64,000 bases of DNA. Origin: a virus. The stretch's first letter is position 1. Every line of letters starts with the position of its first letter. A program made the translations under genes and the position numbers. Positions 1 to 64,000 of the stretch are shown one piece after another. The stretch lies in IMG/VR virus record IMGVR_UViG_3300042542_002102, positions 1 to 64,000 of that record; one strand, given 5' to 3'. The notes below the pieces were generated by a model. It made no database searches, was not told where the DNA came from, and saw only the letters and a list, made by a program, of their open reading frames with translations.

Positions 1-13
1 GAGATAAAAGGTT

Positions 14-64
14 ATGAGCCTAGCAAATAAGATAACGAATTGTTATATGAGCCTAGCGAATAAG
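14..64. repeat. direct repeat in leader region
   Basis: An 18-base unit, ATGAGCCTAGCRAATAAG, occurs at 14-31 and 47-64 with one difference. Looser variants of its GAGCCT and GCAAATAA halves recur at 177-230. The 270 bases before the first gene also hold short inverted repeats such as CTAGT/ACTAG at 106-121. No gene is visible here. The stretch could be a leader, an operator array or part of an origin; its role is unknown. Confidence 0.4.
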
Positions 65-270
65 TGACCTAAATCACATAGTACACGCTCCACATAGTGA
101 GACTACTAGTGAGTATACTAGACAGTACGGAAAATGTCTGCTAGTATTATTACTATAACAATTAAATAAAAAAGTTTGAGCCTTTAGGGTGAGCCTCTAG
201 AAATAGAGCAAATAAATCTAAAGCAAATAAAACTTAGCCCCTATTAACTACTAACGAAAGGTGGTCACAA

Positions 271-486
271 ATGACTACACTAGATTCTAATTACATTGAG
301 TCCTCTACCTATGGACACTTATCACTAAATCAACGAATTGCCCTTGCTGCTGAAAAGGTAGCAAATGGCGAACCTGTTAACTTTAGAGGTGCAAGCGTTA
401 CTACATACGCTAAGGTTATTCGTCTTGCTAATAAAATTAAGCAAGAACGACAATTCCCACAATGCCCTTGTGAGGAGTGTATCTAA
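271..486 (+). CDS. hypothetical protein (71 aa)
   Basis: A small soluble protein that I do not recognise. The ATG at 271 follows a good Shine-Dalgarno site (AAAGGTGG, 258-265), which fixes the start. The middle is basic and helical, and the C-terminus holds a CPCEEC cluster that could bind metal. It heads a tight run of small genes; its stop overlaps the start of the next one (TAATG). No function can be assigned. Confidence 0.6.
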   Translation: MTTLDSNYIESSTYGHLSLNQRIALAAEKVANGEPVNFRGASVTTYAKVIRLANKIKQERQFPQCPCEECI

Positions 487-578
487 TGAGCCTGCCTATT
501 ATTGTCCTAGCCTTGTCAGTGCTATGCACTATACTAGTACTTATCCCTACTATACTAGATAAGGATAGTGAATTCTAA
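486..578 (+). CDS. single-pass membrane peptide (30 aa)
   Basis: A very short ORF whose ATG overlaps the preceding stop codon, with GAGGAG at 472-477 as a likely ribosome binding site. Residues 3-24 are almost entirely hydrophobic (LPIIVLALSVLCTILVLIP) and are followed by a charged tail, so it should be a one-helix membrane peptide. Its stop overlaps the next start. The translational coupling on both sides is the main reason to accept it. Function unknown. Confidence 0.45.
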   Translation: MSLPIIVLALSVLCTILVLIPTILDKDSEF

Positions 579-682
579 TGCACCTATACCTATGCTCACA
601 ATGTAGCACCCTAGCAATCGTTACCCAAAAGGGTAAACAAATAACAATCAACCCCTGCTTATGCACAAAAGAAAAGAGATAA
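578..682 (+). CDS. mini zinc-ribbon-like protein (34 aa)
   Basis: The ORF starts on the last base of the previous stop codon. It has C6-x2-C9 and C27-x-C29, a spacing suggesting a minimal zinc knuckle. It is basic at the C-terminus. Translational coupling and the paired cysteines support it, but its size makes the call provisional. Partner and role are unknown. Confidence 0.4.
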   Translation: MHLYLCSQCSTLAIVTQKGKQITINPCLCTKEKR

Positions 683-686
683 ATAA

Positions 687-839
687 ATGAATAGCGTTAT
701 ACTTACAGTAGTTGGAAAAGATGGAAAGACCTCACAGCCTGTCTATGAAGTACACTCATGGGAAAAGGTTATTGAAATTATCAACGGCACATGGAGAATT
801 GACCATGTTACAGACATCACTAATGTAGAAGTTATATAG
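687..839 (+). CDS. hypothetical protein (50 aa)
   Basis: A 50-residue ORF with an ATG four bases after the previous stop. It looks like a small alpha/beta protein; the N-terminal half resembles a beta hairpin (ILTVVGKDGKTSQPVYEVHS). An AAAGAGA stretch at 673-679 may serve as ribosome binding site. It lies in the same tight run as its neighbours and its stop (837-839) overlaps the Shine-Dalgarno site of the next gene. Function unknown. Confidence 0.5.
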   Translation: MNSVILTVVGKDGKTSQPVYEVHSWEKVIEIINGTWRIDHVTDITNVEVI

Positions 840-846
840 GAGGCTA

Positions 847-1137
847 ATGTTTGACTTTATTTCAGCACCATTTGAATGGTTTGCTAATGTAGTTCAATAC
901 TCACTTATCTTTATGGCTGTTATGATGTTAGTTCTAACAATAGGCGCAGTTGTTGCTATACCAATAGGATTAAAACTATTAGGTGTTGCATTCGCTAAAA
1001 CTATTGTAGTAGAAACTAGCAAAATTCTAAGAGATGTTGGAATTACTAACATAGACCTAAAACAAGCAAAAGAAAATGAAAAAATGAAGGCTTGGGTAGA
1101 TCGCAAAGTCGTTCCTATACTAAGTAAAACTAGTTAA
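847..1137 (+). CDS. membrane protein (96 aa)
   Basis: The ATG follows a strong AGGAGG at 838-843. Residues about 17-55 form one long or two short hydrophobic segments, interrupted by IPIG, and the C-terminal 40 residues are charged and helical. This fits a small inner-membrane protein with a cytoplasmic helical tail. Holin-like function is possible from the shape alone, but nothing specific supports it. It is the last gene of the opening operon. Confidence 0.6.
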   Translation: MFDFISAPFEWFANVVQYSLIFMAVMMLVLTIGAVVAIPIGLKLLGVAFAKTIVVETSKILRDVGITNIDLKQAKENEKMKAWVDRKVVPILSKTS

Positions 1138-1157
1138 CATGGCGTGGTGATATTTAT

Positions 1158-1198
1158 TAGGTAGGTGCCAGTGATTAAAAGTTACTAGGCACCGCCTA
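1158..1198 (+). other. imperfect stem-loop in a 219-base gap
   Basis: Between the genes ending at 1137 and starting at 1357 lies an inverted repeat: TAGG-(TA)-GGTGCC at 1158-1169 pairs with GGCACC-(G)-CCTA at 1188-1198, with an 18-base loop. No clear T-run follows, so it is not a simple terminator. The rest of the gap (1199-1344) is AT-rich and I see no gene in it. It could be an RNA processing site or an operator. Confidence 0.35.
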
Positions 1199-1344
1199 CT
1201 AAATTAGTTAGCATCAAGAAAAAAGCCCGAGTATGTGCTCACTATATTTTTGCCCTATTGTTTTTTAAATCACGCATCATACATCTGGTAAAAATATTCA
1301 GATTTTGAGGTATTTGAATTTTAAAAATTTTTCAGATTTTGCGG

Positions 1345-1350
1345 TATAAT
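1345..1350 (+). promoter_or_regulatory. -10 box of a leaderless gene
   Basis: TATAAT lies with its last base seven bases before the ATG at 1357, so transcription would begin at or next to the start codon. There is no Shine-Dalgarno site between them. Confidence 0.55.
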
Positions 1351-1356
1351 GAATTC

Positions 1357-1545
1357 ATGGGAATATTAGATAATTTCGAAAACGCCTGGGACATAGATCT
1401 TGAGACCGAATCATCACCTATAAGAGAAACAGATGCTATGGGTAGAGAAAGATTTTGGGAAGATATGGGTAGACCAGAAAACGATGGTTTGGCACTAAAA
1501 TTATTTTCAGAAACCTGCTGCACTAATTGTTCTTGCAAAGACTAG
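1357..1545 (+). CDS. hypothetical acidic protein (62 aa)
   Basis: An acidic protein ending in a cysteine cluster (CCTNCSC), suggesting metal binding or a redox role. I chose the ATG at 1357 because the TATAAT at 1345-1350 would place the transcription start on it; an in-frame ATG upstream at 1339 overlaps that box. Its stop codon overlaps the stop of the convergent reverse-strand gene (shared bases 1543-1544). Not a family I recognise. Confidence 0.5.
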   Translation: MGILDNFENAWDIDLETESSPIRETDAMGRERFWEDMGRPENDGLALKLFSETCCTNCSCKD

Positions 1546-1688
1546 TTTGATTGATTTTCAGCAGTAATACGGTTACGCCAATACTCCTCAGTTGATTTAC
1601 GCATATTTGCAATATGTTCGTATTTTTCCTGGGTAGACTCAGAAAGATCCTCTAAATCACAATTCATCAAATATTGCTTTAGTTCCAT
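1542..1688 (-). CDS. hypothetical protein (48 aa)
   Basis: The last gene of a three-gene reverse-strand unit. Its ATG (1686-1688) lies inside the end of the upstream gene, giving a ten-base overlap typical of translational coupling. The product is a charged, probably all-helical peptide with no motif I recognise. Its stop interlocks with that of the convergent forward gene. Function unknown. Confidence 0.45.
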   Translation of the reverse strand: MELKQYLMNCDLEDLSESTQEKYEHIANMRKSTEEYWRNRITAENQSN

Positions 1689-1873
1689 TCTGCAATAACT
1701 CCATGATCTCTCAAAACGTCATAGAGCATACCATTAACAAACTCCATTTGCTCACGTCCTGCTAGGATAAACTCTTCAATCTGTTCTGCTGAAAAGTTAT
1801 TCTGTGCAGCACTATATCTGTTGAACTCGTCAACGGTATTGCACATTAATGTTACAACTTCTTCTCTTGTCAT
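1679..1873 (-). CDS. hypothetical protein (64 aa)
   Basis: A small acidic, mostly helical protein, second of the reverse-strand unit, beginning two bases downstream of the stop of the DHH-like gene. No signal peptide, membrane helix or known motif is visible. The tight spacing suggests co-transcription and perhaps a shared task with the phosphoesterase-like protein. Confidence 0.5.
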   Translation of the reverse strand: MTREEVVTLMCNTVDEFNRYSAAQNNFSAEQIEEFILAGREQMEFVNGMLYDVLRDHGVIAEWN

Positions 1874-1874
1874 T

Positions 1875-2645
1875 TTATTTCCATTCTATCTCCTGATCAT
1901 ATGTGACTGAAAACTCGCCTCCGAATATCTCAGCATATGAAACTATATCTCTATTATACCTTATGACGGTGTTTAAGCCGACTTTGTCTGACATGTACTT
2001 GATACCACTAACTATTGGTTCAAAGGCCATCTGTTCGGCTTCTAGGGCCTTATTAAGGTTATCCAAATATCTTGTCTTGCCAAACCTTTTACTTGTAAAT
2101 GCTTGATCAACATATACTTCTCTAAATTTATTATCTGACTCTATTGTGGATTCGAGGTTTTCCATAACATAGGATACTTCTGCAGACTTCATCCTTGTAG
2201 ACCAGTTTCGCATGTTCTCGCTGTAGAACTCCATATTGCGTAGTGTAGAGTCAGCGAATGCCATGCGTATTTTGTCTTCATCGGATGTATCAGCCTCTAT
2301 TGCGAACGAAATTAAAAACGCAGTTGCGAACGGAAACTTTTCTCGATACTTGTTGACCTTATAGTGTACATTCGGATTAAATGAGTTAGGCGCTATGTTA
2401 TCTTCTAGGAGTCTCATATGATTTCCGATTGACACATACCCTGGCCTATTCATATCACAGTCGACAAAAAGACATTCCTCTGGATTGATACCGTCGGCGA
2501 GACACAAAATATTTTTATCATATGATCCTACTATTTTCGAACCGTTAAAACGCTCCAGTAATTTTGCGGACATAAAACCATCCATGTCGGGGGATATAAT
2601 AAGATTCTTGGAATGCTCAAGTGTTTTGAGTATGTCTGTTTTCAT
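1875..2645 (-). CDS. DHH-like phosphoesterase domain protein (256 aa)
   Basis: The N-terminus shows a pattern like the DHH superfamily (RecJ and NrnA relatives that cleave single-stranded DNA, oligoribonucleotides or cyclic dinucleotides with two metal ions). SPDMDG at residues 18-23 matches motif I, VDCDMN at 61-66 matches motif II, and GNH at 74-76 sits where the DHH triad is expected, though altered. The C-terminal DHHA1 part is not recognisable. It heads the reverse-strand unit, divergent from the gene at 2678. A weak TATTTA box lies six bases before its ATG. A role in nucleic-acid turnover or in removing host signalling nucleotides is inference only. Confidence 0.4.
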   Translation of the reverse strand: MKTDILKTLEHSKNLIISPDMDGFMSAKLLERFNGSKIVGSYDKNILCLADGINPEECLFVDCDMNRPGYVSIGNHMRLLEDNIAPNSFNPNVHYKVNKYREKFPFATAFLISFAIEADTSDEDKIRMAFADSTLRNMEFYSENMRNWSTRMKSAEVSYVMENLESTIESDNKFREVYVDQAFTSKRFGKTRYLDNLNKALEAEQMAFEPIVSGIKYMSDKVGLNTVIRYNRDIVSYAEIFGGEFSVTYDQEIEWK

Positions 2646-2662
2646 TTTTGTTAAATACCCCT

Positions 2663-2668
2663 TATAAT
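2663..2668 (+). promoter_or_regulatory. -10 box upstream of the holin-like gene
   Basis: TATAAT ends ten bases before the ATG at 2678, implying a leader of at most two or three bases. It is one of the weaker examples because no TGn extension precedes it. Confidence 0.4.
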
Positions 2669-2677
2669 AATCTAGTT

Positions 2678-2944
2678 ATGACAATTCAAGACTGGGCCTC
2701 ATTAATCGTCGCTATACTTACAATTGTATCATCAATCGCTCTTGCGATCAAGTGGATGGTAAAACATTATCTCAGCGAACTTAAACCCAATTCTGGATCA
2801 AGTTTAAAAGATCAAGTCTCAAGATTAGAAACTGCTTTAGACGAACAAAGAATAGACTCTATAATGTCACGAGATAGACAAGAGAAAAAACTTGACGAAA
2901 TGTATAAAATCTTACTTGACCATATTGACAGACTTAGCAAGTAA
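2678..2944 (+). CDS. membrane protein with coiled coil, holin-like (88 aa)
   Basis: One hydrophobic helix (about residues 7-28) is followed by a charged linker and a heptad-like coiled coil (43-86). The ATG at 2678 was preferred to an in-frame one at 2648, which lies upstream of the TATAAT box. Small phage proteins of this shape are often annotated as holins or tail-associated membrane proteins. The holin role is an inference: no lysin is adjacent, and the muramidase is 8 kb away. Divergent from the DHH-like gene. Confidence 0.45.
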   Translation: MTIQDWASLIVAILTIVSSIALAIKWMVKHYLSELKPNSGSSLKDQVSRLETALDEQRIDSIMSRDRQEKKLDEMYKILLDHIDRLSK

Positions 2945-3067
2945 ACTTCCTATATACTATATATAAGATATCTTCTATATATAAACCTTAAAGATAGTTC
3001 TTTTTTCTTATATATTTTAAGTATACACTATCCGACATCCTGACACTATATGACAAACCAGTATAAA

Positions 3068-3118
3068 ACGGACATTACAGACAATAACAATTTGATAACT
3101 TTTTATATACATGTCCGT
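3068..3118. promoter_or_regulatory. inverted repeat, possible operator
   Basis: ACGGACAT at 3068-3075 is the reverse complement of ATGTCCGT at 3111-3118, and half-site-like TGTCC/GGACA/GACA elements recur nearby. The pair sits just upstream of the TATAAT at 3134 in a 275-base gap without genes (2945-3219) that also contains AT-rich palindromic runs near 2950-2985. A repressor or activator binding site is plausible. Confidence 0.35.
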
Positions 3119-3130
3119 ATTGTCCTGATA

Positions 3131-3139
3131 TGATATAAT
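3131..3139 (+). promoter_or_regulatory. extended -10 promoter (TGATATAAT) for small RNA
   Basis: A perfect TGnTATAAT. Start of transcription would fall near 3146-3147, the first base of the hairpin that follows. No convincing -35 hexamer is present, as expected of an extended -10 promoter. Confidence 0.5.
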
Positions 3140-3146
3140 TTATATT

Positions 3147-3203
3147 GACTAGTACTCTGGTTTGTCTTTCATACCCACCAGCCTGAGTACTAGTCATTTT
3201 TTT
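3147..3203 (+). ncRNA. putative small hairpin RNA ending in an intrinsic terminator
   Basis: GACTAGTACTC at 3147-3157 pairs perfectly with GAGTACTAGTC at 3185-3195, and a seven-T run follows (3197-3203). The extended -10 box at 3131-3139 would start transcription on the first base of the stem, giving a transcript of about 57 bases with a closed end and a 27-base loop. This could be a free-standing small RNA, or an attenuator at the head of the fibre operon. The next gene has its own -10 box just after the T-run, which favours an independent RNA. Confidence 0.45.
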
Positions 3204-3204
3204 A

Positions 3205-3213
3205 TGGTATAAT
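3205..3213 (+). promoter_or_regulatory. extended -10 promoter (TGGTATAAT), leaderless
   Basis: The box ends seven bases before the ATG at 3220 and begins right after the terminator of the small RNA. It probably drives the first fibre cluster. Confidence 0.6.
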
Positions 3214-3219
3214 CACATT

Positions 3220-3615
3220 ATGTCTACTTGCTCCCCAGAAATTTTCGGCGCTGATCCAGTAAACATCCAATGGCGTGTTGTCAGAGGAGATACTGGCTCC
3301 CTTCGTGTTGAGTTTTTACAGCCCAATGAAGTAGATTTTTATGATACAGATGGATGGATTTTTAGAGCAACCGCTTATGATCAATCTGGAGATATTCTAG
3401 ACGCTCTTGAATGTGAGCCTGGTCCTGGATTTGTTGATATAAAGGCTCATCCATCAGTTACAAAAAATTGGGGATTAAAATATTTAAGAACAGTTGCAGA
3501 ACTACCATTTGATGTTCAAGTAACTATTCCAGAACTAATCGAAGATACTGTTTGGACTCCTGTAATTGGAACCATACATGTATTAGGCGACATCACACCA
3601 GGGGGTACACTATAA
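3220..3615 (+). CDS. BppU-like N-terminal domain protein, tail/baseplate (131 aa)
   Basis: A beta-rich protein whose core IQWRVVRGDTGSLRVEF resembles the start of the BppU-type domain (a baseplate upper-protein module that anchors receptor-binding proteins). The protein at 12415 has the same core (IRWTVVRGDSAAFRVYV) and general length, so the two are paralogs, and the N-terminus of the 5460 protein is a third relative. The start is leaderless. Its stop overlaps the ATG of the collagen-like fibre, suggesting it acts as that fibre's adaptor. The family name is a resemblance, not a search result. Confidence 0.55.
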   Translation: MSTCSPEIFGADPVNIQWRVVRGDTGSLRVEFLQPNEVDFYDTDGWIFRATAYDQSGDILDALECEPGPGFVDIKAHPSVTKNWGLKYLRTVAELPFDVQVTIPELIEDTVWTPVIGTIHVLGDITPGGTL

Positions 3616-4703
3616 TGGCAGTTATTAAAATTGTTCCAATGCCAGGCGCAGTTGGAGACAAGGGAGACGAAGGTGCTCCAGGACCACAAGGTCAGCAAGG
3701 ACCAGCAGGTCAAAATGGTTTGCCAGGAACACCTGCTCTATGGTCATATCAGGGTGCATACAACCCTGCTGCTGCTTATGCAGTTGGAGATTTAGTAACC
3801 TACCAAGGACAACTTTATTATACAAAGTCAGCAACAACTGCTGGAACACTTCCAACAAATACTGCAAAGTTTGATTTAATTGCATCAAAGGGTGCAGATG
3901 GCCAAGCAGGTGCAAATGGTATCAATGGAACTAACGGAACCAATGGTGCAGACTTTGGAATTTACTATTTAGGAAACTACAATCCAAATAGCGGATACGT
4001 TCCAGACATTGCAGTAGTTAGAGGATCAGACGGACAACTTTATCTTGCTAAAGCAAGTGGACAACTTGGAGATCCAGTTGGAAACACTGCACAATGGGAG
4101 GTTTGGATTCCTAAAGGTGCAGATGGTATAAATGGTGCAGATGCACTTTGGAATTACACAGGAGAATACAATGGCGGAGCATCATATGCCGTTGGAGATA
4201 TAGCAACATATGACGGACAACTTTGGTATCGTGTTGGTGCTAATGGCGGAAATGTTGGAGACACTCCTTCTCCAGGATTTTGGAATTTACTCGCAGCAAA
4301 AGGTGAGCCAGGAACTGATGTGTTTGCTGAAGATGGAACTTTGTATGGACCTACTAATTTTGGTGCCCTTAAAGTCTTGGGACTTATAAATTCAGGTGAT
4401 AATGATCTTGCTTTAGAGGTTAATGATGCAGATATATATCTACAGGCTTCTTCTGGAGCAGTAACTATTGCAGCGCCTGAAGTTACCATTACTTCAAATG
4501 CCGTTCCTTCTTCAGTAAATATCAATACATATAGTGGTGCAATAATTAATAGCGCAAGAACATCTGGCTATTCTGATGCAGACAAAGTTGTAGCAACTCT
4601 TGGAGATTTGCCAACGGGAGCAACGGGAACATTCCAAACATCAGACTCTAAAATTGTTACAGTTACCAACGGAATCATTACATCTATAGAGTCACTTACT
4701 TAA
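3615..4703 (+). CDS. collagen-like tail fibre with carbohydrate-binding repeats (362 aa)
   Basis: Residues 11-40 are Gly-X-Y triplets with proline at both X and Y positions; shorter Gly-X-Y stretches recur near 98-115, 160-175 and 230. Between them are three repeats of about 50 residues (YNPAAAYAVGDLVTYQGQLY and two variants) that look like CBM5/12-type chitin/cellulose-binding modules. The C-terminal ending GTFQTSDSKIVTVTNGIITS is of a type often seen at the tip of phage fibres. I chose ATG 3615, which overlaps the previous stop; an upstream in-frame start has no ribosome site. Probably a trimeric fibre that binds host surface glycans, and a candidate substrate for the proline-hydroxylase-like enzymes. 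Confidence 0.75.
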   Translation: MAVIKIVPMPGAVGDKGDEGAPGPQGQQGPAGQNGLPGTPALWSYQGAYNPAAAYAVGDLVTYQGQLYYTKSATTAGTLPTNTAKFDLIASKGADGQAGANGINGTNGTNGADFGIYYLGNYNPNSGYVPDIAVVRGSDGQLYLAKASGQLGDPVGNTAQWEVWIPKGADGINGADALWNYTGEYNGGASYAVGDIATYDGQLWYRVGANGGNVGDTPSPGFWNLLAAKGEPGTDVFAEDGTLYGPTNFGALKVLGLINSGDNDLALEVNDADIYLQASSGAVTIAAPEVTITSNAVPSSVNINTYSGAIINSARTSGYSDADKVVATLGDLPTGATGTFQTSDSKIVTVTNGIITSIESLT

Positions 4704-4708
4704 TATCG

Positions 4709-4717
4709 TGAGATAAT
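4709..4717 (+). promoter_or_regulatory. extended -10 promoter (TGAGATAAT), leaderless
   Basis: The box ends seven bases before ATG 4724. TG at 4709-4710 gives the extended motif; the hexamer is GATAAT. Confidence 0.5.
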
Positions 4718-4723
4718 GTACCC

Positions 4724-5452
4724 ATGGCCGTTTCTAAATCTATGGATTTTCCAGGTGCAAAAAAATCTTCTTATGCTGCACAAGTAGAACAAAGTCAGGC
4801 ATCTACCTCTGTAGATAACGTTCTTTCATTTCTTCCAGTCCCTGGACCAACTGGGCCACAGGGACCTGCAGGTAGAGATGGTAGAGATGGTGCAGACGGG
4901 AAAGAAGGGCCTCAAGGACCAGAAGGAAAAATAGGTCCACGAGGACCAGAAGGAAGAGAAGGATTAAGTTCTCTATCGTCTTCAGGACAGCAAGCAGGAT
5001 GGGCTTCTTATCACAATAAAATAGAAAAACCTTTTAAACTTGGAATATCTGAGGGAGACGATGGATGGGTAACTGTTTTTGTTTTATCTGATGAATTATC
5101 AAACGAAAGATATTTACCTAAAGATTGTGCTTCATTATGGAATGACCACGCTAGAGCCTTTAATTTTAAAGGACTTAAAGAAGGCTCTCAAGTATTTATA
5201 ACCTACAGTTTTGAGTTAACGACATATAGCAGTAACACAGAAGCCTGGATTCGAACATATTCTCCAAACAGCGAACTAGACATTGCTCAGTTTATAGGCT
5301 CAATGAAATATCAACATACCTATCCAATAACTGTAACCCAGCAGGTTTTTATTGAAAACCAAAAAATATGGGGTAACGGAGCAGTTCCTCAAATTAGAAC
5401 CGATTATGACGCATCAGTAATTCTCAAATCTATATATGTCAGCGTGGTATAA
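4724..5452 (+). CDS. collagen-like tail fibre with C-terminal head domain (242 aa)
   Basis: Residues 41-80 are about 13 uninterrupted Gly-X-Y triplets (GPTGPQGPAGRDGRDG and on). Here proline occurs only at X, not at Y, the position modified by animal collagen hydroxylases. After a serine-rich hinge (82-88) comes a roughly 150-residue beta-rich domain that is probably the receptor-binding head. Start chosen at ATG 4724, leaderless behind TGAGATAAT. Its terminal Val codon and stop lie inside the -10 box of the next gene. Confidence 0.7.
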   Translation: MAVSKSMDFPGAKKSSYAAQVEQSQASTSVDNVLSFLPVPGPTGPQGPAGRDGRDGADGKEGPQGPEGKIGPRGPEGREGLSSLSSSGQQAGWASYHNKIEKPFKLGISEGDDGWVTVFVLSDELSNERYLPKDCASLWNDHARAFNFKGLKEGSQVFITYSFELTTYSSNTEAWIRTYSPNSELDIAQFIGSMKYQHTYPITVTQQVFIENQKIWGNGAVPQIRTDYDASVILKSIYVSVV

Positions 5453-5453
5453 T
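5445..5453 (+). promoter_or_regulatory. extended -10 promoter overlapping a stop codon
   Basis: TGGTATAAT ends seven bases before ATG 5460. The TAA stop of the preceding gene (5450-5452) is embedded in the hexamer. Confidence 0.6.
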
Positions 5454-5459
5454 AAAACT

Positions 5460-6092
5460 ATGGCATTTCCAGGAGAACTCAATATAAATTACTACAAGGG
5501 TGACACCCATGAGTTTAAGATCTACCCTCAAAAAACAGATAACTCTATCTTTTATCTAAACGACTATAGCAATGCCACATTTAAAATTGCAGAGGTAAGA
5601 GGTACAGCAGGAGTTGCAAATCAAATTACTGGTAGCGCAATAATCTCAACAGATGGAACCCATATAACTTGTGCAATAACTCCAGAAAATGGAGCAGCGA
5701 TGAACTCTTCTATTACTTATGAGTATGACGTTCAGGTTTATTCACAAGGAGCAGGAACATACGATAAAATTTTGACACTTTTAACTGGCTCTATTTCTGT
5801 AACAGATGATGTTTCACAGGGGATTGGATCACCAAATAGAGCACCTGCCACATATAGAGTTATTTATAATAATACAAATGCAACAAGCGGACAAGTGCCA
5901 ACAGATACAACAGAATATGTTCCAAACCAAAACGTCATTGTTGCAAATAACGGAACACTTGCAAGACTTGGATACTCTTTCTCTGGTTGGTCAAGATCTG
6001 CTGACGGAACTGGAACCGTATATACCGCAGGATCTACTATTCCTTTAATTAATGGAGACATAAGACTTTATCCTAAGTGGACGGTACAATGA
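5460..6092 (+). CDS. BppU-like module fused to InlB/Flg_new-type repeat (210 aa)
   Basis: Residues 7-117 resemble a BppU-like baseplate module (NYYKGDTHEFKIYP at its start), related to the 3220 and 12415 proteins. Residues 131-210 form an InlB B-repeat/Listeria-Bacteroides repeat (YRVIYNNTN then GYSFSGWS and LYPKW), a fold found on bacterial surface adhesins. The ATG at 5460 is leaderless and was chosen over one at 5436 inside the previous gene. The stop overlaps the next start. Probably an adaptor with an adhesive tip. Confidence 0.6.
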   Translation: MAFPGELNINYYKGDTHEFKIYPQKTDNSIFYLNDYSNATFKIAEVRGTAGVANQITGSAIISTDGTHITCAITPENGAAMNSSITYEYDVQVYSQGAGTYDKILTLLTGSISVTDDVSQGIGSPNRAPATYRVIYNNTNATSGQVPTDTTEYVPNQNVIVANNGTLARLGYSFSGWSRSADGTGTVYTAGSTIPLINGDIRLYPKWTVQ

Positions 6093-6676
6093 CAAATATT
6101 TTTGTATCACCAGAAGATGTTAAAGTAATTGGCGGTACAGCAAATGTAAATGTCGAAGTAGATTTTGGACCACAAGGACAAAGAGGAAACCTTTTCCTTG
6201 TAGGATACGGAAACCCAAATACAGTATCACATTCTGTTACATTGCAACTGCTTGATTTGTATATAAATGTTCAGGCTACAGATGAAGACTATTTAGTTAT
6301 GTACCAATACCAAAATGTTTCTGGCGTAAATACTTGGGTAGAAACAGCAACACTTATGACAGACAAGTTTAGTGTAATTAGACAGGTAGCGTTTACAAAT
6401 GGCAAGACAACAAGCGAAGTAGACTTTAAGGTATCTAATATTGCCCCACTTAGCCTTGTTGGTGGACTAACAGCAGAAAATTTTAATATCCAATGCACAT
6501 TCTCTGACCCTGCAAACCCTATTGCTCACTCAATTACAGTTAAACCTTTAGAGTTTCAGGCAGGTACTGGAGATCAGATATTGCCAGTTGATATAAATGC
6601 CGTTGAATTTTCAGGAGGAAGTTGGGTTGGTCTAAATAGAACCGTCTATATTCATTTCCTAATTACGGTGGTATAA
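6089..6676 (+). CDS. putative tail fibre/baseplate accessory protein (195 aa)
   Basis: A beta-rich protein without cysteine pairs or membrane segments. It contains one short Gly-rich DFGPQGQRG stretch near residues 24-32, reminiscent of a collagen-like knot. The ATG at 6089 overlaps the preceding TGA; an in-frame ATG four codons earlier is less likely. Located between an adaptor-like gene and the giant VTP fibre, so a virion role is likely. Family not recognised. Confidence 0.5.
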   Translation: MTNIFVSPEDVKVIGGTANVNVEVDFGPQGQRGNLFLVGYGNPNTVSHSVTLQLLDLYINVQATDEDYLVMYQYQNVSGVNTWVETATLMTDKFSVIRQVAFTNGKTTSEVDFKVSNIAPLSLVGGLTAENFNIQCTFSDPANPIAHSITVKPLEFQAGTGDQILPVDINAVEFSGGSWVGLNRTVYIHFLITVV

Positions 6677-6677
6677 T
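6669..6677 (+). promoter_or_regulatory. extended -10 promoter overlapping a stop codon
   Basis: TGGTATAAT contains the TAA stop (6674-6676) of the upstream gene. Transcription would start near 6684, leaving a short leader with GGTGAT (6685-6690) as ribosome site for ATG 6696. Confidence 0.5.
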
Positions 6678-6695
6678 CTAAGATGGTGATATTAA

Positions 6696-9600
6696 ATGGC
6701 TGCTGAATTTATTGATGATACTGAAAATGGCTCTGGGTTATACCCAACCAAGATACCTGGCTATGAAGATGCAGCAGATATTCAGGAAGCATTAAGACTT
6801 TATCATTATGGATCAAATGTTATACCAACTTCAAATGATTTAAATGGTACAGCAACAAGTATCAACACAAAGTCAGTCGCAGGACACCTAAAATCTTTAT
6901 CTAATGCAATTTCCTCAGAGGCAACAAGCAGAACAACTGCTGACACAAATCTTCAAAACCAAATAGATGGTATTTCAAACACTCTTTCTGCACAAAAAAG
7001 CGTAATTACAAAAAATACAGGTTTTACATTGGCTCTAACAGACGTATCAAAAACAATTCTTCTCAATACATCTTCAACAATGGACCTTACAGTTCCTACA
7101 AACTCATCTGTAGCAATTCCAGTAGGGTCTAGTTACAACTTAATTGAAATGGGTTCAGGAGTAACTCAGTTTGTTGCAGCAGCAGGAGTAACAATTAATA
7201 GCAAAAGATCACAACTATTTATTGACACACAGTATGGACAGGTAACTTTGTTAAAGGTTGCAGAAAATGCTTGGGTTGCATATGGTGATATATATGAAGG
7301 ATCAAATGCTCAAACATTCTTTAATGTGACATACAACTGTGGTCCTGGAGTAACAGATTGTCCTCCAAATACAACATACACTACATCATATACAATACCA
7401 ACAAACATTCCTGACTCTTTGCTTAGCAGTGATGGTGCTTTCCTTGGCTATTCACTTATTTCAGATAATACAAACTGCGGATTAAATACTGCATACCCTA
7501 ATGTATCTGCAGCAGACATTGCTAGTGGATATACAATTAGCGGTAACTGTGTTGGAAACTTGTCTTTATCTCCAGTATTTGCGTCTAACCCTGTTACACC
7601 AGTTACACCAGTAACGCCTGTTACACCAGTTACACCAGTAACACCAGTAACCCCTGTAACACCAGTAACCCCTGTAACACCAGATGTTACTCCTGTAACA
7701 CCAGATGTCACTCCTGTAACACCAGTTACTCCTGTAACACCAGTTACACCACCAGTAATGCGAACAGTGCCTAGTGTTGTTGGGTTAACAAATTCTGCAG
7801 CGCAAAGTGCAATCACTACAGCAGGATTGTCAGTAGGAAGTTTTACAACGGGATCAGCAACATCTGACCCTGCAAATGCTGACAAGGTTCAAAGCCAATT
7901 TCCTTCAGCAGGAACCCAAGTTGAATCAGGATCAAGTGTTAACCTAACAATGTGGAATTACTCAGCAGTAACACCACCAACAACTTATTATGGTTGCTGC
8001 AGTAATGGAGCAGGAGTTGAAGGAACATATGCGTCTTCAGGTGCAGCAGTAACAGGACTACAAGCAGCGTGTGCTGCCGATGAACAAGGAAACACTTTAA
8101 CTGGTGGAGTTTACACATCTCCACAGAGTTGTAATCCACCAGTGACACCAGTGACTCCTGTCACACCTGTCACACCTGTAACTCCAGTTACCCCTGTAGA
8201 TTGTTCAGACTATGGCCTTATTCCTGAGTCACAGTGTGAGGCTTGTGGATTAGTTTGGTCTCCAACATTTGGTGAATGTATTGAGCCAGAAACTGTAACA
8301 CCAGTTACTCCTGTAGATTGTTCAGATTATGGTCTTATTCCTCAGTCACAATGTGGTGCTTGTGGATTAGTATGGTCTCCAACATTTGGTGAGTGCATAG
8401 ATCCAGGAAACTGGACTGCAGTAGGATGTTGTAATGGAACTGCTCTTGCAGGTGCTGGAGATACAGAAGCAGAAGCAATAGCAGATTTAAATTCTCAGTG
8501 TTCTGGTTCATTAACAAGCACTAGTACTACAACAGGAACAGCAACACTTCCAAACTGTTCAACAGGAGACTGGACTGCAGTAGGATGTTGTAATGGAACT
8601 GCTCTTGCAGGTGCTGGAGATACAGAAGCAGAAGCAATAGCAGATTTAAATTCTCAGTGTTCTGGTTCATTAACAAGCACTAGTACTACAACAGGAACAG
8701 CAACACTTCCAAACTGTAGTGGATCTGTTACCCCTGTAACCCCTGTAACACCAGTAACTCCTGTAACACCAGTAACCCCTGTAACACCAGTAACACCTGT
8801 AACACCAGTAACTCCTGTAACACCAGTAGATTGTTCAGACACAAGTTTGCTTAATTCAAGTCAGTGCGGTGCATGTGGTTTAGTTTGGAATGCATCGTTT
8901 AATGAATGCGTAGAACCATCAGTAACCCCAGCAGTAACACCTGCAGTAACACCAGCAGTAACGCCTGCAGTTACTCCTGCAGTAACCCCAGCAGTTACAC
9001 CTGCAGTTACACCATCACAATGTCCACCAGGATATACTTGGTATCCAAACTTTGGTGAATGTATAGAAGATTCAGTAACACCTGCAGTAACACCTGCAGT
9101 AACACCTGCAGTAACACCTGCAGTAACACCAGAAGTTACTCCTGCAGTAACACCTGCAGTAACACCAGAAGTTACTCCTGCAGTAACCCCAGCAGTTACA
9201 CCTGCAGTTACACCAGAACCTTTCAGTTTCACACCACGCTTCATGGCATCGCTTGCACCAATGACAAAGGTCAGAATGGCTGACGGATCCATGAAGGCTG
9301 CAGAAGATGTTTTGGTTGGAGATGTTCTTATGTCCGTAGAACTTCCAGACTTTGCGAACTCCTATACAACAGAAGAATTGCTTTCTTGGACGGCACAGCA
9401 AGACATAACAGAATTAGAGCCAACAACTACAACTGTAAATAAAGTTACTCTCCATCCATCTTCGTCCATAATTAGCGTAAACGAGGATGTTTTTTCTCCA
9501 AACCATATACTGTTGATTAGAAGAGGGGACGAAGTTTCAATGAAGAAGACTTCAGAACTTCTTCCTACAGATATGGTGTGGGATTACGCAGCAGATGGTT

Positions 9601-9737
9601 GGGCAGAAATAACAGTCCTAGAAATACACGACTATGATCACACTGTCATCACTATAAACTGTGAGCCTAACGATCTATTCTTTACTCACGGCGCTCTAAC
9701 TCATGATGGTAATGAGTGGGCACAAAACCAAGAATAG
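6696..9737 (+). CDS. giant VTP-repeat tail fibre with PASTA and C-terminal Hint domain (1013 aa)
   Basis: Order of parts: a fibre-type N-terminus and coiled coil (1-110), a beta domain, a cysteine-bearing region loosely like an InlB repeat (206-298), a (VTP)n stalk (299-353), a PASTA domain (about 355-420, starting TVPSVVGLT), cysteine-rich repeats ([18 protein letters not shown] twice, then two identical copies of a 53-residue unit), further VTP and AVTP stalks, and a Hint module (846-1013). In the Hint module Ser852 aligns with the intein nucleophile ([14 protein letters not shown]), SPNH aligns with block B, and THDG (H1003, D1004) aligns with the usual terminal His-Asn. PASTA domains bind peptidoglycan, so the stalk may carry a cell-wall sensor. 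Self-cleavage or ester transfer by the Hint part is possible but not shown. Confidence 0.75.
7588..7755 (+). repeat. VTP-coding tandem repeats, first block
   Basis: Nine-base units coding Val-Thr-Pro (GTAACACCA and synonyms), about 18 copies with two VTPD variants. Synonymous codon mixing suggests selection on the peptide. A proline every third residue gives an extended stalk. Confidence 0.85.
8411..8717 (+). repeat. perfect 148-bp tandem duplication
   Basis: Bases 8411-8558 recur without a change at 8570-8717, a period of 159 bases (53 codons). The unit codes a cysteine-containing module starting [20 protein letters not shown]. Perfect identity at synonymous sites points to a recent duplication. 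Confidence 0.9.
8725..8829 (+). repeat. VTP-coding tandem repeats, second long block
   Basis: About eleven VTP units follow the duplicated module. The codons alternate more regularly than in the first block (GTAACACCA with GTAACCCCT or GTAACTCCT), giving an 18-base higher-order period. Confidence 0.8.
8921..9219 (+). repeat. AVTP/EVTP-coding tandem repeats
   Basis: Twelve-base units coding Ala-Val-Thr-Pro occur at 8921-9013 and 9074-9219, with Glu replacing Ala in some. The two blocks flank a cysteine module ([16 protein letters not shown]). The second block leads directly into the Hint domain. Confidence 0.85.
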
Positions 9738-9739
9738 TG

Positions 9740-9745
9740 TATAAT
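9740..9745 (+). promoter_or_regulatory. -10 box (TATAAT), leaderless
   Basis: Ends eight bases before ATG 9753, directly after the TAG stop of the fibre gene. Likely drives the zinc-ribbon protein and the two oxygenases after it. Confidence 0.5.
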
Positions 9746-9752
9746 TTTATAT

Positions 9753-9998
9753 ATGACAAGTCGTATAGAAAAAATAAAAGAAATAATAGAAACCAATAAA
9801 AAATCTGCTGTTGGTCCAATGGATATGATTAATCCAGAAACAGAATGGGTAGATGAAGAATTGTTTAATGAAAGATTCTCTATCTGTAAAGCATGTCCAG
9901 AATTAATAAAATTAACAAAACAATGCAAAAAGTGTGGGTGCTTTATGACTGTAAAAAGTAAAATGAAATTGGCATCTTGTCCGTTAGGTAAGTGGTAA
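9753..9998 (+). CDS. DUF6171-like zinc-ribbon protein (81 aa)
   Basis: The N-terminal half is helical and charged. The C-terminal half has C45-x2-C48, C58-x2-C61-x-C63 and C76, a pattern common in small phage zinc-binding proteins of the DUF6171 kind (CKACPELIKLTKQCKKCGC). Function of the family is not known to me. It is co-transcribed with, and overlaps the start of, a prolyl-hydroxylase-like gene. Confidence 0.55.
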   Translation: MTSRIEKIKEIIETNKKSAVGPMDMINPETEWVDEELFNERFSICKACPELIKLTKQCKKCGCFMTVKSKMKLASCPLGKW

Positions 9999-10597
9999 TG
10001 AAAAAAAGAGAAATTGCTCCAGGCATTATTGTATACTCTGACGCAATAAAAGAATCTGAATCCTTAGTTTTAGATATTGAAGAAGGAATGTCTAGTGCAA
10101 AAATAGAATGGCAATTAGCGGGAGTAAAAACGGGAGATGAAGATCCTGGGAAAAACAAGGAACTAAGAGATACTTTTGTAGTACCAATTCCATACAGCGA
10201 TACAGAGATTAAAGATTTTGTTGGATTTCAGGGGTCATTCTTCTCGTCTCTCACAAACCTATTTCTTGAAAATCTAGGACCATTAGAGCATGACTATAAA
10301 GTAGATCATGGACTTTCTACAACCTGGCACGATCAGTATAGTATATTAAAATATGGAGTTGGACAAAAGTTTGTAAACCATATTGATGATCACAAAGATT
10401 ATCATAGAAGAATGTCAACAATATATTATATTAATGATAACTACGAGGGTGGCGAAATAGTTTTTCCAAGATTTAATATTAAATATAAGCCAGCAGCCAA
10501 TGAGTTCTTAATTTTTCCATCAACCTATGTATATAATCATTCAGTGTCTCCAGTAATATCTGGAGAGAGATATGCTGTAGTAAGTTGGTTAAGATGA
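9998..10597 (+). CDS. prolyl-4-hydroxylase-like 2OG-Fe(II) dioxygenase (199 aa)
   Basis: The C-terminal double-stranded beta-helix carries the full catalytic set: H128-x-D130 and H181 as iron ligands and R191 (GERYAVVSW) for 2-oxoglutarate. The spacing and the GGEIVFP motif match the P4H family, which hydroxylates proline in proteins with O2 and 2-oxoglutarate. ATG 9998 overlaps the previous stop. It directly follows the VTP fibre and the zinc-ribbon gene and is coupled to a second oxygenase. The true substrate is unknown; the proline-rich fibres are the obvious candidates. Confidence 0.75.
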   Translation: MKKREIAPGIIVYSDAIKESESLVLDIEEGMSSAKIEWQLAGVKTGDEDPGKNKELRDTFVVPIPYSDTEIKDFVGFQGSFFSSLTNLFLENLGPLEHDYKVDHGLSTTWHDQYSILKYGVGQKFVNHIDDHKDYHRRMSTIYYINDNYEGGEIVFPRFNIKYKPAANEFLIFPSTYVYNHSVSPVISGERYAVVSWLR

Positions 10598-11169
10598 GTA
10601 TAGATATGAACCTTGTTAGACAGGCAATAATAGAAAATAGAATTCATGTTTTTAAGAATGCTTTTGCAGATTTGCCATCTTTGGACACATTAATGTCGGT
10701 TGTTTCAAAGTATGTTGAAGAAGACCTAGAAAAGTTTCCAGAAAGATCATATCTTTTAAGTGATTTTGTCGAAGGCGAGTCCTCTGATATGAGACTGAAG
10801 TGTAGATTTTGGTCAAGAATGGCTTTTCAACTTTACGACACAGAAGATACATATATGTCAATAATACCTGAGTTGGCTCCAGTTACAGAGTGGGCACTTT
10901 CTCATTACCCTGCAGATATTTATACTGGCAATTTTGGTTTGGTATCTTTAATGAAAAACAGAGGTGTGGTTGGTAGCAAACATAGAGATTATGTTGACCA
11001 GTTTCAGTGGGTAGTTAAAGGTGAAATGATCTGGCGCACAGGAGAGAATCTAGAAAATGAAACTCATGTTGTAGAAGGCGATTTTATATTTGTACCTAAA
11101 AATCTTGCTCATGAGGTTGAGACAATAAAAGCCCCAAGAGTAGCGATTAACCTAATATTAAGAAACTAA
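10594..11169 (+). CDS. cupin/JmjC-like 2OG-Fe(II) oxygenase (191 aa)
   Basis: The second half forms a cupin-like barrel with H130-R-D132, then H173 (AHEV) and R182, in the arrangement used by JmjC and ribosomal-type hydroxylases. GEMIWRTG and EGDFIFVPKN are typical barrel strands. ATG 10594 overlaps the TGA of the P4H-like gene by four bases, so the two are translationally coupled. A bidirectional terminator follows. Substrate unknown; the other six oxygenases are less similar to it. Confidence 0.55.
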   Translation: MSIDMNLVRQAIIENRIHVFKNAFADLPSLDTLMSVVSKYVEEDLEKFPERSYLLSDFVEGESSDMRLKCRFWSRMAFQLYDTEDTYMSIIPELAPVTEWALSHYPADIYTGNFGLVSLMKNRGVVGSKHRDYVDQFQWVVKGEMIWRTGENLENETHVVEGDFIFVPKNLAHEVETIKAPRVAINLILRN

Positions 11170-11172
11170 AAA

Positions 11173-11214
11173 GCACCTACAGATTTCTCCATAGGTGCCT
11201 TTAGTTATTTTTTT
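11173..11214. terminator. bidirectional terminator between convergent genes
   Basis: GCACCTA (11173-11179) pairs with TAGGTGC (11192-11198); AAA and TTT can extend the stem past one mismatch. A T7 run (11208-11214) serves the forward side, though about ten bases from the stem. The five A's before the stem act as a T-run for the reverse strand. Confidence 0.6.
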
Positions 11215-11776
11215 ACTTAGGAAATTTGCTCATCCAAAATTTTGTTCTTGGGGTGATGCCCTTCCATGAGGACCAATCTTCCCCACCGTTTGTCATGTAG
11301 TATGCAATTTCTGCATTCTTGACGGGATTGAATAGTTCAGCGTTAGAGTCAAGATCAAACTTAGTTCTACGATCAGGACCAAGTGCGTCAATCATGTTAA
11401 TTTGAAACATACCATAAGACGAGTCACCAGTCTTGTGATTGCCGTTAAAAGCCAATGGACGACCATTAGACTCTTTTTTAGCAACTGCCCAAGCAACTAC
11501 AAGGTCTTGACCCTTGAAGCCTACTAGAGAAAGCAGTTCCTTTAATTCTGAATCAGTCAGAGAAACCTTATTCTCAAAACTCTCTAGTTTTTTTGCCTTA
11601 GAAACCAAAAAAACCTCTTTCGAGGCTGGTTCCAATGTCTGAGCCTGTTCAAGGCTAAGATTGTTCTTAGTATCAAGACCTGAATCAGCATTTGCTCCGT
11701 TCGACAAAACAGTTACTAATGCTACGATACTGAGTGTGCTAATGATCTCTTTGTTTCTTTCGATAAATTTAATCAT
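11213..11776 (-). CDS. secreted SLT-type transglycosylase/muramidase (187 aa)
   Basis: Residues 1-30 are a signal peptide: a basic start, a hydrophobic core (STLSIVALVTVLSNG) and cleavage after ANA. Residues about 85-187 are a lysozyme-like SLT domain with catalytic Glu102 in AVAKKESNG and the motif GDSSYGMFQIN (117-127). It should cleave peptidoglycan outside the membrane, either for lysis or at entry. The start is set by AAGGAGG just upstream, with an in-frame earlier ATG rejected. It is the only reverse-strand gene between the two fibre clusters and has its own sigma-70-like promoter, so it is regulated apart from them. Confidence 0.75.
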   Translation of the reverse strand: MIKFIERNKEIISTLSIVALVTVLSNGANADSGLDTKNNLSLEQAQTLEPASKEVFLVSKAKKLESFENKVSLTDSELKELLSLVGFKGQDLVVAWAVAKKESNGRPLAFNGNHKTGDSSYGMFQINMIDALGPDRRTKFDLDSNAELFNPVKNAEIAYYMTNGGEDWSSWKGITPRTKFWMSKFPK

Positions 11777-11823
11777 AGTTTCCTCCTTAGAAAACAATAA
11801 CACCTTGGTAGGTGTCTACACCA

Positions 11824-11853
11824 AGTATAACATAATTTTGAGCCAAAAGTCAA
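11824..11853 (-). promoter_or_regulatory. sigma-70-type promoter of the muramidase gene
   Basis: On the reverse strand TTGACT (11848-11853) and TATACT (11824-11829) are separated by 18 bases, with TGT giving an extended -10. This is the clearest two-box promoter seen. A short stem (ACACC/GGTGT) lies in the leader before AAGGAGG. Confidence 0.65.
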
Positions 11854-11862
11854 ATCTGGGTG

Positions 11863-11868
11863 TATAAT
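11863..11868 (+). promoter_or_regulatory. -10 box of second fibre cluster
   Basis: TATAAT ends ten bases before ATG 11878, leaving a leader of at most about three bases. Confidence 0.45.
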
Positions 11869-11877
11869 TATTTTATT

Positions 11878-12402
11878 ATGACCACTTATAACTTTTCTGC
11901 CACGGGAGTCAAATATCCCCTTGAAAACTCCCCTGTCAACGTACACGGAGACTTTAAAAAATTAGCAGAATCTTTAGATGCAATTCTACCAGCATACGGG
12001 GTATCATATTTTCAGATTGATGTAAATAATAATAGCGGAGCAGCGATTAATGCAGGAGTTCCAGTCTTTGCAACAAATGGAAAAGTAAATGGCAAGGTTA
12101 CAATTGGAAAAGCACTTCCATCAACTACTGCTCCAATATTAGGGTTATTAAAAAACAATACAGCAAATGGCTCTGATGGAATAGTTGTTGTTGCTGGAGT
12201 TATGGAAGGTCTAAACACTTCAGGTTTTGCTGCAGGACAAACACTTTATGTAGGAGCATCTGGAGGTCTAACAAACGTTAGGCCAGTAGGAGGATCTGCA
12301 GCAGTTGGAATTTGTGCAGTTGCAGATAATGTTAATGGAATAGTTATAGTAGAAGCAAAAGGAAACGGTACCTGGGGAGCACTCAGAGACGGTTTGTCGT
12401 GA
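11878..12402 (+). CDS. putative head/tail decoration or fibre protein (174 aa)
   Basis: Residues about 40-174 form a Gly/Ala/Val-rich beta domain (GKVTIGKALPS, GLLKNNTANGSDGIVVVAGV, AAVGICAVADNVNGIVIVEA) like the trimeric beta-barrel or DUF2190-like decoration proteins of phage virions. I chose ATG 11878 over 11860 because the TATAAT box lies between them. The stop TGA is part of the next gene's TGATATAAT. Exact role uncertain. Confidence 0.5.
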   Translation: MTTYNFSATGVKYPLENSPVNVHGDFKKLAESLDAILPAYGVSYFQIDVNNNSGAAINAGVPVFATNGKVNGKVTIGKALPSTTAPILGLLKNNTANGSDGIVVVAGVMEGLNTSGFAAGQTLYVGASGGLTNVRPVGGSAAVGICAVADNVNGIVIVEAKGNGTWGALRDGLS

Positions 12403-12408
12403 TATAAT
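12400..12408 (+). promoter_or_regulatory. extended -10 promoter starting on a stop codon
   Basis: TGATATAAT ends seven bases before ATG 12415; its TGA is the stop of the preceding gene. Confidence 0.6.
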
Positions 12409-12414
12409 AAACAA

Positions 12415-12804
12415 ATGGCAACCTTTAGAAATCAACCCACAGACTCTTATGCACTGGGTGCTGCCCCACCAGAAATTCGTTGGACAGTTGTCCGTGGAGA
12501 TTCAGCAGCCTTTCGTGTTTATGTAACAAACGATGCAAGAGAGCCACTTCTTCTTGAAGACTGGCAAGTTGCTATGGATATTTATCGTCCTTCAACAAGT
12601 ACAAAAATTTTAGACTTAACTCCAGAACCCATTGAGTTTCAAGATGAAGAAGGAAGTTTTACAGTTAAACTAACATCATCACAATCTAGAATTCTTCAGA
12701 CAGGAGATATTTTCGACATCCAACTTACAGAACTTTTATCAGAAGGTAGAGTTTGGACGGTAGCCAAAGGATCAATGGTTATCATTGAAGATATAACACA
12801 GTAA
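12415..12804 (+). CDS. BppU-like domain protein, paralog of 3220 (129 aa)
   Basis: Shares the core WTVVRGDSAAFRVYV and general layout with the 131-residue protein at 3220, so each fibre cluster carries its own adaptor-like protein. It is beta-rich, with no membrane helix or cysteine. Leaderless start; the stop overlaps the ATG of the next small gene. Probably a baseplate or fibre-anchoring module. Confidence 0.5.
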   Translation: MATFRNQPTDSYALGAAPPEIRWTVVRGDSAAFRVYVTNDAREPLLLEDWQVAMDIYRPSTSTKILDLTPEPIEFQDEEGSFTVKLTSSQSRILQTGDIFDIQLTELLSEGRVWTVAKGSMVIIEDITQ

Positions 12805-13013
12805 TGCAAACAACACACCAACTAGCCCACGGACAAATAAAAGAACTTGACTCAAGATCTATTCGTATAGATCACATACAGCCAAAAGCGGTTTTACTTG
12901 AGGTATTACCTTTTAGAGTTCGCTTCACAAACGTAAGTGTTTTTGGATATTCTAAAACAAATCCACCTCCAATCCCACTTCAGGTTATTGGATATAGCAA
13001 CTATATTCTTTAA
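12804..13013 (+). CDS. hypothetical small virion protein (69 aa)
   Basis: A short beta-rich protein beginning on the last base of the preceding stop. No known motif; the end is hydrophobic (PLQVIGYSNYIL). The tight coupling to a BppU-like protein suggests a partner in the same structure. Confidence 0.45.
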   Translation: MQTTHQLAHGQIKELDSRSIRIDHIQPKAVLLEVLPFRVRFTNVSVFGYSKTNPPPIPLQVIGYSNYIL

Positions 13014-13030
13014 TTAGATAATTAAAAGGG

Positions 13031-13039
13031 TGATATAAT
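13031..13039 (+). promoter_or_regulatory. extended -10 promoter (TGATATAAT), leaderless
   Basis: Ends seven bases before ATG 13046, with no Shine-Dalgarno site at the start codon. Confidence 0.6.
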
Positions 13040-13045
13040 TGCCAC

Positions 13046-13492
13046 ATGGCTAAAGTATCAATTCCATCAGTTAAGGCTCTATTCCAAACAGGAGATAGAC
13101 CAACTCAAGAAAATTATGTAGATTTAATCGACACCGCAACTGCTCAGTCAACAGACTTGGGCTCTTCAGGTAATAATGAAAATACAATCAATGGTATTGA
13201 GAACTTAACTGTTGTTGATAACTTTGACGCTACAGTTTGGCGTATGGTCAAGTATATTGTTTCAATATCAAAGACCTCTGCAGGGGACAACAAGTTCTAT
13301 GCAACCGAACTAACAATTCTCGTTGACGGTACAAATGTAAATGTCAGCGAATACGGAACAATCGACAATGATGGGAATATTGGCACCATTAATGTCTCTC
13401 GCACTGGAAATACCGTGGCCTTAACAGTCACTCCAGATCCTGCGATCAAGCCAGTCACCGTACGATATGCTCGTATGGGACTTAAGGCATAA
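13046..13492 (+). CDS. tail fibre-associated protein (148 aa)
   Basis: The N-terminal 45 residues (VKALFQTGDRPTQENYVDLI) resemble the leading part of many phage fibre proteins. The C-terminal 85 residues are a beta domain also found at the C-terminus of the next protein (both have a YIVSISKTS- or YLVKVAYGT-like strand followed by an ITEYG/VSEYG motif). The start is leaderless. Probably a short fibre or a fibre cap. Confidence 0.5.
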   Translation: MAKVSIPSVKALFQTGDRPTQENYVDLIDTATAQSTDLGSSGNNENTINGIENLTVVDNFDATVWRMVKYIVSISKTSAGDNKFYATELTILVDGTNVNVSEYGTIDNDGNIGTINVSRTGNTVALTVTPDPAIKPVTVRYARMGLKA

Positions 13493-13511
13493 TAAAAGGA
13501 GATATAAAAAA

Positions 13512-15050
13512 ATGGCAACAGTAAATAAAGATTTTAAAATTAAGAGTGGTTTAATCGTTGAAGGTACAACAGCGACAGTTAACGGTTTTGACGTTATTAC
13601 AAAGAAGCAGGCAGATCAAGACTATATCGTTGGTCTTATTGGTGGTACAGCAACATCTGAAAACACTGCAAACACAGTTGTAAAGCGTGATGCTAATGGT
13701 AACTTTGCTGCAGGAACAATTACAGCAAACATTACTGGTACAGTATCAAGTCTTTCAAACCACGATACAGCAGATCTTGCAGAAAATGCATCAAACAAGT
13801 ACTTTACAAATCAAAGAGCACTTGATGCAACTGCAGCAGCATACGATGCAGCAGGTTCAGCATCAGCAGCACAAGCAGCAGCACAGACATTTGCTACAAA
13901 TGCAGACACAGCAGTTCGCACAGCAGTAACAACTGAAATTGGAACTGCAAAGACAGAGGCAATCAATGCCGCTGCAGCAGATGCAACATCTAAGGCAAAC
14001 GCAGCACAGGCAGCAGCAGAAGCAACAGCAGCAGCAGCACTTTCAACTGCAATCTCAACAGAAGTTTCAAATCGTAACTCAGCAATTACTACAGCAGTAG
14101 CAGCAGTAGTTGACTCAGCACCTGCAGCACTTGATACTCTTAATGAGTTAGCAGCAGCGCTTTCTGATTCACCAGATACAGTTACAAATCTTACAACTCT
14201 TGTTGGAACAAAGGCTCCACTAGCATCACCAGCATTAACTGGCGTACCTACAGCACCAACAGCAGCAGCAGATACAAGCACAACTCAGATTGCTACAACA
14301 GCATTTGCTAAGGCAGAGGCTGACGCAGCACAAGCAGCAGCAGAGGCTACAGCATCAGCAGATGCTACAAGCAAGGCTAATGCAGCACAATCTGCAGCAG
14401 CAACAGATGCTACTACAAAGGCAAACGCTGCACAGGCTGCAGCAATTGCACACGCAGATGCACTTACAACATCTGATGTAGCAGAAGGAACATCACAGTA
14501 CTTCACAGATGCTCGTGCTAAGTCTTCAGCAGCAGACCTTTTGGTTGGTGCAACAAAGACTAACATTACAATTACAGGAACAGGTGCAGGTCTTGTTATT
14601 ACCGCAGAAAACGGTGTAGCAGATTCTACAACATCTGATCTTGCAGAAGGAACAAACAAGTACTTTACAGATGCTCGTGCAGTCACTGCACTTCAAGCAG
14701 TTGTTCCAAACTTCACATCAGTTGATTTGAATTCAGTTGCTAAGCAAGTTGCAGCAACTCTTTCAGCACCAACTGCAGGAATTCAGACAGCCCACGCTTT
14801 CGCAAAGGCTGACTACCGTTCAGCAGAATACCTTGTAAAGGTTGCCTACGGAACACACACTGAAATATCAAAGGTTCTTTTGACACTTGATACTTCAGAT
14901 AACATTGCAATTACTGAATACGGAATCGTTGGAACAAATGGCTCAGCGTCATCAATTTCAGCAGGTATCTCAGGAGCAAATGTACAACTTCAGGTTACAA
15001 CCACTAACAATAACTCAACAGTTACTGTAATGGGAACACTTCTTAAGTAA
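13512..15050 (+). CDS. long alanine-rich coiled-coil tail fibre (512 aa)
   Basis: Residues 1-40 share a leader (MATVNKDFKIKSGL) with the protein at 15086. Residues about 95-330 are extremely Ala/Thr-rich, with repeats such as ADATSKANAAQAAAEA that predict a long helical bundle. Two DARAK/DARAV units with KYFTD or QYFTD (near 335-395) are typical of fibre shafts. The C-terminal 85 residues match the end of the 13046 product. Ribosome site AGGAG at 13498-13502; an upstream in-frame start at 13467 lies in the previous gene. Confidence 0.65.
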   Translation: MATVNKDFKIKSGLIVEGTTATVNGFDVITKKQADQDYIVGLIGGTATSENTANTVVKRDANGNFAAGTITANITGTVSSLSNHDTADLAENASNKYFTNQRALDATAAAYDAAGSASAAQAAAQTFATNADTAVRTAVTTEIGTAKTEAINAAAADATSKANAAQAAAEATAAAALSTAISTEVSNRNSAITTAVAAVVDSAPAALDTLNELAAALSDSPDTVTNLTTLVGTKAPLASPALTGVPTAPTAAADTSTTQIATTAFAKAEADAAQAAAEATASADATSKANAAQSAAATDATTKANAAQAAAIAHADALTTSDVAEGTSQYFTDARAKSSAADLLVGATKTNITITGTGAGLVITAENGVADSTTSDLAEGTNKYFTDARAVTALQAVVPNFTSVDLNSVAKQVAATLSAPTAGIQTAHAFAKADYRSAEYLVKVAYGTHTEISKVLLTLDTSDNIAITEYGIVGTNGSASSISAGISGANVQLQVTTTNNNSTVTVMGTLLK

Positions 15051-15085
15051 TAAAAAATAAAAATAGTTGGAAGAGGGAGCAGTAA

Positions 15086-15538
15086 ATGGCAACAGTCGAT
15101 AAAGACTTCAAGGTCAAGAATGGATTAGCCGTAGCAAACGGCGGTACATTTGGAGGTGCAGTAACAGTAGGAGCCCCTACTCTTGCAGCACATGCAGCAA
15201 CTAAGGGTTATGTAGATTCCTTAGCAGGAATGGCTGTGTCATCAACTGCTCCTTCTTCACCAACAAATGGAACACAGTGGTTAGACACTGGAACAAATAG
15301 AGTTAATTTCTATTACAATGGAACTTGGTATACCCAAGCAACTATTGATGATACAAATAATTTACCACAGCACATTCACGATACTGCAATTGATGGAACT
15401 GGTTTCATAGTGTCTCAGTTCTATGAAGGCGGATCATTCAACAGCCCATTGGGTGTAGGTTTGGATGCAGGTGGACCAAGTACAACAACTTGGACAGTTG
15501 TATTCGATGGCGGTAGTGTAGTAGATAACTTCAATTAA
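15086..15538 (+). CDS. short tail fibre protein (150 aa)
   Basis: The N-terminus (MATVDKDFKVKNGLAVANGG) is homologous to that of the 13512 fibre. The middle has the fibre motifs AATKGYVDSLAG and TNGTQWLDTGTNRVNFYYNG, common in phage tail fibres, where the latter marks a knob or interface segment. No coiled-coil region, so it looks like a short version of the preceding fibre. Ribosome site GAGGGAG upstream. Confidence 0.6.
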   Translation: MATVDKDFKVKNGLAVANGGTFGGAVTVGAPTLAAHAATKGYVDSLAGMAVSSTAPSSPTNGTQWLDTGTNRVNFYYNGTWYTQATIDDTNNLPQHIHDTAIDGTGFIVSQFYEGGSFNSPLGVGLDAGGPSTTTWTVVFDGGSVVDNFN

Positions 15539-15545
15539 AAATTGA

Positions 15546-15554
15546 TGTTATAAT
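15546..15554 (+). promoter_or_regulatory. extended -10 promoter (TGTTATAAT)
   Basis: Transcription would begin near 15561, giving a leader of about 36 bases with AAGGAG (15582-15587) before ATG 15598. Confidence 0.5.
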
Positions 15555-15597
15555 AAGATAAGATAATTGGGCAGCCCCCATAAGGAGAAATAAAAAT

Positions 15598-17634
15598 ATG
15601 GCAACAAGAATGCAACAGCGCAGAGGAACTGCAGCACAATGGACGGCTGCAAACCCAATTCTAGCAGCAGGAGAAATCGGATTTGAAACTGATACTAATC
15701 AGTTTAAGATGGGTGACGGAGCAAACACATGGTCAGCACTATCTTACTTTAAGAACCTAGAAGATCTAGGTGGATCTTTAGATGACTACGTCCCAGTAGC
15801 ACTTGTTGGAGAGCCAGATGGTATTGCAACACTAAATGCCAGTGGACATATCCCAATCTCACAACTAGGATCACTAATTACAAATGCCCCAGGTGTTTTA
15901 GATACACTTGGAGAAATTGCTGAATTCGTTACAGCAGTAGACACAGCAGTAGATAACCACGAAGCAAAAACCCTTAATGTTCACGGCATTGCAGATACAG
16001 CACAACTAGAAACATTAACTGGTGCACAGAACAAGGCTACAGCAGCCCAGTCTGCAGCAACACTTGCAGCAAGCAATGCTCTTGACGCACACAACTTAGA
16101 CACAACAAGTGTACATGGAATTGCTGATACATCAGTTTTAGCAACACAGACTAATATTTCTACAGCAATTACAGCACACTCTGATGACACAACAGGTGTA
16201 CACGGAATTGCTGACACAGCAGCACTTGCAACAACTGCAGCAACTGCTTCAGCAATTAGCACAGCAGTTTCTGACCATACTGCAGTTACAACAAATGTTC
16301 ACGGTATCGCAGACACTGCAGCATTAGCAACCAAGACATATGCTGACGGAGCAGTTTCAACTGCAGTAGCAGCACTTACAAAATCTTCAGTTGGTCTTGC
16401 AAATGTTGATAACACAACAGATGCTAACAAGCCAGTATCAACAGCAACACAGACAGCGCTTGATCTAAAGGCACCTCTTGCAGACCCAACATTCACAGGA
16501 ACAGTAGTTCTTCCAGCAGTTACTGCAGGTGGAAGTGTTATTCCTTCTACAGACAACACATACGACTTAGGTTCTCCTACAAAGATGTGGAAAGATATCT
16601 ACGTAGGTCCAGGATCACTTTATGTTAATGGACAGAAGGTTCTTCAAGATGAATCAGGAGCAATCGTTGTTTCTGCCGATGTTGATGAAAATCTTGGACT
16701 AAGAACAAGCGGAAGCGGTAACATCGAACTAGATCCAACAGGAACTGGTTCTGTTAATATCAAGGGACCTCTAGTCGTTGAAGCAGGAGCAAACTTCTCA
16801 AGCGCAGATGGTAACGGAATTGCATTTAGCAACGGTATCAAGTCTGACTCATTATCAAGCAAAACATTAAACACAGACTTATCACTATCTGGAAACGGTA
16901 CAGGAAAAGTTTATCTTAATGATAATGCAGAAGTAAATGGAAACCTTATTGTTGGTGGAAACCTAACAGTAAGCGGAACAACTACAAGCGTTAATACAGA
17001 AACAATTTCTTTGGCCGATAATATTATCGACCTAAACAGCAACTTTACTACTGGATCTCCAACAGAGAACTCAGGAATAAGAGTTATTCGTGGAGACTCT
17101 AACGCTGTTCAAGTACGCTGGAACGAATCTACTGATAAGTGGGAATTTACAACTGATGGAACAAACTATTCTGTAATCGCACCAACTGATTCACCAACAT
17201 TTACAGGAACAGTTACAATCCCATCAGGAGCAAGCATCTCAGGATATGCACCATCTGATTCACCAACATTTACTGGTACAGTAACAGTTGCAGCAAACGG
17301 TGTAGCATTTACCGACGGTACACAGACAAAGGTTGGCGTTCCTTCTGTTACTACAATTGCAACTGCTCTAGCAGCAGGAGCAAGAACAATTGCAGCAGGA
17401 GAACAAGACAAGTTTGTTCCACTAGCAGGAGCAGTAGTTATTACTCTTCCAGCAACAGGATACTCAACTGGTCAGTCAATTGACTTCTACCAGGAATCAT
17501 CTACAGGAGCACGGTTTGAATCAACTAACGGAGTCGTGGGAACACCAGGACTTAAGTTTAGAGCAACTAACTCAGTAGCAACAGCACTGAAGACTGCATC
17601 AGGATGGCTAGTCTTCGGAGACTTGTCAGCATAA
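15598..17634 (+). CDS. tail fibre with NVHGIADTA repeats (678 aa)
   Basis: Residues 1-56 (MATRMQQRRGTAAQWTAANP and GEIGFETDTNQFKMGDG) are a well-known N-terminal module of phage fibres. Residues about 115-240 hold four copies of an Ala-rich repeat with the core HGIADTA. The middle has YDLGSPTKMWKDIYVG and TTTSVNTETISLADNIIDLN, widespread shaft motifs, and two copies of a DSPTFTGTVT unit follow. No catalytic site is seen. It is among the longer fibres and may be a host-range determinant. Confidence 0.7.
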   Translation: MATRMQQRRGTAAQWTAANPILAAGEIGFETDTNQFKMGDGANTWSALSYFKNLEDLGGSLDDYVPVALVGEPDGIATLNASGHIPISQLGSLITNAPGVLDTLGEIAEFVTAVDTAVDNHEAKTLNVHGIADTAQLETLTGAQNKATAAQSAATLAASNALDAHNLDTTSVHGIADTSVLATQTNISTAITAHSDDTTGVHGIADTAALATTAATASAISTAVSDHTAVTTNVHGIADTAALATKTYADGAVSTAVAALTKSSVGLANVDNTTDANKPVSTATQTALDLKAPLADPTFTGTVVLPAVTAGGSVIPSTDNTYDLGSPTKMWKDIYVGPGSLYVNGQKVLQDESGAIVVSADVDENLGLRTSGSGNIELDPTGTGSVNIKGPLVVEAGANFSSADGNGIAFSNGIKSDSLSSKTLNTDLSLSGNGTGKVYLNDNAEVNGNLIVGGNLTVSGTTTSVNTETISLADNIIDLNSNFTTGSPTENSGIRVIRGDSNAVQVRWNESTDKWEFTTDGTNYSVIAPTDSPTFTGTVTIPSGASISGYAPSDSPTFTGTVTVAANGVAFTDGTQTKVGVPSVTTIATALAAGARTIAAGEQDKFVPLAGAVVITLPATGYSTGQSIDFYQESSTGARFESTNGVVGTPGLKFRATNSVATALKTASGWLVFGDLSA

Positions 17635-17664
17635 TAAAAATTAAAGAAATAAGGGAGATTAAAT

Positions 17665-19260
17665 ATGTCAAAGCAAGCAGGTAGAATGAGTCAGGGAGCA
17701 AACGACTTCCTAACTCCATACGCACCAACAATAGGTACAGCAACAGACGTTGGAACAGCAAGACCATTTGACAATGGTGCTGTATCAGTGACATTTACTC
17801 CTACAGGTCCAAATGCTGCAATAGACTTTACAGTAACAGCAAGCACAGGACAAACAGCAACTGGAGCATCTTCTCCAATTGTTGTAACTGGAATTGCTAC
17901 AGGAGCAACTCCAACATTTACAGTAACAGGAAGAAACGATGCAGGAGTTGGTCCAGCATCTGCTGCATCAAACGCTGCAACAGTTACCACTGTACCTGCT
18001 GCACCAACACTTGGAGCAGTAACAAATACATGTTCTGGTCGGGCACTTAACGATGGCCTTGTAACCGTTGCAATGACAGCAAATGCAACTGGCGGAAAGG
18101 CAATTACAGGATATTACGCAGTTTCAAATGCTGGACAAAATGCAACTAGTGCATCTTCTCCAGTAAGTGTTACTGGACTAACAGGAGGAACAGCATATAC
18201 TTTCCAGGGTCGTGTTTCAAATGCAAACGGTGACTCTCAGTTGTCAGCAGCGTCTGGATCAGTAACTGTAACAACACTTCCAGGGCAGGTTTCAACTCCA
18301 TCTGCATCAACACCTTCTGCAGGAGTAGATAGACTTACTTGGTCTGCACCATCAAACGGTGGTTCAGCAATTACAGCATATAACTGGGCATCTTCTGATG
18401 GAAAGTCTGGATCAACAGCATCAACTACTGTTGATATTGGCCAGGAACAAGGAACTGCACAGACATACACTGTTACTGCAGTTAATGCTTGTGGATCAGG
18501 ACCAACATCTCCTGCTTCAAACCAGGTAACAACTACGTTTTCATTTGTACCATTCGGAGTATTTGGATTCTCACCATTCGGAGTGTTTTCCTTCTCACCA
18601 TTTGGAGTGTTCTCGTTCTCACCATTTGGTTTCTCCCCATTTGGAGTGTTTGGTTTCTCCCCATTCGGCTTCTCACCATTTGGGTTCTCACCATTTGGGT
18701 TCTCACCATTTGGGTTCTCACCATTTGGGTTCTCACCATCAGGTTTTAGTTTCACACCACGCTTCATGGCATCGCTTGCACCAATGACAAAGGTCAGAAT
18801 GGCTGACGGATCTATGAAGGCTGCAGAAGACGTTTACGTCGGAGATGTACTTATGTCTGTAGAACTTCCAGAGTTTGCAGATTCTTATACAACACCAGAA
18901 TTGATGGCTTGGACATCAACGCAAGATATTGCAGACCTAACGCTAACTACCACAACAGTTAATAAAGTAACGATACATCCTTCTGATAAGGTAATTAGTG
19001 TTAACGAAGATGTCTTCTCTCCAAACCACCTTATATTGATAAAGAGAGAGGCTACGGTATTCATGTGTAGAGCCGACAACCTAACTCCTACAGATCTAAT
19101 TTGGGATTATACAGCAAATGGCTGGGTAGAAATAACAGTCCTAGAAATGCATGATTACGATCACACAGTTATTACTATTAACTGCGAGCCTAATGATCTA
19201 TTCTTTACACATAGTGCCCTTACGCACGACGGTAACGAGTGGACCCCAGACCAACCATAA
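17665..19260 (+). CDS. FN3-domain fibre with SPFG stalk and C-terminal Hint domain (531 aa)
   Basis: Three fibronectin type III-like domains (about 30-110, 111-205, 207-290) are followed by a stalk of FSPFG repeats (291-365) and a Hint module (366-531) closely related to that of the 6696 protein. Ser370 aligns with the intein nucleophile and THDG (H521, D522) with the C-terminal His-Asn; SPNH at the block B position is also kept. Only nine residues follow the His-Asp, so almost no C-extein remains. Ribosome site AAGGGAG. Probably a virion surface protein whose Hint part self-processes or attaches it to something. Confidence 0.7.
   Translation: MSKQAGRMSQGANDFLTPYAPTIGTATDVGTARPFDNGAVSVTFTPTGPNAAIDFTVTASTGQTATGASSPIVVTGIATGATPTFTVTGRNDAGVGPASAASNAATVTTVPAAPTLGAVTNTCSGRALNDGLVTVAMTANATGGKAITGYYAVSNAGQNATSASSPVSVTGLTGGTAYTFQGRVSNANGDSQLSAASGSVTVTTLPGQVSTPSASTPSAGVDRLTWSAPSNGGSAITAYNWASSDGKSGSTASTTVDIGQEQGTAQTYTVTAVNACGSGPTSPASNQVTTTFSFVPFGVFGFSPFGVFSFSPFGVFSFSPFGFSPFGVFGFSPFGFSPFGFSPFGFSPFGFSPFGFSPSGFSFTPRFMASLAPMTKVRMADGSMKAAEDVYVGDVLMSVELPEFADSYTTPELMAWTSTQDIADLTLTTTTVNKVTIHPSDKVISVNEDVFSPNHLILIKREATVFMCRADNLTPTDLIWDYTANGWVEITVLEMHDYDHTVITINCEPNDLFFTHSALTHDGNEWTPDQP
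18541..18745 (+). repeat. FSPFG-coding tandem repeats
   Basis: Repeats coding Phe-Ser-Pro-Phe-Gly with Val-Phe insertions. Within it, TTCTCACCATTTGGG is repeated four times perfectly at 18670-18729. An aromatic, Gly/Pro-rich repeat is unusual for a phage stalk. Confidence 0.85.
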
Positions 19261-19279
19261 ACTGTATACATTTTTTTAA

Positions 19280-19288
19280 TGGTATAAT
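19280..19288 (+). promoter_or_regulatory. extended -10 promoter (TGGTATAAT)
   Basis: Transcription would start near 19295, with AAAGGG (19303-19308) as ribosome site for ATG 19316. Confidence 0.55.
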
Positions 19289-19315
19289 TATTACACTACT
19301 AGAAAAGGGTAAGTA

Positions 19316-20014
19316 ATGAACAGCAATGAACTTCCACCAAATGATAACGGTCTGCCACAAAAAAGAGACTGGGGAACAGCGTCTATAAGTAAGTCTAAGA
19401 AACCTCACAAGTTTTTTGAAAGACACTTAGACAACAATCTTTTAATCTTGGCTGCAGAGTTACAAGACAGATATCAAAAGATTGAACAAGCAAAACTTAT
19501 TGGTATTTCTGAAGTAAAAGAAAATGAATACTGGAAGCAGTCAAACAGCGTATCCACAATGAAGTGGAGAGAGTACAACGTATTTCAGTTCCACTCAACA
19601 GGGCTACACAATCTTTATAAGGCTATTCGTGAGATGACACAAGAAGCGTGTGAATATTACGAAATAGATTTTGATAAGCAAAAGTTCATGGTGCAGGGAT
19701 GGTTTAATATAACTCACTCTGGTAAAGGTAAACTAGATTGGCATGACCACGGTCCTTCAGGGGCTCCAAATTTTCATGGTTACTATTCTGTAAGTGCAGA
19801 ACCATCTGTAACTCACTATAGAGTTTTTGATAAAGAAGTAGAAAACCACAATGTAAACAATCGTGCAATTCTTTCTGAAATGGGTCATCCACATGCAATG
19901 GCAGACTGGGACTGGGAAGGTCCTAGAATAACTGTTGCCTATGACTTAACTCCATTAGCAGACTTAAGACGATTTGGAATGGATCAAGAGCAACACTGGA
20001 TTCCTTTAGTTTAA
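19316..20014 (+). CDS. 2OG-Fe(II) oxygenase, Oxy_5-like (232 aa)
   Basis: The C-terminal half has WHDHG (H143, D144, H145) as a first metal-binding strand, HGYYSVSAEPS like the 'gvyYv' strand of the 2OG-FeII_Oxy_5 group, GHPHA (H191/H193) and R204 in RITVAYDL. This suggests an iron-dependent dioxygenase of unknown target. The N-terminal 100 residues are helical and unassigned. It stands between the Hint fibre and ribonucleotide reductase, with its own promoter, and its stop overlaps a small zinc-ribbon ORF. Confidence 0.6.
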   Translation: MNSNELPPNDNGLPQKRDWGTASISKSKKPHKFFERHLDNNLLILAAELQDRYQKIEQAKLIGISEVKENEYWKQSNSVSTMKWREYNVFQFHSTGLHNLYKAIREMTQEACEYYEIDFDKQKFMVQGWFNITHSGKGKLDWHDHGPSGAPNFHGYYSVSAEPSVTHYRVFDKEVENHNVNNRAILSEMGHPHAMADWDWEGPRITVAYDLTPLADLRRFGMDQEQHWIPLV

Positions 20015-20151
20015 TGCAAACAAAAAAAATAGTTTGTTTTTTACTTGGTCACAAAGTTGTTCAAGAATCTTGTCCAGTTACAGATGCTAAAAAAACATAT
20101 TGCAAAAGATGTTCTCCAGTTGTACACAATTCTCGTGTAACATTTTCTTAA
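20014..20151 (+). CDS. small zinc-ribbon-like protein (45 aa)
   Basis: The ATG overlaps the stop of the oxygenase gene. It has C8, H13, C20 and C30-x2-C33, enough for one zinc site, with the motif FLLGHKVV. Too short for a secure call, but the coupling and conserved-looking cysteines support it. Function unknown. Confidence 0.5.
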   Translation: MQTKKIVCFLLGHKVVQESCPVTDAKKTYCKRCSPVVHNSRVTFS

Positions 20152-20171
20152 TATAAACTACAGGTTTAGGT

Positions 20172-20204
20172 AGAGTTTTACTTTTTTAAAAACTCTGCTA
20201 TACT
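20172..20204 (+). promoter_or_regulatory. inverted repeat and extended -10 promoter before nrdJ
   Basis: AGAGTTTT (20172-20179) pairs with AAAACTCT (20189-20196), and TGCTATACT (20196-20204) follows, overlapping the repeat. The arrangement suggests an operator or a weak terminator fused to the promoter of the reductase. No cobalamin riboswitch fits in the space. Confidence 0.45.
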
Positions 20205-20237
20205 TAACACTATTCCGTTTTAGAAAGGACGAAACAC

Positions 20238-22271
20238 ATGTCAGATTTTTTTAGTTTTAAACTTCCAGAGGATTTTGTAGAAAAGTACAAAAATGTAGAA
20301 AGCCCATTTGGATTCAAAGATGCAGCAGAAAATTCACTTGGAGAGATTACTTTTATTCGTACTTATTCTCGTATGAAGGAAGATGGAACTAAAGAAAGAT
20401 GGCATGAAGTTTGTCGTCGTGTAATCGAGGGTATGTATTCAGTGCAGAAAAATCATGCCAAGGAAAACCGTTTACCTTGGAATGACTACAAGGCACAGAA
20501 GTCAGCACAAGAAGCATTCCAAAGAATGTTTGAATTAAAATGGACACCACCAGGACGCGGTATGTGGGCATTTGGAACTCCTATGACTATGGAGAAAAAG
20601 AACTCAGCAGCACTACAAAACTGTGCAATGGTGTCTACAAAGGATCTTGACAAGAATGATCCAGGAGCATTATTTGCTTGGGTTATGGATGCCCTAATGC
20701 TTGGCATTGGTGTAGGGTTTGATACAGTGGGACAGGATAAGAATTTCTCAATCTATGCCCCAACAGAACCAGAACAGGTGTTCGAAATTCCAGACACTCG
20801 TGAAGGCTGGGTAGAGTCAGTCAGACTTCTTATCAACTCTTACCTTAGAGCAAACCAGAGTATTCAGAAGTTTAACTACGATTTGATCAGACCTCTTGGA
20901 GCGCCTATTAAGGGCTTTGGAGGCGTTGCATCAGGGCCTGCACCTCTTATCAAGTTACACGACCACATAGACCGTGTAATCGGCTCCAGAGCGGGTGAAA
21001 CACTAGACTCTCGTGCCATCGTAGACCTTGTAAACCTTATTGGTACATGTGTGGTATCAGGAAATGTTCGTAGATCAGCAACTCTTGCTTTAGGTAATGC
21101 TGGGGATGAAACATTCATGAATCTAAAGAACTCAGAACTATTCCCAGAACGTAACTCATTTGATCCAGAAAATCCAGGTTGGGCTTGGATGTCTAACAAT
21201 TCTATTTCAGCAGAAGTAGGAACAAAATATGAAGACTATGTAGATTTAATTACAGAAAACGGAGAACCAGGTTTTATCTGGCTTGATGTTGCTCGTAATT
21301 ATGGAAGACTAAAGGATGCGCCAGACGGTAAGGATTATCGTGTGATGGGATTTAACCCATGTGCGGAGCAGCCATTGGAATCATACGAACTATGTACACT
21401 TGTAGAAGTGCACTTAAATCGTCATGAATCTAAGGAGGACTTCCTGCGTACCCTGAAGTTTGCATACCTTTATGGAAAGACTGTAACACTTGTTCCAACA
21501 CACTGGCCACAAACAAACGGTATCATGCAACGCAACCGTCGTATTGGTACATCACTTACTGGTATTGCATCATTTGCAGATCAAAAGGGTTTGCCAATTG
21601 TTCGTGAGTGGATGGATGAAGGATACAACAAGATTCGTCATTACGATCATCAGTATTCAGAATGGCTATGTGTTCGTGAATCAATTCGTGTAACAACAGT
21701 TAAGCCATCAGGATCAGTTTCAATTCTTTCTGGTGCAACTCCTGGGGTTCACTGGGGACCTGGAGGAAACTTCTTCCTTCGTGCAGTTAGATTTGGTAAC
21801 ACAGATCCAATGATGCATTTGTTCAAAGCAGCAGGGTACACAATTGAAGACGACGTAGTATCAGCAAATACATCAGTAGTCTACTTCCCAATTAAGTCAG
21901 GTCATCCAAGATCTGAAAAGGATGTAACATTGTTCGAGAAGATTGCACTTGCTGCAACTGCTCAGAAGTATTGGTCCGATAATGGCGTTTCTGTAACGCT
22001 TTCATTTGATAAGGAAACAGAGTCAAAGCATGTTGTTCCAGCACTTCATATGTACGAGGGACAACTAAAGGCAGTTTCATTCCTTCCAATGGGAAACACT
22101 GTTTATCCACAACAGCCATATACTCAGATAACTGAAGAAGAATATGAGTCATATATTGGCAAGTTGAAGCATATTGATTTTGCTGCTATTTATGATGGAG
22201 CAGAGAACCTTGAGGCTCAAGGAGAGATGTACTGCACCACCGACTACTGTGAAATTAAGATTGGAAAATAA
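20238..22271 (+). CDS. nrdJ: adenosylcobalamin-dependent ribonucleoside-triphosphate reductase, class II (677 aa)
   Basis: Reduces ribonucleotides to deoxyribonucleotides using an adenosylcobalamin-derived thiyl radical. The reductase signature is NPCAEQPLESYELC: N373, C375 (thiyl radical), E377 and C386, which pairs with C129 (QNCAMVST). The C-terminal C666 and C671 are the shuttle pair for re-reduction. The length fits the monomeric, Lactobacillus-type enzyme. Ribosome site AAAGGA. It supplies dNTPs for the phage polymerase and works without oxygen, but needs host or scavenged B12. Coupled to the next oxygenase gene. Confidence 0.9.
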   Translation: MSDFFSFKLPEDFVEKYKNVESPFGFKDAAENSLGEITFIRTYSRMKEDGTKERWHEVCRRVIEGMYSVQKNHAKENRLPWNDYKAQKSAQEAFQRMFELKWTPPGRGMWAFGTPMTMEKKNSAALQNCAMVSTKDLDKNDPGALFAWVMDALMLGIGVGFDTVGQDKNFSIYAPTEPEQVFEIPDTREGWVESVRLLINSYLRANQSIQKFNYDLIRPLGAPIKGFGGVASGPAPLIKLHDHIDRVIGSRAGETLDSRAIVDLVNLIGTCVVSGNVRRSATLALGNAGDETFMNLKNSELFPERNSFDPENPGWAWMSNNSISAEVGTKYEDYVDLITENGEPGFIWLDVARNYGRLKDAPDGKDYRVMGFNPCAEQPLESYELCTLVEVHLNRHESKEDFLRTLKFAYLYGKTVTLVPTHWPQTNGIMQRNRRIGTSLTGIASFADQKGLPIVREWMDEGYNKIRHYDHQYSEWLCVRESIRVTTVKPSGSVSILSGATPGVHWGPGGNFFLRAVRFGNTDPMMHLFKAAGYTIEDDVVSANTSVVYFPIKSGHPRSEKDVTLFEKIALAATAQKYWSDNGVSVTLSFDKETESKHVVPALHMYEGQLKAVSFLPMGNTVYPQQPYTQITEEEYESYIGKLKHIDFAAIYDGAENLEAQGEMYCTTDYCEIKIGK

Positions 22272-22879
22272 TGAAAATAGTTAAAGGATTTATAGAAAAG
22301 TCAGATCTAGACACTGTTCAAGAATATATAAAGACTATAAAGTTTCACACTAGAGAAGACCATGTTCCTCTACACGATAATTTGTTTGACAACGACGGAA
22401 CAAAGTTTGATATACATACTCGTGGAGAAATGCCAGACAATGTTTTGGATGTTTTTTCAAAGTACTCTAGATCCTACTATAATCTAGTTCAGTCAGAAAA
22501 TGAAGACCAGTATCACCCTCCAATGTTTTCTAAGCACTACATAGCAAGATATAGAAATGGAGCATTTGCCGAGCCACATAACAATGAAAAGACAAAGCCA
22601 GAAGGAACATATTATTCTTTTATTGTTTGGCAAAATGCAGAAAATGGTGGAGACTTTATATTTCCTGAATTAGGTAAATCTTTTAAGCCAGAGCCTGGAG
22701 ACCTTATCTACTTTAAAGAAAAGTTTGAAAATAACCATGGCATAACAGAAATAATTTCTGGAGATCTTTTCTTATCAGAAGCCTGGATGGGTAAAAAAGG
22801 TCAACACTGGATGGAAAATAAGGCATCATATGAAGAAGTTGACTGGGAGAACTGGGAGATAAAAGGTTTTTATGAATGA
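22271..22879 (+). CDS. 2OG-Fe(II) oxygenase-like protein with altered active site (202 aa)
   Basis: The fold pattern of a P4H-like domain is clear (FSKHYIARYRNGAFAEPHNN, GGDFIFPELG, FKPEPGDLIYF). The HxD motif reads H103-N-N105, the distal His is H156 (NNHGITE), and the usual arginine that binds 2-oxoglutarate is a leucine (L166 in GDLFLSEAW). It may have lost oxidation activity, use another co-substrate, or act as a partner of the intact enzyme encoded next, which overlaps it by eight bases. Confidence 0.55.
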   Translation: MKIVKGFIEKSDLDTVQEYIKTIKFHTREDHVPLHDNLFDNDGTKFDIHTRGEMPDNVLDVFSKYSRSYYNLVQSENEDQYHPPMFSKHYIARYRNGAFAEPHNNEKTKPEGTYYSFIVWQNAENGGDFIFPELGKSFKPEPGDLIYFKEKFENNHGITEIISGDLFLSEAWMGKKGQHWMENKASYEEVDWENWEIKGFYE

Positions 22880-23381
22880 CCAAATAAAAGTTATAAGAGG
22901 GTTCATGGACCCAGAAGATGCGATGCTTGTTTCAGACTATGCTAGGTCTGTTGATTCCTCTTTTACTGAGTTTGGTAATGGTGAAAAAGAGTTTACATTT
23001 CATGCAAAATTTGAAGACTCAGATATTCAAAGCCTTTTAAATTTTTATGGACAACTTTCTTTGAAGTTTGTAAGAGATAACTACCCAGGCCCATTTGATG
23101 ATTATGACAGTTCTAAAACTCACATCGCCAGATTTGTTCAGGGAGATGGAATGCATGAGCACTTCGACTCTACAAAGCCAAATGATATAGCGACATTAAT
23201 ATATCTAAATAACGACTATGTAGGAGGAGAAATATACTTCCCAGACTATGACGTACATATTAAGCCTGACGCTGGAGATCTTGTATGTTTCCCAGATACT
23301 CCAGATTTTGTTCATGGCGTTAAGCCAATAACTGAGGGTATCAGATATACATCACCACGATGGTTTACACGCATAGTGTGA
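22872..23381 (+). CDS. prolyl-4-hydroxylase-like 2OG-Fe(II) dioxygenase (169 aa)
   Basis: A compact enzyme with the complete set H97-x-D99 (HEHFDS), H148 (FVHGVKP) and R158 (GIRYTSPRW), and the P4H-typical LIYLNNDYVGGEIYFP strand pair. It begins inside the end of the altered oxygenase, so the two may form a heteromer. The TGA stop is part of the next gene's TGATAAAAT promoter. Substrate unknown. Confidence 0.7.
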   Translation: MNDQIKVIRGFMDPEDAMLVSDYARSVDSSFTEFGNGEKEFTFHAKFEDSDIQSLLNFYGQLSLKFVRDNYPGPFDDYDSSKTHIARFVQGDGMHEHFDSTKPNDIATLIYLNNDYVGGEIYFPDYDVHIKPDAGDLVCFPDTPDFVHGVKPITEGIRYTSPRWFTRIV

Positions 23382-23387
23382 TAAAAT
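23379..23387 (+). promoter_or_regulatory. extended -10 promoter (TGATAAAAT) starting on a stop codon
   Basis: Ends ten bases before ATG 23397, so the leader is very short. The hexamer is imperfect. Confidence 0.45.
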
Positions 23388-23396
23388 AGACCTATA

Positions 23397-26300
23397 ATGT
23401 CTAATCCATCAAATCTATATGCAGAAAAAATTTATGCAGAGCACCCCATCGCTCTCTGGTCCCTTGATGACAAGGCTGACTATATAAGCCTAATAGACGA
23501 ATCAGATCGTAATATTACTTTGTGGACTATAACAAATGCTACATCCTCAGTTCATTCTTTATCTGATGAACCATTTCCAGAAAGCCAAACTACAAAAATA
23601 ACTGGTATTTTAACAGAGGATGATTTTGGTCAAATAACTTGCATTAGCAATAATATTGTTAATTTTTCATCACTAAATAAAACACTATCAACATTTTCAA
23701 TAGGAGCATTCTTTAACTCAATAAGTGCCTATGCATCTAGTTTTGAAATAGGATATGAGTATTATGATACAACATCTGGAAGCACAATTCAAAGATTAAA
23801 GTCCTACACAACGTCTGTTAAGGATAGATGGTTTTTTATATCAGAAACCTTCGACATCCCAGAAGATAATACTGAGTTTAGAATTGTTCTAAAAATTAAC
23901 TACATAGGTGGTGCATCAACTACAGATGACTACCAATTCTTAGTTAATGGTATTACTGCTGGTCAATGGTGCGAAGAGTTTAATTCTTCATCTTTAGGAG
24001 TTCAAAAGACCGCTCTTCCATCATCTATTGCCCTACCTTCATCTTTTGGAATTGAAGCAGATGCTTACGGTCTTCAAGAAAACAAGGCATATTATATAGT
24101 CAAAGATAATAGTCTTGTAGCAAAAAATACAGGAATACCTCTTGTTTACGGTGCTTCAAACCTAACAAAACTTTTGCCAAATGCAAACATGCCATCGTTA
24201 ATAATTCCAGGACTTGGATTTTTATCTGAAGCGGGACAGTATAAAGAATACACATTAGAGGCATGGCTAAGAATCAATTCAGACTCTGTCACAAAGAAGC
24301 GAATAATTGGTCCAATTGCTTCTACTGATGGAATATATGTAGAGGGACCTTTTATTATTTTAAAGGTTGGCAATAATTCTGGATCTTATTATGTAGGAGA
24401 GTGGACTAGACCCATGCTCATTCATATTAGATTTTCAGAAAACACTTCATCACTTCTTATAAATGGTGAGCAGGTTATATCTTTAAATTATCTTGGTTCT
24501 GAACTTGACTTTCCTTCAAAATTAAATTCATCATCAAAAGATCAAGACTGGATAGGATTTTATGCATATGAAGATGTTTCTCCAATAGAGGTAGACTGTG
24601 TCGCAATATATACTTATCAGGTCCCAGCAATTCTTGCCAAAAGAAGATTTGTCTATGGGCAGGGGGTTGAGTTTCCAGAGGGTATAAATCAAGCGTACAG
24701 CGGATCCTCTGTTTACATTGACTATCCCTTTGCAGACTATACAAATAATTATTCATACCCAAATATAGGTAAGTGGGGACAAGCAATTGTTGACAACCTT
24801 AGTGTTGAAAATAATCTTTTATGTACTCCAGATTATAAACTTCCAGAAATAGTCTTGGGATCATCGAACATAGATCAGTTGTATTCTAATCTTAAAAATG
24901 CTCAAAATGAAACAAACAAGTTTTTTTCTTTTAATTCTGTATCAAGTGGATATATGTATTTTGACAACCTAAACTTTTTAAATCAAAAGGTTAGATCGTT
25001 TTATGGATCATTTAAGTTTTTACAGGAGCCAAACTCAACTCAAATACTATTCAGAGTAGAGTCTGAAAACTCATCAGATTATTTTGAGATATCTACACAA
25101 AACAAAGATATTATTTATAAGTTAAGGTATGGGGCAACAGAAGAAGTTATTGCAACATTTTCTTGGTCTGGCTCAGATCCATTTAGTGGAATAGCGCTAG
25201 ACGAAATGTTTTCTGCTGGATTAGATATTGAAAAAGCCTCTAAATACTTTGGAGGAAATCTTGCTTCTTTCTTTGGTAATATTAATACATTAAAGTTTTA
25301 CATAGGGGGAAGATCAAACTTAACACAAACCTTCACTGGTAAAATATATAAGGTTGGTTTTTGTACAGCAAGAAATCACAAAAAGATTGAGTACTTGTTT
25401 AATGAAAGAGGAATACCTTTAAACGATGAAAGCGTCTTTGGATTATATTCAGATACAGTAGACGTTGAATACAATTCTACAGATAATTACTTTGGAACCA
25501 ATGAAGCAGAGTGGGACCAGGTGGTTGATTCTGGAAGTGTAGATTCGTACCCACTAGAAGGCTTTCAGGTTCATACAGCAAGTTACACTCTTTCTCCTTC
25601 AAGTTACTTTGATGAATATGCTCTAGATATAGATATCCAGGGTTACTGGGAAGACTACATTCCTCTTACATATTTTGCTCAGTATGTGGAAGATGAAAAA
25701 AACAGTTCTTACTATGATCTAGATCTTTTACAGTTTAATATTAATTATCCAGCACCATCAAATTTTATTGAAGAAGAGCAAACTGGAGAATGGACATACA
25801 AAGAGTTGACAGATGAGTATAACTTGCCAATTCAAAGAACTTACCAATCATTAGACAATCAGTTGTTTACTGGATACCTAAACTATGATGATTTAAAAAA
25901 CAGAGTATACAAAAATTATAAGTATGACACATCAAATTCTTTAGTAAAATCTTATGTAACATTTCAATATATAGCCAATGGAGCAAACCTTTCAGAGTCA
26001 AACTTTGTTAACATAGAAAAGCCATCTAACGATTCAATTGTTGTTCCAGGAGAAAACTGGATGAGTACAAAGTATGAAGTGGTAAATAATATGATTATTT
26101 ATCCACCAAAAGATGTTCGTGTATTAGACCTTGCTATAGTCACACATCTAGATTTTAATGTAAAGGGAATTATAAATAACAGGGTAAAAATAAGAAATCT
26201 TGAATATGCTTCTCAAGCATTTAATTCAACATCCCCAAATCCAATTGGTACAAGATTTGGAAATGATATCTATCCATACAGAAAATCTGGATTCTATTAC

Positions 26301-27104
26301 GACTACAAGTCTAGAAATCCTTTTACAATTTATAAGGGCAGTTCTCCCTATCTGTATCTTACAAGATATACGGGTATAGAATTAAAGGGGACATATGACC
26401 CAATAGTTAATCGTGGCCTTTCTATTGCTATTAACAAAGAAATGTCAAGCAACTACAAAGTAATGGCTATGCAAGCAGCGATTCGCTATGATCAAGATGC
26501 TTTCCCTTATGCCTCAACAGAAATATTTGAGATTAAGTCAAAAAATACACACATCAAGTTCTATATGGTTGCAATACATCCAAGTGGAGAAAGAGCAAAG
26601 ATATATGCTTTAAATGTTAAAACTGGAAGACTTGAAGATGGAATTGGTTTTTATTGGAACGGAAAATTAGTAAAAGAACCAGTAATTACAGTTAAAGAGT
26701 GGGGATTCCTAGGTATTGCATTTCCAACACTTTTAGACTTTAACTCTAGGGTTGGATCAATTAATCTAAACGGACCTATAACATTTAACACAATATCTTA
26801 TTACCAGTCAACCAACCTTCAAGAGGTTCAGAAGGTAGATGTTAGACCTTGGTTTGCTGTTAAGTATGCAATACCTCTCACCCTCGAGTGGGATTACTGG
26901 AAAACCTCTCCCTCTGTTTGGGATGGCGTTTTGATTCTATCTTCAACAAGTTATTATGGTGTAGATCCATCAACGATCTATAAGAGTTATACTGGAACAA
27001 ATAAGATAATTATTGACACTGACAAGGTTTTTACAGTTAACGGATATGAGTATACGGTCTATAAAGGTATTACTTCGAAACAAATAACCGCTGATGCCGT
27101 CTAA
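23397..27104 (+). CDS. giant LamG-like tail fibre/surface protein (1235 aa)
   Basis: The N-terminus (residues 1-25, YAEKIYAEHPIALWSLDD) is typical of phage proteins built from concanavalin A-like (LamG) modules. Further LamG-like segments are visible around residues 280-400 and 510-670 (EYTLEAWLRIN, FYIGGRSNLTQTFTGKIYKVGF). These domains usually bind glycans. The rest is beta-rich and unassigned; no catalytic residues are apparent. Placed between the oxygenases and the head genes with its own promoter; probably a side fibre or baseplate lectin. Confidence 0.6.
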   Translation: MSNPSNLYAEKIYAEHPIALWSLDDKADYISLIDESDRNITLWTITNATSSVHSLSDEPFPESQTTKITGILTEDDFGQITCISNNIVNFSSLNKTLSTFSIGAFFNSISAYASSFEIGYEYYDTTSGSTIQRLKSYTTSVKDRWFFISETFDIPEDNTEFRIVLKINYIGGASTTDDYQFLVNGITAGQWCEEFNSSSLGVQKTALPSSIALPSSFGIEADAYGLQENKAYYIVKDNSLVAKNTGIPLVYGASNLTKLLPNANMPSLIIPGLGFLSEAGQYKEYTLEAWLRINSDSVTKKRIIGPIASTDGIYVEGPFIILKVGNNSGSYYVGEWTRPMLIHIRFSENTSSLLINGEQVISLNYLGSELDFPSKLNSSSKDQDWIGFYAYEDVSPIEVDCVAIYTYQVPAILAKRRFVYGQGVEFPEGINQAYSGSSVYIDYPFADYTNNYSYPNIGKWGQAIVDNLSVENNLLCTPDYKLPEIVLGSSNIDQLYSNLKNAQNETNKFFSFNSVSSGYMYFDNLNFLNQKVRSFYGSFKFLQEPNSTQILFRVESENSSDYFEISTQNKDIIYKLRYGATEEVIATFSWSGSDPFSGIALDEMFSAGLDIEKASKYFGGNLASFFGNINTLKFYIGGRSNLTQTFTGKIYKVGFCTARNHKKIEYLFNERGIPLNDESVFGLYSDTVDVEYNSTDNYFGTNEAEWDQVVDSGSVDSYPLEGFQVHTASYTLSPSSYFDEYALDIDIQGYWEDYIPLTYFAQYVEDEKNSSYYDLDLLQFNINYPAPSNFIEEEQTGEWTYKELTDEYNLPIQRTYQSLDNQLFTGYLNYDDLKNRVYKNYKYDTSNSLVKSYVTFQYIANGANLSESNFVNIEKPSNDSIVVPGENWMSTKYEVVNNMIIYPPKDVRVLDLAIVTHLDFNVKGIINNRVKIRNLEYASQAFNSTSPNPIGTRFGNDIYPYRKSGFYYDYKSRNPFTIYKGSSPYLYLTRYTGIELKGTYDPIVNRGLSIAINKEMSSNYKVMAMQAAIRYDQDAFPYASTEIFEIKSKNTHIKFYMVAIHPSGERAKIYALNVKTGRLEDGIGFYWNGKLVKEPVITVKEWGFLGIAFPTLLDFNSRVGSINLNGPITFNTISYYQSTNLQEVQKVDVRPWFAVKYAIPLTLEWDYWKTSPSVWDGVLILSSTSYYGVDPSTIYKSYTGTNKIIIDTDKVFTVNGYEYTVYKGITSKQITADAV

Positions 27105-27106
27105 TA

Positions 27107-27115
27107 TGGTATACT
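27107..27115 (+). promoter_or_regulatory. extended -10 promoter (TGGTATACT), leaderless
   Basis: Ends eight bases before ATG 27123. It begins three bases after the fibre gene's stop and probably drives the portal unit. Confidence 0.55.
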
Positions 27116-27122
27116 TATATAC

Positions 27123-27527
27123 ATGAATCCTCAAGATCCACGCAAAAAGAAGAAGCAACTGCCTAAAATGAAAGGGCAAGTGGGTGAGTCCCGTGCAAAA
27201 ATTATTGAAAAGCACTATGATTGGGGACTTTATGTATACAAGAAGGCTAACGGAAAATGGTTTACAGATGGAAACGGATCAGTATTAAACATAGAGTCTA
27301 TGAAAGGTGACATTCTGCAGATATCTAAATTAAAAGATGCTGCAAAATATTACGGGGATGAGGGAGATGGAACCTGTGTATTTGTTCCAGGGCTTACAAG
27401 AATTTCAGAAGAAGAATACTCTGAGCAAAAACAAAGACTGTCAGAAGGACTTATCCCTTCTATGAACGATCTTGGTGCAGTACAAGCAGCCAAGGACACT
27501 ATTGCAAAATATGGAAGTGATGACTAA
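27123..27527 (+). CDS. conserved head-region protein upstream of portal (134 aa)
   Basis: Starts with a very basic segment (DPRKKKKQLPKMKG) followed by a small beta-rich domain and a helical C-terminus. Position directly before, and overlapping, the portal gene suggests a role in packaging or head assembly, but no catalytic motif is visible and I do not recognise the family. Leaderless start. Confidence 0.5.
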   Translation: MNPQDPRKKKKQLPKMKGQVGESRAKIIEKHYDWGLYVYKKANGKWFTDGNGSVLNIESMKGDILQISKLKDAAKYYGDEGDGTCVFVPGLTRISEEEYSEQKQRLSEGLIPSMNDLGAVQAAKDTIAKYGSDD

Positions 27528-29134
27528 TGAGTGAAGATAGAGATTTTTTTATTAGAGCAAAGACAGATACTCCACTGCCAGAAGATGATACGTTTACAAA
27601 GCAAGACCCATTTAATCAATCTTGGGATGTTATAAAAGATTTGCAGGGACTAGACGCTAACTTTAAAAGAAGAACTTCTCGTCTAGTAAAAGGAGAAGCA
27701 ACTCCAGCATACATAGAAAGTTCAAGAGCAGAAAGTACTGGTCGTGATGGAGCGAAGTCTAAAGAAATTAATTCAGGAACAGTATTTAGAAATGCTTACG
27801 GACTTTTCGATGTAATTACACCACCATGGAATTTGTACGAACTTGCAAGTTTCTACGATACATCATTTGCAAACCATGCAGCAATTGACGCTAAAGTTGA
27901 AAACATTGTTGGCCTGGGATATGAGTTTAAGGTTTCTGCAAGAACAATGCTTAAGTTAGAAGCATCAGAACCAAAGACAGCAGAAAATGCACGAAAGAGA
28001 ATTGAAAGAGCAAAGATTGAGTTAAGTGATTGGCTAGAATCTTTAAATACAGAAGACTCATTTACCACTACGATGGAGAAGGTCTTTACTGATCTCCAAG
28101 CAACTGGAAACGGTTATTTAGAAGTTGGTAGAACAGTACGTGGAGATATTGGTTATGTTGGACACATACCTTCAACAACAATGCGTGTTCGTCGTCTTCG
28201 TGATGGATTTGTTCAGGTAATCGCAAACAAAGTAGTTTACTTCCGTAACTTTGGTGCAACAAACACTAACCCACTTGGAACTGATGCTCGTCCTAATGAG
28301 ATTATTCACTTTAAAGAATACTCACCACTAAATACATTTTATGGCGTACCAGACATTATGTCTGCAATTGGATCACTTCATGGAGATCAACTTGCATCAC
28401 AATACAACATCGACTATTTCCAAAACAAAGCAACGCCAAGATATGTTGTAACTTTGAAGGGTGCTAAATTATCTGCTGAGGCAGAAGACAAGATGTTTAG
28501 ATTCTTGCAGACTGGTCTTAAGGGACAAAACCACAGAACATTATACATTCCTCTGCCAGGAGATTCTGATACTAACAAGGTAGAGTTTAAGATGGATCCT
28601 GTAGAGAACGGAATTCAGGAAGCATCATTTAAGGAATATCGCAAACAAAACAGAGACGACATTCTTGTTGCACATCAAGTGCCTCTTTCTAAGATTGGTG
28701 GTTCTGATTCAGCAGCCATTGCAGCAGCACTATCTCAAGACAGGACATTTAAGGAGCAGGTTGCAAGACCAGCACAGAGAAATCTTGAAAAGATGATTAA
28801 CAAGATTGTAAAAGAAAAAACAGATATTCTGGAGTTTAAGTTTAATGAACTTACACTTACAGATGAGATTGCTCAGTCACAAATTATTGAGAGACTTGTC
28901 AAGACTCAGGTTATGATGCCGAATGAAGGAAGAGAACTTCTTGGACTTCCTCAGATAGAGGGCGGAAATGAACCTTTTGATCCAAAACCAGAACAAGCAG
29001 CAAACGACAATGCAGACCGTGCAAGAGATACCGAAAGAACTAATAACCAGTCTGATGGACCAGCCACAGTAAGTGGAAGAAATCCAAAGGGCGAAGGTCG
29101 TAAATCTGACGACGTGTCCGATTTGTCCAAATAG
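27527..29134 (+). CDS. portal protein (535 aa)
   Basis: The length, position before the head protease and major capsid, and pattern match HK97/SPP1-type portal proteins that form the dodecameric DNA channel at one head vertex. Support includes an N-terminal core (PWNLYELASFYDTSFANHAA), a central wing with YLEVGRTVRGDIGYVGHIPS, and HFKEYSPLNTFYGVPDIMSA, a hallmark of portal cores. The C-terminal 60 residues are charged and disordered. ATG overlaps the preceding stop. No terminase lies upstream in the window. Confidence 0.8.
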   Translation: MSEDRDFFIRAKTDTPLPEDDTFTKQDPFNQSWDVIKDLQGLDANFKRRTSRLVKGEATPAYIESSRAESTGRDGAKSKEINSGTVFRNAYGLFDVITPPWNLYELASFYDTSFANHAAIDAKVENIVGLGYEFKVSARTMLKLEASEPKTAENARKRIERAKIELSDWLESLNTEDSFTTTMEKVFTDLQATGNGYLEVGRTVRGDIGYVGHIPSTTMRVRRLRDGFVQVIANKVVYFRNFGATNTNPLGTDARPNEIIHFKEYSPLNTFYGVPDIMSAIGSLHGDQLASQYNIDYFQNKATPRYVVTLKGAKLSAEAEDKMFRFLQTGLKGQNHRTLYIPLPGDSDTNKVEFKMDPVENGIQEASFKEYRKQNRDDILVAHQVPLSKIGGSDSAAIAAALSQDRTFKEQVARPAQRNLEKMINKIVKEKTDILEFKFNELTLTDEIAQSQIIERLVKTQVMMPNEGRELLGLPQIEGGNEPFDPKPEQAANDNADRARDTERTNNQSDGPATVSGRNPKGEGRKSDDVSDLSK

Positions 29135-29157
29135 TGATACTTCAATAAAAAAGGGTA

Positions 29158-29163
29158 TATAAT
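29158..29163 (+). promoter_or_regulatory. -10 box before the protease/scaffold gene
   Basis: TATAAT within GGGTATATAAT ends ten bases before ATG 29173, giving a near-leaderless transcript. Confidence 0.4.
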
Positions 29164-29172
29164 AGAATAACC

Positions 29173-30489
29173 ATGATTATATCAAAAGCGCATTGGAATT
29201 CAGATGGCGATAATATTCGTCTATCTATGCCACTAACCAAGGTAGATAAAGAACGCAGAATCGTTTCTGGTTTTGCATCCCTTGATAATGTTGACAAGCA
29301 AGATGATATTGTAACTGCAGAAGCAAGTATGGCAGCATTTGCAAAGTTCCGTGGGAACATCAGAGAAATGCATCAGCCAGTAGCAGTAGGTAAGATGGTA
29401 GACTTTAAAGAAGATAAGTATTTTGATCCAGAAACAAAGAAGTTCTATAAGGGTGTATTCGTGTCAGCGTATGTTTCAAAGGGCGCACAAGATACATGGG
29501 AAAAGGTTCTTGATGGAACACTGACAGGTTTTTCTATTGGCGGACGAATGAACAAATGGGACGATGCTTACGATGAAAAGTCAGATAAGTCAATTAGAGT
29601 TATTAAGGAATATGACCTGGTAGAGTTGAGTCTTGTTGATTCCCCTGCCAATCAATTTGCAAATATTGTATCAGTTGAAAAGGTTGATGGCGTAGATGTC
29701 ATCAAGGGAGACGAAACAGTTTTAGAAAATGTCTTTTATGATAAGGCAAACGGAATAGTTGTAGCATCTGAAAACGAATCAGAACTTAGCCCAATTACTG
29801 GTGAGCAGATGGAAAACATAGGGTTCGTTGAGAAAACGGATAGTGAAAAAACAAACATGATAAAATTCTTAGTTGATAGTGCTAAAGGCATTAATACTTC
29901 TAAGATTAACAAGGAGGTACAACCTATGACAGAAAACACAGAAACAGTTGCAGAAGTTATTGAAACAGAAGCACCCGTAGAAGTAACAAAGTCAGAGGTC
30001 GCTCCAGAGGTTGATGCCGTTGTTGAAGCACCTACAGAAGAAGTTGTTAAGGCTGATGAAGCCGTATCAACAGAAGAAGTTGCAAAGTCTGAAGAGACTC
30101 CTGCAGTTGATGTAGTTGAAGAGACCACAGAGGTATCTAAATCAGATGAAACAATTGTTGACTCAGTTGCAGAAATCAAGAATACTCTAGAATCAGCCTT
30201 TAGCGATCTAGTTTCAACAGTAAAGTCTTTGCAGGCAGAAGTAGAAATGCTTAAGTCTTCAAAGGTAGATGTTGAGACAGCAAAACAATCATTTGAAGCA
30301 GTTGCAAAAGATATTGCAGCAGCAACAAATACGTTCAATGAATTTGGTAAGCGTGTGGAACTTGTAGAGCAAGACACTGCTTTCCGAAAGTCTGGCGATC
30401 TCGGCGAGATAGTACAGAATCAGCCTGAAACGGTTGAAAAATCCCTATGGGGCGGTAGTTTCCTCAAAACAGCCGACTTATTTAATTAA
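29173..30489 (+). CDS. prohead protease fused to scaffolding domain (438 aa)
   Basis: Residues 1-170 resemble the XkdF/S78-type prohead serine protease: the REMHQPVAVGK segment holds the putative catalytic His, TGFSIGGR holds the Ser, and ELSLVDSPAN is a typical end strand. From about residue 250 the protein is acidic, rich in Glu-Val-Ala, then coiled coil (about 330-400), as in internal scaffolds. The C-terminal tail (SLWGGSFLKTADLF) could be the capsid-binding piece. The protease matures the head by cutting scaffold and perhaps capsid. An internal start at 29926 gives a scaffold-only product. Confidence 0.7.
   Translation: MIISKAHWNSDGDNIRLSMPLTKVDKERRIVSGFASLDNVDKQDDIVTAEASMAAFAKFRGNIREMHQPVAVGKMVDFKEDKYFDPETKKFYKGVFVSAYVSKGAQDTWEKVLDGTLTGFSIGGRMNKWDDAYDEKSDKSIRVIKEYDLVELSLVDSPANQFANIVSVEKVDGVDVIKGDETVLENVFYDKANGIVVASENESELSPITGEQMENIGFVEKTDSEKTNMIKFLVDSAKGINTSKINKEVQPMTENTETVAEVIETEAPVEVTKSEVAPEVDAVVEAPTEEVVKADEAVSTEEVAKSEETPAVDVVEETTEVSKSDETIVDSVAEIKNTLESAFSDLVSTVKSLQAEVEMLKSSKVDVETAKQSFEAVAKDIAAATNTFNEFGKRVELVEQDTAFRKSGDLGEIVQNQPETVEKSLWGGSFLKTADLFN
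29926..30489 (+). CDS. putative scaffolding protein from internal start (187 aa)
   Basis: In frame with the protease gene, ATG 29926 (Met252) is preceded by a perfect AAGGAGG (29911-29917) at eight bases, stronger than the start of the full protein. It falls at the junction of protease and acidic scaffold parts. This mirrors lambda C/Nu3, where the scaffold is made from a nested start in excess over protease. The product would be acidic, with a long coiled coil. Confidence 0.6.
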   Translation: MTENTETVAEVIETEAPVEVTKSEVAPEVDAVVEAPTEEVVKADEAVSTEEVAKSEETPAVDVVEETTEVSKSDETIVDSVAEIKNTLESAFSDLVSTVKSLQAEVEMLKSSKVDVETAKQSFEAVAKDIAAATNTFNEFGKRVELVEQDTAFRKSGDLGEIVQNQPETVEKSLWGGSFLKTADLFN

Positions 30490-30524
30490 AAAAACAATAA
30501 GTAAAAATCACAGGAGGTGACAAT

Positions 30525-31673
30525 ATGTCGGAACAAAATATAGAAAAGAACCAACCTGGAACATCAGGTAATCTTGGTGGAACAGCACCAGGACTGTATC
30601 AGGGACAAGGTGCATTCGCATCTGGATCTGAAGCAGGTTCAAACGTACCAGGTAATTACACCGATGGTGGCGTGTTAGGAAATATCCCAACAGCACTATC
30701 AGGCGTTACATCTGGACCAAATGCAGTTAACCCTTCAGGTGAGGCTGGATCAGGTATCCTACGCCCAGAGCAAGCACGTCGTTTTATTGACTACGTGTGG
30801 GATGCTACCATTCTCGCCCAAGATGGCCGTCGCGTTACTATGAGAGCCAATACAATGGAACTCGAAAAGGTAAACGTCGGAGAGCGTGTTATTCGTGCAG
30901 CAGCGCAAGCAGTTGGCGATTACACAAACGCAGGTGCAACATTCTCAAAGGTTGAATTGACTACAAAGAAGATTCGTCTTGACTGGGAAGTATCTGCAGA
31001 AGCACTAGAAGATAACATCGAAGGTGCAGCACTAGAAGATCACATTGTCCGCTTGATGACAAACGCTTTCGGTAATGATATCGAAGACCTTGCAATCAAC
31101 GGAACAGGTGCAGGATCAGACGCATTCCTTTCAATCATGGAAGGTTTCGTAAACCGCGTTAAGACAGACGGAGATGCTCATGAGGCTGTAGTAACAGTTG
31201 AGAATGACACTTGGTCAACAGACGCAATGCAGAAGATCATTCTTGCAATGCCACGCAAGTATCGTGCTATCAAGTCTAACTTGAAGTTCTATGCTGGTAC
31301 AGATGCATTCCAGGGAATCATCAAGAACAACGGTACACTCGCAGACGCAGTAGCAGAAGCATTTGCTAATCGTCCAGCAGGTACTGCTGCAAACCGTCAA
31401 GCATACCTTGATGGCGCTGGACAGACATTCGGTGGAGCACGTACAACACGTGTTCTCGGAATTGATGTTCAGGAAGTTCCATACTACCCTGCAGGATATG
31501 TCGACTTGACATTCCCACAGAACCGTGTATGGGGATTCCAGCGAGATATCACTGTTAACCGTGAATACAAGCCAAAGAAGGACACTGTAGAATACACAGT
31601 CTTCGTTCGCTTCGGTATTCAATGGGAAGAGCAGGATGCAATCTCATACGCAGACGCTGCAGCAGATGCATAA
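30525..31673 (+). CDS. major capsid protein, HK97 fold (382 aa)
   Basis: The order after protease and scaffold, a very strong ribosome site (AGGAGGTGA, 30511-30519) and a terminator behind it are as expected for the most abundant virion protein. The N-terminal 75 residues are Gly/Ser/Pro-rich and flexible, as in capsid proteins with a removable or disordered arm. The rest (RRFIDYVWDATILAQDGRRV, WEVSAEALEDNIEG, AINGTG) has the pattern of HK97-like capsids, including a spine-helix region and the P-domain. Confidence 0.85.
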   Translation: MSEQNIEKNQPGTSGNLGGTAPGLYQGQGAFASGSEAGSNVPGNYTDGGVLGNIPTALSGVTSGPNAVNPSGEAGSGILRPEQARRFIDYVWDATILAQDGRRVTMRANTMELEKVNVGERVIRAAAQAVGDYTNAGATFSKVELTTKKIRLDWEVSAEALEDNIEGAALEDHIVRLMTNAFGNDIEDLAINGTGAGSDAFLSIMEGFVNRVKTDGDAHEAVVTVENDTWSTDAMQKIILAMPRKYRAIKSNLKFYAGTDAFQGIIKNNGTLADAVAEAFANRPAGTAANRQAYLDGAGQTFGGARTTRVLGIDVQEVPYYPAGYVDLTFPQNRVWGFQRDITVNREYKPKKDTVEYTVFVRFGIQWEEQDAISYADAAADA

Positions 31674-31694
31674 TCTGTAAACAGTACATTTTAG

Positions 31695-31733
31695 GGGGAG
31701 TAGGAGTTAGTTCTCCTGCTCCCCTTATTACTT
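31695..31733 (+). terminator. strong terminator after the capsid gene
   Basis: GGGGAGTAGGAG (31695-31706) pairs with CTCCTGCTCCCC (31713-31724), a twelve-pair stem with one G-T pair and a six-base loop, followed by TTATTACTTAT. A promoter for the next gene lies right behind it. Confidence 0.75.
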
Positions 31734-31737
31734 ATAA

Positions 31738-31746
31738 TGATATAAT
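31738..31746 (+). promoter_or_regulatory. extended -10 promoter (TGATATAAT)
   Basis: Restarts transcription after the capsid terminator; followed by AAGGAGGA (31753-31760) and ATG 31764. Confidence 0.55.
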
Positions 31747-31763
31747 ACTAACAAGGAGGAATT

Positions 31764-32210
31764 ATGGAAAACATTAATGAAAATCCAATTGTAGAAGAAA
31801 CAACATACGAAGCACCAGTTTTTGAAGCACCAGTTGTAGAAGAACCTGTTGTAGAAGCCCCAGTGGTTGAGCATGTAGAAGAAACTCCAGTTGTAGAAGA
31901 AACTCAAGCAGTAGTTGAGGCTCCTGCATATCAAGCACCTGAAGAAGTTCAGGCACTTGGATATGTTGCAGAGGGTGTAATTGGTGCTACTACAGCAGCA
32001 GTTGCTTCCCCAAGAAAGAAGAAGGAAAAGGCTACAGAAGTTAAAGAAAAAGTAGCAATTTACTCAACAAAGAATGTTACATGGTCAGAGGTAGGAAAGG
32101 TCTATCGTGGCTATAATATTGTCGACAAGGATGCTGCTGAAAAGTGGCTTACTCGTTCACACATTCGCACAGCAACACCAGAAGAAGTTGCCAAGGAATT
32201 CGGTAAGTAA
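31764..32210 (+). CDS. head-associated protein with EAPVVEE repeats (148 aa)
   Basis: Residues 10-70 are an acidic, proline-rich repeat (EAPVVEEPVVEAPVVE) and probably extended; residues 95-148 form a small globular domain (VTWSEVGKVYRGYNIVDKDA then LTRSHIRTATPEEVA), a type often found in phage proteins encoded just after the capsid. It could be a decoration or head-completion protein. The repeats add another proline-rich peptide to this genome. Strong ribosome site. Confidence 0.5.
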   Translation: MENINENPIVEETTYEAPVFEAPVVEEPVVEAPVVEHVEETPVVEETQAVVEAPAYQAPEEVQALGYVAEGVIGATTAAVASPRKKKEKATEVKEKVAIYSTKNVTWSEVGKVYRGYNIVDKDAAEKWLTRSHIRTATPEEVAKEFGK

Positions 32211-32213
32211 TTC

Positions 32214-33137
32214 ATGGAGATATTGAGGGTTCCGCCATACGAAACAATTGTAGTAAACTTTGTTGTCCCAGCAGGATACAACAATGTAAACATTTATGCA
32301 AGAGTTACGGATATGGCGGATCTTTCAGTGCAAGATTTAGAATTTTTGGGCTCAGACACAGGAGATGATCTAGAGATTTCTCTTCCTGGAAGATACGATA
32401 ATAATTACAGAGTAGAATTTTTTAAAATTGTTGGCGGATCAGAAGTTTTAATTCACGAAGAGTACTACGAACTAATCCGACCATATGTAGACCCAAACAC
32501 ACTAGGAACAACTGCATCAGAGATTGCAGAATATAAGATTTTAGAATTAGTAGCAAGATCAATGATAGACACCTTCTGCCCAGAAGGATTTTATAACAAA
32601 AAAATAACGATAGTTGGAACTGGAAATGGTTCAGACTACTTTGCTTTATGGGAAAAGGCTTATAGAGTCTTCAAGGTTTATGAGAACAATGTTTTAGTTT
32701 ACGATAGATCAAACCCAGATTTAAGTGAGTATCAGTATGCAATAACACCAGACAAAACTGCAATACAAAGAGTTCGTGCAGATGTACTTGAGTTAAATAG
32801 GTATGAATCAACAGCGCAAAACCTACCAGTAGCAAGTGGAGATCTTGGTTACTATGGATACGAAGGAATCTCTTTCCCATCAGGATATGACTACACATTT
32901 GTTGTAGATCACGGATACCTTAATGTTCCAGAAGATGTAGAATATGCAACAAAACTATTAATAGAAGATCTTAAGTGCGGTAAGTTAGACTACTACAAGA
33001 GATACATAACAGCATACAATACAGATCAATTTAGAATTCAGTTTGATAAGGCAATGCTTGGCGGTACTGGTAACTTCTTAGTAGATAAGATACTTGACAA
33101 ATATGTTAAGACCATTGTCAAGCCAGGGATAATTTAA
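32214..33137 (+). CDS. head-tail connector/adaptor protein (307 aa)
   Basis: Lies between the capsid and the neck genes, where adaptor proteins of the gp6/gp15 type sit. The N-terminal 100 residues are a beta sandwich; the central helix-rich segment (SEIAEYKILELVARSMIDTFC) and the C-terminal helices (VEYATKLLIEDLKCGKLDYY) resemble adaptor subunits that bind the portal. The assignment depends mainly on gene order. Overlaps the next gene by one base. Confidence 0.5.
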   Translation: MEILRVPPYETIVVNFVVPAGYNNVNIYARVTDMADLSVQDLEFLGSDTGDDLEISLPGRYDNNYRVEFFKIVGGSEVLIHEEYYELIRPYVDPNTLGTTASEIAEYKILELVARSMIDTFCPEGFYNKKITIVGTGNGSDYFALWEKAYRVFKVYENNVLVYDRSNPDLSEYQYAITPDKTAIQRVRADVLELNRYESTAQNLPVASGDLGYYGYEGISFPSGYDYTFVVDHGYLNVPEDVEYATKLLIEDLKCGKLDYYKRYITAYNTDQFRIQFDKAMLGGTGNFLVDKILDKYVKTIVKPGII

Positions 33138-33583
33138 TGATATGCGAAGAACCAGACTTCACGTTCCCGATGCTTGCAGATGTTTATCATCCTGTAGTTG
33201 AGCAAGGCGTTTATGGAAACGTACAAAAGACATGGATATTAGATAGAACAATTGCATGCTCTTTTTCATCAGCAGGCGGGGCATTTAAAGAAGAACTAAC
33301 CCCTAATGTAAACATTACAGAAGAAAAACTTTTAATCGGCAGAGTAAAGACTGACATAAGGATGTCAAGCCTTGAAGCCAGAAACTCAATTACAAATGTA
33401 ATTATTACAAATATTAGAGATAAGAACTGTAACGATATATACACAGAGACTTCTGGCCCACGTGCAGGCAAGTCAACTATATTTGAAATTGCAACGCAAG
33501 ATCCATTTATGGGGCCCTTTGGTTCTGTTGAGTATTACAAACTAATTATTAGAAGATCAGAGAATCAGGCGGTAGATGTATGA
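33137..33583 (+). CDS. head closure/stopper-like protein (148 aa)
   Basis: A beta-rich protein of the size and position of head-closure proteins, coupled on both sides by overlapping start/stop codons. It contains a segment EKLLIGRVKTDIRMSS that could be the barrel core. No membrane helix or catalytic motif. Called by synteny: adaptor, closure, gp10-like, terminator, tail tube. Confidence 0.5.
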   Translation: MICEEPDFTFPMLADVYHPVVEQGVYGNVQKTWILDRTIACSFSSAGGAFKEELTPNVNITEEKLLIGRVKTDIRMSSLEARNSITNVIITNIRDKNCNDIYTETSGPRAGKSTIFEIATQDPFMGPFGSVEYYKLIIRRSENQAVDV

Positions 33584-34254
33584 TAGCCGTTAGATTTGAT
33601 AACAAAGCATTTAAAAAAGAAATGAAAAATATAATTGATTACTCTATTGGCTTTACTGAAGGAATTCAAAAAGGCAAGACTGAGTTTTTAAAATCACTTG
33701 GTGTTGAGGTTTCCGAGATTGCTTCTCAGTTTATAGACTCTAGCGCAAGAGTATCTCCAGAAACATTACACCACGTATACGAGTGGTACAAAACTGGTAG
33801 CCCAGAGGCAAGACTGTTTGATATAAACTATACTGTTAGTAATGTTGGTCTTTCATTTATCTCATCATTTAGACAGTCAAGTACTGTTAAGCAGGGATCA
33901 AAACAAGCATTTCGTAATAAGGCATCAATAATGGAAGATGGAACAACTGTAGTTATAAAGCCACGCAACTCTGAGGTTTTGAGGTTTGAAGTGGATGGAG
34001 AAATTGTTTACACTAGAAAGAAAGTTGTGGTTGATAACCCAGGTGGAAGCACACAGAAAGAATTTGAAAAAGCATTTGACATGTTTTTTGGAAGATATTT
34101 TACTCAGGCATTTTTACAGAATAGCAACTTAAGACAATATTTTGAGAACCCAATATCATATAAGAAAAATCTAGGGAGAGGAAAGCGTGGTGGCAAGTCT
34201 GTTGGTTTATCTACAGGGTATCGATGGGTCGCTAACGCAACGGTGGCATCATAA
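33580..34254 (+). CDS. HK97 gp10-like tail completion/neck protein (224 aa)
   Basis: The order and the helical, basic N-terminus (FDNKAFKKEMKNIIDYSIGF) followed by a beta part and basic C-terminus match the HK97 gp10 family, which completes the tail-head joint. The C-terminus is rich in Lys/Gly (KKNLGRGKRGGKS). Overlaps the previous gene by four bases and the next by one. Confidence 0.5.
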   Translation: MIAVRFDNKAFKKEMKNIIDYSIGFTEGIQKGKTEFLKSLGVEVSEIASQFIDSSARVSPETLHHVYEWYKTGSPEARLFDINYTVSNVGLSFISSFRQSSTVKQGSKQAFRNKASIMEDGTTVVIKPRNSEVLRFEVDGEIVYTRKKVVVDNPGGSTQKEFEKAFDMFFGRYFTQAFLQNSNLRQYFENPISYKKNLGRGKRGGKSVGLSTGYRWVANATVAS

Positions 34255-34847
34255 TGGAAGAACCAACATCAACACTTAATACACCAGTCTTGTGGATTAA
34301 TAAATACCTTCAAGAAAAAATTACAGAATTAACAACACTGGAAGACGTACCTTTCTTTCCAACTGGACCATCAACTCTGGAGGCACTTCAAAGTCAGTTC
34401 CCATCTGGTGGAACTATGGCTGTTTGGGACAGAATGTTTAGAATGCGTAGAGGCGCTTTCCCTCATATAAAATGCGAACAGGTTTTGTATTATTTTTATT
34501 ACACAGCAAGTAATACGACTGAAAATATGATAAGGATTCAAGAAGCAGTCTTGAGGCTAATGGATCGTGGAGACGAAAGCGCAGAAGATATTAATGCTTG
34601 GGCAAAGGGTAAAACCTTTGACGGTATGACCTGTCAGTTCTATTTCCACAACTTTAAGATATACCAACTAGAAGAGGCACGAGATATAGTCGATTTTGGA
34701 ACAGCCCGAACCTATGCGGGTAACAAAATAATTATTGACTATGACTACCATCAATCATCAAATAGGTACGCTGAGACAAACGCTTCCACAGCAGGAAGAC
34801 CAAGATATAATAAAGAGGTAGTTGTAGAAGAGGGAATTCTTCCTTAA
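34254..34847 (+). CDS. tail terminator-like protein (197 aa)
   Basis: Sits just before the major tail protein, where the tail terminator that caps the tube normally lies. The fold pattern (helix, beta sheet, helix: PVLWINKYLQEKITEL, VLYYFYYTASNTTENMIRIQ) fits the gpU/tail-terminator type. Called by position and size. Confidence 0.45.
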   Translation: MEEPTSTLNTPVLWINKYLQEKITELTTLEDVPFFPTGPSTLEALQSQFPSGGTMAVWDRMFRMRRGAFPHIKCEQVLYYFYYTASNTTENMIRIQEAVLRLMDRGDESAEDINAWAKGKTFDGMTCQFYFHNFKIYQLEEARDIVDFGTARTYAGNKIIIDYDYHQSSNRYAETNASTAGRPRYNKEVVVEEGILP

Positions 34848-34854
34848 AAAGGGA

Positions 34855-34863
34855 TGCTATAAT
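34855..34863 (+). promoter_or_regulatory. extended -10 promoter (TGCTATAAT) of the tail tube gene
   Basis: Gives a leader of roughly 50 bases, in which AAGGG near 34848 and CCCTTTT at 34881 are complementary but the first lies upstream of the start. The ribosome site is AGAGGTG (34905-34911). Confidence 0.5.
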
Positions 34864-34918
34864 TAAGGTGAGGAAACAAGCCCTTTTAATCCAAAAGAAA
34901 AAAAAGAGGTGAAAAAAT

Positions 34919-35536
34919 ATGGCATATACACGTGGTAGTTCAAACGATATTATCGTTGGAGCAGCAGCACTCTTCACATATGAAGATGGCGCACTTGCAG
35001 ACGCAGACATGCCAGCATACGTAGCAGGCGACTCATACAAGGATACCCTTGCAGATGAAGCAGACTTCCGTAATGTTGGTTACACAATGAATGGTTTGGA
35101 AATTCAATTCCAGCCAGATTTCGGCGAAGTAGCAGTAGACCAGGTACTTGACGTTGCTAAGTTATTTAAGCAAGGTATGCAGGTAAACCTAAATACAACA
35201 TTCGCAGAATCAACACTAGAAAACCTATTGTTCGCACTAGCAGGACAAGAAGGAGATCTATCAACAGTTTCAAACAACCCAACACTTAACCTTTCAGCAG
35301 GCGACATCGGAGATGTCCCAGTTGAGCGTGGTTTGGTAGCAGTGGGTCCAGGAACTGGAAACGCAGCAATAAATGTAGAGCGTGTTTACGTTGCCTACCG
35401 TGCACTTTCAATCGAAAGCGTATCAGTATCAGCAAAGCGTGACGAAGCAACAATGTTCGAAGTATCATTCCGCCTTCTTCCAAATGATAATGCATCATAT
35501 GGAAAGATCGTAGATCGTACTTACACACCAGCATAA
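34919..35536 (+). CDS. major tail protein (tail tube) (205 aa)
   Basis: Single copy, of typical tail-tube length, with its own promoter, a strong ribosome site and a strong terminator, all signs of high expression. The sequence (PDFGEVAVDQVLDVAKLFKQ, then VERVYVAYRALSIESVSVSA, then FEVSFRLLPNDNASYGKIVD) fits the beta-barrel tube subunit of siphoviruses. No sheath gene is adjacent, so the tail is non-contractile. Confidence 0.75.
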   Translation: MAYTRGSSNDIIVGAAALFTYEDGALADADMPAYVAGDSYKDTLADEADFRNVGYTMNGLEIQFQPDFGEVAVDQVLDVAKLFKQGMQVNLNTTFAESTLENLLFALAGQEGDLSTVSNNPTLNLSAGDIGDVPVERGLVAVGPGTGNAAINVERVYVAYRALSIESVSVSAKRDEATMFEVSFRLLPNDNASYGKIVDRTYTPA

Positions 35537-35553
35537 TACAACTTAATATGAGA

Positions 35554-35586
35554 GGCTCAATCCTTCGGGGTTGGGCCTTTCTGTTT
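35554..35586 (+). terminator. terminator with UUCG tetraloop after the tail tube gene
   Basis: GGCTCAATCC (35554-35563), loop TTCG, GGGTTGGGCC (35568-35577): ten pairs including two G-U, the stable C(UUCG)G loop, and TTTCTGTTT behind it. Confidence 0.8.
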
Positions 35587-35594
35587 GGTATACT
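35586..35594 (+). promoter_or_regulatory. extended -10 promoter (TGGTATACT), leaderless
   Basis: Ends seven bases before ATG 35601 and starts inside the T-run of the preceding terminator. Confidence 0.55.
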
Positions 35595-35600
35595 TGTATT

Positions 35601-36284
35601 ATGGCAACAACTGTTTATAATACAAAAAATATTGTTCTACAAGATGGTGTAGAGATAGAGTTGGCCCCATTAAAAATAAAATATCTTAGACAGTTAATGG
35701 ATATTTTTGATGAAGTGAGAAACTCTAAAGGAGACCTTGAAGCAATAATTGCATTGTCAAAGTGTGCAAGAATATGCATGAAACAGTTTAGACCAGAAAT
35801 CACTGAGACTCAAGAAATGCTAGAAGAGTATGTTGACTTGCAAAACATATATGACATTCTGGATATAACTGCTGGGATTAAGATTAATGAACAATCAGAA
35901 GAGCCAATTAAAAAGCAAGCGGTAGATAGTGGATCTTCTTGGGATGAACTAGATTTAGCAAAACTAGAATCTGAGGTATTTTTGCTGGGCATATGGAAAG
36001 ACTATGACGAACTAGAAAGATCCTTATCTATGCCAGAGTTAATGATAACGCTATCTATAGGTAGAGAACTAAACTACGATGAAAAGAAGTTTCTTGCAGC
36101 AATGCAGGGAGTTGATCTAGACAAAAATAATAGTAAAAGTAATGCTTGGGAAGAAATGAAAGCCAGAGTATTTAGTGGTGGACAAGCAGCCAATGCAAAA
36201 GATATTATGGCACTTCAAGGAATTAATGCACAAAAGGCTGGATTTGGAATTGGGATGGGCCTATCCTATGAAAAAATAGAGTAA
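35601..36284 (+). CDS. tail assembly chaperone-like protein (227 aa)
   Basis: Located between tail tube and tape measure, the standard site of tail assembly chaperones. The first 110 residues (IELAPLKIKYLRQLMDIFDE, MKQFRPEITETQEMLEEYVD, YDILDITAGI) are clearly related to the whole of the next protein. The C-terminal 110 residues are an extra helical part (SMPELMITLSIGRELNYDEK), as seen in the long form of frameshifted chaperones. No slippery site is needed because the genes are separate. Start chosen at leaderless ATG 35601. Confidence 0.6.
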   Translation: MATTVYNTKNIVLQDGVEIELAPLKIKYLRQLMDIFDEVRNSKGDLEAIIALSKCARICMKQFRPEITETQEMLEEYVDLQNIYDILDITAGIKINEQSEEPIKKQAVDSGSSWDELDLAKLESEVFLLGIWKDYDELERSLSMPELMITLSIGRELNYDEKKFLAAMQGVDLDKNNSKSNAWEEMKARVFSGGQAANAKDIMALQGINAQKAGFGIGMGLSYEKIE

Positions 36285-36300
36285 AAAACAAGCCTGTTTA

Positions 36301-36309
36301 TGGTATAAT
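36301..36309 (+). promoter_or_regulatory. extended -10 promoter (TGGTATAAT)
   Basis: Leads to a leader of about 18 bases with GGAGG (36324-36328) before ATG 36334. It lies 17 bases after the preceding stop. Confidence 0.55.
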
Positions 36310-36333
36310 TAAACAACTACAATGGAGGATAAT

Positions 36334-36657
36334 ATGAGTACAGATGTTAAAGATAAGAACGAACTTTCTCTTATCGACGGTACAAAGTTTGAAGCAAGAC
36401 CACTTAAGATCTCTTTGCTTAAGCCATTTATGAAGAAGTTTTCAGGTCTTCAAGATGTAGCAGAAGACAATGACAAGTCAATGGATGTTTTGCTTGACTG
36501 TGTCCAAATTGCATTTAAACAATACTTGCCTGCATTAGCAGACAACAGAGAGGCGATTGAGGAAAATCTAGATCTTCCTACAGTCTACAAGATCATCGAT
36601 GCTGCTTCAGGTATGAACCTTTCTGATGCAACAGGTCTTTTAAACTCAATCAAGTAA
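36334..36657 (+). CDS. tail assembly chaperone-like protein, short paralog (107 aa)
   Basis: Aligns over its length with the first half of the 35601 protein (FEARPLKISLLKPFMKKFSG, AFKQYLPALADNREAIEENL, YKIIDAASGM). It is thus the short form, encoded by a separate gene with its own promoter and a good ribosome site (GGAGG), so it could be made in larger amounts than the long form. An ATG four codons upstream precedes that site and is rejected. Followed closely by the tape measure gene. Confidence 0.6.
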   Translation: MSTDVKDKNELSLIDGTKFEARPLKISLLKPFMKKFSGLQDVAEDNDKSMDVLLDCVQIAFKQYLPALADNREAIEENLDLPTVYKIIDAASGMNLSDATGLLNSIK

Positions 36658-36670
36658 AGAGGTGTTGTGA

Positions 36671-39600
36671 TTGGCTGATGTAAATGCAAATATAGGTATT
36701 AATTTTGATACCTCTAACGCATTAGCACAATTACGTCAACTACAGGCTGGATTAAGCCGATTTAACCAATCCCTAACTCAGGGAAATGTTGCTGCAATGA
36801 ATGCACAAAAGGGACTCAACTCCCAATTGATGCAGGCTATTAATGCAACTGGTAAGTTTGTAGCAACACAAAAAGATGTAGCAACAAGCACATCTTCTTT
36901 TACGCAGGCACTTGAAAAAAATCAACTCTCAATGCGAGAGTATTTTAGATACACTGTTGCTGCTGCAACTGCTAACACAAAAACATTTAAGGGTATGTTT
37001 GCCCAAGAGCGTGAGATCATTAACCGTGCTCGTAAAGACAGAGTAAAACTTCTACAATCTCAGTACATCCAAATGCAGGCTGCAAATGGAGATATGATCA
37101 AGGTTTTGCAGGTTATTCCAAAACACTTGCAAATGGCTGGTGGTAAGTATACAGACTATGCAACTCGAATGCAAATGGCTGCACAAAGACAGCAGTTCCT
37201 TAATCAATTACTAAAGCAGGGCTCTACACAACTTTTAAACTTTGGTAAGAACACTCAGTGGGCTGGTCGCCAGTTAATGGTTGGTTTGACAATACCGCTT
37301 TCTATTCTTGGATCTACAGCAGCAAAAACATTTATGGAAATGGAAGAGGCTGTTCTTAAGTTTACTAGAGTTTATGGAGATATGACAACATCTGGAGACG
37401 CAACAAATAAAGCAGTTGCAGATATTCAGAGACTTGGAAAAGAGTTTACAAAGTATGGTATCGCAGTAAAAGATACTATGGAAATGGCAGCAACTGCTGC
37501 TGCAATGGGTTTGCAGGGAGATGACTTACAGGCTCAGGTAATTAATGCAACTAAACTTTCAGTACTTGGACAGGTAGAGCAACAGCAAGCACTTGAAACT
37601 ACTATATCTTTACAGAATGCTTTTGGTATTTCTGCAGAACAACTTGCACAAAAAATTAACTTTCTTAACGCAGTAGAAAACCAAACTGTTCTTTCTATTG
37701 AAGATTTAACAATTGCAATTCCAAAGGCTGGGCCAGTTGTAAAGCAACTTGGTGGTTCTGTAGAAGACCTAGCATTTTTCATGACTGCAATGAAAGAAGG
37801 TGGAATCAACGCATCAGAAGGTGCTAACGCACTTAAGTCTGGTCTTGCTTCCATGATTAACCCAGCAAAGAAAACCAGCCAGTTCCTTGCAGAACTTGGA
37901 ATAAATATTAAAGGAATCGTAGATTCAAATGCTGGAAATTTAAAGGGAACTGTTGTTGGTGTTGCAAGAGCACTAGACACTCTTGACCCTCTTAACCGTG
38001 CAAGAGCAATTGAGCAACTATTTGGTAAGTTCCAGTTTGCTCGTATCTCCGCATTATTTCAGAATATTGTAAAGGATGGTTCTCAGGCATCTAGAGCACT
38101 TGACCTTGCTGGAGCATCAATTGAAGAGTTAGCAATTTTGTCTGAAAGAGAATTAAAAAAGGTTGAAGACTCAACTGGTGCAAAGTTTAAGAAGGCAATG
38201 GAAAACCTTAAGACGCAATTAGTTCCAGTAGGTAAAGCATTCTTACAAGCAGTAACACCAATCGTTGCATTTGCAGGAAAGATTTTAGAAAAATTTAACG
38301 GATTAGGAGAAGGAACTAAAAAAGTAATAGCAATAATGATTGGTGTAATTGGTGGACTAGCACCAGTTGCTTTAATGACGTTTGGTATTCTTGCTAACGG
38401 AGTTGCAAACCTTATCAAATTCTTTGCCATGTTACGTGGAGGAATTGCTAAACTTAATGGTTCAAACAATGTTCTTGGTGGAGGGTTTGACTATTTAACT
38501 AATCAGCAAATTGAAAACCTTGCAGAAACAAATGCTCTACACACATCCCATAGTCAATTGATATCTACTTTTAATGTTGAAAAGGCAGCAGTAGACTCTC
38601 TTGCTGCAGCATATGGAAATGCATCTAGTCAGGCTAGAGCACTAGCAAGCAACTCTCCAGGATTATTTAACACAGTTCCAGGACCAGCAGGAGCAGTGTC
38701 AGGACTACCTAAAAAGTTTGCACAGGGTGGAGTTGTTCCAGGATCTGGAAATAGAGACACAGTCCCAGCATTGCTAACACCTGGTGAAGTTGTTATTACT
38801 AAACAAACTGCAAAAGAAAATCCAGAATTAGTTGCTGCTCTTCAAAATGGCTCTGTAATGAAGTACTCAAGAGGAACTGGTAAATCTCCATTTTCATCAG
38901 ACATAATTGCAAAACTATTTGAGCAACTAGGACTTAACTCGCAAACAGACAGACTAAGAATGCCTGTTGGCGTTTTAGAAAAAAGATATTCTGCTGCTGG
39001 AAATCTAGCACCAAAAGAAGTAAACCACGGCAAAAATGCTGCTGGAGAAATGGGACAAGATCCAGACTATCTACAAAGTGAATTTGGTAGAGACTCAATG
39101 GATGAAAACATTAGGGTTCCTTTAGAAAGAGCAGGGGCTTCAGCAGAAAGAGCATCAGAAGTATTAGCAGAACTTGAATCAACACTTGACGAAATGGTTC
39201 TTGCTTATGATGGAACAACATCTTCATGGCAGGCTGCATCTGATAAAGCATTAAAGGCAATAGAAGAAAGAACAGATTTAACTAATAAAGAAAAAGAAAT
39301 TATTAGACAGCGCATTGCACCAAAGAAAGCAGAAGATTTTATAATTCCAAGTAATCCAGTTGTTGATGTAAAGCCAGGTAGAGATGGTAAGCCTGGAGAA
39401 GCAACAATGAGAGATGAAAGAACAACAGAGGCCTACTATGCTGCAGAACAAAAGAAAAGATTAAAAGCAAAACATCCAGAACTTTCAGATGACATAGATA
39501 GTATGGAGTTTTCTCATTACCCAGGGTCTGAATCGATGTATGGAGGAAGATCAAAGGTAGAGTCCCCAGTAGTAAATAGAACAACAGTTGGACCAGATGG

Positions 39601-42600
39601 AAAAACAAGCAAGGAAAGACTTCCTCTATCTGAAGAACAACTAGCAATTATTGCAAAAAAGAGAGCAGAAGTAGAAGATTACAGAATTCCAAAACAAGAG
39701 GCAGAGTTAGCATCAGTTACTCCAAATGTTGTTGCTAGTGCAGAAGATAAGGCAAGAGCAGAAGCAGAGGGTGCAAAAGTTGGTGCAGCAGCAGCAGAAG
39801 GTGTAAGAGGTCCTCAAGGAACTGATGCAGGTTCTCCATCTAGAAAGGGCATAAAGGCTGGTAAAGAAATTGCTGAGGGAATTGTTCAAGGAATGCAAGA
39901 AGGAGAGGCAGGAGTTTCTGCACAATCTTCTAGGCTTGGAAGTTCTGCAGTTCCAACTGCAGCAGAGACACAAGCAAAAGTTGACAAGATGGATCTTGGA
40001 AACAAAGCATTCTACGATGATATTGATACACCAGAAATGCGTGATGAAAGACAAATTCTTAAATCTCAAGATAGACAAAGAAGAAAACGTGGCGCTACAG
40101 GAACTGTCGGAGGTTCATCATCTGCGTCAACTAGTTCTTCTGCAACTGTTTCATTAACAGGAAGAACTGAAGCAGCAGCCGAACAGTTAGCAGTAAGTAC
40201 AGAGCAAGCAGCCACAGCACAATCACAGGTTGTACAACAGATTAAGGACGAAAGTAGATCAAGAGTTACTGTTAAAGGTAATACTATTAATATTGGCAAG
40301 GCTCGTGAAGAAGCAGACAGGCTAAGTAATGAAGCATCTAATGCAGAAGCATCAGCAGCAAAACTTAGAACTGAAGCAGCAAAATGGGAAGAAGTTGCAG
40401 CACGTGAAGATGGCAAAAATATTTACACTGCTGAAAATGCTAGATTACTAAAAAAGCAGGCAGACGAAGCAGAGATAAAAGCAGCAGAGTTAAGAATAAA
40501 AGCAGCAGAAGCAGATATCCAAGCAACCCAGTTAGAAAATGGTAATGTAACACCAAACGAAATCGTAGCAAATGGAACTGTAGAGCAAGGCGATGGTCTA
40601 AGAAGAATTGTTGATGATACAGAAAATACAGCACAATCTTCTGAAGTTGTAGCAGATCAAACAGAAGAACTTGCAGGCGTAACACAAGATGCTGTTAATG
40701 CTCAAACAGAAAATGCAACAAACCTTTCAACAGGCGCACAGATCACAAATGCAACAACTGGAAATCTTAATGATGTGCTTCAGGCAACAGATCAAACTGG
40801 TTTGGCACAAGACCAGATTGCAGACTCTTCAAACAATATTGCTAATCTTAATGAACAAATTGAAGAGCAGAAAAGAATAGAAAACGAAGAACTAAAGAAA
40901 AGAAATGCTGCTCTTTTGGCTTCTGCAGATGGAATCATTCCTGAAGGATCCCAGTCAGAAAATAAGTATATTGATCCAACCAAAGCAACCCCTGCACAGC
41001 AGGCCTATGACGAAGTAATGGGTAGAGACCCAGGAACTAATGGTCCAGATGACCCAGGACAGATTGGCTATACAAGAGATAAGAAGGGACAGTTCTTGTT
41101 TGATCCTGAAACTGGAGAGCCAACAACACTTACTCAAAGCCAACTCAAGAAAAAGAAACGCGGAATGCGTAAAGAAAAAGTTGGAAAAGTTTCTGGCAAG
41201 GCAGCAGGAGCACTTGGAACAGCAGCAATGGTTGCTGGTATGGCAGGAGCCCCACCACAAGTTACAGCAGCACTTGGAGGCGCAGCAACAGTTGCACAGT
41301 TTGCACCAATGATTGCAGGAATGACAGGACCTCAAGGAGTTGTTGCTGCACTTGCAGCAGTAGCAGCAGGAGCATATTTATTCAATAAACACCTTAATAA
41401 TATGGCTGCAAAAGCAGCACAATTTGCAAAAGACTTATCAGCAACAAGAGACGGCCTAAAGGCAATTGGTGAAGTGAGTGGTAAAGTAGGCGCTTCAGAA
41501 ATAATGAATAAGCGTAGACAGAGAAGTCAGTATGGGAAATATGATGAAGCAGTTAAAGTTGATGATACATTTGGAAAGAATTTCCTTGGCTCTGAGCCTG
41601 GTAAGAAAGAAAAGAAACTTTTTCAAGAAAATGTAAAGCAGTTTGGAAACGATAAAGCAGTTTCTGACTTAGCATTAAAACTTGCAACAGGTGTTGCAGA
41701 TGGAGTTTTGGACAGTACTCAAGCAAATAGTATTGCAGCAAATCTTGCGCTAGAACTTAAAGATGCAAAACTAGAAATGCAAGTTATTGGACAAATACAA
41801 TCATTGATTGGACCAGATGGCAAAGACCTAAAAGATAGCCCAATGGAGGCTAGAATAAACATAATGTCAAAAGCCCAATCTAGATCTACAGATCTTGAAA
41901 ATCAGATTGCAGGAAAAACAGGGTTTGGAGAAAGTTCAAGAAAAGAAGTTGCAGCACTTGCAGCATTAAACATGAATAACCTAGAACTAGCAACTATGAT
42001 CGCAGATCAGGTTCAAGTTGAGTATGAAACACAAAAGAAAAAATTAGAAGCAGAAAAAGAATCTACAACAAATGCACTACAAAAATTTAAACTATCAGAG
42101 AAAATAGCAGAACTTGATGCTCAAAATCTAAAAGACACTCAGTTTATGAACGGCATGATTGCTGATCAAATAAATAAAAACTCAATAAGTTTTAGCAAGG
42201 TTTATAGTGGATCTGTTTGGGGCAAGCAAGCAATGCGAGAAGATGCTTTCTTTGATGCATCTAGATCTCAGGTTGAGTCTACATACAAGGGAACAGATCA
42301 AGAGGATGCAGCGAAGAAGTTCTTAAATAAAACTGAAAGACTTTCATCAGATACAACTACTGGAAAATATAACGCTAGTACTGGTCTGACTGTAAAGACT
42401 GGTTTGGGCACTGCTGAAAATGCACAAAGGTTCCAAGCAAAAATGGAAATGCTTGTTGGAAGTAAGGTTTTGAGTCCAGCAGAAGCAACAGGATACATGG
42501 ACTTGTTCAGTGGCAAGTTAAACGAAATGGACTTTTTGCTAAATGCGAGCATACAAACAAGAGGTGCTGGAAAGACAAAAGAGTTGTTTGGAATATTTGC

Positions 42601-45600
42601 AGGCTTTAGTGCTGGTGGAAGAAAGCAAGCAACATCAATTATCACAAACATAGTTATGCAAAAGAAAGATCCAGCAGAGTTTGATGCAATCATGGAAACT
42701 CTAAAAGGTATTCAGGTATTAGATGGAAACACTATTGATTTTGAAATTTTAGTTAAAACTGTTGGGCTTGCAGGAATTGAGATCCTTAAGGATCAAATGT
42801 CTAAGGTAGAAGATTTAAAGGAAAAAGCAAAGAAAGATGGCAAAAAGGCTATGGATCTCGATGCGGTTGCTGCAGCAAATCCTACAATGTCAGCAGCAAT
42901 AGATGCTTTAAAGAATAATGAAAAGTATGCTGACAAATACAAAGAATTTTTAGAATCAGACATAGAGACTCAGGCCGAATATCTACAAAAACTTGCTTCA
43001 CAGTTTATGTATGAAACCACAATAAACGATAAATCACGTGATGCAGATATACAGTATTTGGCTGCACAGAAAGCAATGAATGAAGCATATCTAAAGGGAA
43101 TCACTATTGGAACAGATGCGTATACTAAAATTTTAGACAAAAATGTTGAAGCACTAAAGAAACTTTCAGATGCGGATTTCGCAGTTGAAAAACTAGGCAT
43201 CAAATCATCAAAACCAGTTGATGCAAAGATTCCTGGAGTTGGAGATATTCCAGGTGGAGGAGACAAGAAGAATCCATTAGACTTCCTTGAAGATCTTGCT
43301 ATGCGTATTAAGAATGTAAGAGACGGTGCATTTGATGCAACTCAGCCACTCAAGTCAATGCTTGCTGCACTTAATAGCAAGAAAGCGCAAAAAGACATAT
43401 CCAGAATCATGGATATGTTTGATGGTCTACAACAAAGAATGCTTAAGATGAAGGTTCCAAAAGAGTTTAGAGAAATGATCATGGGAATGTCTGCAGAAGA
43501 CTTTAAGGAACTGGCAAACCTCAAAGATAAAAAGGCAATCTTTAAATTTAAAAAGGGTAAGCCAAAAACAAAAGCAAACATTGAGGGATTAACAGAAACT
43601 GGCGATGGACTGATGAGGTTCTACAGAGAAGCACAGGTTGGAGAGGCTCAACTTGTTAATAAGGAAACTGTATCAAATATTGCTGACCAAGAAAAAGCAT
43701 TTAAGATGCTAATGGCTAGTGGTTTAAGTGCAAGCGATGCCCTTAAAGAAGTTGAAGACACCGCCGTTGCGTCCGCAATTGCAGCAGAAGTTCTTGGCAA
43801 AAGTGGATCTAAAGAAATGAAGCAGTATGTAGAGGACCTTAAGAAAGCAAACTCTGAATTAGCAAGATTTGAACTTAGACAAAGAATGATTACTGCAAAC
43901 GAAGAGTTTAAGTTACTTGAGCAAATGCCAAAACTTATGACAGCAATGAAGGGTGCTGGAATGTCAGCAGATCAAATGGCAGCAGCATTAGAAGATCCAG
44001 AACTTGCGAAGCACCTAATTGAAGACTTAAAAGATGGAAAGGTAGATGCCAAAGAAATAGCAGACTACCTAAACTCTATTGAAGCCAAAAAGATTATTGA
44101 TATACAAGTAAAGTACAATGCTGGAAAGTATGGAGAAGCAGCACAGCCTGGAATCGATGCAGCAGAAAGATTGTTTGCTGCACTTGAATCTGGTATTAGA
44201 AACGGCGTTGAGGGATTCTCATCTGATCAAAACAAGATAGATGTTGCAACTATTCAAAAGAACAATAAGTTAATTGCAGAAGCAGAACTTAAGGCAGCAG
44301 GATTTAGACATCAAATAGAATTAATTAATCGTGAAATTCGTGGTATGGAACGAGATATTGAAATGAACTATACACGACCAATCGAAGAGGCTGCAGAACA
44401 AATCAGCGATATGGAAAGAGAACTAGAGATGAACCCAATCTTTGGTGATCGTGCTATAGGAAAGTTAAATGATGAAAATACAAAACTTTCTAATGACTTG
44501 GCAATCATGGCAAACCAAGCAGAAAAGATTAATGAGAGATATGATAAGCAGGCAGAAGCGCTACAAAAGGTAGCCGATATCAATGATGGAATTATTGCTC
44601 AGCAGCAAAGCCAGTTAGATCTTGCAGATGCTTTAACTCAGGGAGATATATCGGCAGCAGCAAGGGCTATGCAGTCAAGTCGTGCTGACCAAGCATCAAG
44701 AAATCAAACAGGAGTTATGGATGCACTTGAGCAGGCACGTACAAACGAAATAGAAGGTTTGCGTGGAGCAGAAAGTGGCTTGAGTCAACTGCAAATTGCT
44801 GAAAGACAGTTTGTTATAAGTCAAGAAATCTACAAGATGGAAAATGATCCAGCCAGACTTAAAATTATGGCAGACATCCTTGCCTTACAGGATAAGATTT
44901 ATGACTTTGAAGAAGGAAGAGAAGCAGCACTCTTAAAGATTAGAGATAAGGAAGATGCAATATATAAGATCAATAAAGAGCAACTATGGCCTCTTGAAGA
45001 TAGCATTGCAGACATGCAGCATCAAAATGATTTGGCACAAAGAAGACTTGATATCGATGTATCTAATTTAACTGTTTTAGGAAAATCAAGAGATCAATTT
45101 GAAAAAATAAAAGCAGAGATTGAACTTAGTGAGGTAGCAGCACAGAATCTTACTGGTGTCTTTGGAGGAATGCTTGCAGCAATTGAAGCCATTCGTGCAA
45201 AATGGGCAGAAGTTATTGCTGGAATTAAAGCAGCACAAGATTTAGCAGCAGCGCAGGCTGTAGCAGCAGGTATTAAGGCAACAGCAGATGCCGATGCTGC
45301 TGAGGTTGCAGCAGAAGAAGCAGCAGCAACTGCAGTAACAGATCCTGCAACAACAAGCAAGGCAGCAGCAGATGCATATGCAGCAGCATTAGCCAAGGGA
45401 CATATGGACGCAGCAGCAAAGGCTGCAGCAGGAGTTAGCCCAAGCAAATTAGCATCAGGAGAAAGCGGAGCAATTGGTGCAGCCTCAATTGCAGCACAAC
45501 TAAAAGACGCACAGGCAAGACTTAGCAATCCAAGCAAGGCAGCAATAGAAAAAGCAGAGCGAGATGCAGCAGCAAAAAAGCCTACACCAAAGCCTACACC

Positions 45601-46054
45601 AAAACCATCGCCAACGCCAAAAAAGCAGGTTGACCCAAATCCAGGAATTAAACCAGGAACAGGAGTTTACTCTGGAAGTACATTTATACCAGCACAAAAA
45701 CTTGTTCCAGGAACAGGTGTGTATGTTGGAAGCAAGTTTGTTCCTCCACAATATAAATCTAAGGGAGGACTAATATCTGGAGTATTGGGGAATAGTACAT
45801 TTGCTCGTGGCACAGATACAGTTCCTGCAATGCTTACTCCAGGAGAGTTTGTAATGAGCAAGTATGCCGTACAGTCTTATGGTTTAGAAAAAATGAAGTC
45901 AATTAATAATGGATCATCAGTTGGCGACTCAGTGTATAATTATAGTATTAATGTTAATGTAGAGTCAGAAGCAAACCCTGATGAAATTGCAAGGGTTGTT
46001 ATGACACAAATACGAAGCGTTGAATCACAAAAACTTAGGGGGACTAGAATCTAA
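36671..46054 (+). CDS. tape measure protein (3127 aa)
   Basis: Sets tail length and leaves with DNA at infection. Start is TTG 36671, with AGAGGTG (36657-36663) at normal spacing; no ATG lies near. Residues about 245-430 match the TP901-type tape measure core (GLASMINP, AFFMTAMKEGGINASEGANA). Hydrophobic segments lie near 545-590 and 1510-1577. A motif of the form GGxxPGxxxxDTVPAxLTPGE occurs twice (near 687 and 3032). The middle is a long Ala/Glu/Lys/Gln-rich helical region, and near 2960-2990 is a TPKPTPKP repeat. At about 0.15 nm per residue it would specify a tail near 470 nm, unusually long. Confidence 0.9.
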   Translation: MADVNANIGINFDTSNALAQLRQLQAGLSRFNQSLTQGNVAAMNAQKGLNSQLMQAINATGKFVATQKDVATSTSSFTQALEKNQLSMREYFRYTVAAATANTKTFKGMFAQEREIINRARKDRVKLLQSQYIQMQAANGDMIKVLQVIPKHLQMAGGKYTDYATRMQMAAQRQQFLNQLLKQGSTQLLNFGKNTQWAGRQLMVGLTIPLSILGSTAAKTFMEMEEAVLKFTRVYGDMTTSGDATNKAVADIQRLGKEFTKYGIAVKDTMEMAATAAAMGLQGDDLQAQVINATKLSVLGQVEQQQALETTISLQNAFGISAEQLAQKINFLNAVENQTVLSIEDLTIAIPKAGPVVKQLGGSVEDLAFFMTAMKEGGINASEGANALKSGLASMINPAKKTSQFLAELGINIKGIVDSNAGNLKGTVVGVARALDTLDPLNRARAIEQLFGKFQFARISALFQNIVKDGSQASRALDLAGASIEELAILSERELKKVEDSTGAKFKKAMENLKTQLVPVGKAFLQAVTPIVAFAGKILEKFNGLGEGTKKVIAIMIGVIGGLAPVALMTFGILANGVANLIKFFAMLRGGIAKLNGSNNVLGGGFDYLTNQQIENLAETNALHTSHSQLISTFNVEKAAVDSLAAAYGNASSQARALASNSPGLFNTVPGPAGAVSGLPKKFAQGGVVPGSGNRDTVPALLTPGEVVITKQTAKENPELVAALQNGSVMKYSRGTGKSPFSSDIIAKLFEQLGLNSQTDRLRMPVGVLEKRYSAAGNLAPKEVNHGKNAAGEMGQDPDYLQSEFGRDSMDENIRVPLERAGASAERASEVLAELESTLDEMVLAYDGTTSSWQAASDKALKAIEERTDLTNKEKEIIRQRIAPKKAEDFIIPSNPVVDVKPGRDGKPGEATMRDERTTEAYYAAEQKKRLKAKHPELSDDIDSMEFSHYPGSESMYGGRSKVESPVVNRTTVGPDGKTSKERLPLSEEQLAIIAKKRAEVEDYRIPKQEAELASVTPNVVASAEDKARAEAEGAKVGAAAAEGVRGPQGTDAGSPSRKGIKAGKEIAEGIVQGMQEGEAGVSAQSSRLGSSAVPTAAETQAKVDKMDLGNKAFYDDIDTPEMRDERQILKSQDRQRRKRGATGTVGGSSSASTSSSATVSLTGRTEAAAEQLAVSTEQAATAQSQVVQQIKDESRSRVTVKGNTINIGKAREEADRLSNEASNAEASAAKLRTEAAKWEEVAAREDGKNIYTAENARLLKKQADEAEIKAAELRIKAAEADIQATQLENGNVTPNEIVANGTVEQGDGLRRIVDDTENTAQSSEVVADQTEELAGVTQDAVNAQTENATNLSTGAQITNATTGNLNDVLQATDQTGLAQDQIADSSNNIANLNEQIEEQKRIENEELKKRNAALLASADGIIPEGSQSENKYIDPTKATPAQQAYDEVMGRDPGTNGPDDPGQIGYTRDKKGQFLFDPETGEPTTLTQSQLKKKKRGMRKEKVGKVSGKAAGALGTAAMVAGMAGAPPQVTAALGGAATVAQFAPMIAGMTGPQGVVAALAAVAAGAYLFNKHLNNMAAKAAQFAKDLSATRDGLKAIGEVSGKVGASEIMNKRRQRSQYGKYDEAVKVDDTFGKNFLGSEPGKKEKKLFQENVKQFGNDKAVSDLALKLATGVADGVLDSTQANSIAANLALELKDAKLEMQVIGQIQSLIGPDGKDLKDSPMEARINIMSKAQSRSTDLENQIAGKTGFGESSRKEVAALAALNMNNLELATMIADQVQVEYETQKKKLEAEKESTTNALQKFKLSEKIAELDAQNLKDTQFMNGMIADQINKNSISFSKVYSGSVWGKQAMREDAFFDASRSQVESTYKGTDQEDAAKKFLNKTERLSSDTTTGKYNASTGLTVKTGLGTAENAQRFQAKMEMLVGSKVLSPAEATGYMDLFSGKLNEMDFLLNASIQTRGAGKTKELFGIFAGFSAGGRKQATSIITNIVMQKKDPAEFDAIMETLKGIQVLDGNTIDFEILVKTVGLAGIEILKDQMSKVEDLKEKAKKDGKKAMDLDAVAAANPTMSAAIDALKNNEKYADKYKEFLESDIETQAEYLQKLASQFMYETTINDKSRDADIQYLAAQKAMNEAYLKGITIGTDAYTKILDKNVEALKKLSDADFAVEKLGIKSSKPVDAKIPGVGDIPGGGDKKNPLDFLEDLAMRIKNVRDGAFDATQPLKSMLAALNSKKAQKDISRIMDMFDGLQQRMLKMKVPKEFREMIMGMSAEDFKELANLKDKKAIFKFKKGKPKTKANIEGLTETGDGLMRFYREAQVGEAQLVNKETVSNIADQEKAFKMLMASGLSASDALKEVEDTAVASAIAAEVLGKSGSKEMKQYVEDLKKANSELARFELRQRMITANEEFKLLEQMPKLMTAMKGAGMSADQMAAALEDPELAKHLIEDLKDGKVDAKEIADYLNSIEAKKIIDIQVKYNAGKYGEAAQPGIDAAERLFAALESGIRNGVEGFSSDQNKIDVATIQKNNKLIAEAELKAAGFRHQIELINREIRGMERDIEMNYTRPIEEAAEQISDMERELEMNPIFGDRAIGKLNDENTKLSNDLAIMANQAEKINERYDKQAEALQKVADINDGIIAQQQSQLDLADALTQGDISAAARAMQSSRADQASRNQTGVMDALEQARTNEIEGLRGAESGLSQLQIAERQFVISQEIYKMENDPARLKIMADILALQDKIYDFEEGREAALLKIRDKEDAIYKINKEQLWPLEDSIADMQHQNDLAQRRLDIDVSNLTVLGKSRDQFEKIKAEIELSEVAAQNLTGVFGGMLAAIEAIRAKWAEVIAGIKAAQDLAAAQAVAAGIKATADADAAEVAAEEAAATAVTDPATTSKAAADAYAAALAKGHMDAAAKAAAGVSPSKLASGESGAIGAASIAAQLKDAQARLSNPSKAAIEKAERDAAAKKPTPKPTPKPSPTPKKQVDPNPGIKPGTGVYSGSTFIPAQKLVPGTGVYVGSKFVPPQYKSKGGLISGVLGNSTFARGTDTVPAMLTPGEFVMSKYAVQSYGLEKMKSINNGSSVGDSVYNYSINVNVESEANPDEIARVVMTQIRSVESQKLRGTRI

Positions 46055-46710
46055 TGGCAACTAACAGTTACATGTCTGGAAGAAAGAAGTATTCTAGACC
46101 ACAAGCAATGCTATTTGCTGATAACCCTGGAACAAAGGTTGATGGTTTCTACATCCCAGACGGCAGTGAAATAGGGTCCTATACAGCCTCTGAAGGCTCC
46201 AATGGCGAGTTTTTAATACTTTCGGATGATAACAGATCAGACATTAATTTTAAGCCTACCAGAATTGAAAAAAGGGAGAGAATGATTAATGGCCGTATGA
46301 GGTCATATCATATTGCAGATAAACTACAGATAACAGCATCCTGGGATATGCTCCCATCAAGAGCATATGATACCAAGGCAGACTTTGATGCTAATGGAAA
46401 TGCAGATATGCTTAAGACCGCATCAAGGACAAACCCTTTAGAATTTACAACAGATGGCGGAGCAGGCGGAGTAGAACTTCTTAATTGGTATGAAAATCAC
46501 AGAGGTTCTTTTTGGGTATATCTTTCTTACGATAAGTATACAAATTTTGAAGATACAGACACTAGCGAGATAGATAATAGATTTAATAATATTAATAAAT
46601 ATAATGAGATAGTAGAAGTTTTTTTCTCAGACTTTAGTTATTCAGTTGTAAAAAGAAGCGGTTTAAACTTTGACTTTTGGAATGTGTCTCTTACACTGGA
46701 AGAGGCATAA
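46054..46710 (+). CDS. distal tail protein-like (218 aa)
   Basis: First gene after the tape measure, where the distal tail protein that forms the ring at the tube end lies. It is beta-rich with long strands (FDFWNVSLTLEEA end, YSVVKRSGLNFDFW) and no fibre-like repeats. ATG overlaps the previous stop, and its own stop overlaps the next ATG. The exact Dit identity is by synteny; sequence similarity to known Dit proteins is not obvious to me. Confidence 0.5.
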   Translation: MATNSYMSGRKKYSRPQAMLFADNPGTKVDGFYIPDGSEIGSYTASEGSNGEFLILSDDNRSDINFKPTRIEKRERMINGRMRSYHIADKLQITASWDMLPSRAYDTKADFDANGNADMLKTASRTNPLEFTTDGGAGGVELLNWYENHRGSFWVYLSYDKYTNFEDTDTSEIDNRFNNINKYNEIVEVFFSDFSYSVVKRSGLNFDFWNVSLTLEEA

Positions 46711-49700
46711 TGTTTCAAGACAAAGATTTATTAAATTATATAGAGACAAACTCTTCAGTTCAAACAAGATCATCAGTAATTGCTGAATGGAACATGAATA
46801 TAGCGTCAAACATTAAGATGGTTGGAAACTATAGATACAGACCAACCCAGCAGGATTCCGCATACAGAACAATCCCAAATACTTTTGATCCATTAGAATC
46901 TAGTACAAACGGTGTAAAATATTACACTGGCGCAACAGATGCAGACATAAAAATAGATGGTGGATTTGATGACGAAGGTATTCCAACATCCCTGTATCCA
47001 GCAAAAGATAAAATGAAGATGTTGTACTCTTTAGAAAATTGTTTTTCATATCAACGCCCACGCAGCGGAATCAATAAGGCAACATACCTTAATGGTAAAT
47101 TTTTACATAACCCAAACATCAATATGGCTAAGAGACCAAGATACTATATGCCAGATAAAAAGGATCCATTTAAATACTGGACATCTTTTAGAACAGAAAG
47201 TGGTATTGAGTATGGAGTTGCCAACAAGACAGTAAATGGAAAGAATAGAATAGAAGATGCTTGTCCATTCGTGGTTTATAAAGAGCAGATACCAGCAAAC
47301 AGAATAGTTGTAAAGATGCAAACAAATACTGGAGAGTTGGACTATGGAATATTCTCAAACTCTGCTGAAACATTTTTAGATCCCTATTTTGGAGAAAACA
47401 ATAGAACTACTCCTAACAACTGGAAAATTCAAGTATTAAAAAATAATAGTTGGGTAGATGCTAAGTCTTTTTCTAGCAGTGACAAAAGAAAAGACGGCAC
47501 AGCAGTAATAGGATCTGACGGATACGTAGAATTGTCTTATGGGTTAATAGTTCCAAGCGCATACTTAGATACATTTAATTTTATTAAAGAGATTTCCTCT
47601 GTACTGCTAAGGCCAGTCTCTGCAAATGAAGGAGATGCATTTTTGGTTGTACCAAATAGTACATCTTTGGGCACATTCCACATATGGAGTAGAGGCACTT
47701 GGAAAACCTTTACACCAACATACGGGTGGTCTCTTGAAGATTCAGTTGTCAATGGACTCACAAGTTTTGTAACAGATCTAACAAACCCACCATCTTTTGT
47801 TTCTAACAATGTTACAAAATATAAAGAGTTTGAGTATATTTCTGGCATCAGAATAGTTGTTGACTCAATGAATAAATTTGATTCTACTTTTGATTTAATT
47901 GAAATATCTCCAAGGCTGACAGCAGACTTAAGCGATAGGGTAATGAAATACTCTGTAAACAAGAGTGCTTCCGATTTAGGAGTAAGTGGATTACCAGTTG
48001 GACAACTACTCGCTTCAACAGGATCTATTTCACTATTTGATTTTGATGATGCTTTTCATTCAGATAACACAAGAAGCATAATTAGCAGGTATGTTTCAAA
48101 AAATATTCAAATAAAACTATACGAAGTTATAACAGATACACAGGGTATTGAATACTACATGCCAATAAAAACTATGTACGCAGATGGGTTTCCAAAACTA
48201 AATAATCAATCAAAAGAAGTTTCAATAGAACTTAGAGATTTATATTTTTATTTTGAATCACAGACTGCACCACAAATGTTACTGACTAATGCCTCTGTAA
48301 GTTCTGCAGTTTCTATACTTCTAGATTCAATAGGATTTTCTAATTATGTTTTTAAAAGAGTAGAGGGAGAATCAGAAGTAATAATCCCATACTTTTTTAT
48401 TCCTCCAGAAAAAAGTGTTGCAAAGGTTTTAGAGGATATTGCTATATCAACTCAGACTGCAATGTTTTTTGATGAGTACAATAACTTTGTTATGATGAGC
48501 AAAGATTATATAATGCCGTCATTAGATCAAAGACCAACAGATCTTACACTTTATGGAACTACAGACTTTAGTGATGATGGGGTATTAAAAAATAAAAAAA
48601 CAAATAGCAAACTTTCTAATATTATAGAAATAACATCACAAGATAATGAAGTGTATAACGATGGGAAAATTGTATATACAACAAGATATATACAGAGATC
48701 TTTAGGAAGCATAAAGCAGGCAAGCCTTATAGATAATGAAAAAACTTGGATATATAAGCCAGTGCTTCTTTGGGAAGTTCAGGGAACTCAAAATACAAAA
48801 TCTATCAATGGCGAAGTTGGAAACCAATCAACATATATGCTAAGTGCAATACCATTAAACTCAAACCTTTCTGCAAGTTTACCATCTGTAAAAAATAACA
48901 GGCTTGTAGATAACATAATGGACCTTGGAGAAGGAGTTTACTGGATAACCAGGTATAACGGATACTTCTACTCAAACGGAGAAATTATTAAGTATGATGC
49001 AGTTCAGTATAATATTTCTGGTACTGGAGATGTCTGGATCAATAATGTTCAAGAGTACGACAAGTATTTTTCATCTTTGCCGTTTAATGGCAAGATATAT
49101 CCAACAGGACTAGTTAGAATTTATGCAGAGCCAAATTACGAAGAAATTTCTGGTGTATCTAAACTTAAGAATGGTCCAGTTTCAAAGCATGGAAGAGGTC
49201 AGTTCGGAACACCAGTTTCTGAGCATGGGGCAGGTTTAAACCCTTATTGGTCAAACAATTCTAATGTTCGTGGATGCACGATGCAGTCAAAGTACTTGTT
49301 TGATTTAAACCAAACAGCACCTGCAACTACTGTTGGACCAGCAGGAATAAATAACACTCTTGCACAAAAAACATCAAGAAATGGTATTATAAAAAACTTC
49401 TTAGCATCAAAGTATATCTCTGAGTCAGAAGTGAACGGAATGTTATCTACACAAGCAGGGACTGTACAGTCTTCGGCTTTAGTCATGAATGGTCCAGGGT
49501 TTACTACAACAGAATCACCAGTTGATTTTGTTTCCTACGTTTATAAAAAATTAGAAAACAAGTATAAGCATTTTGGGACTAGAATGAGAATTGTAGGCAA
49601 GGTTGAAAATGATGCAAATCGTGGACAAACTCCAGTAGGTGCATCAACATACTTTACTGTTCCAGGTACAACTCCAGAAAAAAGTATCAGTATCGTTGGA

Positions 49701-50987
49701 GGTTCTGGAGGGTTAGCAGTAATGATTAACCCAGAAAGTAATAACGGATACTACTTTGAAATTATTGCTTTGGGGGCCAACAACCTTAATGAGTCTGAGA
49801 AAAAAAATGTAAACAACGTAATGTTTTATAAGGTTAAGGCATCTGGAACTAATGCAATTCCTATCAAGTTATATGAAGGACTAACAAATATTGTTGTAGA
49901 CGATGGAAGATTTACTGGTCAATACAGAATGTCAACAGAAGAAAACCCAACAGTATTTGACTTGTCCGTTGAGTACCAAGATATTGGAACAAGAAGAAGA
50001 TTTTTTCTATATATAAATAACAACCTAATTGCAACTGTTGACGACGAAGAACCTTTGCCAGCGTACAACAATATGGCACTCTTTGTTCGTGGATCATCAA
50101 GGGTAATGTTTGAAAATATATATGCACTTGCAAATAATTACTCACAAAATACTGCATTTAAAATTAATGCTCCAATAGCATCAGCCTTTGGAGATTCTGA
50201 AATAAATGCAAATGATTCATTTATGAAGTATGCAATGAGCGGAGTAGTACAAGGAACTTATCTTGCAGGAATAAGTTCTGCTGAGCCACCTGCGTTTAGT
50301 ATGTATTTTGAAGAATTTGGAACAATTATGAGAGAGGCTGCATCTTTTAACATTAAGTATGATAAGGCTTATCCAGCATTGTATGCAAAACTTTCTCCTA
50401 CCTTTAACAGAATTAAAGGTTATGCAATTTCTGGATTTACTGCAGGATCTTACGGAGCAGAATTTTTAGTATTTAACTCAACAGACACAGCATTAAGTTT
50501 AGATGAGAGCAGTGGAAACTATTTAAGAATCCAGGGAATTACCTTTACTCAAGAATCAGACAATGACTTAACTGTTGATGAATATTTCTCAAAGAATAGT
50601 AATTTGGCAGATCCAGAAACTGTAGGATCATCTTTGGTTTCTTATCCATTCAAAGTTGCAAAAGATTATGAAGACATAAAGTTAAGTCGCATGTCTTACG
50701 GCAAAAAAGATTTTAGCATAGAGGTCCCATATATTCAGTCTCACGATGCAGCAGAGAACCTAATGTCTTGGGTTATTAAAAAAATAATGAAGCCAAGAAG
50801 ATCTATGGGTGTTAAGATATTTGCAAACCCTATGATTCAACTTGGGGATATTGTTTCTGTAGATTATATTGATAATGGAATAGACATGGTTTCATCAATA
50901 GAAAAAAGATTTGTTGTGTATAATATAGAGTATACAAGAGAAAATAATGGCCCATCAATGACAGTATTTTTAAGTGAGGTAGTTTAA
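46710..50987 (+). CDS. large minor tail protein, hub/tail-associated (1425 aa)
   Basis: Position after the distal tail protein and its length suggest the tail hub or tail-associated lectin-bearing protein. The N-terminal half contains beta-sandwich segments and a stretch like phage hub domains (VAKVLEDIAISTQTAMFFDE, 565-600). Residues about 1060-1145 (DLSVEYQDIGTRRRFFLYIN, NMALFVRGSSRVMFENIYAL) look like a LamG/concanavalin module. The last 150 residues (MSWVIKKIMKPRRSMGVKIF) return to a hub-like pattern. No peptidase or lysozyme motif is visible. Start at ATG 46710 rather than 33 bases upstream, in overlap with the stop. Confidence 0.55.
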   Translation: MFQDKDLLNYIETNSSVQTRSSVIAEWNMNIASNIKMVGNYRYRPTQQDSAYRTIPNTFDPLESSTNGVKYYTGATDADIKIDGGFDDEGIPTSLYPAKDKMKMLYSLENCFSYQRPRSGINKATYLNGKFLHNPNINMAKRPRYYMPDKKDPFKYWTSFRTESGIEYGVANKTVNGKNRIEDACPFVVYKEQIPANRIVVKMQTNTGELDYGIFSNSAETFLDPYFGENNRTTPNNWKIQVLKNNSWVDAKSFSSSDKRKDGTAVIGSDGYVELSYGLIVPSAYLDTFNFIKEISSVLLRPVSANEGDAFLVVPNSTSLGTFHIWSRGTWKTFTPTYGWSLEDSVVNGLTSFVTDLTNPPSFVSNNVTKYKEFEYISGIRIVVDSMNKFDSTFDLIEISPRLTADLSDRVMKYSVNKSASDLGVSGLPVGQLLASTGSISLFDFDDAFHSDNTRSIISRYVSKNIQIKLYEVITDTQGIEYYMPIKTMYADGFPKLNNQSKEVSIELRDLYFYFESQTAPQMLLTNASVSSAVSILLDSIGFSNYVFKRVEGESEVIIPYFFIPPEKSVAKVLEDIAISTQTAMFFDEYNNFVMMSKDYIMPSLDQRPTDLTLYGTTDFSDDGVLKNKKTNSKLSNIIEITSQDNEVYNDGKIVYTTRYIQRSLGSIKQASLIDNEKTWIYKPVLLWEVQGTQNTKSINGEVGNQSTYMLSAIPLNSNLSASLPSVKNNRLVDNIMDLGEGVYWITRYNGYFYSNGEIIKYDAVQYNISGTGDVWINNVQEYDKYFSSLPFNGKIYPTGLVRIYAEPNYEEISGVSKLKNGPVSKHGRGQFGTPVSEHGAGLNPYWSNNSNVRGCTMQSKYLFDLNQTAPATTVGPAGINNTLAQKTSRNGIIKNFLASKYISESEVNGMLSTQAGTVQSSALVMNGPGFTTTESPVDFVSYVYKKLENKYKHFGTRMRIVGKVENDANRGQTPVGASTYFTVPGTTPEKSISIVGGSGGLAVMINPESNNGYYFEIIALGANNLNESEKKNVNNVMFYKVKASGTNAIPIKLYEGLTNIVVDDGRFTGQYRMSTEENPTVFDLSVEYQDIGTRRRFFLYINNNLIATVDDEEPLPAYNNMALFVRGSSRVMFENIYALANNYSQNTAFKINAPIASAFGDSEINANDSFMKYAMSGVVQGTYLAGISSAEPPAFSMYFEEFGTIMREAASFNIKYDKAYPALYAKLSPTFNRIKGYAISGFTAGSYGAEFLVFNSTDTALSLDESSGNYLRIQGITFTQESDNDLTVDEYFSKNSNLADPETVGSSLVSYPFKVAKDYEDIKLSRMSYGKKDFSIEVPYIQSHDAAENLMSWVIKKIMKPRRSMGVKIFANPMIQLGDIVSVDYIDNGIDMVSSIEKRFVVYNIEYTRENNGPSMTVFLSEVV

Positions 50988-51481
50988 TGACAACAGACTC
51001 AGTGGCAAACCAGTCAAAGCCAGATATAAAGTCATCATCTTCAGCAGCAATTAAGCCTGCAACACCAGAACTAATTGCTTTGAGCAATCCTCCAATGGAC
51101 ATAGACATAATGGCAGATATGATTTTTGAAAATATTGGGGGACAGGAATTAATAAATATATCAAGAAGCGACACGATTAATGGGCAGGATGTAATTTATA
51201 GCCCTATAAAAAACCTTAAAGACTTATATATTCAGTACAATCCCAACAACATAATCAAACTAGAAAGCACCGCAGACACATATTTTAAGAACTTTCCTAT
51301 AAGGCTAGAATCAAAGTTGCCACCCTATGGAACAGGTCCAAGCGGAGAGATTGTTTATTTAGATCCAACCACAGGAGATCTTGTTATAAATATTTCCTCC
51401 CTTGACACTGATGAGCAAGTTGACGTTCAAATATTAAACAGTGGAGAGACACTTAATGGTACAATATATGGTGAGGTATAA
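50987..51481 (+). CDS. minor tail protein (164 aa)
   Basis: Residues 1-30 are Ser/Ala/Pro-rich and likely extended; the rest is a compact beta domain (YLDPTTGDLVINISSLDTDE). It overlaps the stop of the large hub-like gene by one base and is followed after three bases by the next. A baseplate component by position; family not recognised. Confidence 0.45.
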   Translation: MTTDSVANQSKPDIKSSSSAAIKPATPELIALSNPPMDIDIMADMIFENIGGQELINISRSDTINGQDVIYSPIKNLKDLYIQYNPNNIIKLESTADTYFKNFPIRLESKLPPYGTGPSGEIVYLDPTTGDLVINISSLDTDEQVDVQILNSGETLNGTIYGEV

Positions 51482-51484
51482 AAA

Positions 51485-52615
51485 ATGATAACTAATACAG
51501 GTAAGAATATTTTAGCCAAGTATCTTGTTGGGCAGGCTCCAGCATATGCATCATACATTGCTATTGGATGCGGAGCCAAGCCACTACCTTCGGATGGAGT
51601 CCTTGGAGATTATTCCGAAAAAAAGTCTTTAGACTTTGAAATGTTTCGTGTTCCAATAACATCTCGTGGGTATGTTACCGAGAATGGACAATCAAAAATT
51701 GTTTTTACAGCAGAACTTCCAACAGCAGAAAGATATGAAATAACTGAGGTTGGGGTTTGGTCTGCGGGATCAAATCCAACAGCAGGTTCTTATGACAGCA
51801 AGACTATCTATTCTTTTAGCGGATCAGAAAATTGGGAATATCACAACGATAGTGGGTCAGTAGCAATTCTGCCAATCTATGAACCTTTGGACTCAGGATC
51901 AAATCCTCCAAACAATATCATAAGCACAACAAGCCAAGTCTTTCAAACTAATGCAGACAATAGAATCTTTACAAACCAAGAAAGGTCTTCTCGTTATGAA
52001 AGATGCAGATTTTTAAATAACATCATGGTTATAAGAGGAGACATGACAAATCTTTCTGTCTCATCAGGAAGACTAGTTGTTCCCCCAAACTCAAAACACA
52101 TTCACTTGACTGGACAACAAATTGATTTTAATAAAAATGCACCAACAGACGATCTAAGGTTAGCATTTTCTGTAATCAACAAAAATGGAGAGTCAACCGT
52201 TCATCCAGACGAAGTTAGAATGATGATTGAATTTGCAGAGTCAGATGTTCACGGTACTGGACAGTCGGCAAGGTTTGAAATAGTTTTAAAAGAATCAGAC
52301 GCTGGAGTAGACTTTGCAACAAACAGATACTTCATATCAAAGAAAAAACTAGAAGAACTATACAAAACTACTGGATTTACTTGGAGCGTTGTAGATGTTG
52401 TAAAAGTTTATGCTTCAGTAATTAAGAATGGGACTGTTTCTAGTGACTACTATGTTTGTCTAGATGCTCTAAGGCTAGAGAACGTAACATCTTCCAATCC
52501 AGTTTATGGTTTATCTGGTTACTCTGTAATCAAAAATTTAAATGCAGATCCAATAATTAAAAATGCAAATACAACAAACCATATTGAGTTTAGGTTTGGG
52601 ATGGATGTTCTTTAA
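51485..52615 (+). CDS. baseplate/collar-like protein with lectin-type C-terminus (376 aa)
   Basis: The N-terminal 95 residues (ITNTGKNILAKYLVGQAP, YIAIGCGAKP, EITEVGVWSAG) follow the pattern of phage tail collar or J-type fibre modules that begin with 'LTNAGKN' and 'YIALGTG'. The remainder is a jelly-roll-like domain probably used for receptor binding or fibre attachment. It overlaps the next gene by one base. Confidence 0.55.
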   Translation: MITNTGKNILAKYLVGQAPAYASYIAIGCGAKPLPSDGVLGDYSEKKSLDFEMFRVPITSRGYVTENGQSKIVFTAELPTAERYEITEVGVWSAGSNPTAGSYDSKTIYSFSGSENWEYHNDSGSVAILPIYEPLDSGSNPPNNIISTTSQVFQTNADNRIFTNQERSSRYERCRFLNNIMVIRGDMTNLSVSSGRLVVPPNSKHIHLTGQQIDFNKNAPTDDLRLAFSVINKNGESTVHPDEVRMMIEFAESDVHGTGQSARFEIVLKESDAGVDFATNRYFISKKKLEELYKTTGFTWSVVDVVKVYASVIKNGTVSSDYYVCLDALRLENVTSSNPVYGLSGYSVIKNLNADPIIKNANTTNHIEFRFGMDVL

Positions 52616-53046
52616 TGTCAAACCCAGTTGTAAAAAAGGTTATCATAAAAAAAGAAGATCTTCCAGCATTCAATGGAACACAACAAAACTATTTAGTTAG
52701 ATATAGGGTAGTCTCAGAAGATAGAAACAGGACATCTCACTGGTCGCCTTACTACTCTTTGACAACTCCAATAGCATCGCAAGTTGCTTGCTCAGTAACT
52801 GTTTTATCAAATGTTATTAGTTTAGTTTGGCAGCATCCAGCATCGACAACATTTCAGCAGTACGATATATATATAAAAACAAATATAAAGGACTGGACAT
52901 ACCTTTCTAGTTCTTCTTCAACTCAATTCTCTACCCTTGTTCCAGCGGGAATATCTTCTTTTCAGGTTGCAGTGCAGGTACCAACCTACCCAAAGAGATA
53001 TTTTACAAATGCTGCAATTTTTACATCAACACAGATAGCCGTTTAG
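52615..53046 (+). CDS. FN3-like minor tail protein (143 aa)
   Basis: Two strand patterns (QNYLVRYRVVSEDRNRTSHW and FQQYDIYIKTN, followed by SFQVAVQVPT) suggest one fibronectin type III-like domain, common in actinophage tails. It is coupled to the upstream collar-like gene. The stop (TAG) is directly followed by the promoter TGGTATAAT of the next gene. Confidence 0.5.
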   Translation: MSNPVVKKVIIKKEDLPAFNGTQQNYLVRYRVVSEDRNRTSHWSPYYSLTTPIASQVACSVTVLSNVISLVWQHPASTTFQQYDIYIKTNIKDWTYLSSSSSTQFSTLVPAGISSFQVAVQVPTYPKRYFTNAAIFTSTQIAV

Positions 53047-53055
53047 TGGTATAAT
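53047..53055 (+). promoter_or_regulatory. extended -10 promoter (TGGTATAAT)
   Basis: Ends ten bases before ATG 53065 and begins immediately after the stop of the previous gene. Confidence 0.5.
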
Positions 53056-53064
53056 TAATATACT

Positions 53065-53508
53065 ATGGCAAAAATACCTTTACCTGAGCGTGGACAACCA
53101 CTAGATGTTACATATATTTCTCAGTTAGCCCAAGCAGTTAATGATCTGTCATCTGCTATCTCTCCAGCAACATACAAGTATACCTCTATCGATACACCAA
53201 ATGCTGGAAGACAAAACATCAAGGGTAGTGAGGCTAGGGTTATTGGCGGATATGTACGTGTAGTTAATAGCGCAACAATAACTGCTGGAGAAGAAAAACC
53301 ATTTACATATTCTTTCCCTGGTGAATTTAAATACACACCAATTGCAACAGCAACAGCAATTAACACTGGAAACACAGTTGCTGGTAAAAATGTCACAATT
53401 GTTTTAAAGAGTATAACAACATCTGGAGTTGAAGGAATTGTTAGATTCAATACATCTGGAGATGTATCTATTGACGTTAACCTAATTATCATTGGCGTAC
53501 CTAATTAA
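53065..53508 (+). CDS. tail tip/fibre protein (147 aa)
   Basis: Residues 1-35 (KIPLPERGQPLDVTYISQLA) are like the attachment end of a short fibre, and 60-147 are a beta domain ending in DVNLIIIGVPN that recalls trimeric fibre tips. It is the last structural gene before the replication region; its stop overlaps a zinc-ribbon gene. Confidence 0.5.
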   Translation: MAKIPLPERGQPLDVTYISQLAQAVNDLSSAISPATYKYTSIDTPNAGRQNIKGSEARVIGGYVRVVNSATITAGEEKPFTYSFPGEFKYTPIATATAINTGNTVAGKNVTIVLKSITTSGVEGIVRFNTSGDVSIDVNLIIIGVPN

Positions 53509-53699
53509 TGCTAAAGTGTAAAAGATGTAGTGGGAGAATGTTTCTTGATAGACAATATAGCACAGTTGGTCACCTTGAAACTTATTGCATTTCATGCGGA
53601 TCAAGAAGTTTTTATAACCCACCAGAAAGTTCTGCGGAGGGGTCATGGCTGTTAAAAAAGGAAGTATCGAGAGCGAAGGCTACAATGTCCTCCCTGTAA
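53508..53699 (+). CDS. zinc-ribbon protein (63 aa)
   Basis: C4-x2-C7 and C27-x2-C30 form a four-cysteine zinc site (CKRC, CISC); the remainder is short and basic. It overlaps the next gene by 55 bases in another frame, which is long, but both have good starts. It might bind nucleic acid or a host RNA polymerase. Function unknown. Confidence 0.55.
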   Translation: MLKCKRCSGRMFLDRQYSTVGHLETYCISCGSRSFYNPPESSAEGSWLLKKEVSRAKATMSSL

Positions 53700-54187
53700 T
53701 TCCAGGGAATAAAAAGGTTTGGTTTTTAAATGGAGAACTTGTAAGAATCCATCACCTTAATAAATCTAATGGAATAATGTCTGTTTATAATATTACAAAA
53801 GACCAGATCGAAAGTTGTTTAATTTCTGATTTTAAAAAGAAGCGTGAAAGAGCGTACACCGTTAGAGAGACTGCTGATTTAGTTAATCGTCATAAAAAAT
53901 ATATGCCATCATTAATGAAACGAGGAGTCATTCCATTTCCAACGGGATCTCAAAAAGGTGGAGCAAGAGGATTTCAAGTAAGATCATATTACTCAGAATC
54001 TCAGGTTAGAGAGATTCGTGATATACTTGCTACATACCATATTGGTAGACCAAGAAAAGATAATTTAATAACAAACGACATCACCCCAAGCAAGCAAGAG
54101 TTGACACGAAGAATGGGCGATGGTATACTTACATATACGAGAACTGAAGATGGACGATTCATTCCTATCTGGTCTGAATCTATTTAA
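53645..54187 (+). CDS. MerR/excisionase-like HTH protein with AT-hook motif (180 aa)
   Basis: Residues 71-130 look like a winged helix-turn-helix of the MerR/excisionase type (YTVRETADLVNRHKKYMPSL and YYSESQVREIRDIL). Residues 135-139 are GRPRK, the core of an AT-hook that binds the minor groove of AT-rich DNA. The N-terminal 60 residues form a small separate domain. It is the first gene of the replication block, with GGAGGGG before ATG 53645, so it may control that block or act in origin recognition. No partner integrase is in the window. Confidence 0.55.
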   Translation: MAVKKGSIESEGYNVLPVIPGNKKVWFLNGELVRIHHLNKSNGIMSVYNITKDQIESCLISDFKKKRERAYTVRETADLVNRHKKYMPSLMKRGVIPFPTGSQKGGARGFQVRSYYSESQVREIRDILATYHIGRPRKDNLITNDITPSKQELTRRMGDGILTYTRTEDGRFIPIWSESI

Positions 54188-54200
54188 CGAAGGGTATGAA

Positions 54201-54407
54201 ATGGAAAACGAAGACACAAAGGTATCCGTTACACTTGGATACACACTTAACCTTGGAAACTTTCAATCACTAAGACTTGATCTTGGCGTTGTTGATTCAC
54301 GTCATAGCGGAGAAAATATCAATCAAGCCTTTGAAAGAGTTTACAAGTTTGTAGAAGACAAGTTAACTGAAAAGATTAACGAAGCAAAGTCTGAAATCAA
54401 CGAGTAA
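54201..54407 (+). CDS. hypothetical protein (68 aa)
   Basis: A small acidic alpha/beta protein (VSVTLGYTLNLGNFQSLRLD then a helix AFERVYKFVEDKLTEKINEA). The start is ATG 54201 behind GAAGGG; an earlier in-frame ATG lies inside the HTH gene. Its stop overlaps the next start. I do not recognise it with certainty. Confidence 0.5.
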   Translation: MENEDTKVSVTLGYTLNLGNFQSLRLDLGVVDSRHSGENINQAFERVYKFVEDKLTEKINEAKSEINE

Positions 54408-54715
54408 TGGCAGAACGCAAAGACCGTATGGCTTTGCTTTCAAGATACAGTAAGTATCATACCGCAAGGTACGAATCAAAGCCATCTCTGAATCTAAACG
54501 TAGAGCAGTGGGCCTCTGATGGCCTTATAGAGTCATACGGACTCTCTGGTTGCTACGATATACTTGAGTATTACTTTAAGGTTTCAGAGAACCCGTCGTG
54601 GAACTACTTTGCATATAATGCAGAGAAAATATTACAGGCACAAAAAGATAAAAAGAGAGACGACGAAGAGAGAGCAGAGCGTAGAAGAATGGCAAAGGAG
54701 TGGCTAAGTGAATAA
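54407..54715 (+). CDS. hypothetical protein upstream of helicase (102 aa)
   Basis: An all-helical protein with a basic, charged C-terminus (DKKRDDEERAERRRMAKEWL). It overlaps both neighbours, and the last eight bases overlap the helicase start. Small helical proteins in this place are often helicase loaders or regulators, but no motif proves that here. Confidence 0.5.
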   Translation: MAERKDRMALLSRYSKYHTARYESKPSLNLNVEQWASDGLIESYGLSGCYDILEYYFKVSENPSWNYFAYNAEKILQAQKDKKRDDEERAERRRMAKEWLSE

Positions 54716-55928
54716 TACAGAGTCCAAATTAATTACTGCAGTTCTTCAGGATAAACAGATCCATGTTCTTTTGCAGGCAAACGTAGACAATCTTCTAAGA
54801 ACCCATGGAGATATCTGGAACTTTATTAGACTATACTTTGAGAACAATAAGTCTCTTCCACCTGCAGAACTTGTTACAGAAAAGTTTAGAGACTTCTCAC
54901 CAATTTCAAATGTTGGTGCAACAAAGCACCACCTTGAAGAGTTGCAAGGTGAATACTTAAACGATAGTCTAAAAGATATCTTAAGATCTGCTGCAACTAA
55001 TGTTCAAAACAACCAAGGCAATGCTGCACTAAATGATTTAATTACACAGACATCAGAGTTAAAGAAAAACACTTCTGCTATTCGTGATATTGATGTTACT
55101 GATCTTGAATCAGCAATTGCATATTTTGAGAATTTAAAAATACAACAAGCAGCAGGTCACGTTGGAATTAAGACTAACCTGCCAGGGTTTGACAACTATC
55201 TTCCATCTGGAATTATGCCAGGGCAGTTAGGAGTCTTTCTAGCATACCCAGGTATAGGAAAGTCATGGATGGCTTTATACTTCGCTGTACAAGCCTGGAA
55301 GCAGGGCAGAACACCCCTTGTAATCTCCCTTGAGATGTCAGAAACAGAAGTTCGTAATCGTGTATTTACTATTATGGGTGAAGGTCTTTGGTCCCACAGA
55401 AAATTAAGTAATGGAGATGTTGAATTAGATACACTTAAGGCTTGGCATGCTAAGCATCTACAGGGCAAGCCAGAGTTCCATATTATTTCTAATGATCAAG
55501 GCGGAGAGATTAATCCATCAGTTCTTCGTGGAAAGATTGACCAGTACAAGCCAGACTTTGTGATCGTTGACTACCTTCAGTTGATGGCTCCTAATCAGAA
55601 GTCAGATAACGAAACGGTACGAATGAAGAACCTTTCACGAGAACTTAAACTAATGGCTATTGGTGAAGAGGTTCCTATTATTGCTATTTCCTCTGCCACC
55701 CCAGACGATGTAAATGATCTTAGTGGTGTTCCTACTTTGGGACAAACTGCGTGGTCAAGACAGATTGCCTACGATGCTGACTGGGTTATTGCTTTGGGAC
55801 GTGCATCCAACAGCGATATTATTGAGTGCGCCTTTAGAAAGAATCGTAATGGATTTATGGGAGATTTCCTTGTGCAGGTTGATTTTGACAAGGGATATTA
55901 CAGGTATAAAGATTATGAAGATAAGTAG
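54708..55928 (+). CDS. DnaB-like replicative helicase (406 aa)
   Basis: A hexameric RecA-fold helicase that unwinds the fork 5' to 3'. Residues 179-186 are the Walker A (AYPGIGKS), SLEMSETE (207-214) holds the catalytic Glu, FVIVDYLQLMAP is Walker B and the later basic segments are typical of DnaB. The N-terminal domain (1-130) is shorter than in bacterial DnaB. The start is GTG 54708 with AAGGAG (54695-54700) upstream. Works with the primase and DnaE-type polymerase encoded next. Confidence 0.85.
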   Translation: MNNTESKLITAVLQDKQIHVLLQANVDNLLRTHGDIWNFIRLYFENNKSLPPAELVTEKFRDFSPISNVGATKHHLEELQGEYLNDSLKDILRSAATNVQNNQGNAALNDLITQTSELKKNTSAIRDIDVTDLESAIAYFENLKIQQAAGHVGIKTNLPGFDNYLPSGIMPGQLGVFLAYPGIGKSWMALYFAVQAWKQGRTPLVISLEMSETEVRNRVFTIMGEGLWSHRKLSNGDVELDTLKAWHAKHLQGKPEFHIISNDQGGEINPSVLRGKIDQYKPDFVIVDYLQLMAPNQKSDNETVRMKNLSRELKLMAIGEEVPIIAISSATPDDVNDLSGVPTLGQTAWSRQIAYDADWVIALGRASNSDIIECAFRKNRNGFMGDFLVQVDFDKGYYRYKDYEDK

Positions 55929-55929
55929 G

Positions 55930-55935
55930 TATAAT
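55930..55935 (+). promoter_or_regulatory. -10 box, leaderless
   Basis: TATAAT ends eight bases before ATG 55943, only two bases after the helicase stop. Confidence 0.45.
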
Positions 55936-55942
55936 ATGTTAC

Positions 55943-56269
55943 ATGGCGAACTATCATCACAAGCCTATCAAGAAGTTCAATTTGAGTGGAGTCATTCATG
56001 ATGAATCAGCACTTGGCAGACTTAAAGAAGAATATATCAGGCTCTTGGAGTCAGAGATGCGCCTGTCTGGATATGTGCCAAGACTTGACATAATACCAGA
56101 TTTTACAATAGACTATAACTATAAGAAAAAATATTTTGAGTTTGAATTGACGGTACACGGAACATATACGGGGAGAAAACAGAGCGAATGGATAGCAGGA
56201 ATAGACGGAAACACAGTAATCTATACACAAAAGAACAAATCAAAAGAGTTCTCACAGGAACAGGTGTAA
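55943..56269 (+). CDS. hypothetical replication-region protein (108 aa)
   Basis: An alpha/beta protein (LKEEYIRLLESEMRLSGYVP, then FTIDYNYKKKYFEFELTVHG) lying between helicase and primase. Its 3' end overlaps the primase by 82 bases in another frame. The start is leaderless. Possibly a replication accessory factor; no known motif. Confidence 0.5.
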   Translation: MANYHHKPIKKFNLSGVIHDESALGRLKEEYIRLLESEMRLSGYVPRLDIIPDFTIDYNYKKKYFEFELTVHGTYTGRKQSEWIAGIDGNTVIYTQKNKSKEFSQEQV

Positions 56270-57132
56270 CGATTGAGTCTGAGGTTGACTCAGACTATAT
56301 TATTTTTTGCCCATATCACAATAACAACAGAACCCCAGCAGGAGAAATAGACAAGAACAATGGAACCTTCTTTTGCTTCGCATGCCATCACGTAACTGGA
56401 TTTATAGAATTTGTTATGCATATGTCTAACAGGACATACTTTGAGGCTGCAAGATTTATAAAGAGTAAAGAAACAGAAACAAGCATTGAAACAGATATTG
56501 ACAAGGCGCTATACAAAAAGCCAGAGTTTGTAATGTTTGATGAGTTAGTTCTTAAGCGTTTACATAACAATTTAATCTCTTCAGATAGAGCAAAAGATTA
56601 TTTTACTTATAGAAAAATAACAAAAGACTCTGCTTTCAAGTTTTCTTTAGGATATTCAGATAAGCAGGATATGGTGACAGTTCCAGTTCATAGTCCAGAT
56701 GGTTTACCAATTGGGTTTGTTGGTAGATCAATTGAGGGCAAAGAGTTTAAAAATACTCCAGGGCTTCCAAAATCTAAAACATTGTTTAATCTACATAGAG
56801 TAAAAAGTTCTGGAACAGTATACGTTGTAGAGTCATCATTTGATGCCATCAGGCTTGATCAGGTAGGACTTCCTGCTGTCGCCACGCTTGGATCAAATGT
56901 TTCTAATATACAAATAGATTTGCTTCAAAAGTACTTCAATGATATAATTGTTATTGCGGATAATGATGAAGCAGGTGGAAACATGAAAACTAAGATAGTT
57001 GAAAAACTTGGTTCTCGTGTATCCGTAATACAATTAAATAAAGAATACAAAGATATAGGCGACATGGACGATAAGTCAATTCAAGAACTGGACTTCCAGT
57101 TTGACAAATCAATACTGTCTATGCTAAACTAA
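56188..57132 (+). CDS. dnaG: DNA primase (CHC2 zinc finger and TOPRIM) (314 aa)
   Basis: Makes RNA primers. A zinc site, C41-x2-H44 and C63-x2-C66, is of the CHC2 type; the later TOPRIM-like part has VYVVESSFDAIRLD (Glu) and IIVIADNDEAG (DxD) for metal binding. It is short for a bacterial DnaG and lacks the C-terminal helicase-binding part, as in many phages. ATG 56188 is inside the previous gene, but no later start keeps the zinc site. Confidence 0.8.
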   Translation: MDSRNRRKHSNLYTKEQIKRVLTGTGVTIESEVDSDYIIFCPYHNNNRTPAGEIDKNNGTFFCFACHHVTGFIEFVMHMSNRTYFEAARFIKSKETETSIETDIDKALYKKPEFVMFDELVLKRLHNNLISSDRAKDYFTYRKITKDSAFKFSLGYSDKQDMVTVPVHSPDGLPIGFVGRSIEGKEFKNTPGLPKSKTLFNLHRVKSSGTVYVVESSFDAIRLDQVGLPAVATLGSNVSNIQIDLLQKYFNDIIVIADNDEAGGNMKTKIVEKLGSRVSVIQLNKEYKDIGDMDDKSIQELDFQFDKSILSMLN

Positions 57133-57156
57133 CATAACACAGAAAAGAGAAAACAC

Positions 57157-57810
57157 ATGGCAATACTAAGAGGAATCAAAGAGATGGGCCCAGTACTAGA
57201 TGGCCCAAAGGGTGGCGATGGACCAAAGGTTAAGTGGCTAAAACTTGCAGATGGACAATCTGTAAAGATTAGATTTTTAGAAGAACTTGACGAAGACTCA
57301 GCAAACTACAGTGCAGAGCGTGGTCTAGCAATCGTTGTATCAGAACATACAAATCCAAAGGACTACAAGCGCAAGGCTGTAGATACAATGGATACAGAAG
57401 GCCGTGACTGGGCAGAAGAAATGCACCGCAAGGATCCAAAGGCTGGCTGGAGAGCACGTCTTCGTTTCTATTGCAACGTTCTTGTAGACGACGGCATTGA
57501 AGCACCATATGTTGCAATCTGGTCAATGGGTATCAGTAAGCAATCATCATTCAATACAATTCGTGAGTATGCACTTGAAACAGGAAGCATCTCAAACGTA
57601 CAGTGGAAGTTAAAGCGTAATGGTCAGGGAACTGAAACCAACTACACGTTGATTCCATCTGCACCAGACAAGGAACCATTTAACTGGGGAGATATTAAGC
57701 CTTACCCACTAGAGTCTGCACTACGCAAGGTTCCATACGCAGAACAAGAAGCGTTCTATTTGGGCTTTGATGGCCCATCTGCCACTTCAGCAACAAACGC
57801 TGATTGGTAA
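57157..57810 (+). CDS. putative single-stranded DNA-binding protein (217 aa)
   Basis: A beta-rich protein between primase and polymerase, where many phages carry an SSB. The core (DGQSVKIRFLEELDEDS, RARLRFYCNVLVDDGIEAPY, VAIWSMGISKQSSFNTIREY) resembles the OB-fold layout of phage SSB/gp2.5-like proteins. The tail is not the acidic tip of E. coli SSB. Position and fold impression only; no known signature is certain. Preceded by AAAGAGA. Confidence 0.5.
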   Translation: MAILRGIKEMGPVLDGPKGGDGPKVKWLKLADGQSVKIRFLEELDEDSANYSAERGLAIVVSEHTNPKDYKRKAVDTMDTEGRDWAEEMHRKDPKAGWRARLRFYCNVLVDDGIEAPYVAIWSMGISKQSSFNTIREYALETGSISNVQWKLKRNGQGTETNYTLIPSAPDKEPFNWGDIKPYPLESALRKVPYAEQEAFYLGFDGPSATSATNADW

Positions 57811-57811
57811 T

Positions 57812-60800
57812 ATGAACTACGTAGGCTTACATGTCCACACCCATTTTAGTTTATTTGATGGGATTGCTACTCCAGAAGAATACGTTGACCGTGCAGTTGA
57901 GTTAGGGATGCCTGCAATAGCCATCACTGACCACGGTACTTTATCTGGGCATAGGGAACTGCACCGTATTGCAAAAGCAAAGGGCATTAAGCCAATTCTA
58001 GGTCTAGAAGGATACATGTGTGCAGACATATCTGACACACGAGATAAGTCTGAAAGAGAAGGTCAACAAGATCTTGTCTACAACCACATTATCCTTCTAG
58101 CCAAGAATCAAATTGGTTTAGAAAACCTTAACAAGATTAGTGAACTATCTTGGACAGATGGTTTCTTCAAGAAGCCACGCTTTGACTTTACCATTCTGGA
58201 AAAGTACAAAGAGGGAATTATTGTTACTTCTGCTTGTCCAAGTAGTGTGCTTGTAAAGGCGTTAGAAGAAGAAGAGTTTGCTCTTGCTAAGAAATATATT
58301 TCTTGGTTCAAGGAACGCTTTGAAGATGATTATTATATTGAAGTAATGCCTCACAATGAAGCGCATATAAATAAATACCTTATTGAACTTGCAGATGAGT
58401 TTGGCATCAAGGTTGTTGTTACCCCAGACTGCCACCATGTTGACTCATCACAAAAAGAAATTCAGGAGTTTAAACTTCTTATGAATACGCATGGCAAGTT
58501 TGTAAAAGATGCAACATATGAAAAGTCAAAGAAAAAGGGCAGCATGATGGAGCGCCTTGATTACTTATATGGTGAAGATCGTCAGATGTCATTTAATAAG
58601 TTTGATATCCACCTGCTCTCATACGAAGAGATTAAAGCAGCGATGGAATCGCAGGGTATTGATAGACCAGACATATACTCAAACACACTTCTATTAGCAG
58701 ATACAGTAGGAGACTATGGAATTCAAGAAGGACTAAACCTTCTTCCAGTACAGTACAAGAGTCCTGATAAGGAACTTGCAAAGGTTGCATTAGAAGGTTT
58801 GGCTGAGCGTGGTTTGTCAGAAAACCAAGAGTACCTTGACAGACTTGAAGAAGAGTTGCAGATTATTAAAGATAAGAAGTTTGCTCCATACTTCCTTGTT
58901 GTAAGCAATATGATTAACTGGGCCAAGAAAGAAGAAATTATGGTCGGCCCTGGTCGTGGATCTTCTGCTGGTTCTCTTGTTTGTTACGCACTAAAGATTA
59001 CAGACATTGATCCTATTGAACACAACCTTTTGTTCTTCCGTTTTATTAACCCAGAGCGTAATGATTTTCCTGATATTGATACAGATATTCAAGATACTCG
59101 TCGTGAAGAAGTTAAAGACTATCTAGTTAGACAGTATCGACATGTTGCATCTATCGCTACCTTCCTTCAGTTTACTGGAAAGGGAATTGTTAGAGATGTT
59201 TCAAGAGTATTAAATATTCCTTTGTCAGATGTAAACAAGGTTTTAAAGACAGTAGATACATGGGATGACTTCTGTACATCTAAATCAACATATGAGTTCC
59301 GTGAAAAATATCCAGAGGTGGAGATTTACGGAGAGCAACTACGTGGTCGCATTCGTGGTACAGGAATCCACGCTGCAGGCGTTGTAACCGCAAAGGAACC
59401 AATCTTTAGATATGCACCACTTGAAACAAGATCGTCTACTGGGTCAGATGAAAGAATTCCAGTCGTAGGTGTTGATATGGAAGAGGCTGAAAGAATTGGT
59501 TTAATTAAGATTGATGCTTTGGGTCTTAAGACCTTGTCTGTTCTTAAGAACACAATTGACATTATTAAAGAGCGAGATGGAAAAAAGATCGACCTTCTTA
59601 AAATTAAAATGGATGATGCAAATGTTTATCAGATGTTATCAGATGGGTATACAAAGGGTGTCTTCCAGTGCGAAGCAGCACCATACACAAACCTTCTTGT
59701 TAAGATGGGTGTCAAGAATTTAAATGAACTTGCAGCATCAAATGCTCTTGTTCGCCCAGGTGCAATGAATACTATCGGAAAGGACTATGTTGATCGTAAG
59801 CATGGTCGTCAAAATATTTCTTATACACACCAGGTACTAAAACAATTTACGGAGGACACTTATGGCTGTATTCTTTACCAGGAACAGGTTATGCAAGCAT
59901 GCGTACACCTTGGCGGTATGTCCATGTCGGAAGCAGATAAAGTTAGAAAGATCATTGGAAAGAAAAAGGATGCTAAAGAATTTGATCAGTTTAAAGAGAA
60001 GTTCGTAGAAGGTGCATCAAAGTTTATTGCTCCTAACGCTGCTCGTGATCTATGGCATGACTTTGAGGCTCACGCAGGGTACTCATTTAACAAGTCTCAC
60101 GCAGTAGCGTACTCAACTCTATCCTATTGGACAGCATGGCTAAAATATTATTACCCACTTGAGTTTATGTACTCAGTGCTAAAGAACGAAAAGGACAAAG
60201 ATGCGAGAACTGAATATCTTATTGAAGCAAAAAGAATGGGCATTAGCATTAAGTTACCTCACATTAACGATTCGGATATCGATTTTAAAATTGAGGGTAA
60301 AGGTATTAGGTTTGGACTCAGTGCTATCAAGTTCATATCTGACAAAATTGGTGAACGATACATATCGGCACGACCATTTAATTCGTATAAAGAACTTGAA
60401 GAATTTACATTTACCAAGGGCAACGGAGTAAACAGTCGTGCACTACAAGCACTAAGAGTGATTGGTGCTGCAACATTTAACGATAATCCTAGAAATGATC
60501 AGGAGATTAAAGAGAACCTGTATGAGTATCTAAACCTTCCAGAGTTTAATATTACAATACCTTCTCATTACTACGCCTTCATTCAGGACATTGTTGACTT
60601 TGAAGAAAAAGGATCATACATATTTATGGGTATGGTAAAATCAATTAAGCGAGGAACAGGATGGTCACGAGTTGAAATTTTGGACAAAACTGGCAGTGTC
60701 GGTATATTTGATGATGAAAATACAACTATTGAGACGGGTCGTTCTTATCTGGTCTTGTGTAATGATAACAGGATTGTATCTTTCATACCTTCAGATGAAA

Positions 60801-61087
60801 TAAAAGAATCATCACATGCTCTTGTAAAGTTCTTAAGTTACAAGCAGTTGCCGTATAAGGATGATGAAATGTTCGTTGTATCTTTTAAGCCAAGAATAAC
60901 AAAGGCTGGCAAGAAAATGGCATCTCTTACGCTTGCAGACACAAGCAGAGACCTGCACTCTATTACAGTTTTCCCTACATCTTTTGCAAAAGCCTATATG
61001 CATATTGAAGAAGGAAAGTCATACAAGTTTGATTTTGGCAAGACTAAAGACGGAACAGTAACATTGGAGGATGTACATGTCAGTTAG
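57812..61087 (+). CDS. dnaE: DNA polymerase III alpha subunit, DnaE-type (1091 aa)
   Basis: The replicative polymerase. Residues 1-220 are the PHP domain (GLHVHTHFSLFDG, AITDHGTLSG, CHHVDSSQKE). The catalytic loop is DFPDIDTDIQD with D421, D423 and D425. Other signatures are GPGRGSSAGSLVCYALKITD, GIHAAGVV and FEAHAGYSFNKSHAVAYSTL. A C-terminal OB-like part (about 920-1090) is present. Start ATG 57812 is directly after the previous stop; a longer in-frame ORF begins in the preceding gene without a site. No exonuclease or clamp gene is seen in the window. Confidence 0.9.
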   Translation: MNYVGLHVHTHFSLFDGIATPEEYVDRAVELGMPAIAITDHGTLSGHRELHRIAKAKGIKPILGLEGYMCADISDTRDKSEREGQQDLVYNHIILLAKNQIGLENLNKISELSWTDGFFKKPRFDFTILEKYKEGIIVTSACPSSVLVKALEEEEFALAKKYISWFKERFEDDYYIEVMPHNEAHINKYLIELADEFGIKVVVTPDCHHVDSSQKEIQEFKLLMNTHGKFVKDATYEKSKKKGSMMERLDYLYGEDRQMSFNKFDIHLLSYEEIKAAMESQGIDRPDIYSNTLLLADTVGDYGIQEGLNLLPVQYKSPDKELAKVALEGLAERGLSENQEYLDRLEEELQIIKDKKFAPYFLVVSNMINWAKKEEIMVGPGRGSSAGSLVCYALKITDIDPIEHNLLFFRFINPERNDFPDIDTDIQDTRREEVKDYLVRQYRHVASIATFLQFTGKGIVRDVSRVLNIPLSDVNKVLKTVDTWDDFCTSKSTYEFREKYPEVEIYGEQLRGRIRGTGIHAAGVVTAKEPIFRYAPLETRSSTGSDERIPVVGVDMEEAERIGLIKIDALGLKTLSVLKNTIDIIKERDGKKIDLLKIKMDDANVYQMLSDGYTKGVFQCEAAPYTNLLVKMGVKNLNELAASNALVRPGAMNTIGKDYVDRKHGRQNISYTHQVLKQFTEDTYGCILYQEQVMQACVHLGGMSMSEADKVRKIIGKKKDAKEFDQFKEKFVEGASKFIAPNAARDLWHDFEAHAGYSFNKSHAVAYSTLSYWTAWLKYYYPLEFMYSVLKNEKDKDARTEYLIEAKRMGISIKLPHINDSDIDFKIEGKGIRFGLSAIKFISDKIGERYISARPFNSYKELEEFTFTKGNGVNSRALQALRVIGAATFNDNPRNDQEIKENLYEYLNLPEFNITIPSHYYAFIQDIVDFEEKGSYIFMGMVKSIKRGTGWSRVEILDKTGSVGIFDDENTTIETGRSYLVLCNDNRIVSFIPSDEIKESSHALVKFLSYKQLPYKDDEMFVVSFKPRITKAGKKMASLTLADTSRDLHSITVFPTSFAKAYMHIEEGKSYKFDFGKTKDGTVTLEDVHVS

Positions 61088-62087
61088 TATAGAAGAAGCG
61101 TTAGCACAACTTGACCCTAAGTTGAGAAAGAGATTGGGTAGCGGAGTAGGGGTTAACTATGAATACCAGCCTACACCTAGTTTTGGTTTAAACCGTGCTT
61201 TAGGAGGAGGTCTGCCTTATGGTAGACAAGTTCTTATCTGGGGCTCTAAGTCTTCCGCAAAGTCCTCTATGTGCCTTCAGATGATTGCTCTAGCACAGGC
61301 AGAGGGTAAGTTGTGTGCATGGATTGATTCTGAAATGTCATACTCAGAAGATTGGGCTAGAACTCTTGGGGTAGACCCAGAGAAACTAATCTATTCACAA
61401 GCAAGAACTATCAGCGACATGGTGGATGTAGGTGTTGGATTAATGAATGCAGGAGTTGATTTAATTGTGGTAGACTCTATTACATCTATGCTTCCTGCAA
61501 TTTATTTTGAGAAGGACACAGATGAAATGAAGGCTTTGGAAAACACAAAGCAGATTGGAGCAGAATCTCGTGACTTTAGTAACGCATGGAAAATGCTTAA
61601 CTATGCAAACAATAAAGTTAAGCCAACTTTGCTTGTTCTCATTTCTCAGTCTCGTAATAATATTAATGCTATGTATACTAGCCAGCAGCCTTCTGGTGGT
61701 CAGGCTACTAAGTTTTATTCCTCATGTATTATTAAACTCTTTTCTTCAGAGTCAGACAATCAAGCGATTAAGGGCAAAATCAAGGTAGGAGATAAATTAA
61801 TTGAAGAAAAAATTGGTAGAACTATTAAGTGGGAACTCCAGTTCTCCAAAACCTCTCCAGGGTTCCAGTCTGGTGAGTACGATTTTTATTTTAGAGGTGA
61901 CGATATTGGTCTTGATACCATTGGTGATTTGGTTACTACCGCAGAACTAAATGGTATTGTAGAGCGCACTGGTGCATGGTACATCCTTCCTGACGGATCA
62001 AAGGTACAGGGTAAAGAAGCATTTGTTAATCGTGTAAGAGAGGATCTTGACTTGCAAGAATCAATCAAGGCCAAACTAAATGCCTAG
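61077..62087 (+). CDS. RecA-like recombinase (336 aa)
   Basis: Strand exchange and repair ATPase. The Walker A is GSKSSAKSS (residues 56-64), with Ala61 where RecA has Gly; the Glu of the ATPase (SEMSYSEDWA) and Walker B (VDLIVVDSITSMLP) are present. L1/L2 regions (QSRNNINAMY, QQPSGGQATKFYSS) match RecA. ATG 61077 is preferred to 61071 because GGAGG (61066-61070) then has proper spacing. It overlaps the polymerase end. Confidence 0.85.
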   Translation: MSVSIEEALAQLDPKLRKRLGSGVGVNYEYQPTPSFGLNRALGGGLPYGRQVLIWGSKSSAKSSMCLQMIALAQAEGKLCAWIDSEMSYSEDWARTLGVDPEKLIYSQARTISDMVDVGVGLMNAGVDLIVVDSITSMLPAIYFEKDTDEMKALENTKQIGAESRDFSNAWKMLNYANNKVKPTLLVLISQSRNNINAMYTSQQPSGGQATKFYSSCIIKLFSSESDNQAIKGKIKVGDKLIEEKIGRTIKWELQFSKTSPGFQSGEYDFYFRGDDIGLDTIGDLVTTAELNGIVERTGAWYILPDGSKVQGKEAFVNRVREDLDLQESIKAKLNA

Positions 62088-62259
62088 TTATACTGTGTAT
62101 CATGGTCAGTGGGTTTGTCATACATGCAAAACTATAGTTCCAACATTAAGATGTTATGCTGAAACAAAAACATTAACTTGGATGTGTAAAGATAAGCACC
62201 TAACCACTGTATATTTGGGAAAAAGAAAGAAGAAAGATTTTGATGACGGAGAAGAGTGA
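62080..62259 (+). CDS. small zinc-ribbon protein (59 aa)
   Basis: C13-x2-C16, C25 and C36 suggest a single zinc site (WVCHTCKTIV). It starts eight bases before the RecA stop and overlaps the next gene, so it is coupled. The C-terminus is basic then acidic (GKRKKKDFDDGEE). Function unknown. Confidence 0.55.
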   Translation: MPSYTVYHGQWVCHTCKTIVPTLRCYAETKTLTWMCKDKHLTTVYLGKRKKKDFDDGEE

Positions 62260-62527
62260 GTCAAAGCGCATTGGTGCTAAGCAGCACAAAAACTCTGGTC
62301 GTAATACTCAAAAGGGAGATGCTTCCTGGAAAAACTTTGTTGTAGACTTTAAAGAAGTTGGAAAGTCTTTTACACTAAATAAAGAGGTTTGGGCAAAGGC
62401 TACTACTGATGCGATGAAGAATGGAAAAGACCCAGCCATTGTGGTCATCATGGGTGAAGGCAATTCAAAAGTAAGACTTGCTATAATTGAGATGTCAATT
62501 CTTGAAGATCTGGTAGATGGTGTATAA
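62243..62527 (+). CDS. PD-(D/E)xK-like nuclease or Holliday resolvase-like protein (94 aa)
   Basis: A compact protein with D26 (KGDAS) and D35-F-K37 (VDFKE) in the pattern of the PD-(D/E)xK fold, and a later helix-strand segment (TTDAMKNGKDPAIVVIMG) seen in small phage resolvases. Next to RecA and polymerase, a junction resolvase is plausible. The exact family is uncertain. Its stop TAA is part of the TATAAT box of the next gene. Confidence 0.45.
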   Translation: MTEKSESKRIGAKQHKNSGRNTQKGDASWKNFVVDFKEVGKSFTLNKEVWAKATTDAMKNGKDPAIVVIMGEGNSKVRLAIIEMSILEDLVDGV

Positions 62528-62528
62528 T
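62523..62528 (+). promoter_or_regulatory. -10 box overlapping a stop codon, leaderless
   Basis: TATAAT contains the TAA of the nuclease-like gene (62525-62527) and ends seven bases before ATG 62535. It drives the tandem oxygenases at the end of the window. Confidence 0.55.
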
Positions 62529-62534
62529 AAGAAT

Positions 62535-63167
62535 ATGGCAAATAATAGTTATAAAGAAAATGTATTTACCCTAGAAGAAATTAATGATATAGAAACAAGC
62601 ATCTCAAATGAACTTAAAAATAGAGAGCATGTTGAGTGGTCAGATGCAATCATGGGAAATACGCATACAGAAAATCTTGTTAGGATTAAAAGAGACTTTC
62701 TTGGAAGAATAGAAATAAACAACCTCCCCATGCCAGACTCAGTTATTGAAAAAGTTTTAAATCTTGCAAAAGAAATGTATCAATTAGAAACATCACATCC
62801 TCAAAACATTAGTGGCATAACATACGTTGAGTATAATCCAAAATATGGAACACCATCTCTAAATGTACATAAGGATAATGGATCTTGCGGTTTTATATTA
62901 GACTATCAACTTGCCTCAAATATATCCTGGCCCTTTGGCGTTGAAGAATCTACATACGTTCTTTCTGATAATTCTATTTTGGCTATGTATCCGACCACAC
63001 ATTACCATTGGAGACCAAGCATTAAATGGAGTGAGGGAAATTTTGTTAGACTTATATTCTTTGAGTTCTTTACTCCAGGATTAACAAAGACTGAAGATCC
63101 AGTCAAGTATCAAAGTGCTTTAAGTTTTGCCAATAATTTTGTACAGGAGGATAAAAATGAAGTATGA
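62535..63167 (+). CDS. 2OG-Fe(II) oxygenase-like protein (210 aa)
   Basis: The dioxygenase pattern: H112-K-D114 (NVHKDNGSCGF), distal His in THYHWR (H156 or H158) and R172 (FVRLIFFEF) for 2-oxoglutarate. The strand LDYQLASNISWPFGVEE matches DYQIGGNTTWPLVVEG of the next protein, so they are paralogs of a phage oxygenase subgroup. ATG 62535 is leaderless; an earlier in-frame start is upstream of the box. Confidence 0.6.
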   Translation: MANNSYKENVFTLEEINDIETSISNELKNREHVEWSDAIMGNTHTENLVRIKRDFLGRIEINNLPMPDSVIEKVLNLAKEMYQLETSHPQNISGITYVEYNPKYGTPSLNVHKDNGSCGFILDYQLASNISWPFGVEESTYVLSDNSILAMYPTTHYHWRPSIKWSEGNFVRLIFFEFFTPGLTKTEDPVKYQSALSFANNFVQEDKNEV

Positions 63168-63747
63168 TGAAGTAAATACAATTGTTGATTCAGTTTTAAC
63201 TGAAGATGAGATCAGAATGATCTACTCATTAGTTGAAAAATCTAATGAAGGGTATCTCATGGAACTCTTTAATCAAAAGATATCAAACTTTCCTTTACCA
63301 GAAGAGATATCTAAAAAAATAATTAGTAAGTGTGAAGAATTGTCTGGTGAATCAGGACTAGAAATATCTGAGTATCAGTTTTCAAAATATGAAAAAACAA
63401 CAGATGAGAATGGAAAGACAAGAAATCCAAACCTATTCCCACATTTTGATGATACTTTTCCAGAGCCAAGATTTACATTTGACTATCAAATAGGTGGTAA
63501 TACAACCTGGCCATTAGTAGTTGAGGGAAATGTCTTTGAATTAAAAAACAATCAGGCTTTGACATTTTCTGGAACACATCAGATTCATTGGAGACTAAAG
63601 AAAAACTTTGAAGATGGCGAAAGAATAGACATGGTTTTTTTTCACCTAAGAAAAAAAGGTGGGGCAAAAAAGGATCCATCTGTAAATGAAACAATGCATA
63701 TAAAAGAGGGAACATTTAGAAAGATGTACGATCAGGGGAGAAATTAA
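63157..63747 (+). CDS. 2OG-Fe(II) oxygenase-like protein (196 aa)
   Basis: Contains H96-F-D98 (PHFDDTFPEPRF), H144 in HQIHWR and R156 (GERIDMVFFH). Related to the preceding protein. Start ATG 63157 follows AGGAGG (63145-63150) within the end of the previous gene, so it is well translated. Substrate unknown. Confidence 0.6.
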   Translation: MKYDEVNTIVDSVLTEDEIRMIYSLVEKSNEGYLMELFNQKISNFPLPEEISKKIISKCEELSGESGLEISEYQFSKYEKTTDENGKTRNPNLFPHFDDTFPEPRFTFDYQIGGNTTWPLVVEGNVFELKNNQALTFSGTHQIHWRLKKNFEDGERIDMVFFHLRKKGGAKKDPSVNETMHIKEGTFRKMYDQGRN

Positions 63748-63748
63748 T

Positions 63749-64000
63749 ATGGCAGAAATGCATAACTACCTAACACCAATGGATAAGTATTCAAAAAGAC
63801 TGCCATTCTATGTAGATAATTTGTTTGACTTAGACCAAGTTTCAAGAATTAAATCACTTTTAGAAGAAAACAGAAAACTAGAGCCATTTATTATTGGCGA
63901 CAGAATTGAAGATGGATACATAAGAACTTCAGAGTTTAGAAGTAGATACCAGCCAAAGATTGCAAAGAACATGTCAAGAACATTGATTGAGTTTGACATG
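63749..64000 (+). CDS. N-terminus of a possible third tandem oxygenase (partial, 84+ aa)
   Basis: Begins one base after the previous stop, with GGGGAG just upstream, and stays open to the window edge. The visible part (RLPFYVDNLFDLDQVSRIKS) resembles the leading segment of P4H-like proteins, but the catalytic core lies outside the window. The call is by context. Confidence 0.4.
   Translation, partial: MAEMHNYLTPMDKYSKRLPFYVDNLFDLDQVSRIKSLLEENRKLEPFIIGDRIEDGYIRTSEFRSRYQPKIAKNMSRTLIEFDM

Follow-up and report, generated by a model that had tools for sequence, protein, structure and literature searches.

We propose that two unlike oxygenases encoded side by side in a tailed phage form a repeat-matched modification pair acting on the VTP-repeat tail fibre encoded just upstream, a reading to which we would assign a probability of roughly 0.7. 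The window, by which we mean the whole 64,000-nucleotide stretch analysed, comprises most of the 69,675-base IMG/VR virus record IMGVR_UViG_3300042542_002102 (about 5.7 kb of the record lie outside it); portal, tape-measure and DNA polymerase genes identify the record, which may be a fragment, as that of a tailed phage. Our proposal draws mainly on a gene-neighbourhood comparison across relatives, as suggested by the first-pass annotation of this DNA, in which the enzyme set was found to follow the fibre repeat.

The proposed substrate is a tail-fibre protein of 1013 aa (6696-9737, plus strand) with a conserved N-terminal part and 57 VTP units in seven arrays, among them a first array of 17 units (7593-7751), arrays of 6 and 2 units (8142-8312), one of 11 units (8727-8825) and AVTP/EVTP arrays of 8 and 12 units (8922-9215), all on the plus strand; a PASTA domain lies at 7764-7949. 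The fibre ends in a Hint-like segment (9228-9737), and a second fibre with FSPFG repeats ends in a near-identical one (18751-19260), the two 170-residue ends sharing 129 of 169 residues. The corresponding fibre ends of some relatives (contigs L212, L232, L227 and L132) resemble an intact intein-type Hint domain, with Cys first and HNS or HNT last; the window has another residue in place of this Cys, and THD at the end, so that self-cleavage has probably been lost.

Behind the fibre, a TATAAT box (9740-9745) directly precedes a small Cys-rich DUF6171 gene (9753-9998, plus strand; 81 aa), so that this gene, a P4H-type 2OG-Fe(II) oxygenase gene (9998-10597, plus strand; 199 aa) and a JmjC/cupin-type oxygenase gene (10594-11169, plus strand; 191 aa) plausibly form one transcribed three-gene unit. 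The P4H start overlaps the DUF6171 gene by one base. That the two enzyme genes overlap by four bases had already been noted, and the open reading frames confirm it: P4H stop and JmjC start share the letters ATGA, and the offset at this junction is identical in all 22 relatives in which the two genes are direct neighbours. The same annotation had placed the pair behind the VTP fibre and a small zinc-ribbon gene; the order stands, though no library assigned the zinc-ribbon name, the protein matching DUF6171 instead (Pfam, 37 bits, above the cut-off; also phrog_13558), and a zinc-ribbon reading of this Cys-rich protein is plausible. An inverted repeat read from the sequence (GCACCTA...TAGGTGC, then a T run on the plus strand; listed for the minus strand) occupies 11170-11214 and is a probable transcript end for both the cassette and the opposing gene, an SLT_3 lysozyme-like gene (11213-11776, minus strand) that usually forms the right-hand border of what we find to be an exchangeable slot. 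TATAAT boxes lie a few bases 5' of the starts at 3220, 9753, 11878, 12415, 13046 and 29173, a spacing that resembles leaderless transcripts and could inform on host promoters.

The first enzyme matches PF13640 (2OG-FeII_Oxy_3) with 62.2 bits against a cut-off of 27. All 73 relatives retain its iron ligands H128, D130 and H181 (counting from the ATG), and 72 of them retain R191, the presumed 2OG ligand some 10 residues past the distal His; identity to cyanophage 2OG-Fe(II) oxygenases (phrog_61) is 26-37%. Two further, tandem 2OG-Fe(II) oxygenase genes of the window (22271-22879 and 22872-23381; 22 and 42 bits) follow a ribonucleotide reductase gene, and several relatives of about 100-119 kb have 4-12 genes of this kind.

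The second enzyme we call a JmjC-type oxygenase by virtue of its predicted fold and its ligands, its activity being putative. No variation is seen at H130, D132 and H173 (HxD...H), or at R182 (H+9) and R148, across 34 aligned sequences 66-95% identical to the window protein, and the triad is kept at 98-100% in 57 relatives. The predicted model is of modest confidence (pLDDT 65, pTM 0.68) and adopts a double-stranded beta-helix of the JmjC/cupin type, for which Foldseek returned YcfD as the best match (4ccl; E 3.6e-5, probability 1.00), followed by NO66, MINA53, YxbC and some non-oxygenase cupins. A rival reading keeps the cupin fold but denies 2OG oxygenase activity, making the protein, say, a sugar isomerase or a domain accessory to the GT61 enzyme. 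No Pfam JmjC or cupin family reaches its cut-off (Cupin_2 25.1 against 27.2 bits, JmjC_2 13.8 against 22, Cupin_8 12.9 against 27.4), the protein is often fused to GT61 in relatives, other cupins occur among the structural matches, and Met145 stands where, by a motif alignment, we take the 2OG-binding R140 of YcfD strand 4 to fall, a role for which the invariant R182 or R148 could serve instead. We nevertheless regard this alternative as unlikely in view of the invariant triad and H+9 arginine, of best structural matches that are 2OG hydroxylases, and of the fact that GT61 is absent from about half of the JmjC loci, including that of the window. A tblastn search of 50,697 records of isolated phages gave no match to the JmjC gene, and a search of 84,980 bacterial and archaeal genomes gave a single weak fragment, so there is no cellular context to borrow for it.

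To sample the locus, contigs were collected by scans for each enzyme, for two transferases and for the neighbouring lysozyme gene, the last being an anchor independent of the finding, with more than 580 matches in all. This yielded about 135 distinct viral contigs carrying the locus; they are metagenomic fragments with home-made gene calls and repeat classes derived from simple counts, and the sample is enriched for P4H and JmjC except in its lysozyme-anchored part. Dozens of contigs repeat the order fibre, DUF6171, P4H, (extra genes), JmjC and reversed lysozyme-like gene, which argues that the two-oxygenase arrangement is not due to chance.

Between the fibre and the lysozyme-like gene the relatives carry an exchangeable set of oxygenases, glycosyltransferases and a GDP-mannose 3,5-epimerase (E 1e-89 against a solved enzyme of that name). 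The JmjC gene occurs alone, beside a separate GT61 gene or fused behind GT61 in a protein of about 538 aa (GT61 N-terminal, 53 bits; JmjC C-terminal). PF11397 enzymes of the slot match their family with 178 bits, one slot protein has a weak O-FucT match, and a third oxygenase family, OX193, is predicted with confidence to have the 2OG-oxygenase fold (pLDDT 91), its structural matches including PHD2 and the PBCV-1 P4H. A sequence-based search for solved relatives of the PF11397 and GT61 proteins found none. Single slot genes were read from their sequences as radical-SAM-like, nucleotidyltransferase-like or methyltransferase-like; those of contigs L230, L265 and L215 (284-334 aa) have CNxGCWFCP-like motifs and C-terminal Cys clusters, as radical-SAM/SPASM enzymes do, and possibly represent further fibre-modifying chemistry. 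In more distant phages (L127, L132, L134 and L136), P4H genes adjoin fibres with other repeats (YVPP, FSP). In isolated Xanthomonas and Stenotrophomonas jumbo phages, the stretches within 15 kb of PF11397 relatives carry no gene annotated as an oxygenase or a fibre, one of the records holding only hypothetical products.

The central observation comes from the 92 contigs with a readable fibre: the JmjC gene and a VTP-rich fibre coincide in 43 of them and are both missing from 46, two have JmjC only and one has VTP only (Fisher P = 1.7e-22). Expressed per fibre, the JmjC gene stands behind 43 of 44 VTP-rich fibres as opposed to 2 of 48 others; when contigs are sorted by repeat type, it accompanies 44 of 45 VTP fibres, with or without P4H. 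The lysozyme-anchored subset behaves likewise (8 both, 34 neither, one discordant contig of each kind; P = 4e-7). As to the exceptions, one JmjC-only contig (L015) has a 227-aa fibre fragment that itself carries 8 VTP units, and the other (L203) has VAPTP repeats and a JmjC protein from a divergent subfamily, whose identity of about 35% is confined to the cupin part; wherever the fibre in front of a member of the window's own JmjC family could be read, it was a VTP-repeat fibre. The VTP-rich fibre of L247 and the mixed-repeat fibres of L259 and L157 are without a JmjC gene. The first-pass annotation had suggested a target common to both enzymes and nominated the VTP fibre, and the strength of this association, taken with some 20 evolutionary switches described below, strongly supports that choice; it had also reasoned that homologous pairs situated mostly away from VTP-like fibres would speak against the idea, and the opposite distribution was found.

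Other repeat types have their own partners. PTPT fibres are followed by P4H in 17 of 23 cases and then by PF11397 or by the epimerase plus transferases, VAP fibres by OX193 in 11 of 12 (OX193-VAP association, P = 6e-8), and FTP fibres, at the same position, by an oxygenase in none of six contigs. P4H is missing from the slot behind seven VTP fibres that do have the JmjC gene, and behind three PTPT fibres a PF11397 enzyme occurs with no oxygenase at all, so neither oxygenase is required for the other or for the transferase. Proline content as a driver of oxygenase presence looked promising at first and was rejected (P = 0.12 over the whole fibre body); what serves as an informative control is the type of repeat rather than its richness in proline.

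The repeat itself behaves in a manner consistent with a recognition motif. Among 2125 VTP units from JmjC-carrying loci there is one single-residue variant inside regular arrays, with 31 positions departing from the motif at two or more residues; each of the four codons for Val, for Thr and for Pro is used, and the units are separated by nothing or by Ala, Pro, Ser, Glu or Gly. Because the units are near-invariant despite such diverse synonymous codons, selection keeps V-T-P at the protein level with the spacing free, as would be expected if an enzyme had to recognize it.

Could common ancestry or mere proximity account for the association? On flanking-gene trees, the JmjC and VTP traits each switch about 20 times, and phylogenetically independent pairs on supported branches agree: about 12 of 12 on the tree of F199, an upstream tail gene (P = 0.0005), 8 of 8 on the lysozyme DNA tree (P = 0.008) and 7 of 8, with none opposed, on the tree of the fibre N-terminus (P = 0.016). 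Being neighbours, the fibre end and the cassette could be exchanged as one block, and one may thus suppose that the 3' part of the fibre and the cassette constitute a single recombination block in which repeat and enzymes are functionally unrelated, as the adjacency of the genes and the switching of both traits at the same branches would permit. DUF6171, however, lies inside such a block and does not track repeat type: for 42 contigs the P4H tree needs 5-6 class changes, against 11-12 for DUF6171, 13-14 for F199 and 11-12 for lysozyme, on trees of 75-200 columns that are imprecise, and the lower P4H count persists when every alignment is cut to 75 columns. P4H thus follows the repeat where the intervening DUF6171 does not, which is suggestive. 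Moreover, among contigs of the JmjC class the presence of P4H, GT61 and GT231 varies but JmjC and VTP remain paired, and there are several repeat types, each with its own enzyme set, which leaves simple hitch-hiking very improbable.

The DUF6171 gene is present in the slot nearly always, regardless of repeat type. In L222, L233 and L238, behind PTPT fibres, a single protein of about 395-400 aa carries DUF6171 at its N-terminus ahead of a PF11397-type transferase, a fusion which suggests that the small DUF6171 protein serves the modifying enzymes, perhaps as an adaptor.

Two further explanations would leave the enzymes in place but give them another substrate. According to the first, the cassette's target is a host surface glycan (capsule, LPS), or its product a small sugar metabolite, and it lies next to the fibre only because the two are host-interaction loci exchanged jointly. 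The GDP-mannose 3,5-epimerase and the several transferases of the relatives' slot would fit this, as would the jumbo cyanophage clusters of glycosyltransferase, epimerase, 2OG oxygenase and cupin genes that, in the part of PMC7824862 that treats them, are read as capsule-modifying or secondary-metabolite systems. Such a locus would not, however, be predicted to have enzyme families that match the amino-acid repeat of the fibre, a P4H that follows repeat type when DUF6171 does not, or VTP units that resist amino-acid change, and the oxygenase-fused GT61 and the PF11397 enzymes point, by the families they are named for, to protein substrates; we therefore deem it improbable. According to the second, the substrate is some other protein of the virion. 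Collagen is the classical substrate of prolyl hydroxylases, and collagen-like (Gly-X-Y) tail proteins are encoded a few genes upstream, at 3621-5452. Yet collagen-like genes are also present where the slot is without an oxygenase (e.g. L233), the record and its relatives have further 2OG oxygenases elsewhere that could serve them, and slot content follows the fibre repeat, all of which makes this possibility very slight.

Returning to the fibre as substrate, we envisage the following course of events, in which catalysis, substrate, residues and the order of the steps are what we infer. The P4H-type enzyme would most likely hydroxylate prolines along the 57 VTP repeats, and the JmjC-type enzyme would most likely hydroxylate another residue within the same V-T-P unit, either Val or Thr. 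In nearly half of the relatives with VTP fibres, GT61, separate or fused to JmjC, would then probably attach sugars, in some of them joined by a further putative transferase. With glycosyltransferases and nucleotide-sugar enzymes encoded in the relatives' slot, the modification probably extends beyond hydroxylation. In the window phage the two oxygenases are the only enzymes left in the slot: it holds no glycosyltransferase, there is no PF11397 gene beside P4H, GT61 coupling is seen only in relatives, and no GT61 was found within the 69,675 bases of the record; here, either hydroxylation alone would occur or transferases would be encoded elsewhere or by the host. Such modification would be expected to alter fibre stiffness, stability or host interaction. 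We also lean, if only a little, towards a broader repeat code, in which VTP, PTPT, VAP and FTP each go with their own oxygenase/glycosyltransferase set (none for FTP), repeat and enzymes being swapped as a functional unit so as to yield extensin- or mucin-like, densely hydroxylated and glycosylated fibres that change host recognition or evade counter-measures of the host.

Some aquatic viromes are rich in viral P4H-like genes, whose use by viruses has been called cryptic (PMC9301287). The locus described here offers a concrete, testable substrate for a viral P4H, namely a repeat of the fibre whose type changes in step with the enzymes. If our reading is true, phages make tail fibres that contain hydroxyproline, are probably O-glycosylated and can exchange one chemistry for another; this would add a new layer of host-recognition variation and supply hydroxylases and transferases with sequence specificity towards short repeats.

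It is already known that virus hydroxylases act on repetitive structural proteins and that phage virions can be glycosylated; a search of the literature available to us for hydroxyproline or P4H with phage tail fibres found no earlier description of a repeat-matched slot. With respect to glycosylated mycobacteriophage virions, we know of no oxygenases or repeat fibre in that system. Glycans on these virion proteins (Freeman 2023, as relayed in the passages of PMC12619734 that cite it) sit on the C-termini of capsid and tail tube subunits in that account, unlike the fibre repeat here. Phage 2OG oxygenases sometimes clustered with glycosyltransferases in jumbo cyanophages are interpreted as capsule modification, and no repeat-matched fibre is described with these clusters in the relevant portion of PMC7824862, unlike at the window locus. 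The second enzyme shares HxD..H with the YcfD/NO66/MINA53 ribosomal oxygenases (JmjC_2), its best solved-fold matches, but these are about twice its size and, by the motif alignment, differ in the 2OG-binding residue; the phage protein has no match above the Pfam cut-off and is encoded next to a fibre gene. The prolyl 4-hydroxylase of PBCV-1 reportedly has candidate proline-rich repeat substrates among viral proteins. This virus-encoded P4H (Eriksson 1999, as cited in PMC9301287; PDB 5c5t) is, in contrast to the phage locus, a single enzyme of an algal virus with no repeat-matched cassette beside a tail fibre. The mimivirus protein L230 is a fusion of glycosyltransferase and lysyl hydroxylase that modifies viral collagen (PMC9614988). 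Like it, the GT61-JmjC fusion of the relatives is a viral transferase-hydroxylase with the transferase first and a putative repetitive structural target; unlike it, with its collagen-type transferase, lysyl hydroxylase and Gly-X-Y target, the phages combine GT61 or PF11397 with P4H/JmjC and VTP or PTPT fibre repeats, and the window slot is without a transferase. Finally, GNT1 of the Skp1 pathway is presumably a PF11397 member. In that pathway of Toxoplasma and Dictyostelium, PHYa hydroxylates a proline and GNT1 then transfers GlcNAc to the hydroxyproline (PMC11570480), and the PTPT-type relatives likewise place a PF11397 enzyme directly behind P4H, although PF11397 is absent from the window slot and occurs in relatives sometimes without P4H; where Skp1 offers a single proline on a cytosolic protein, the phages would offer tens of repeats on a virion fibre.
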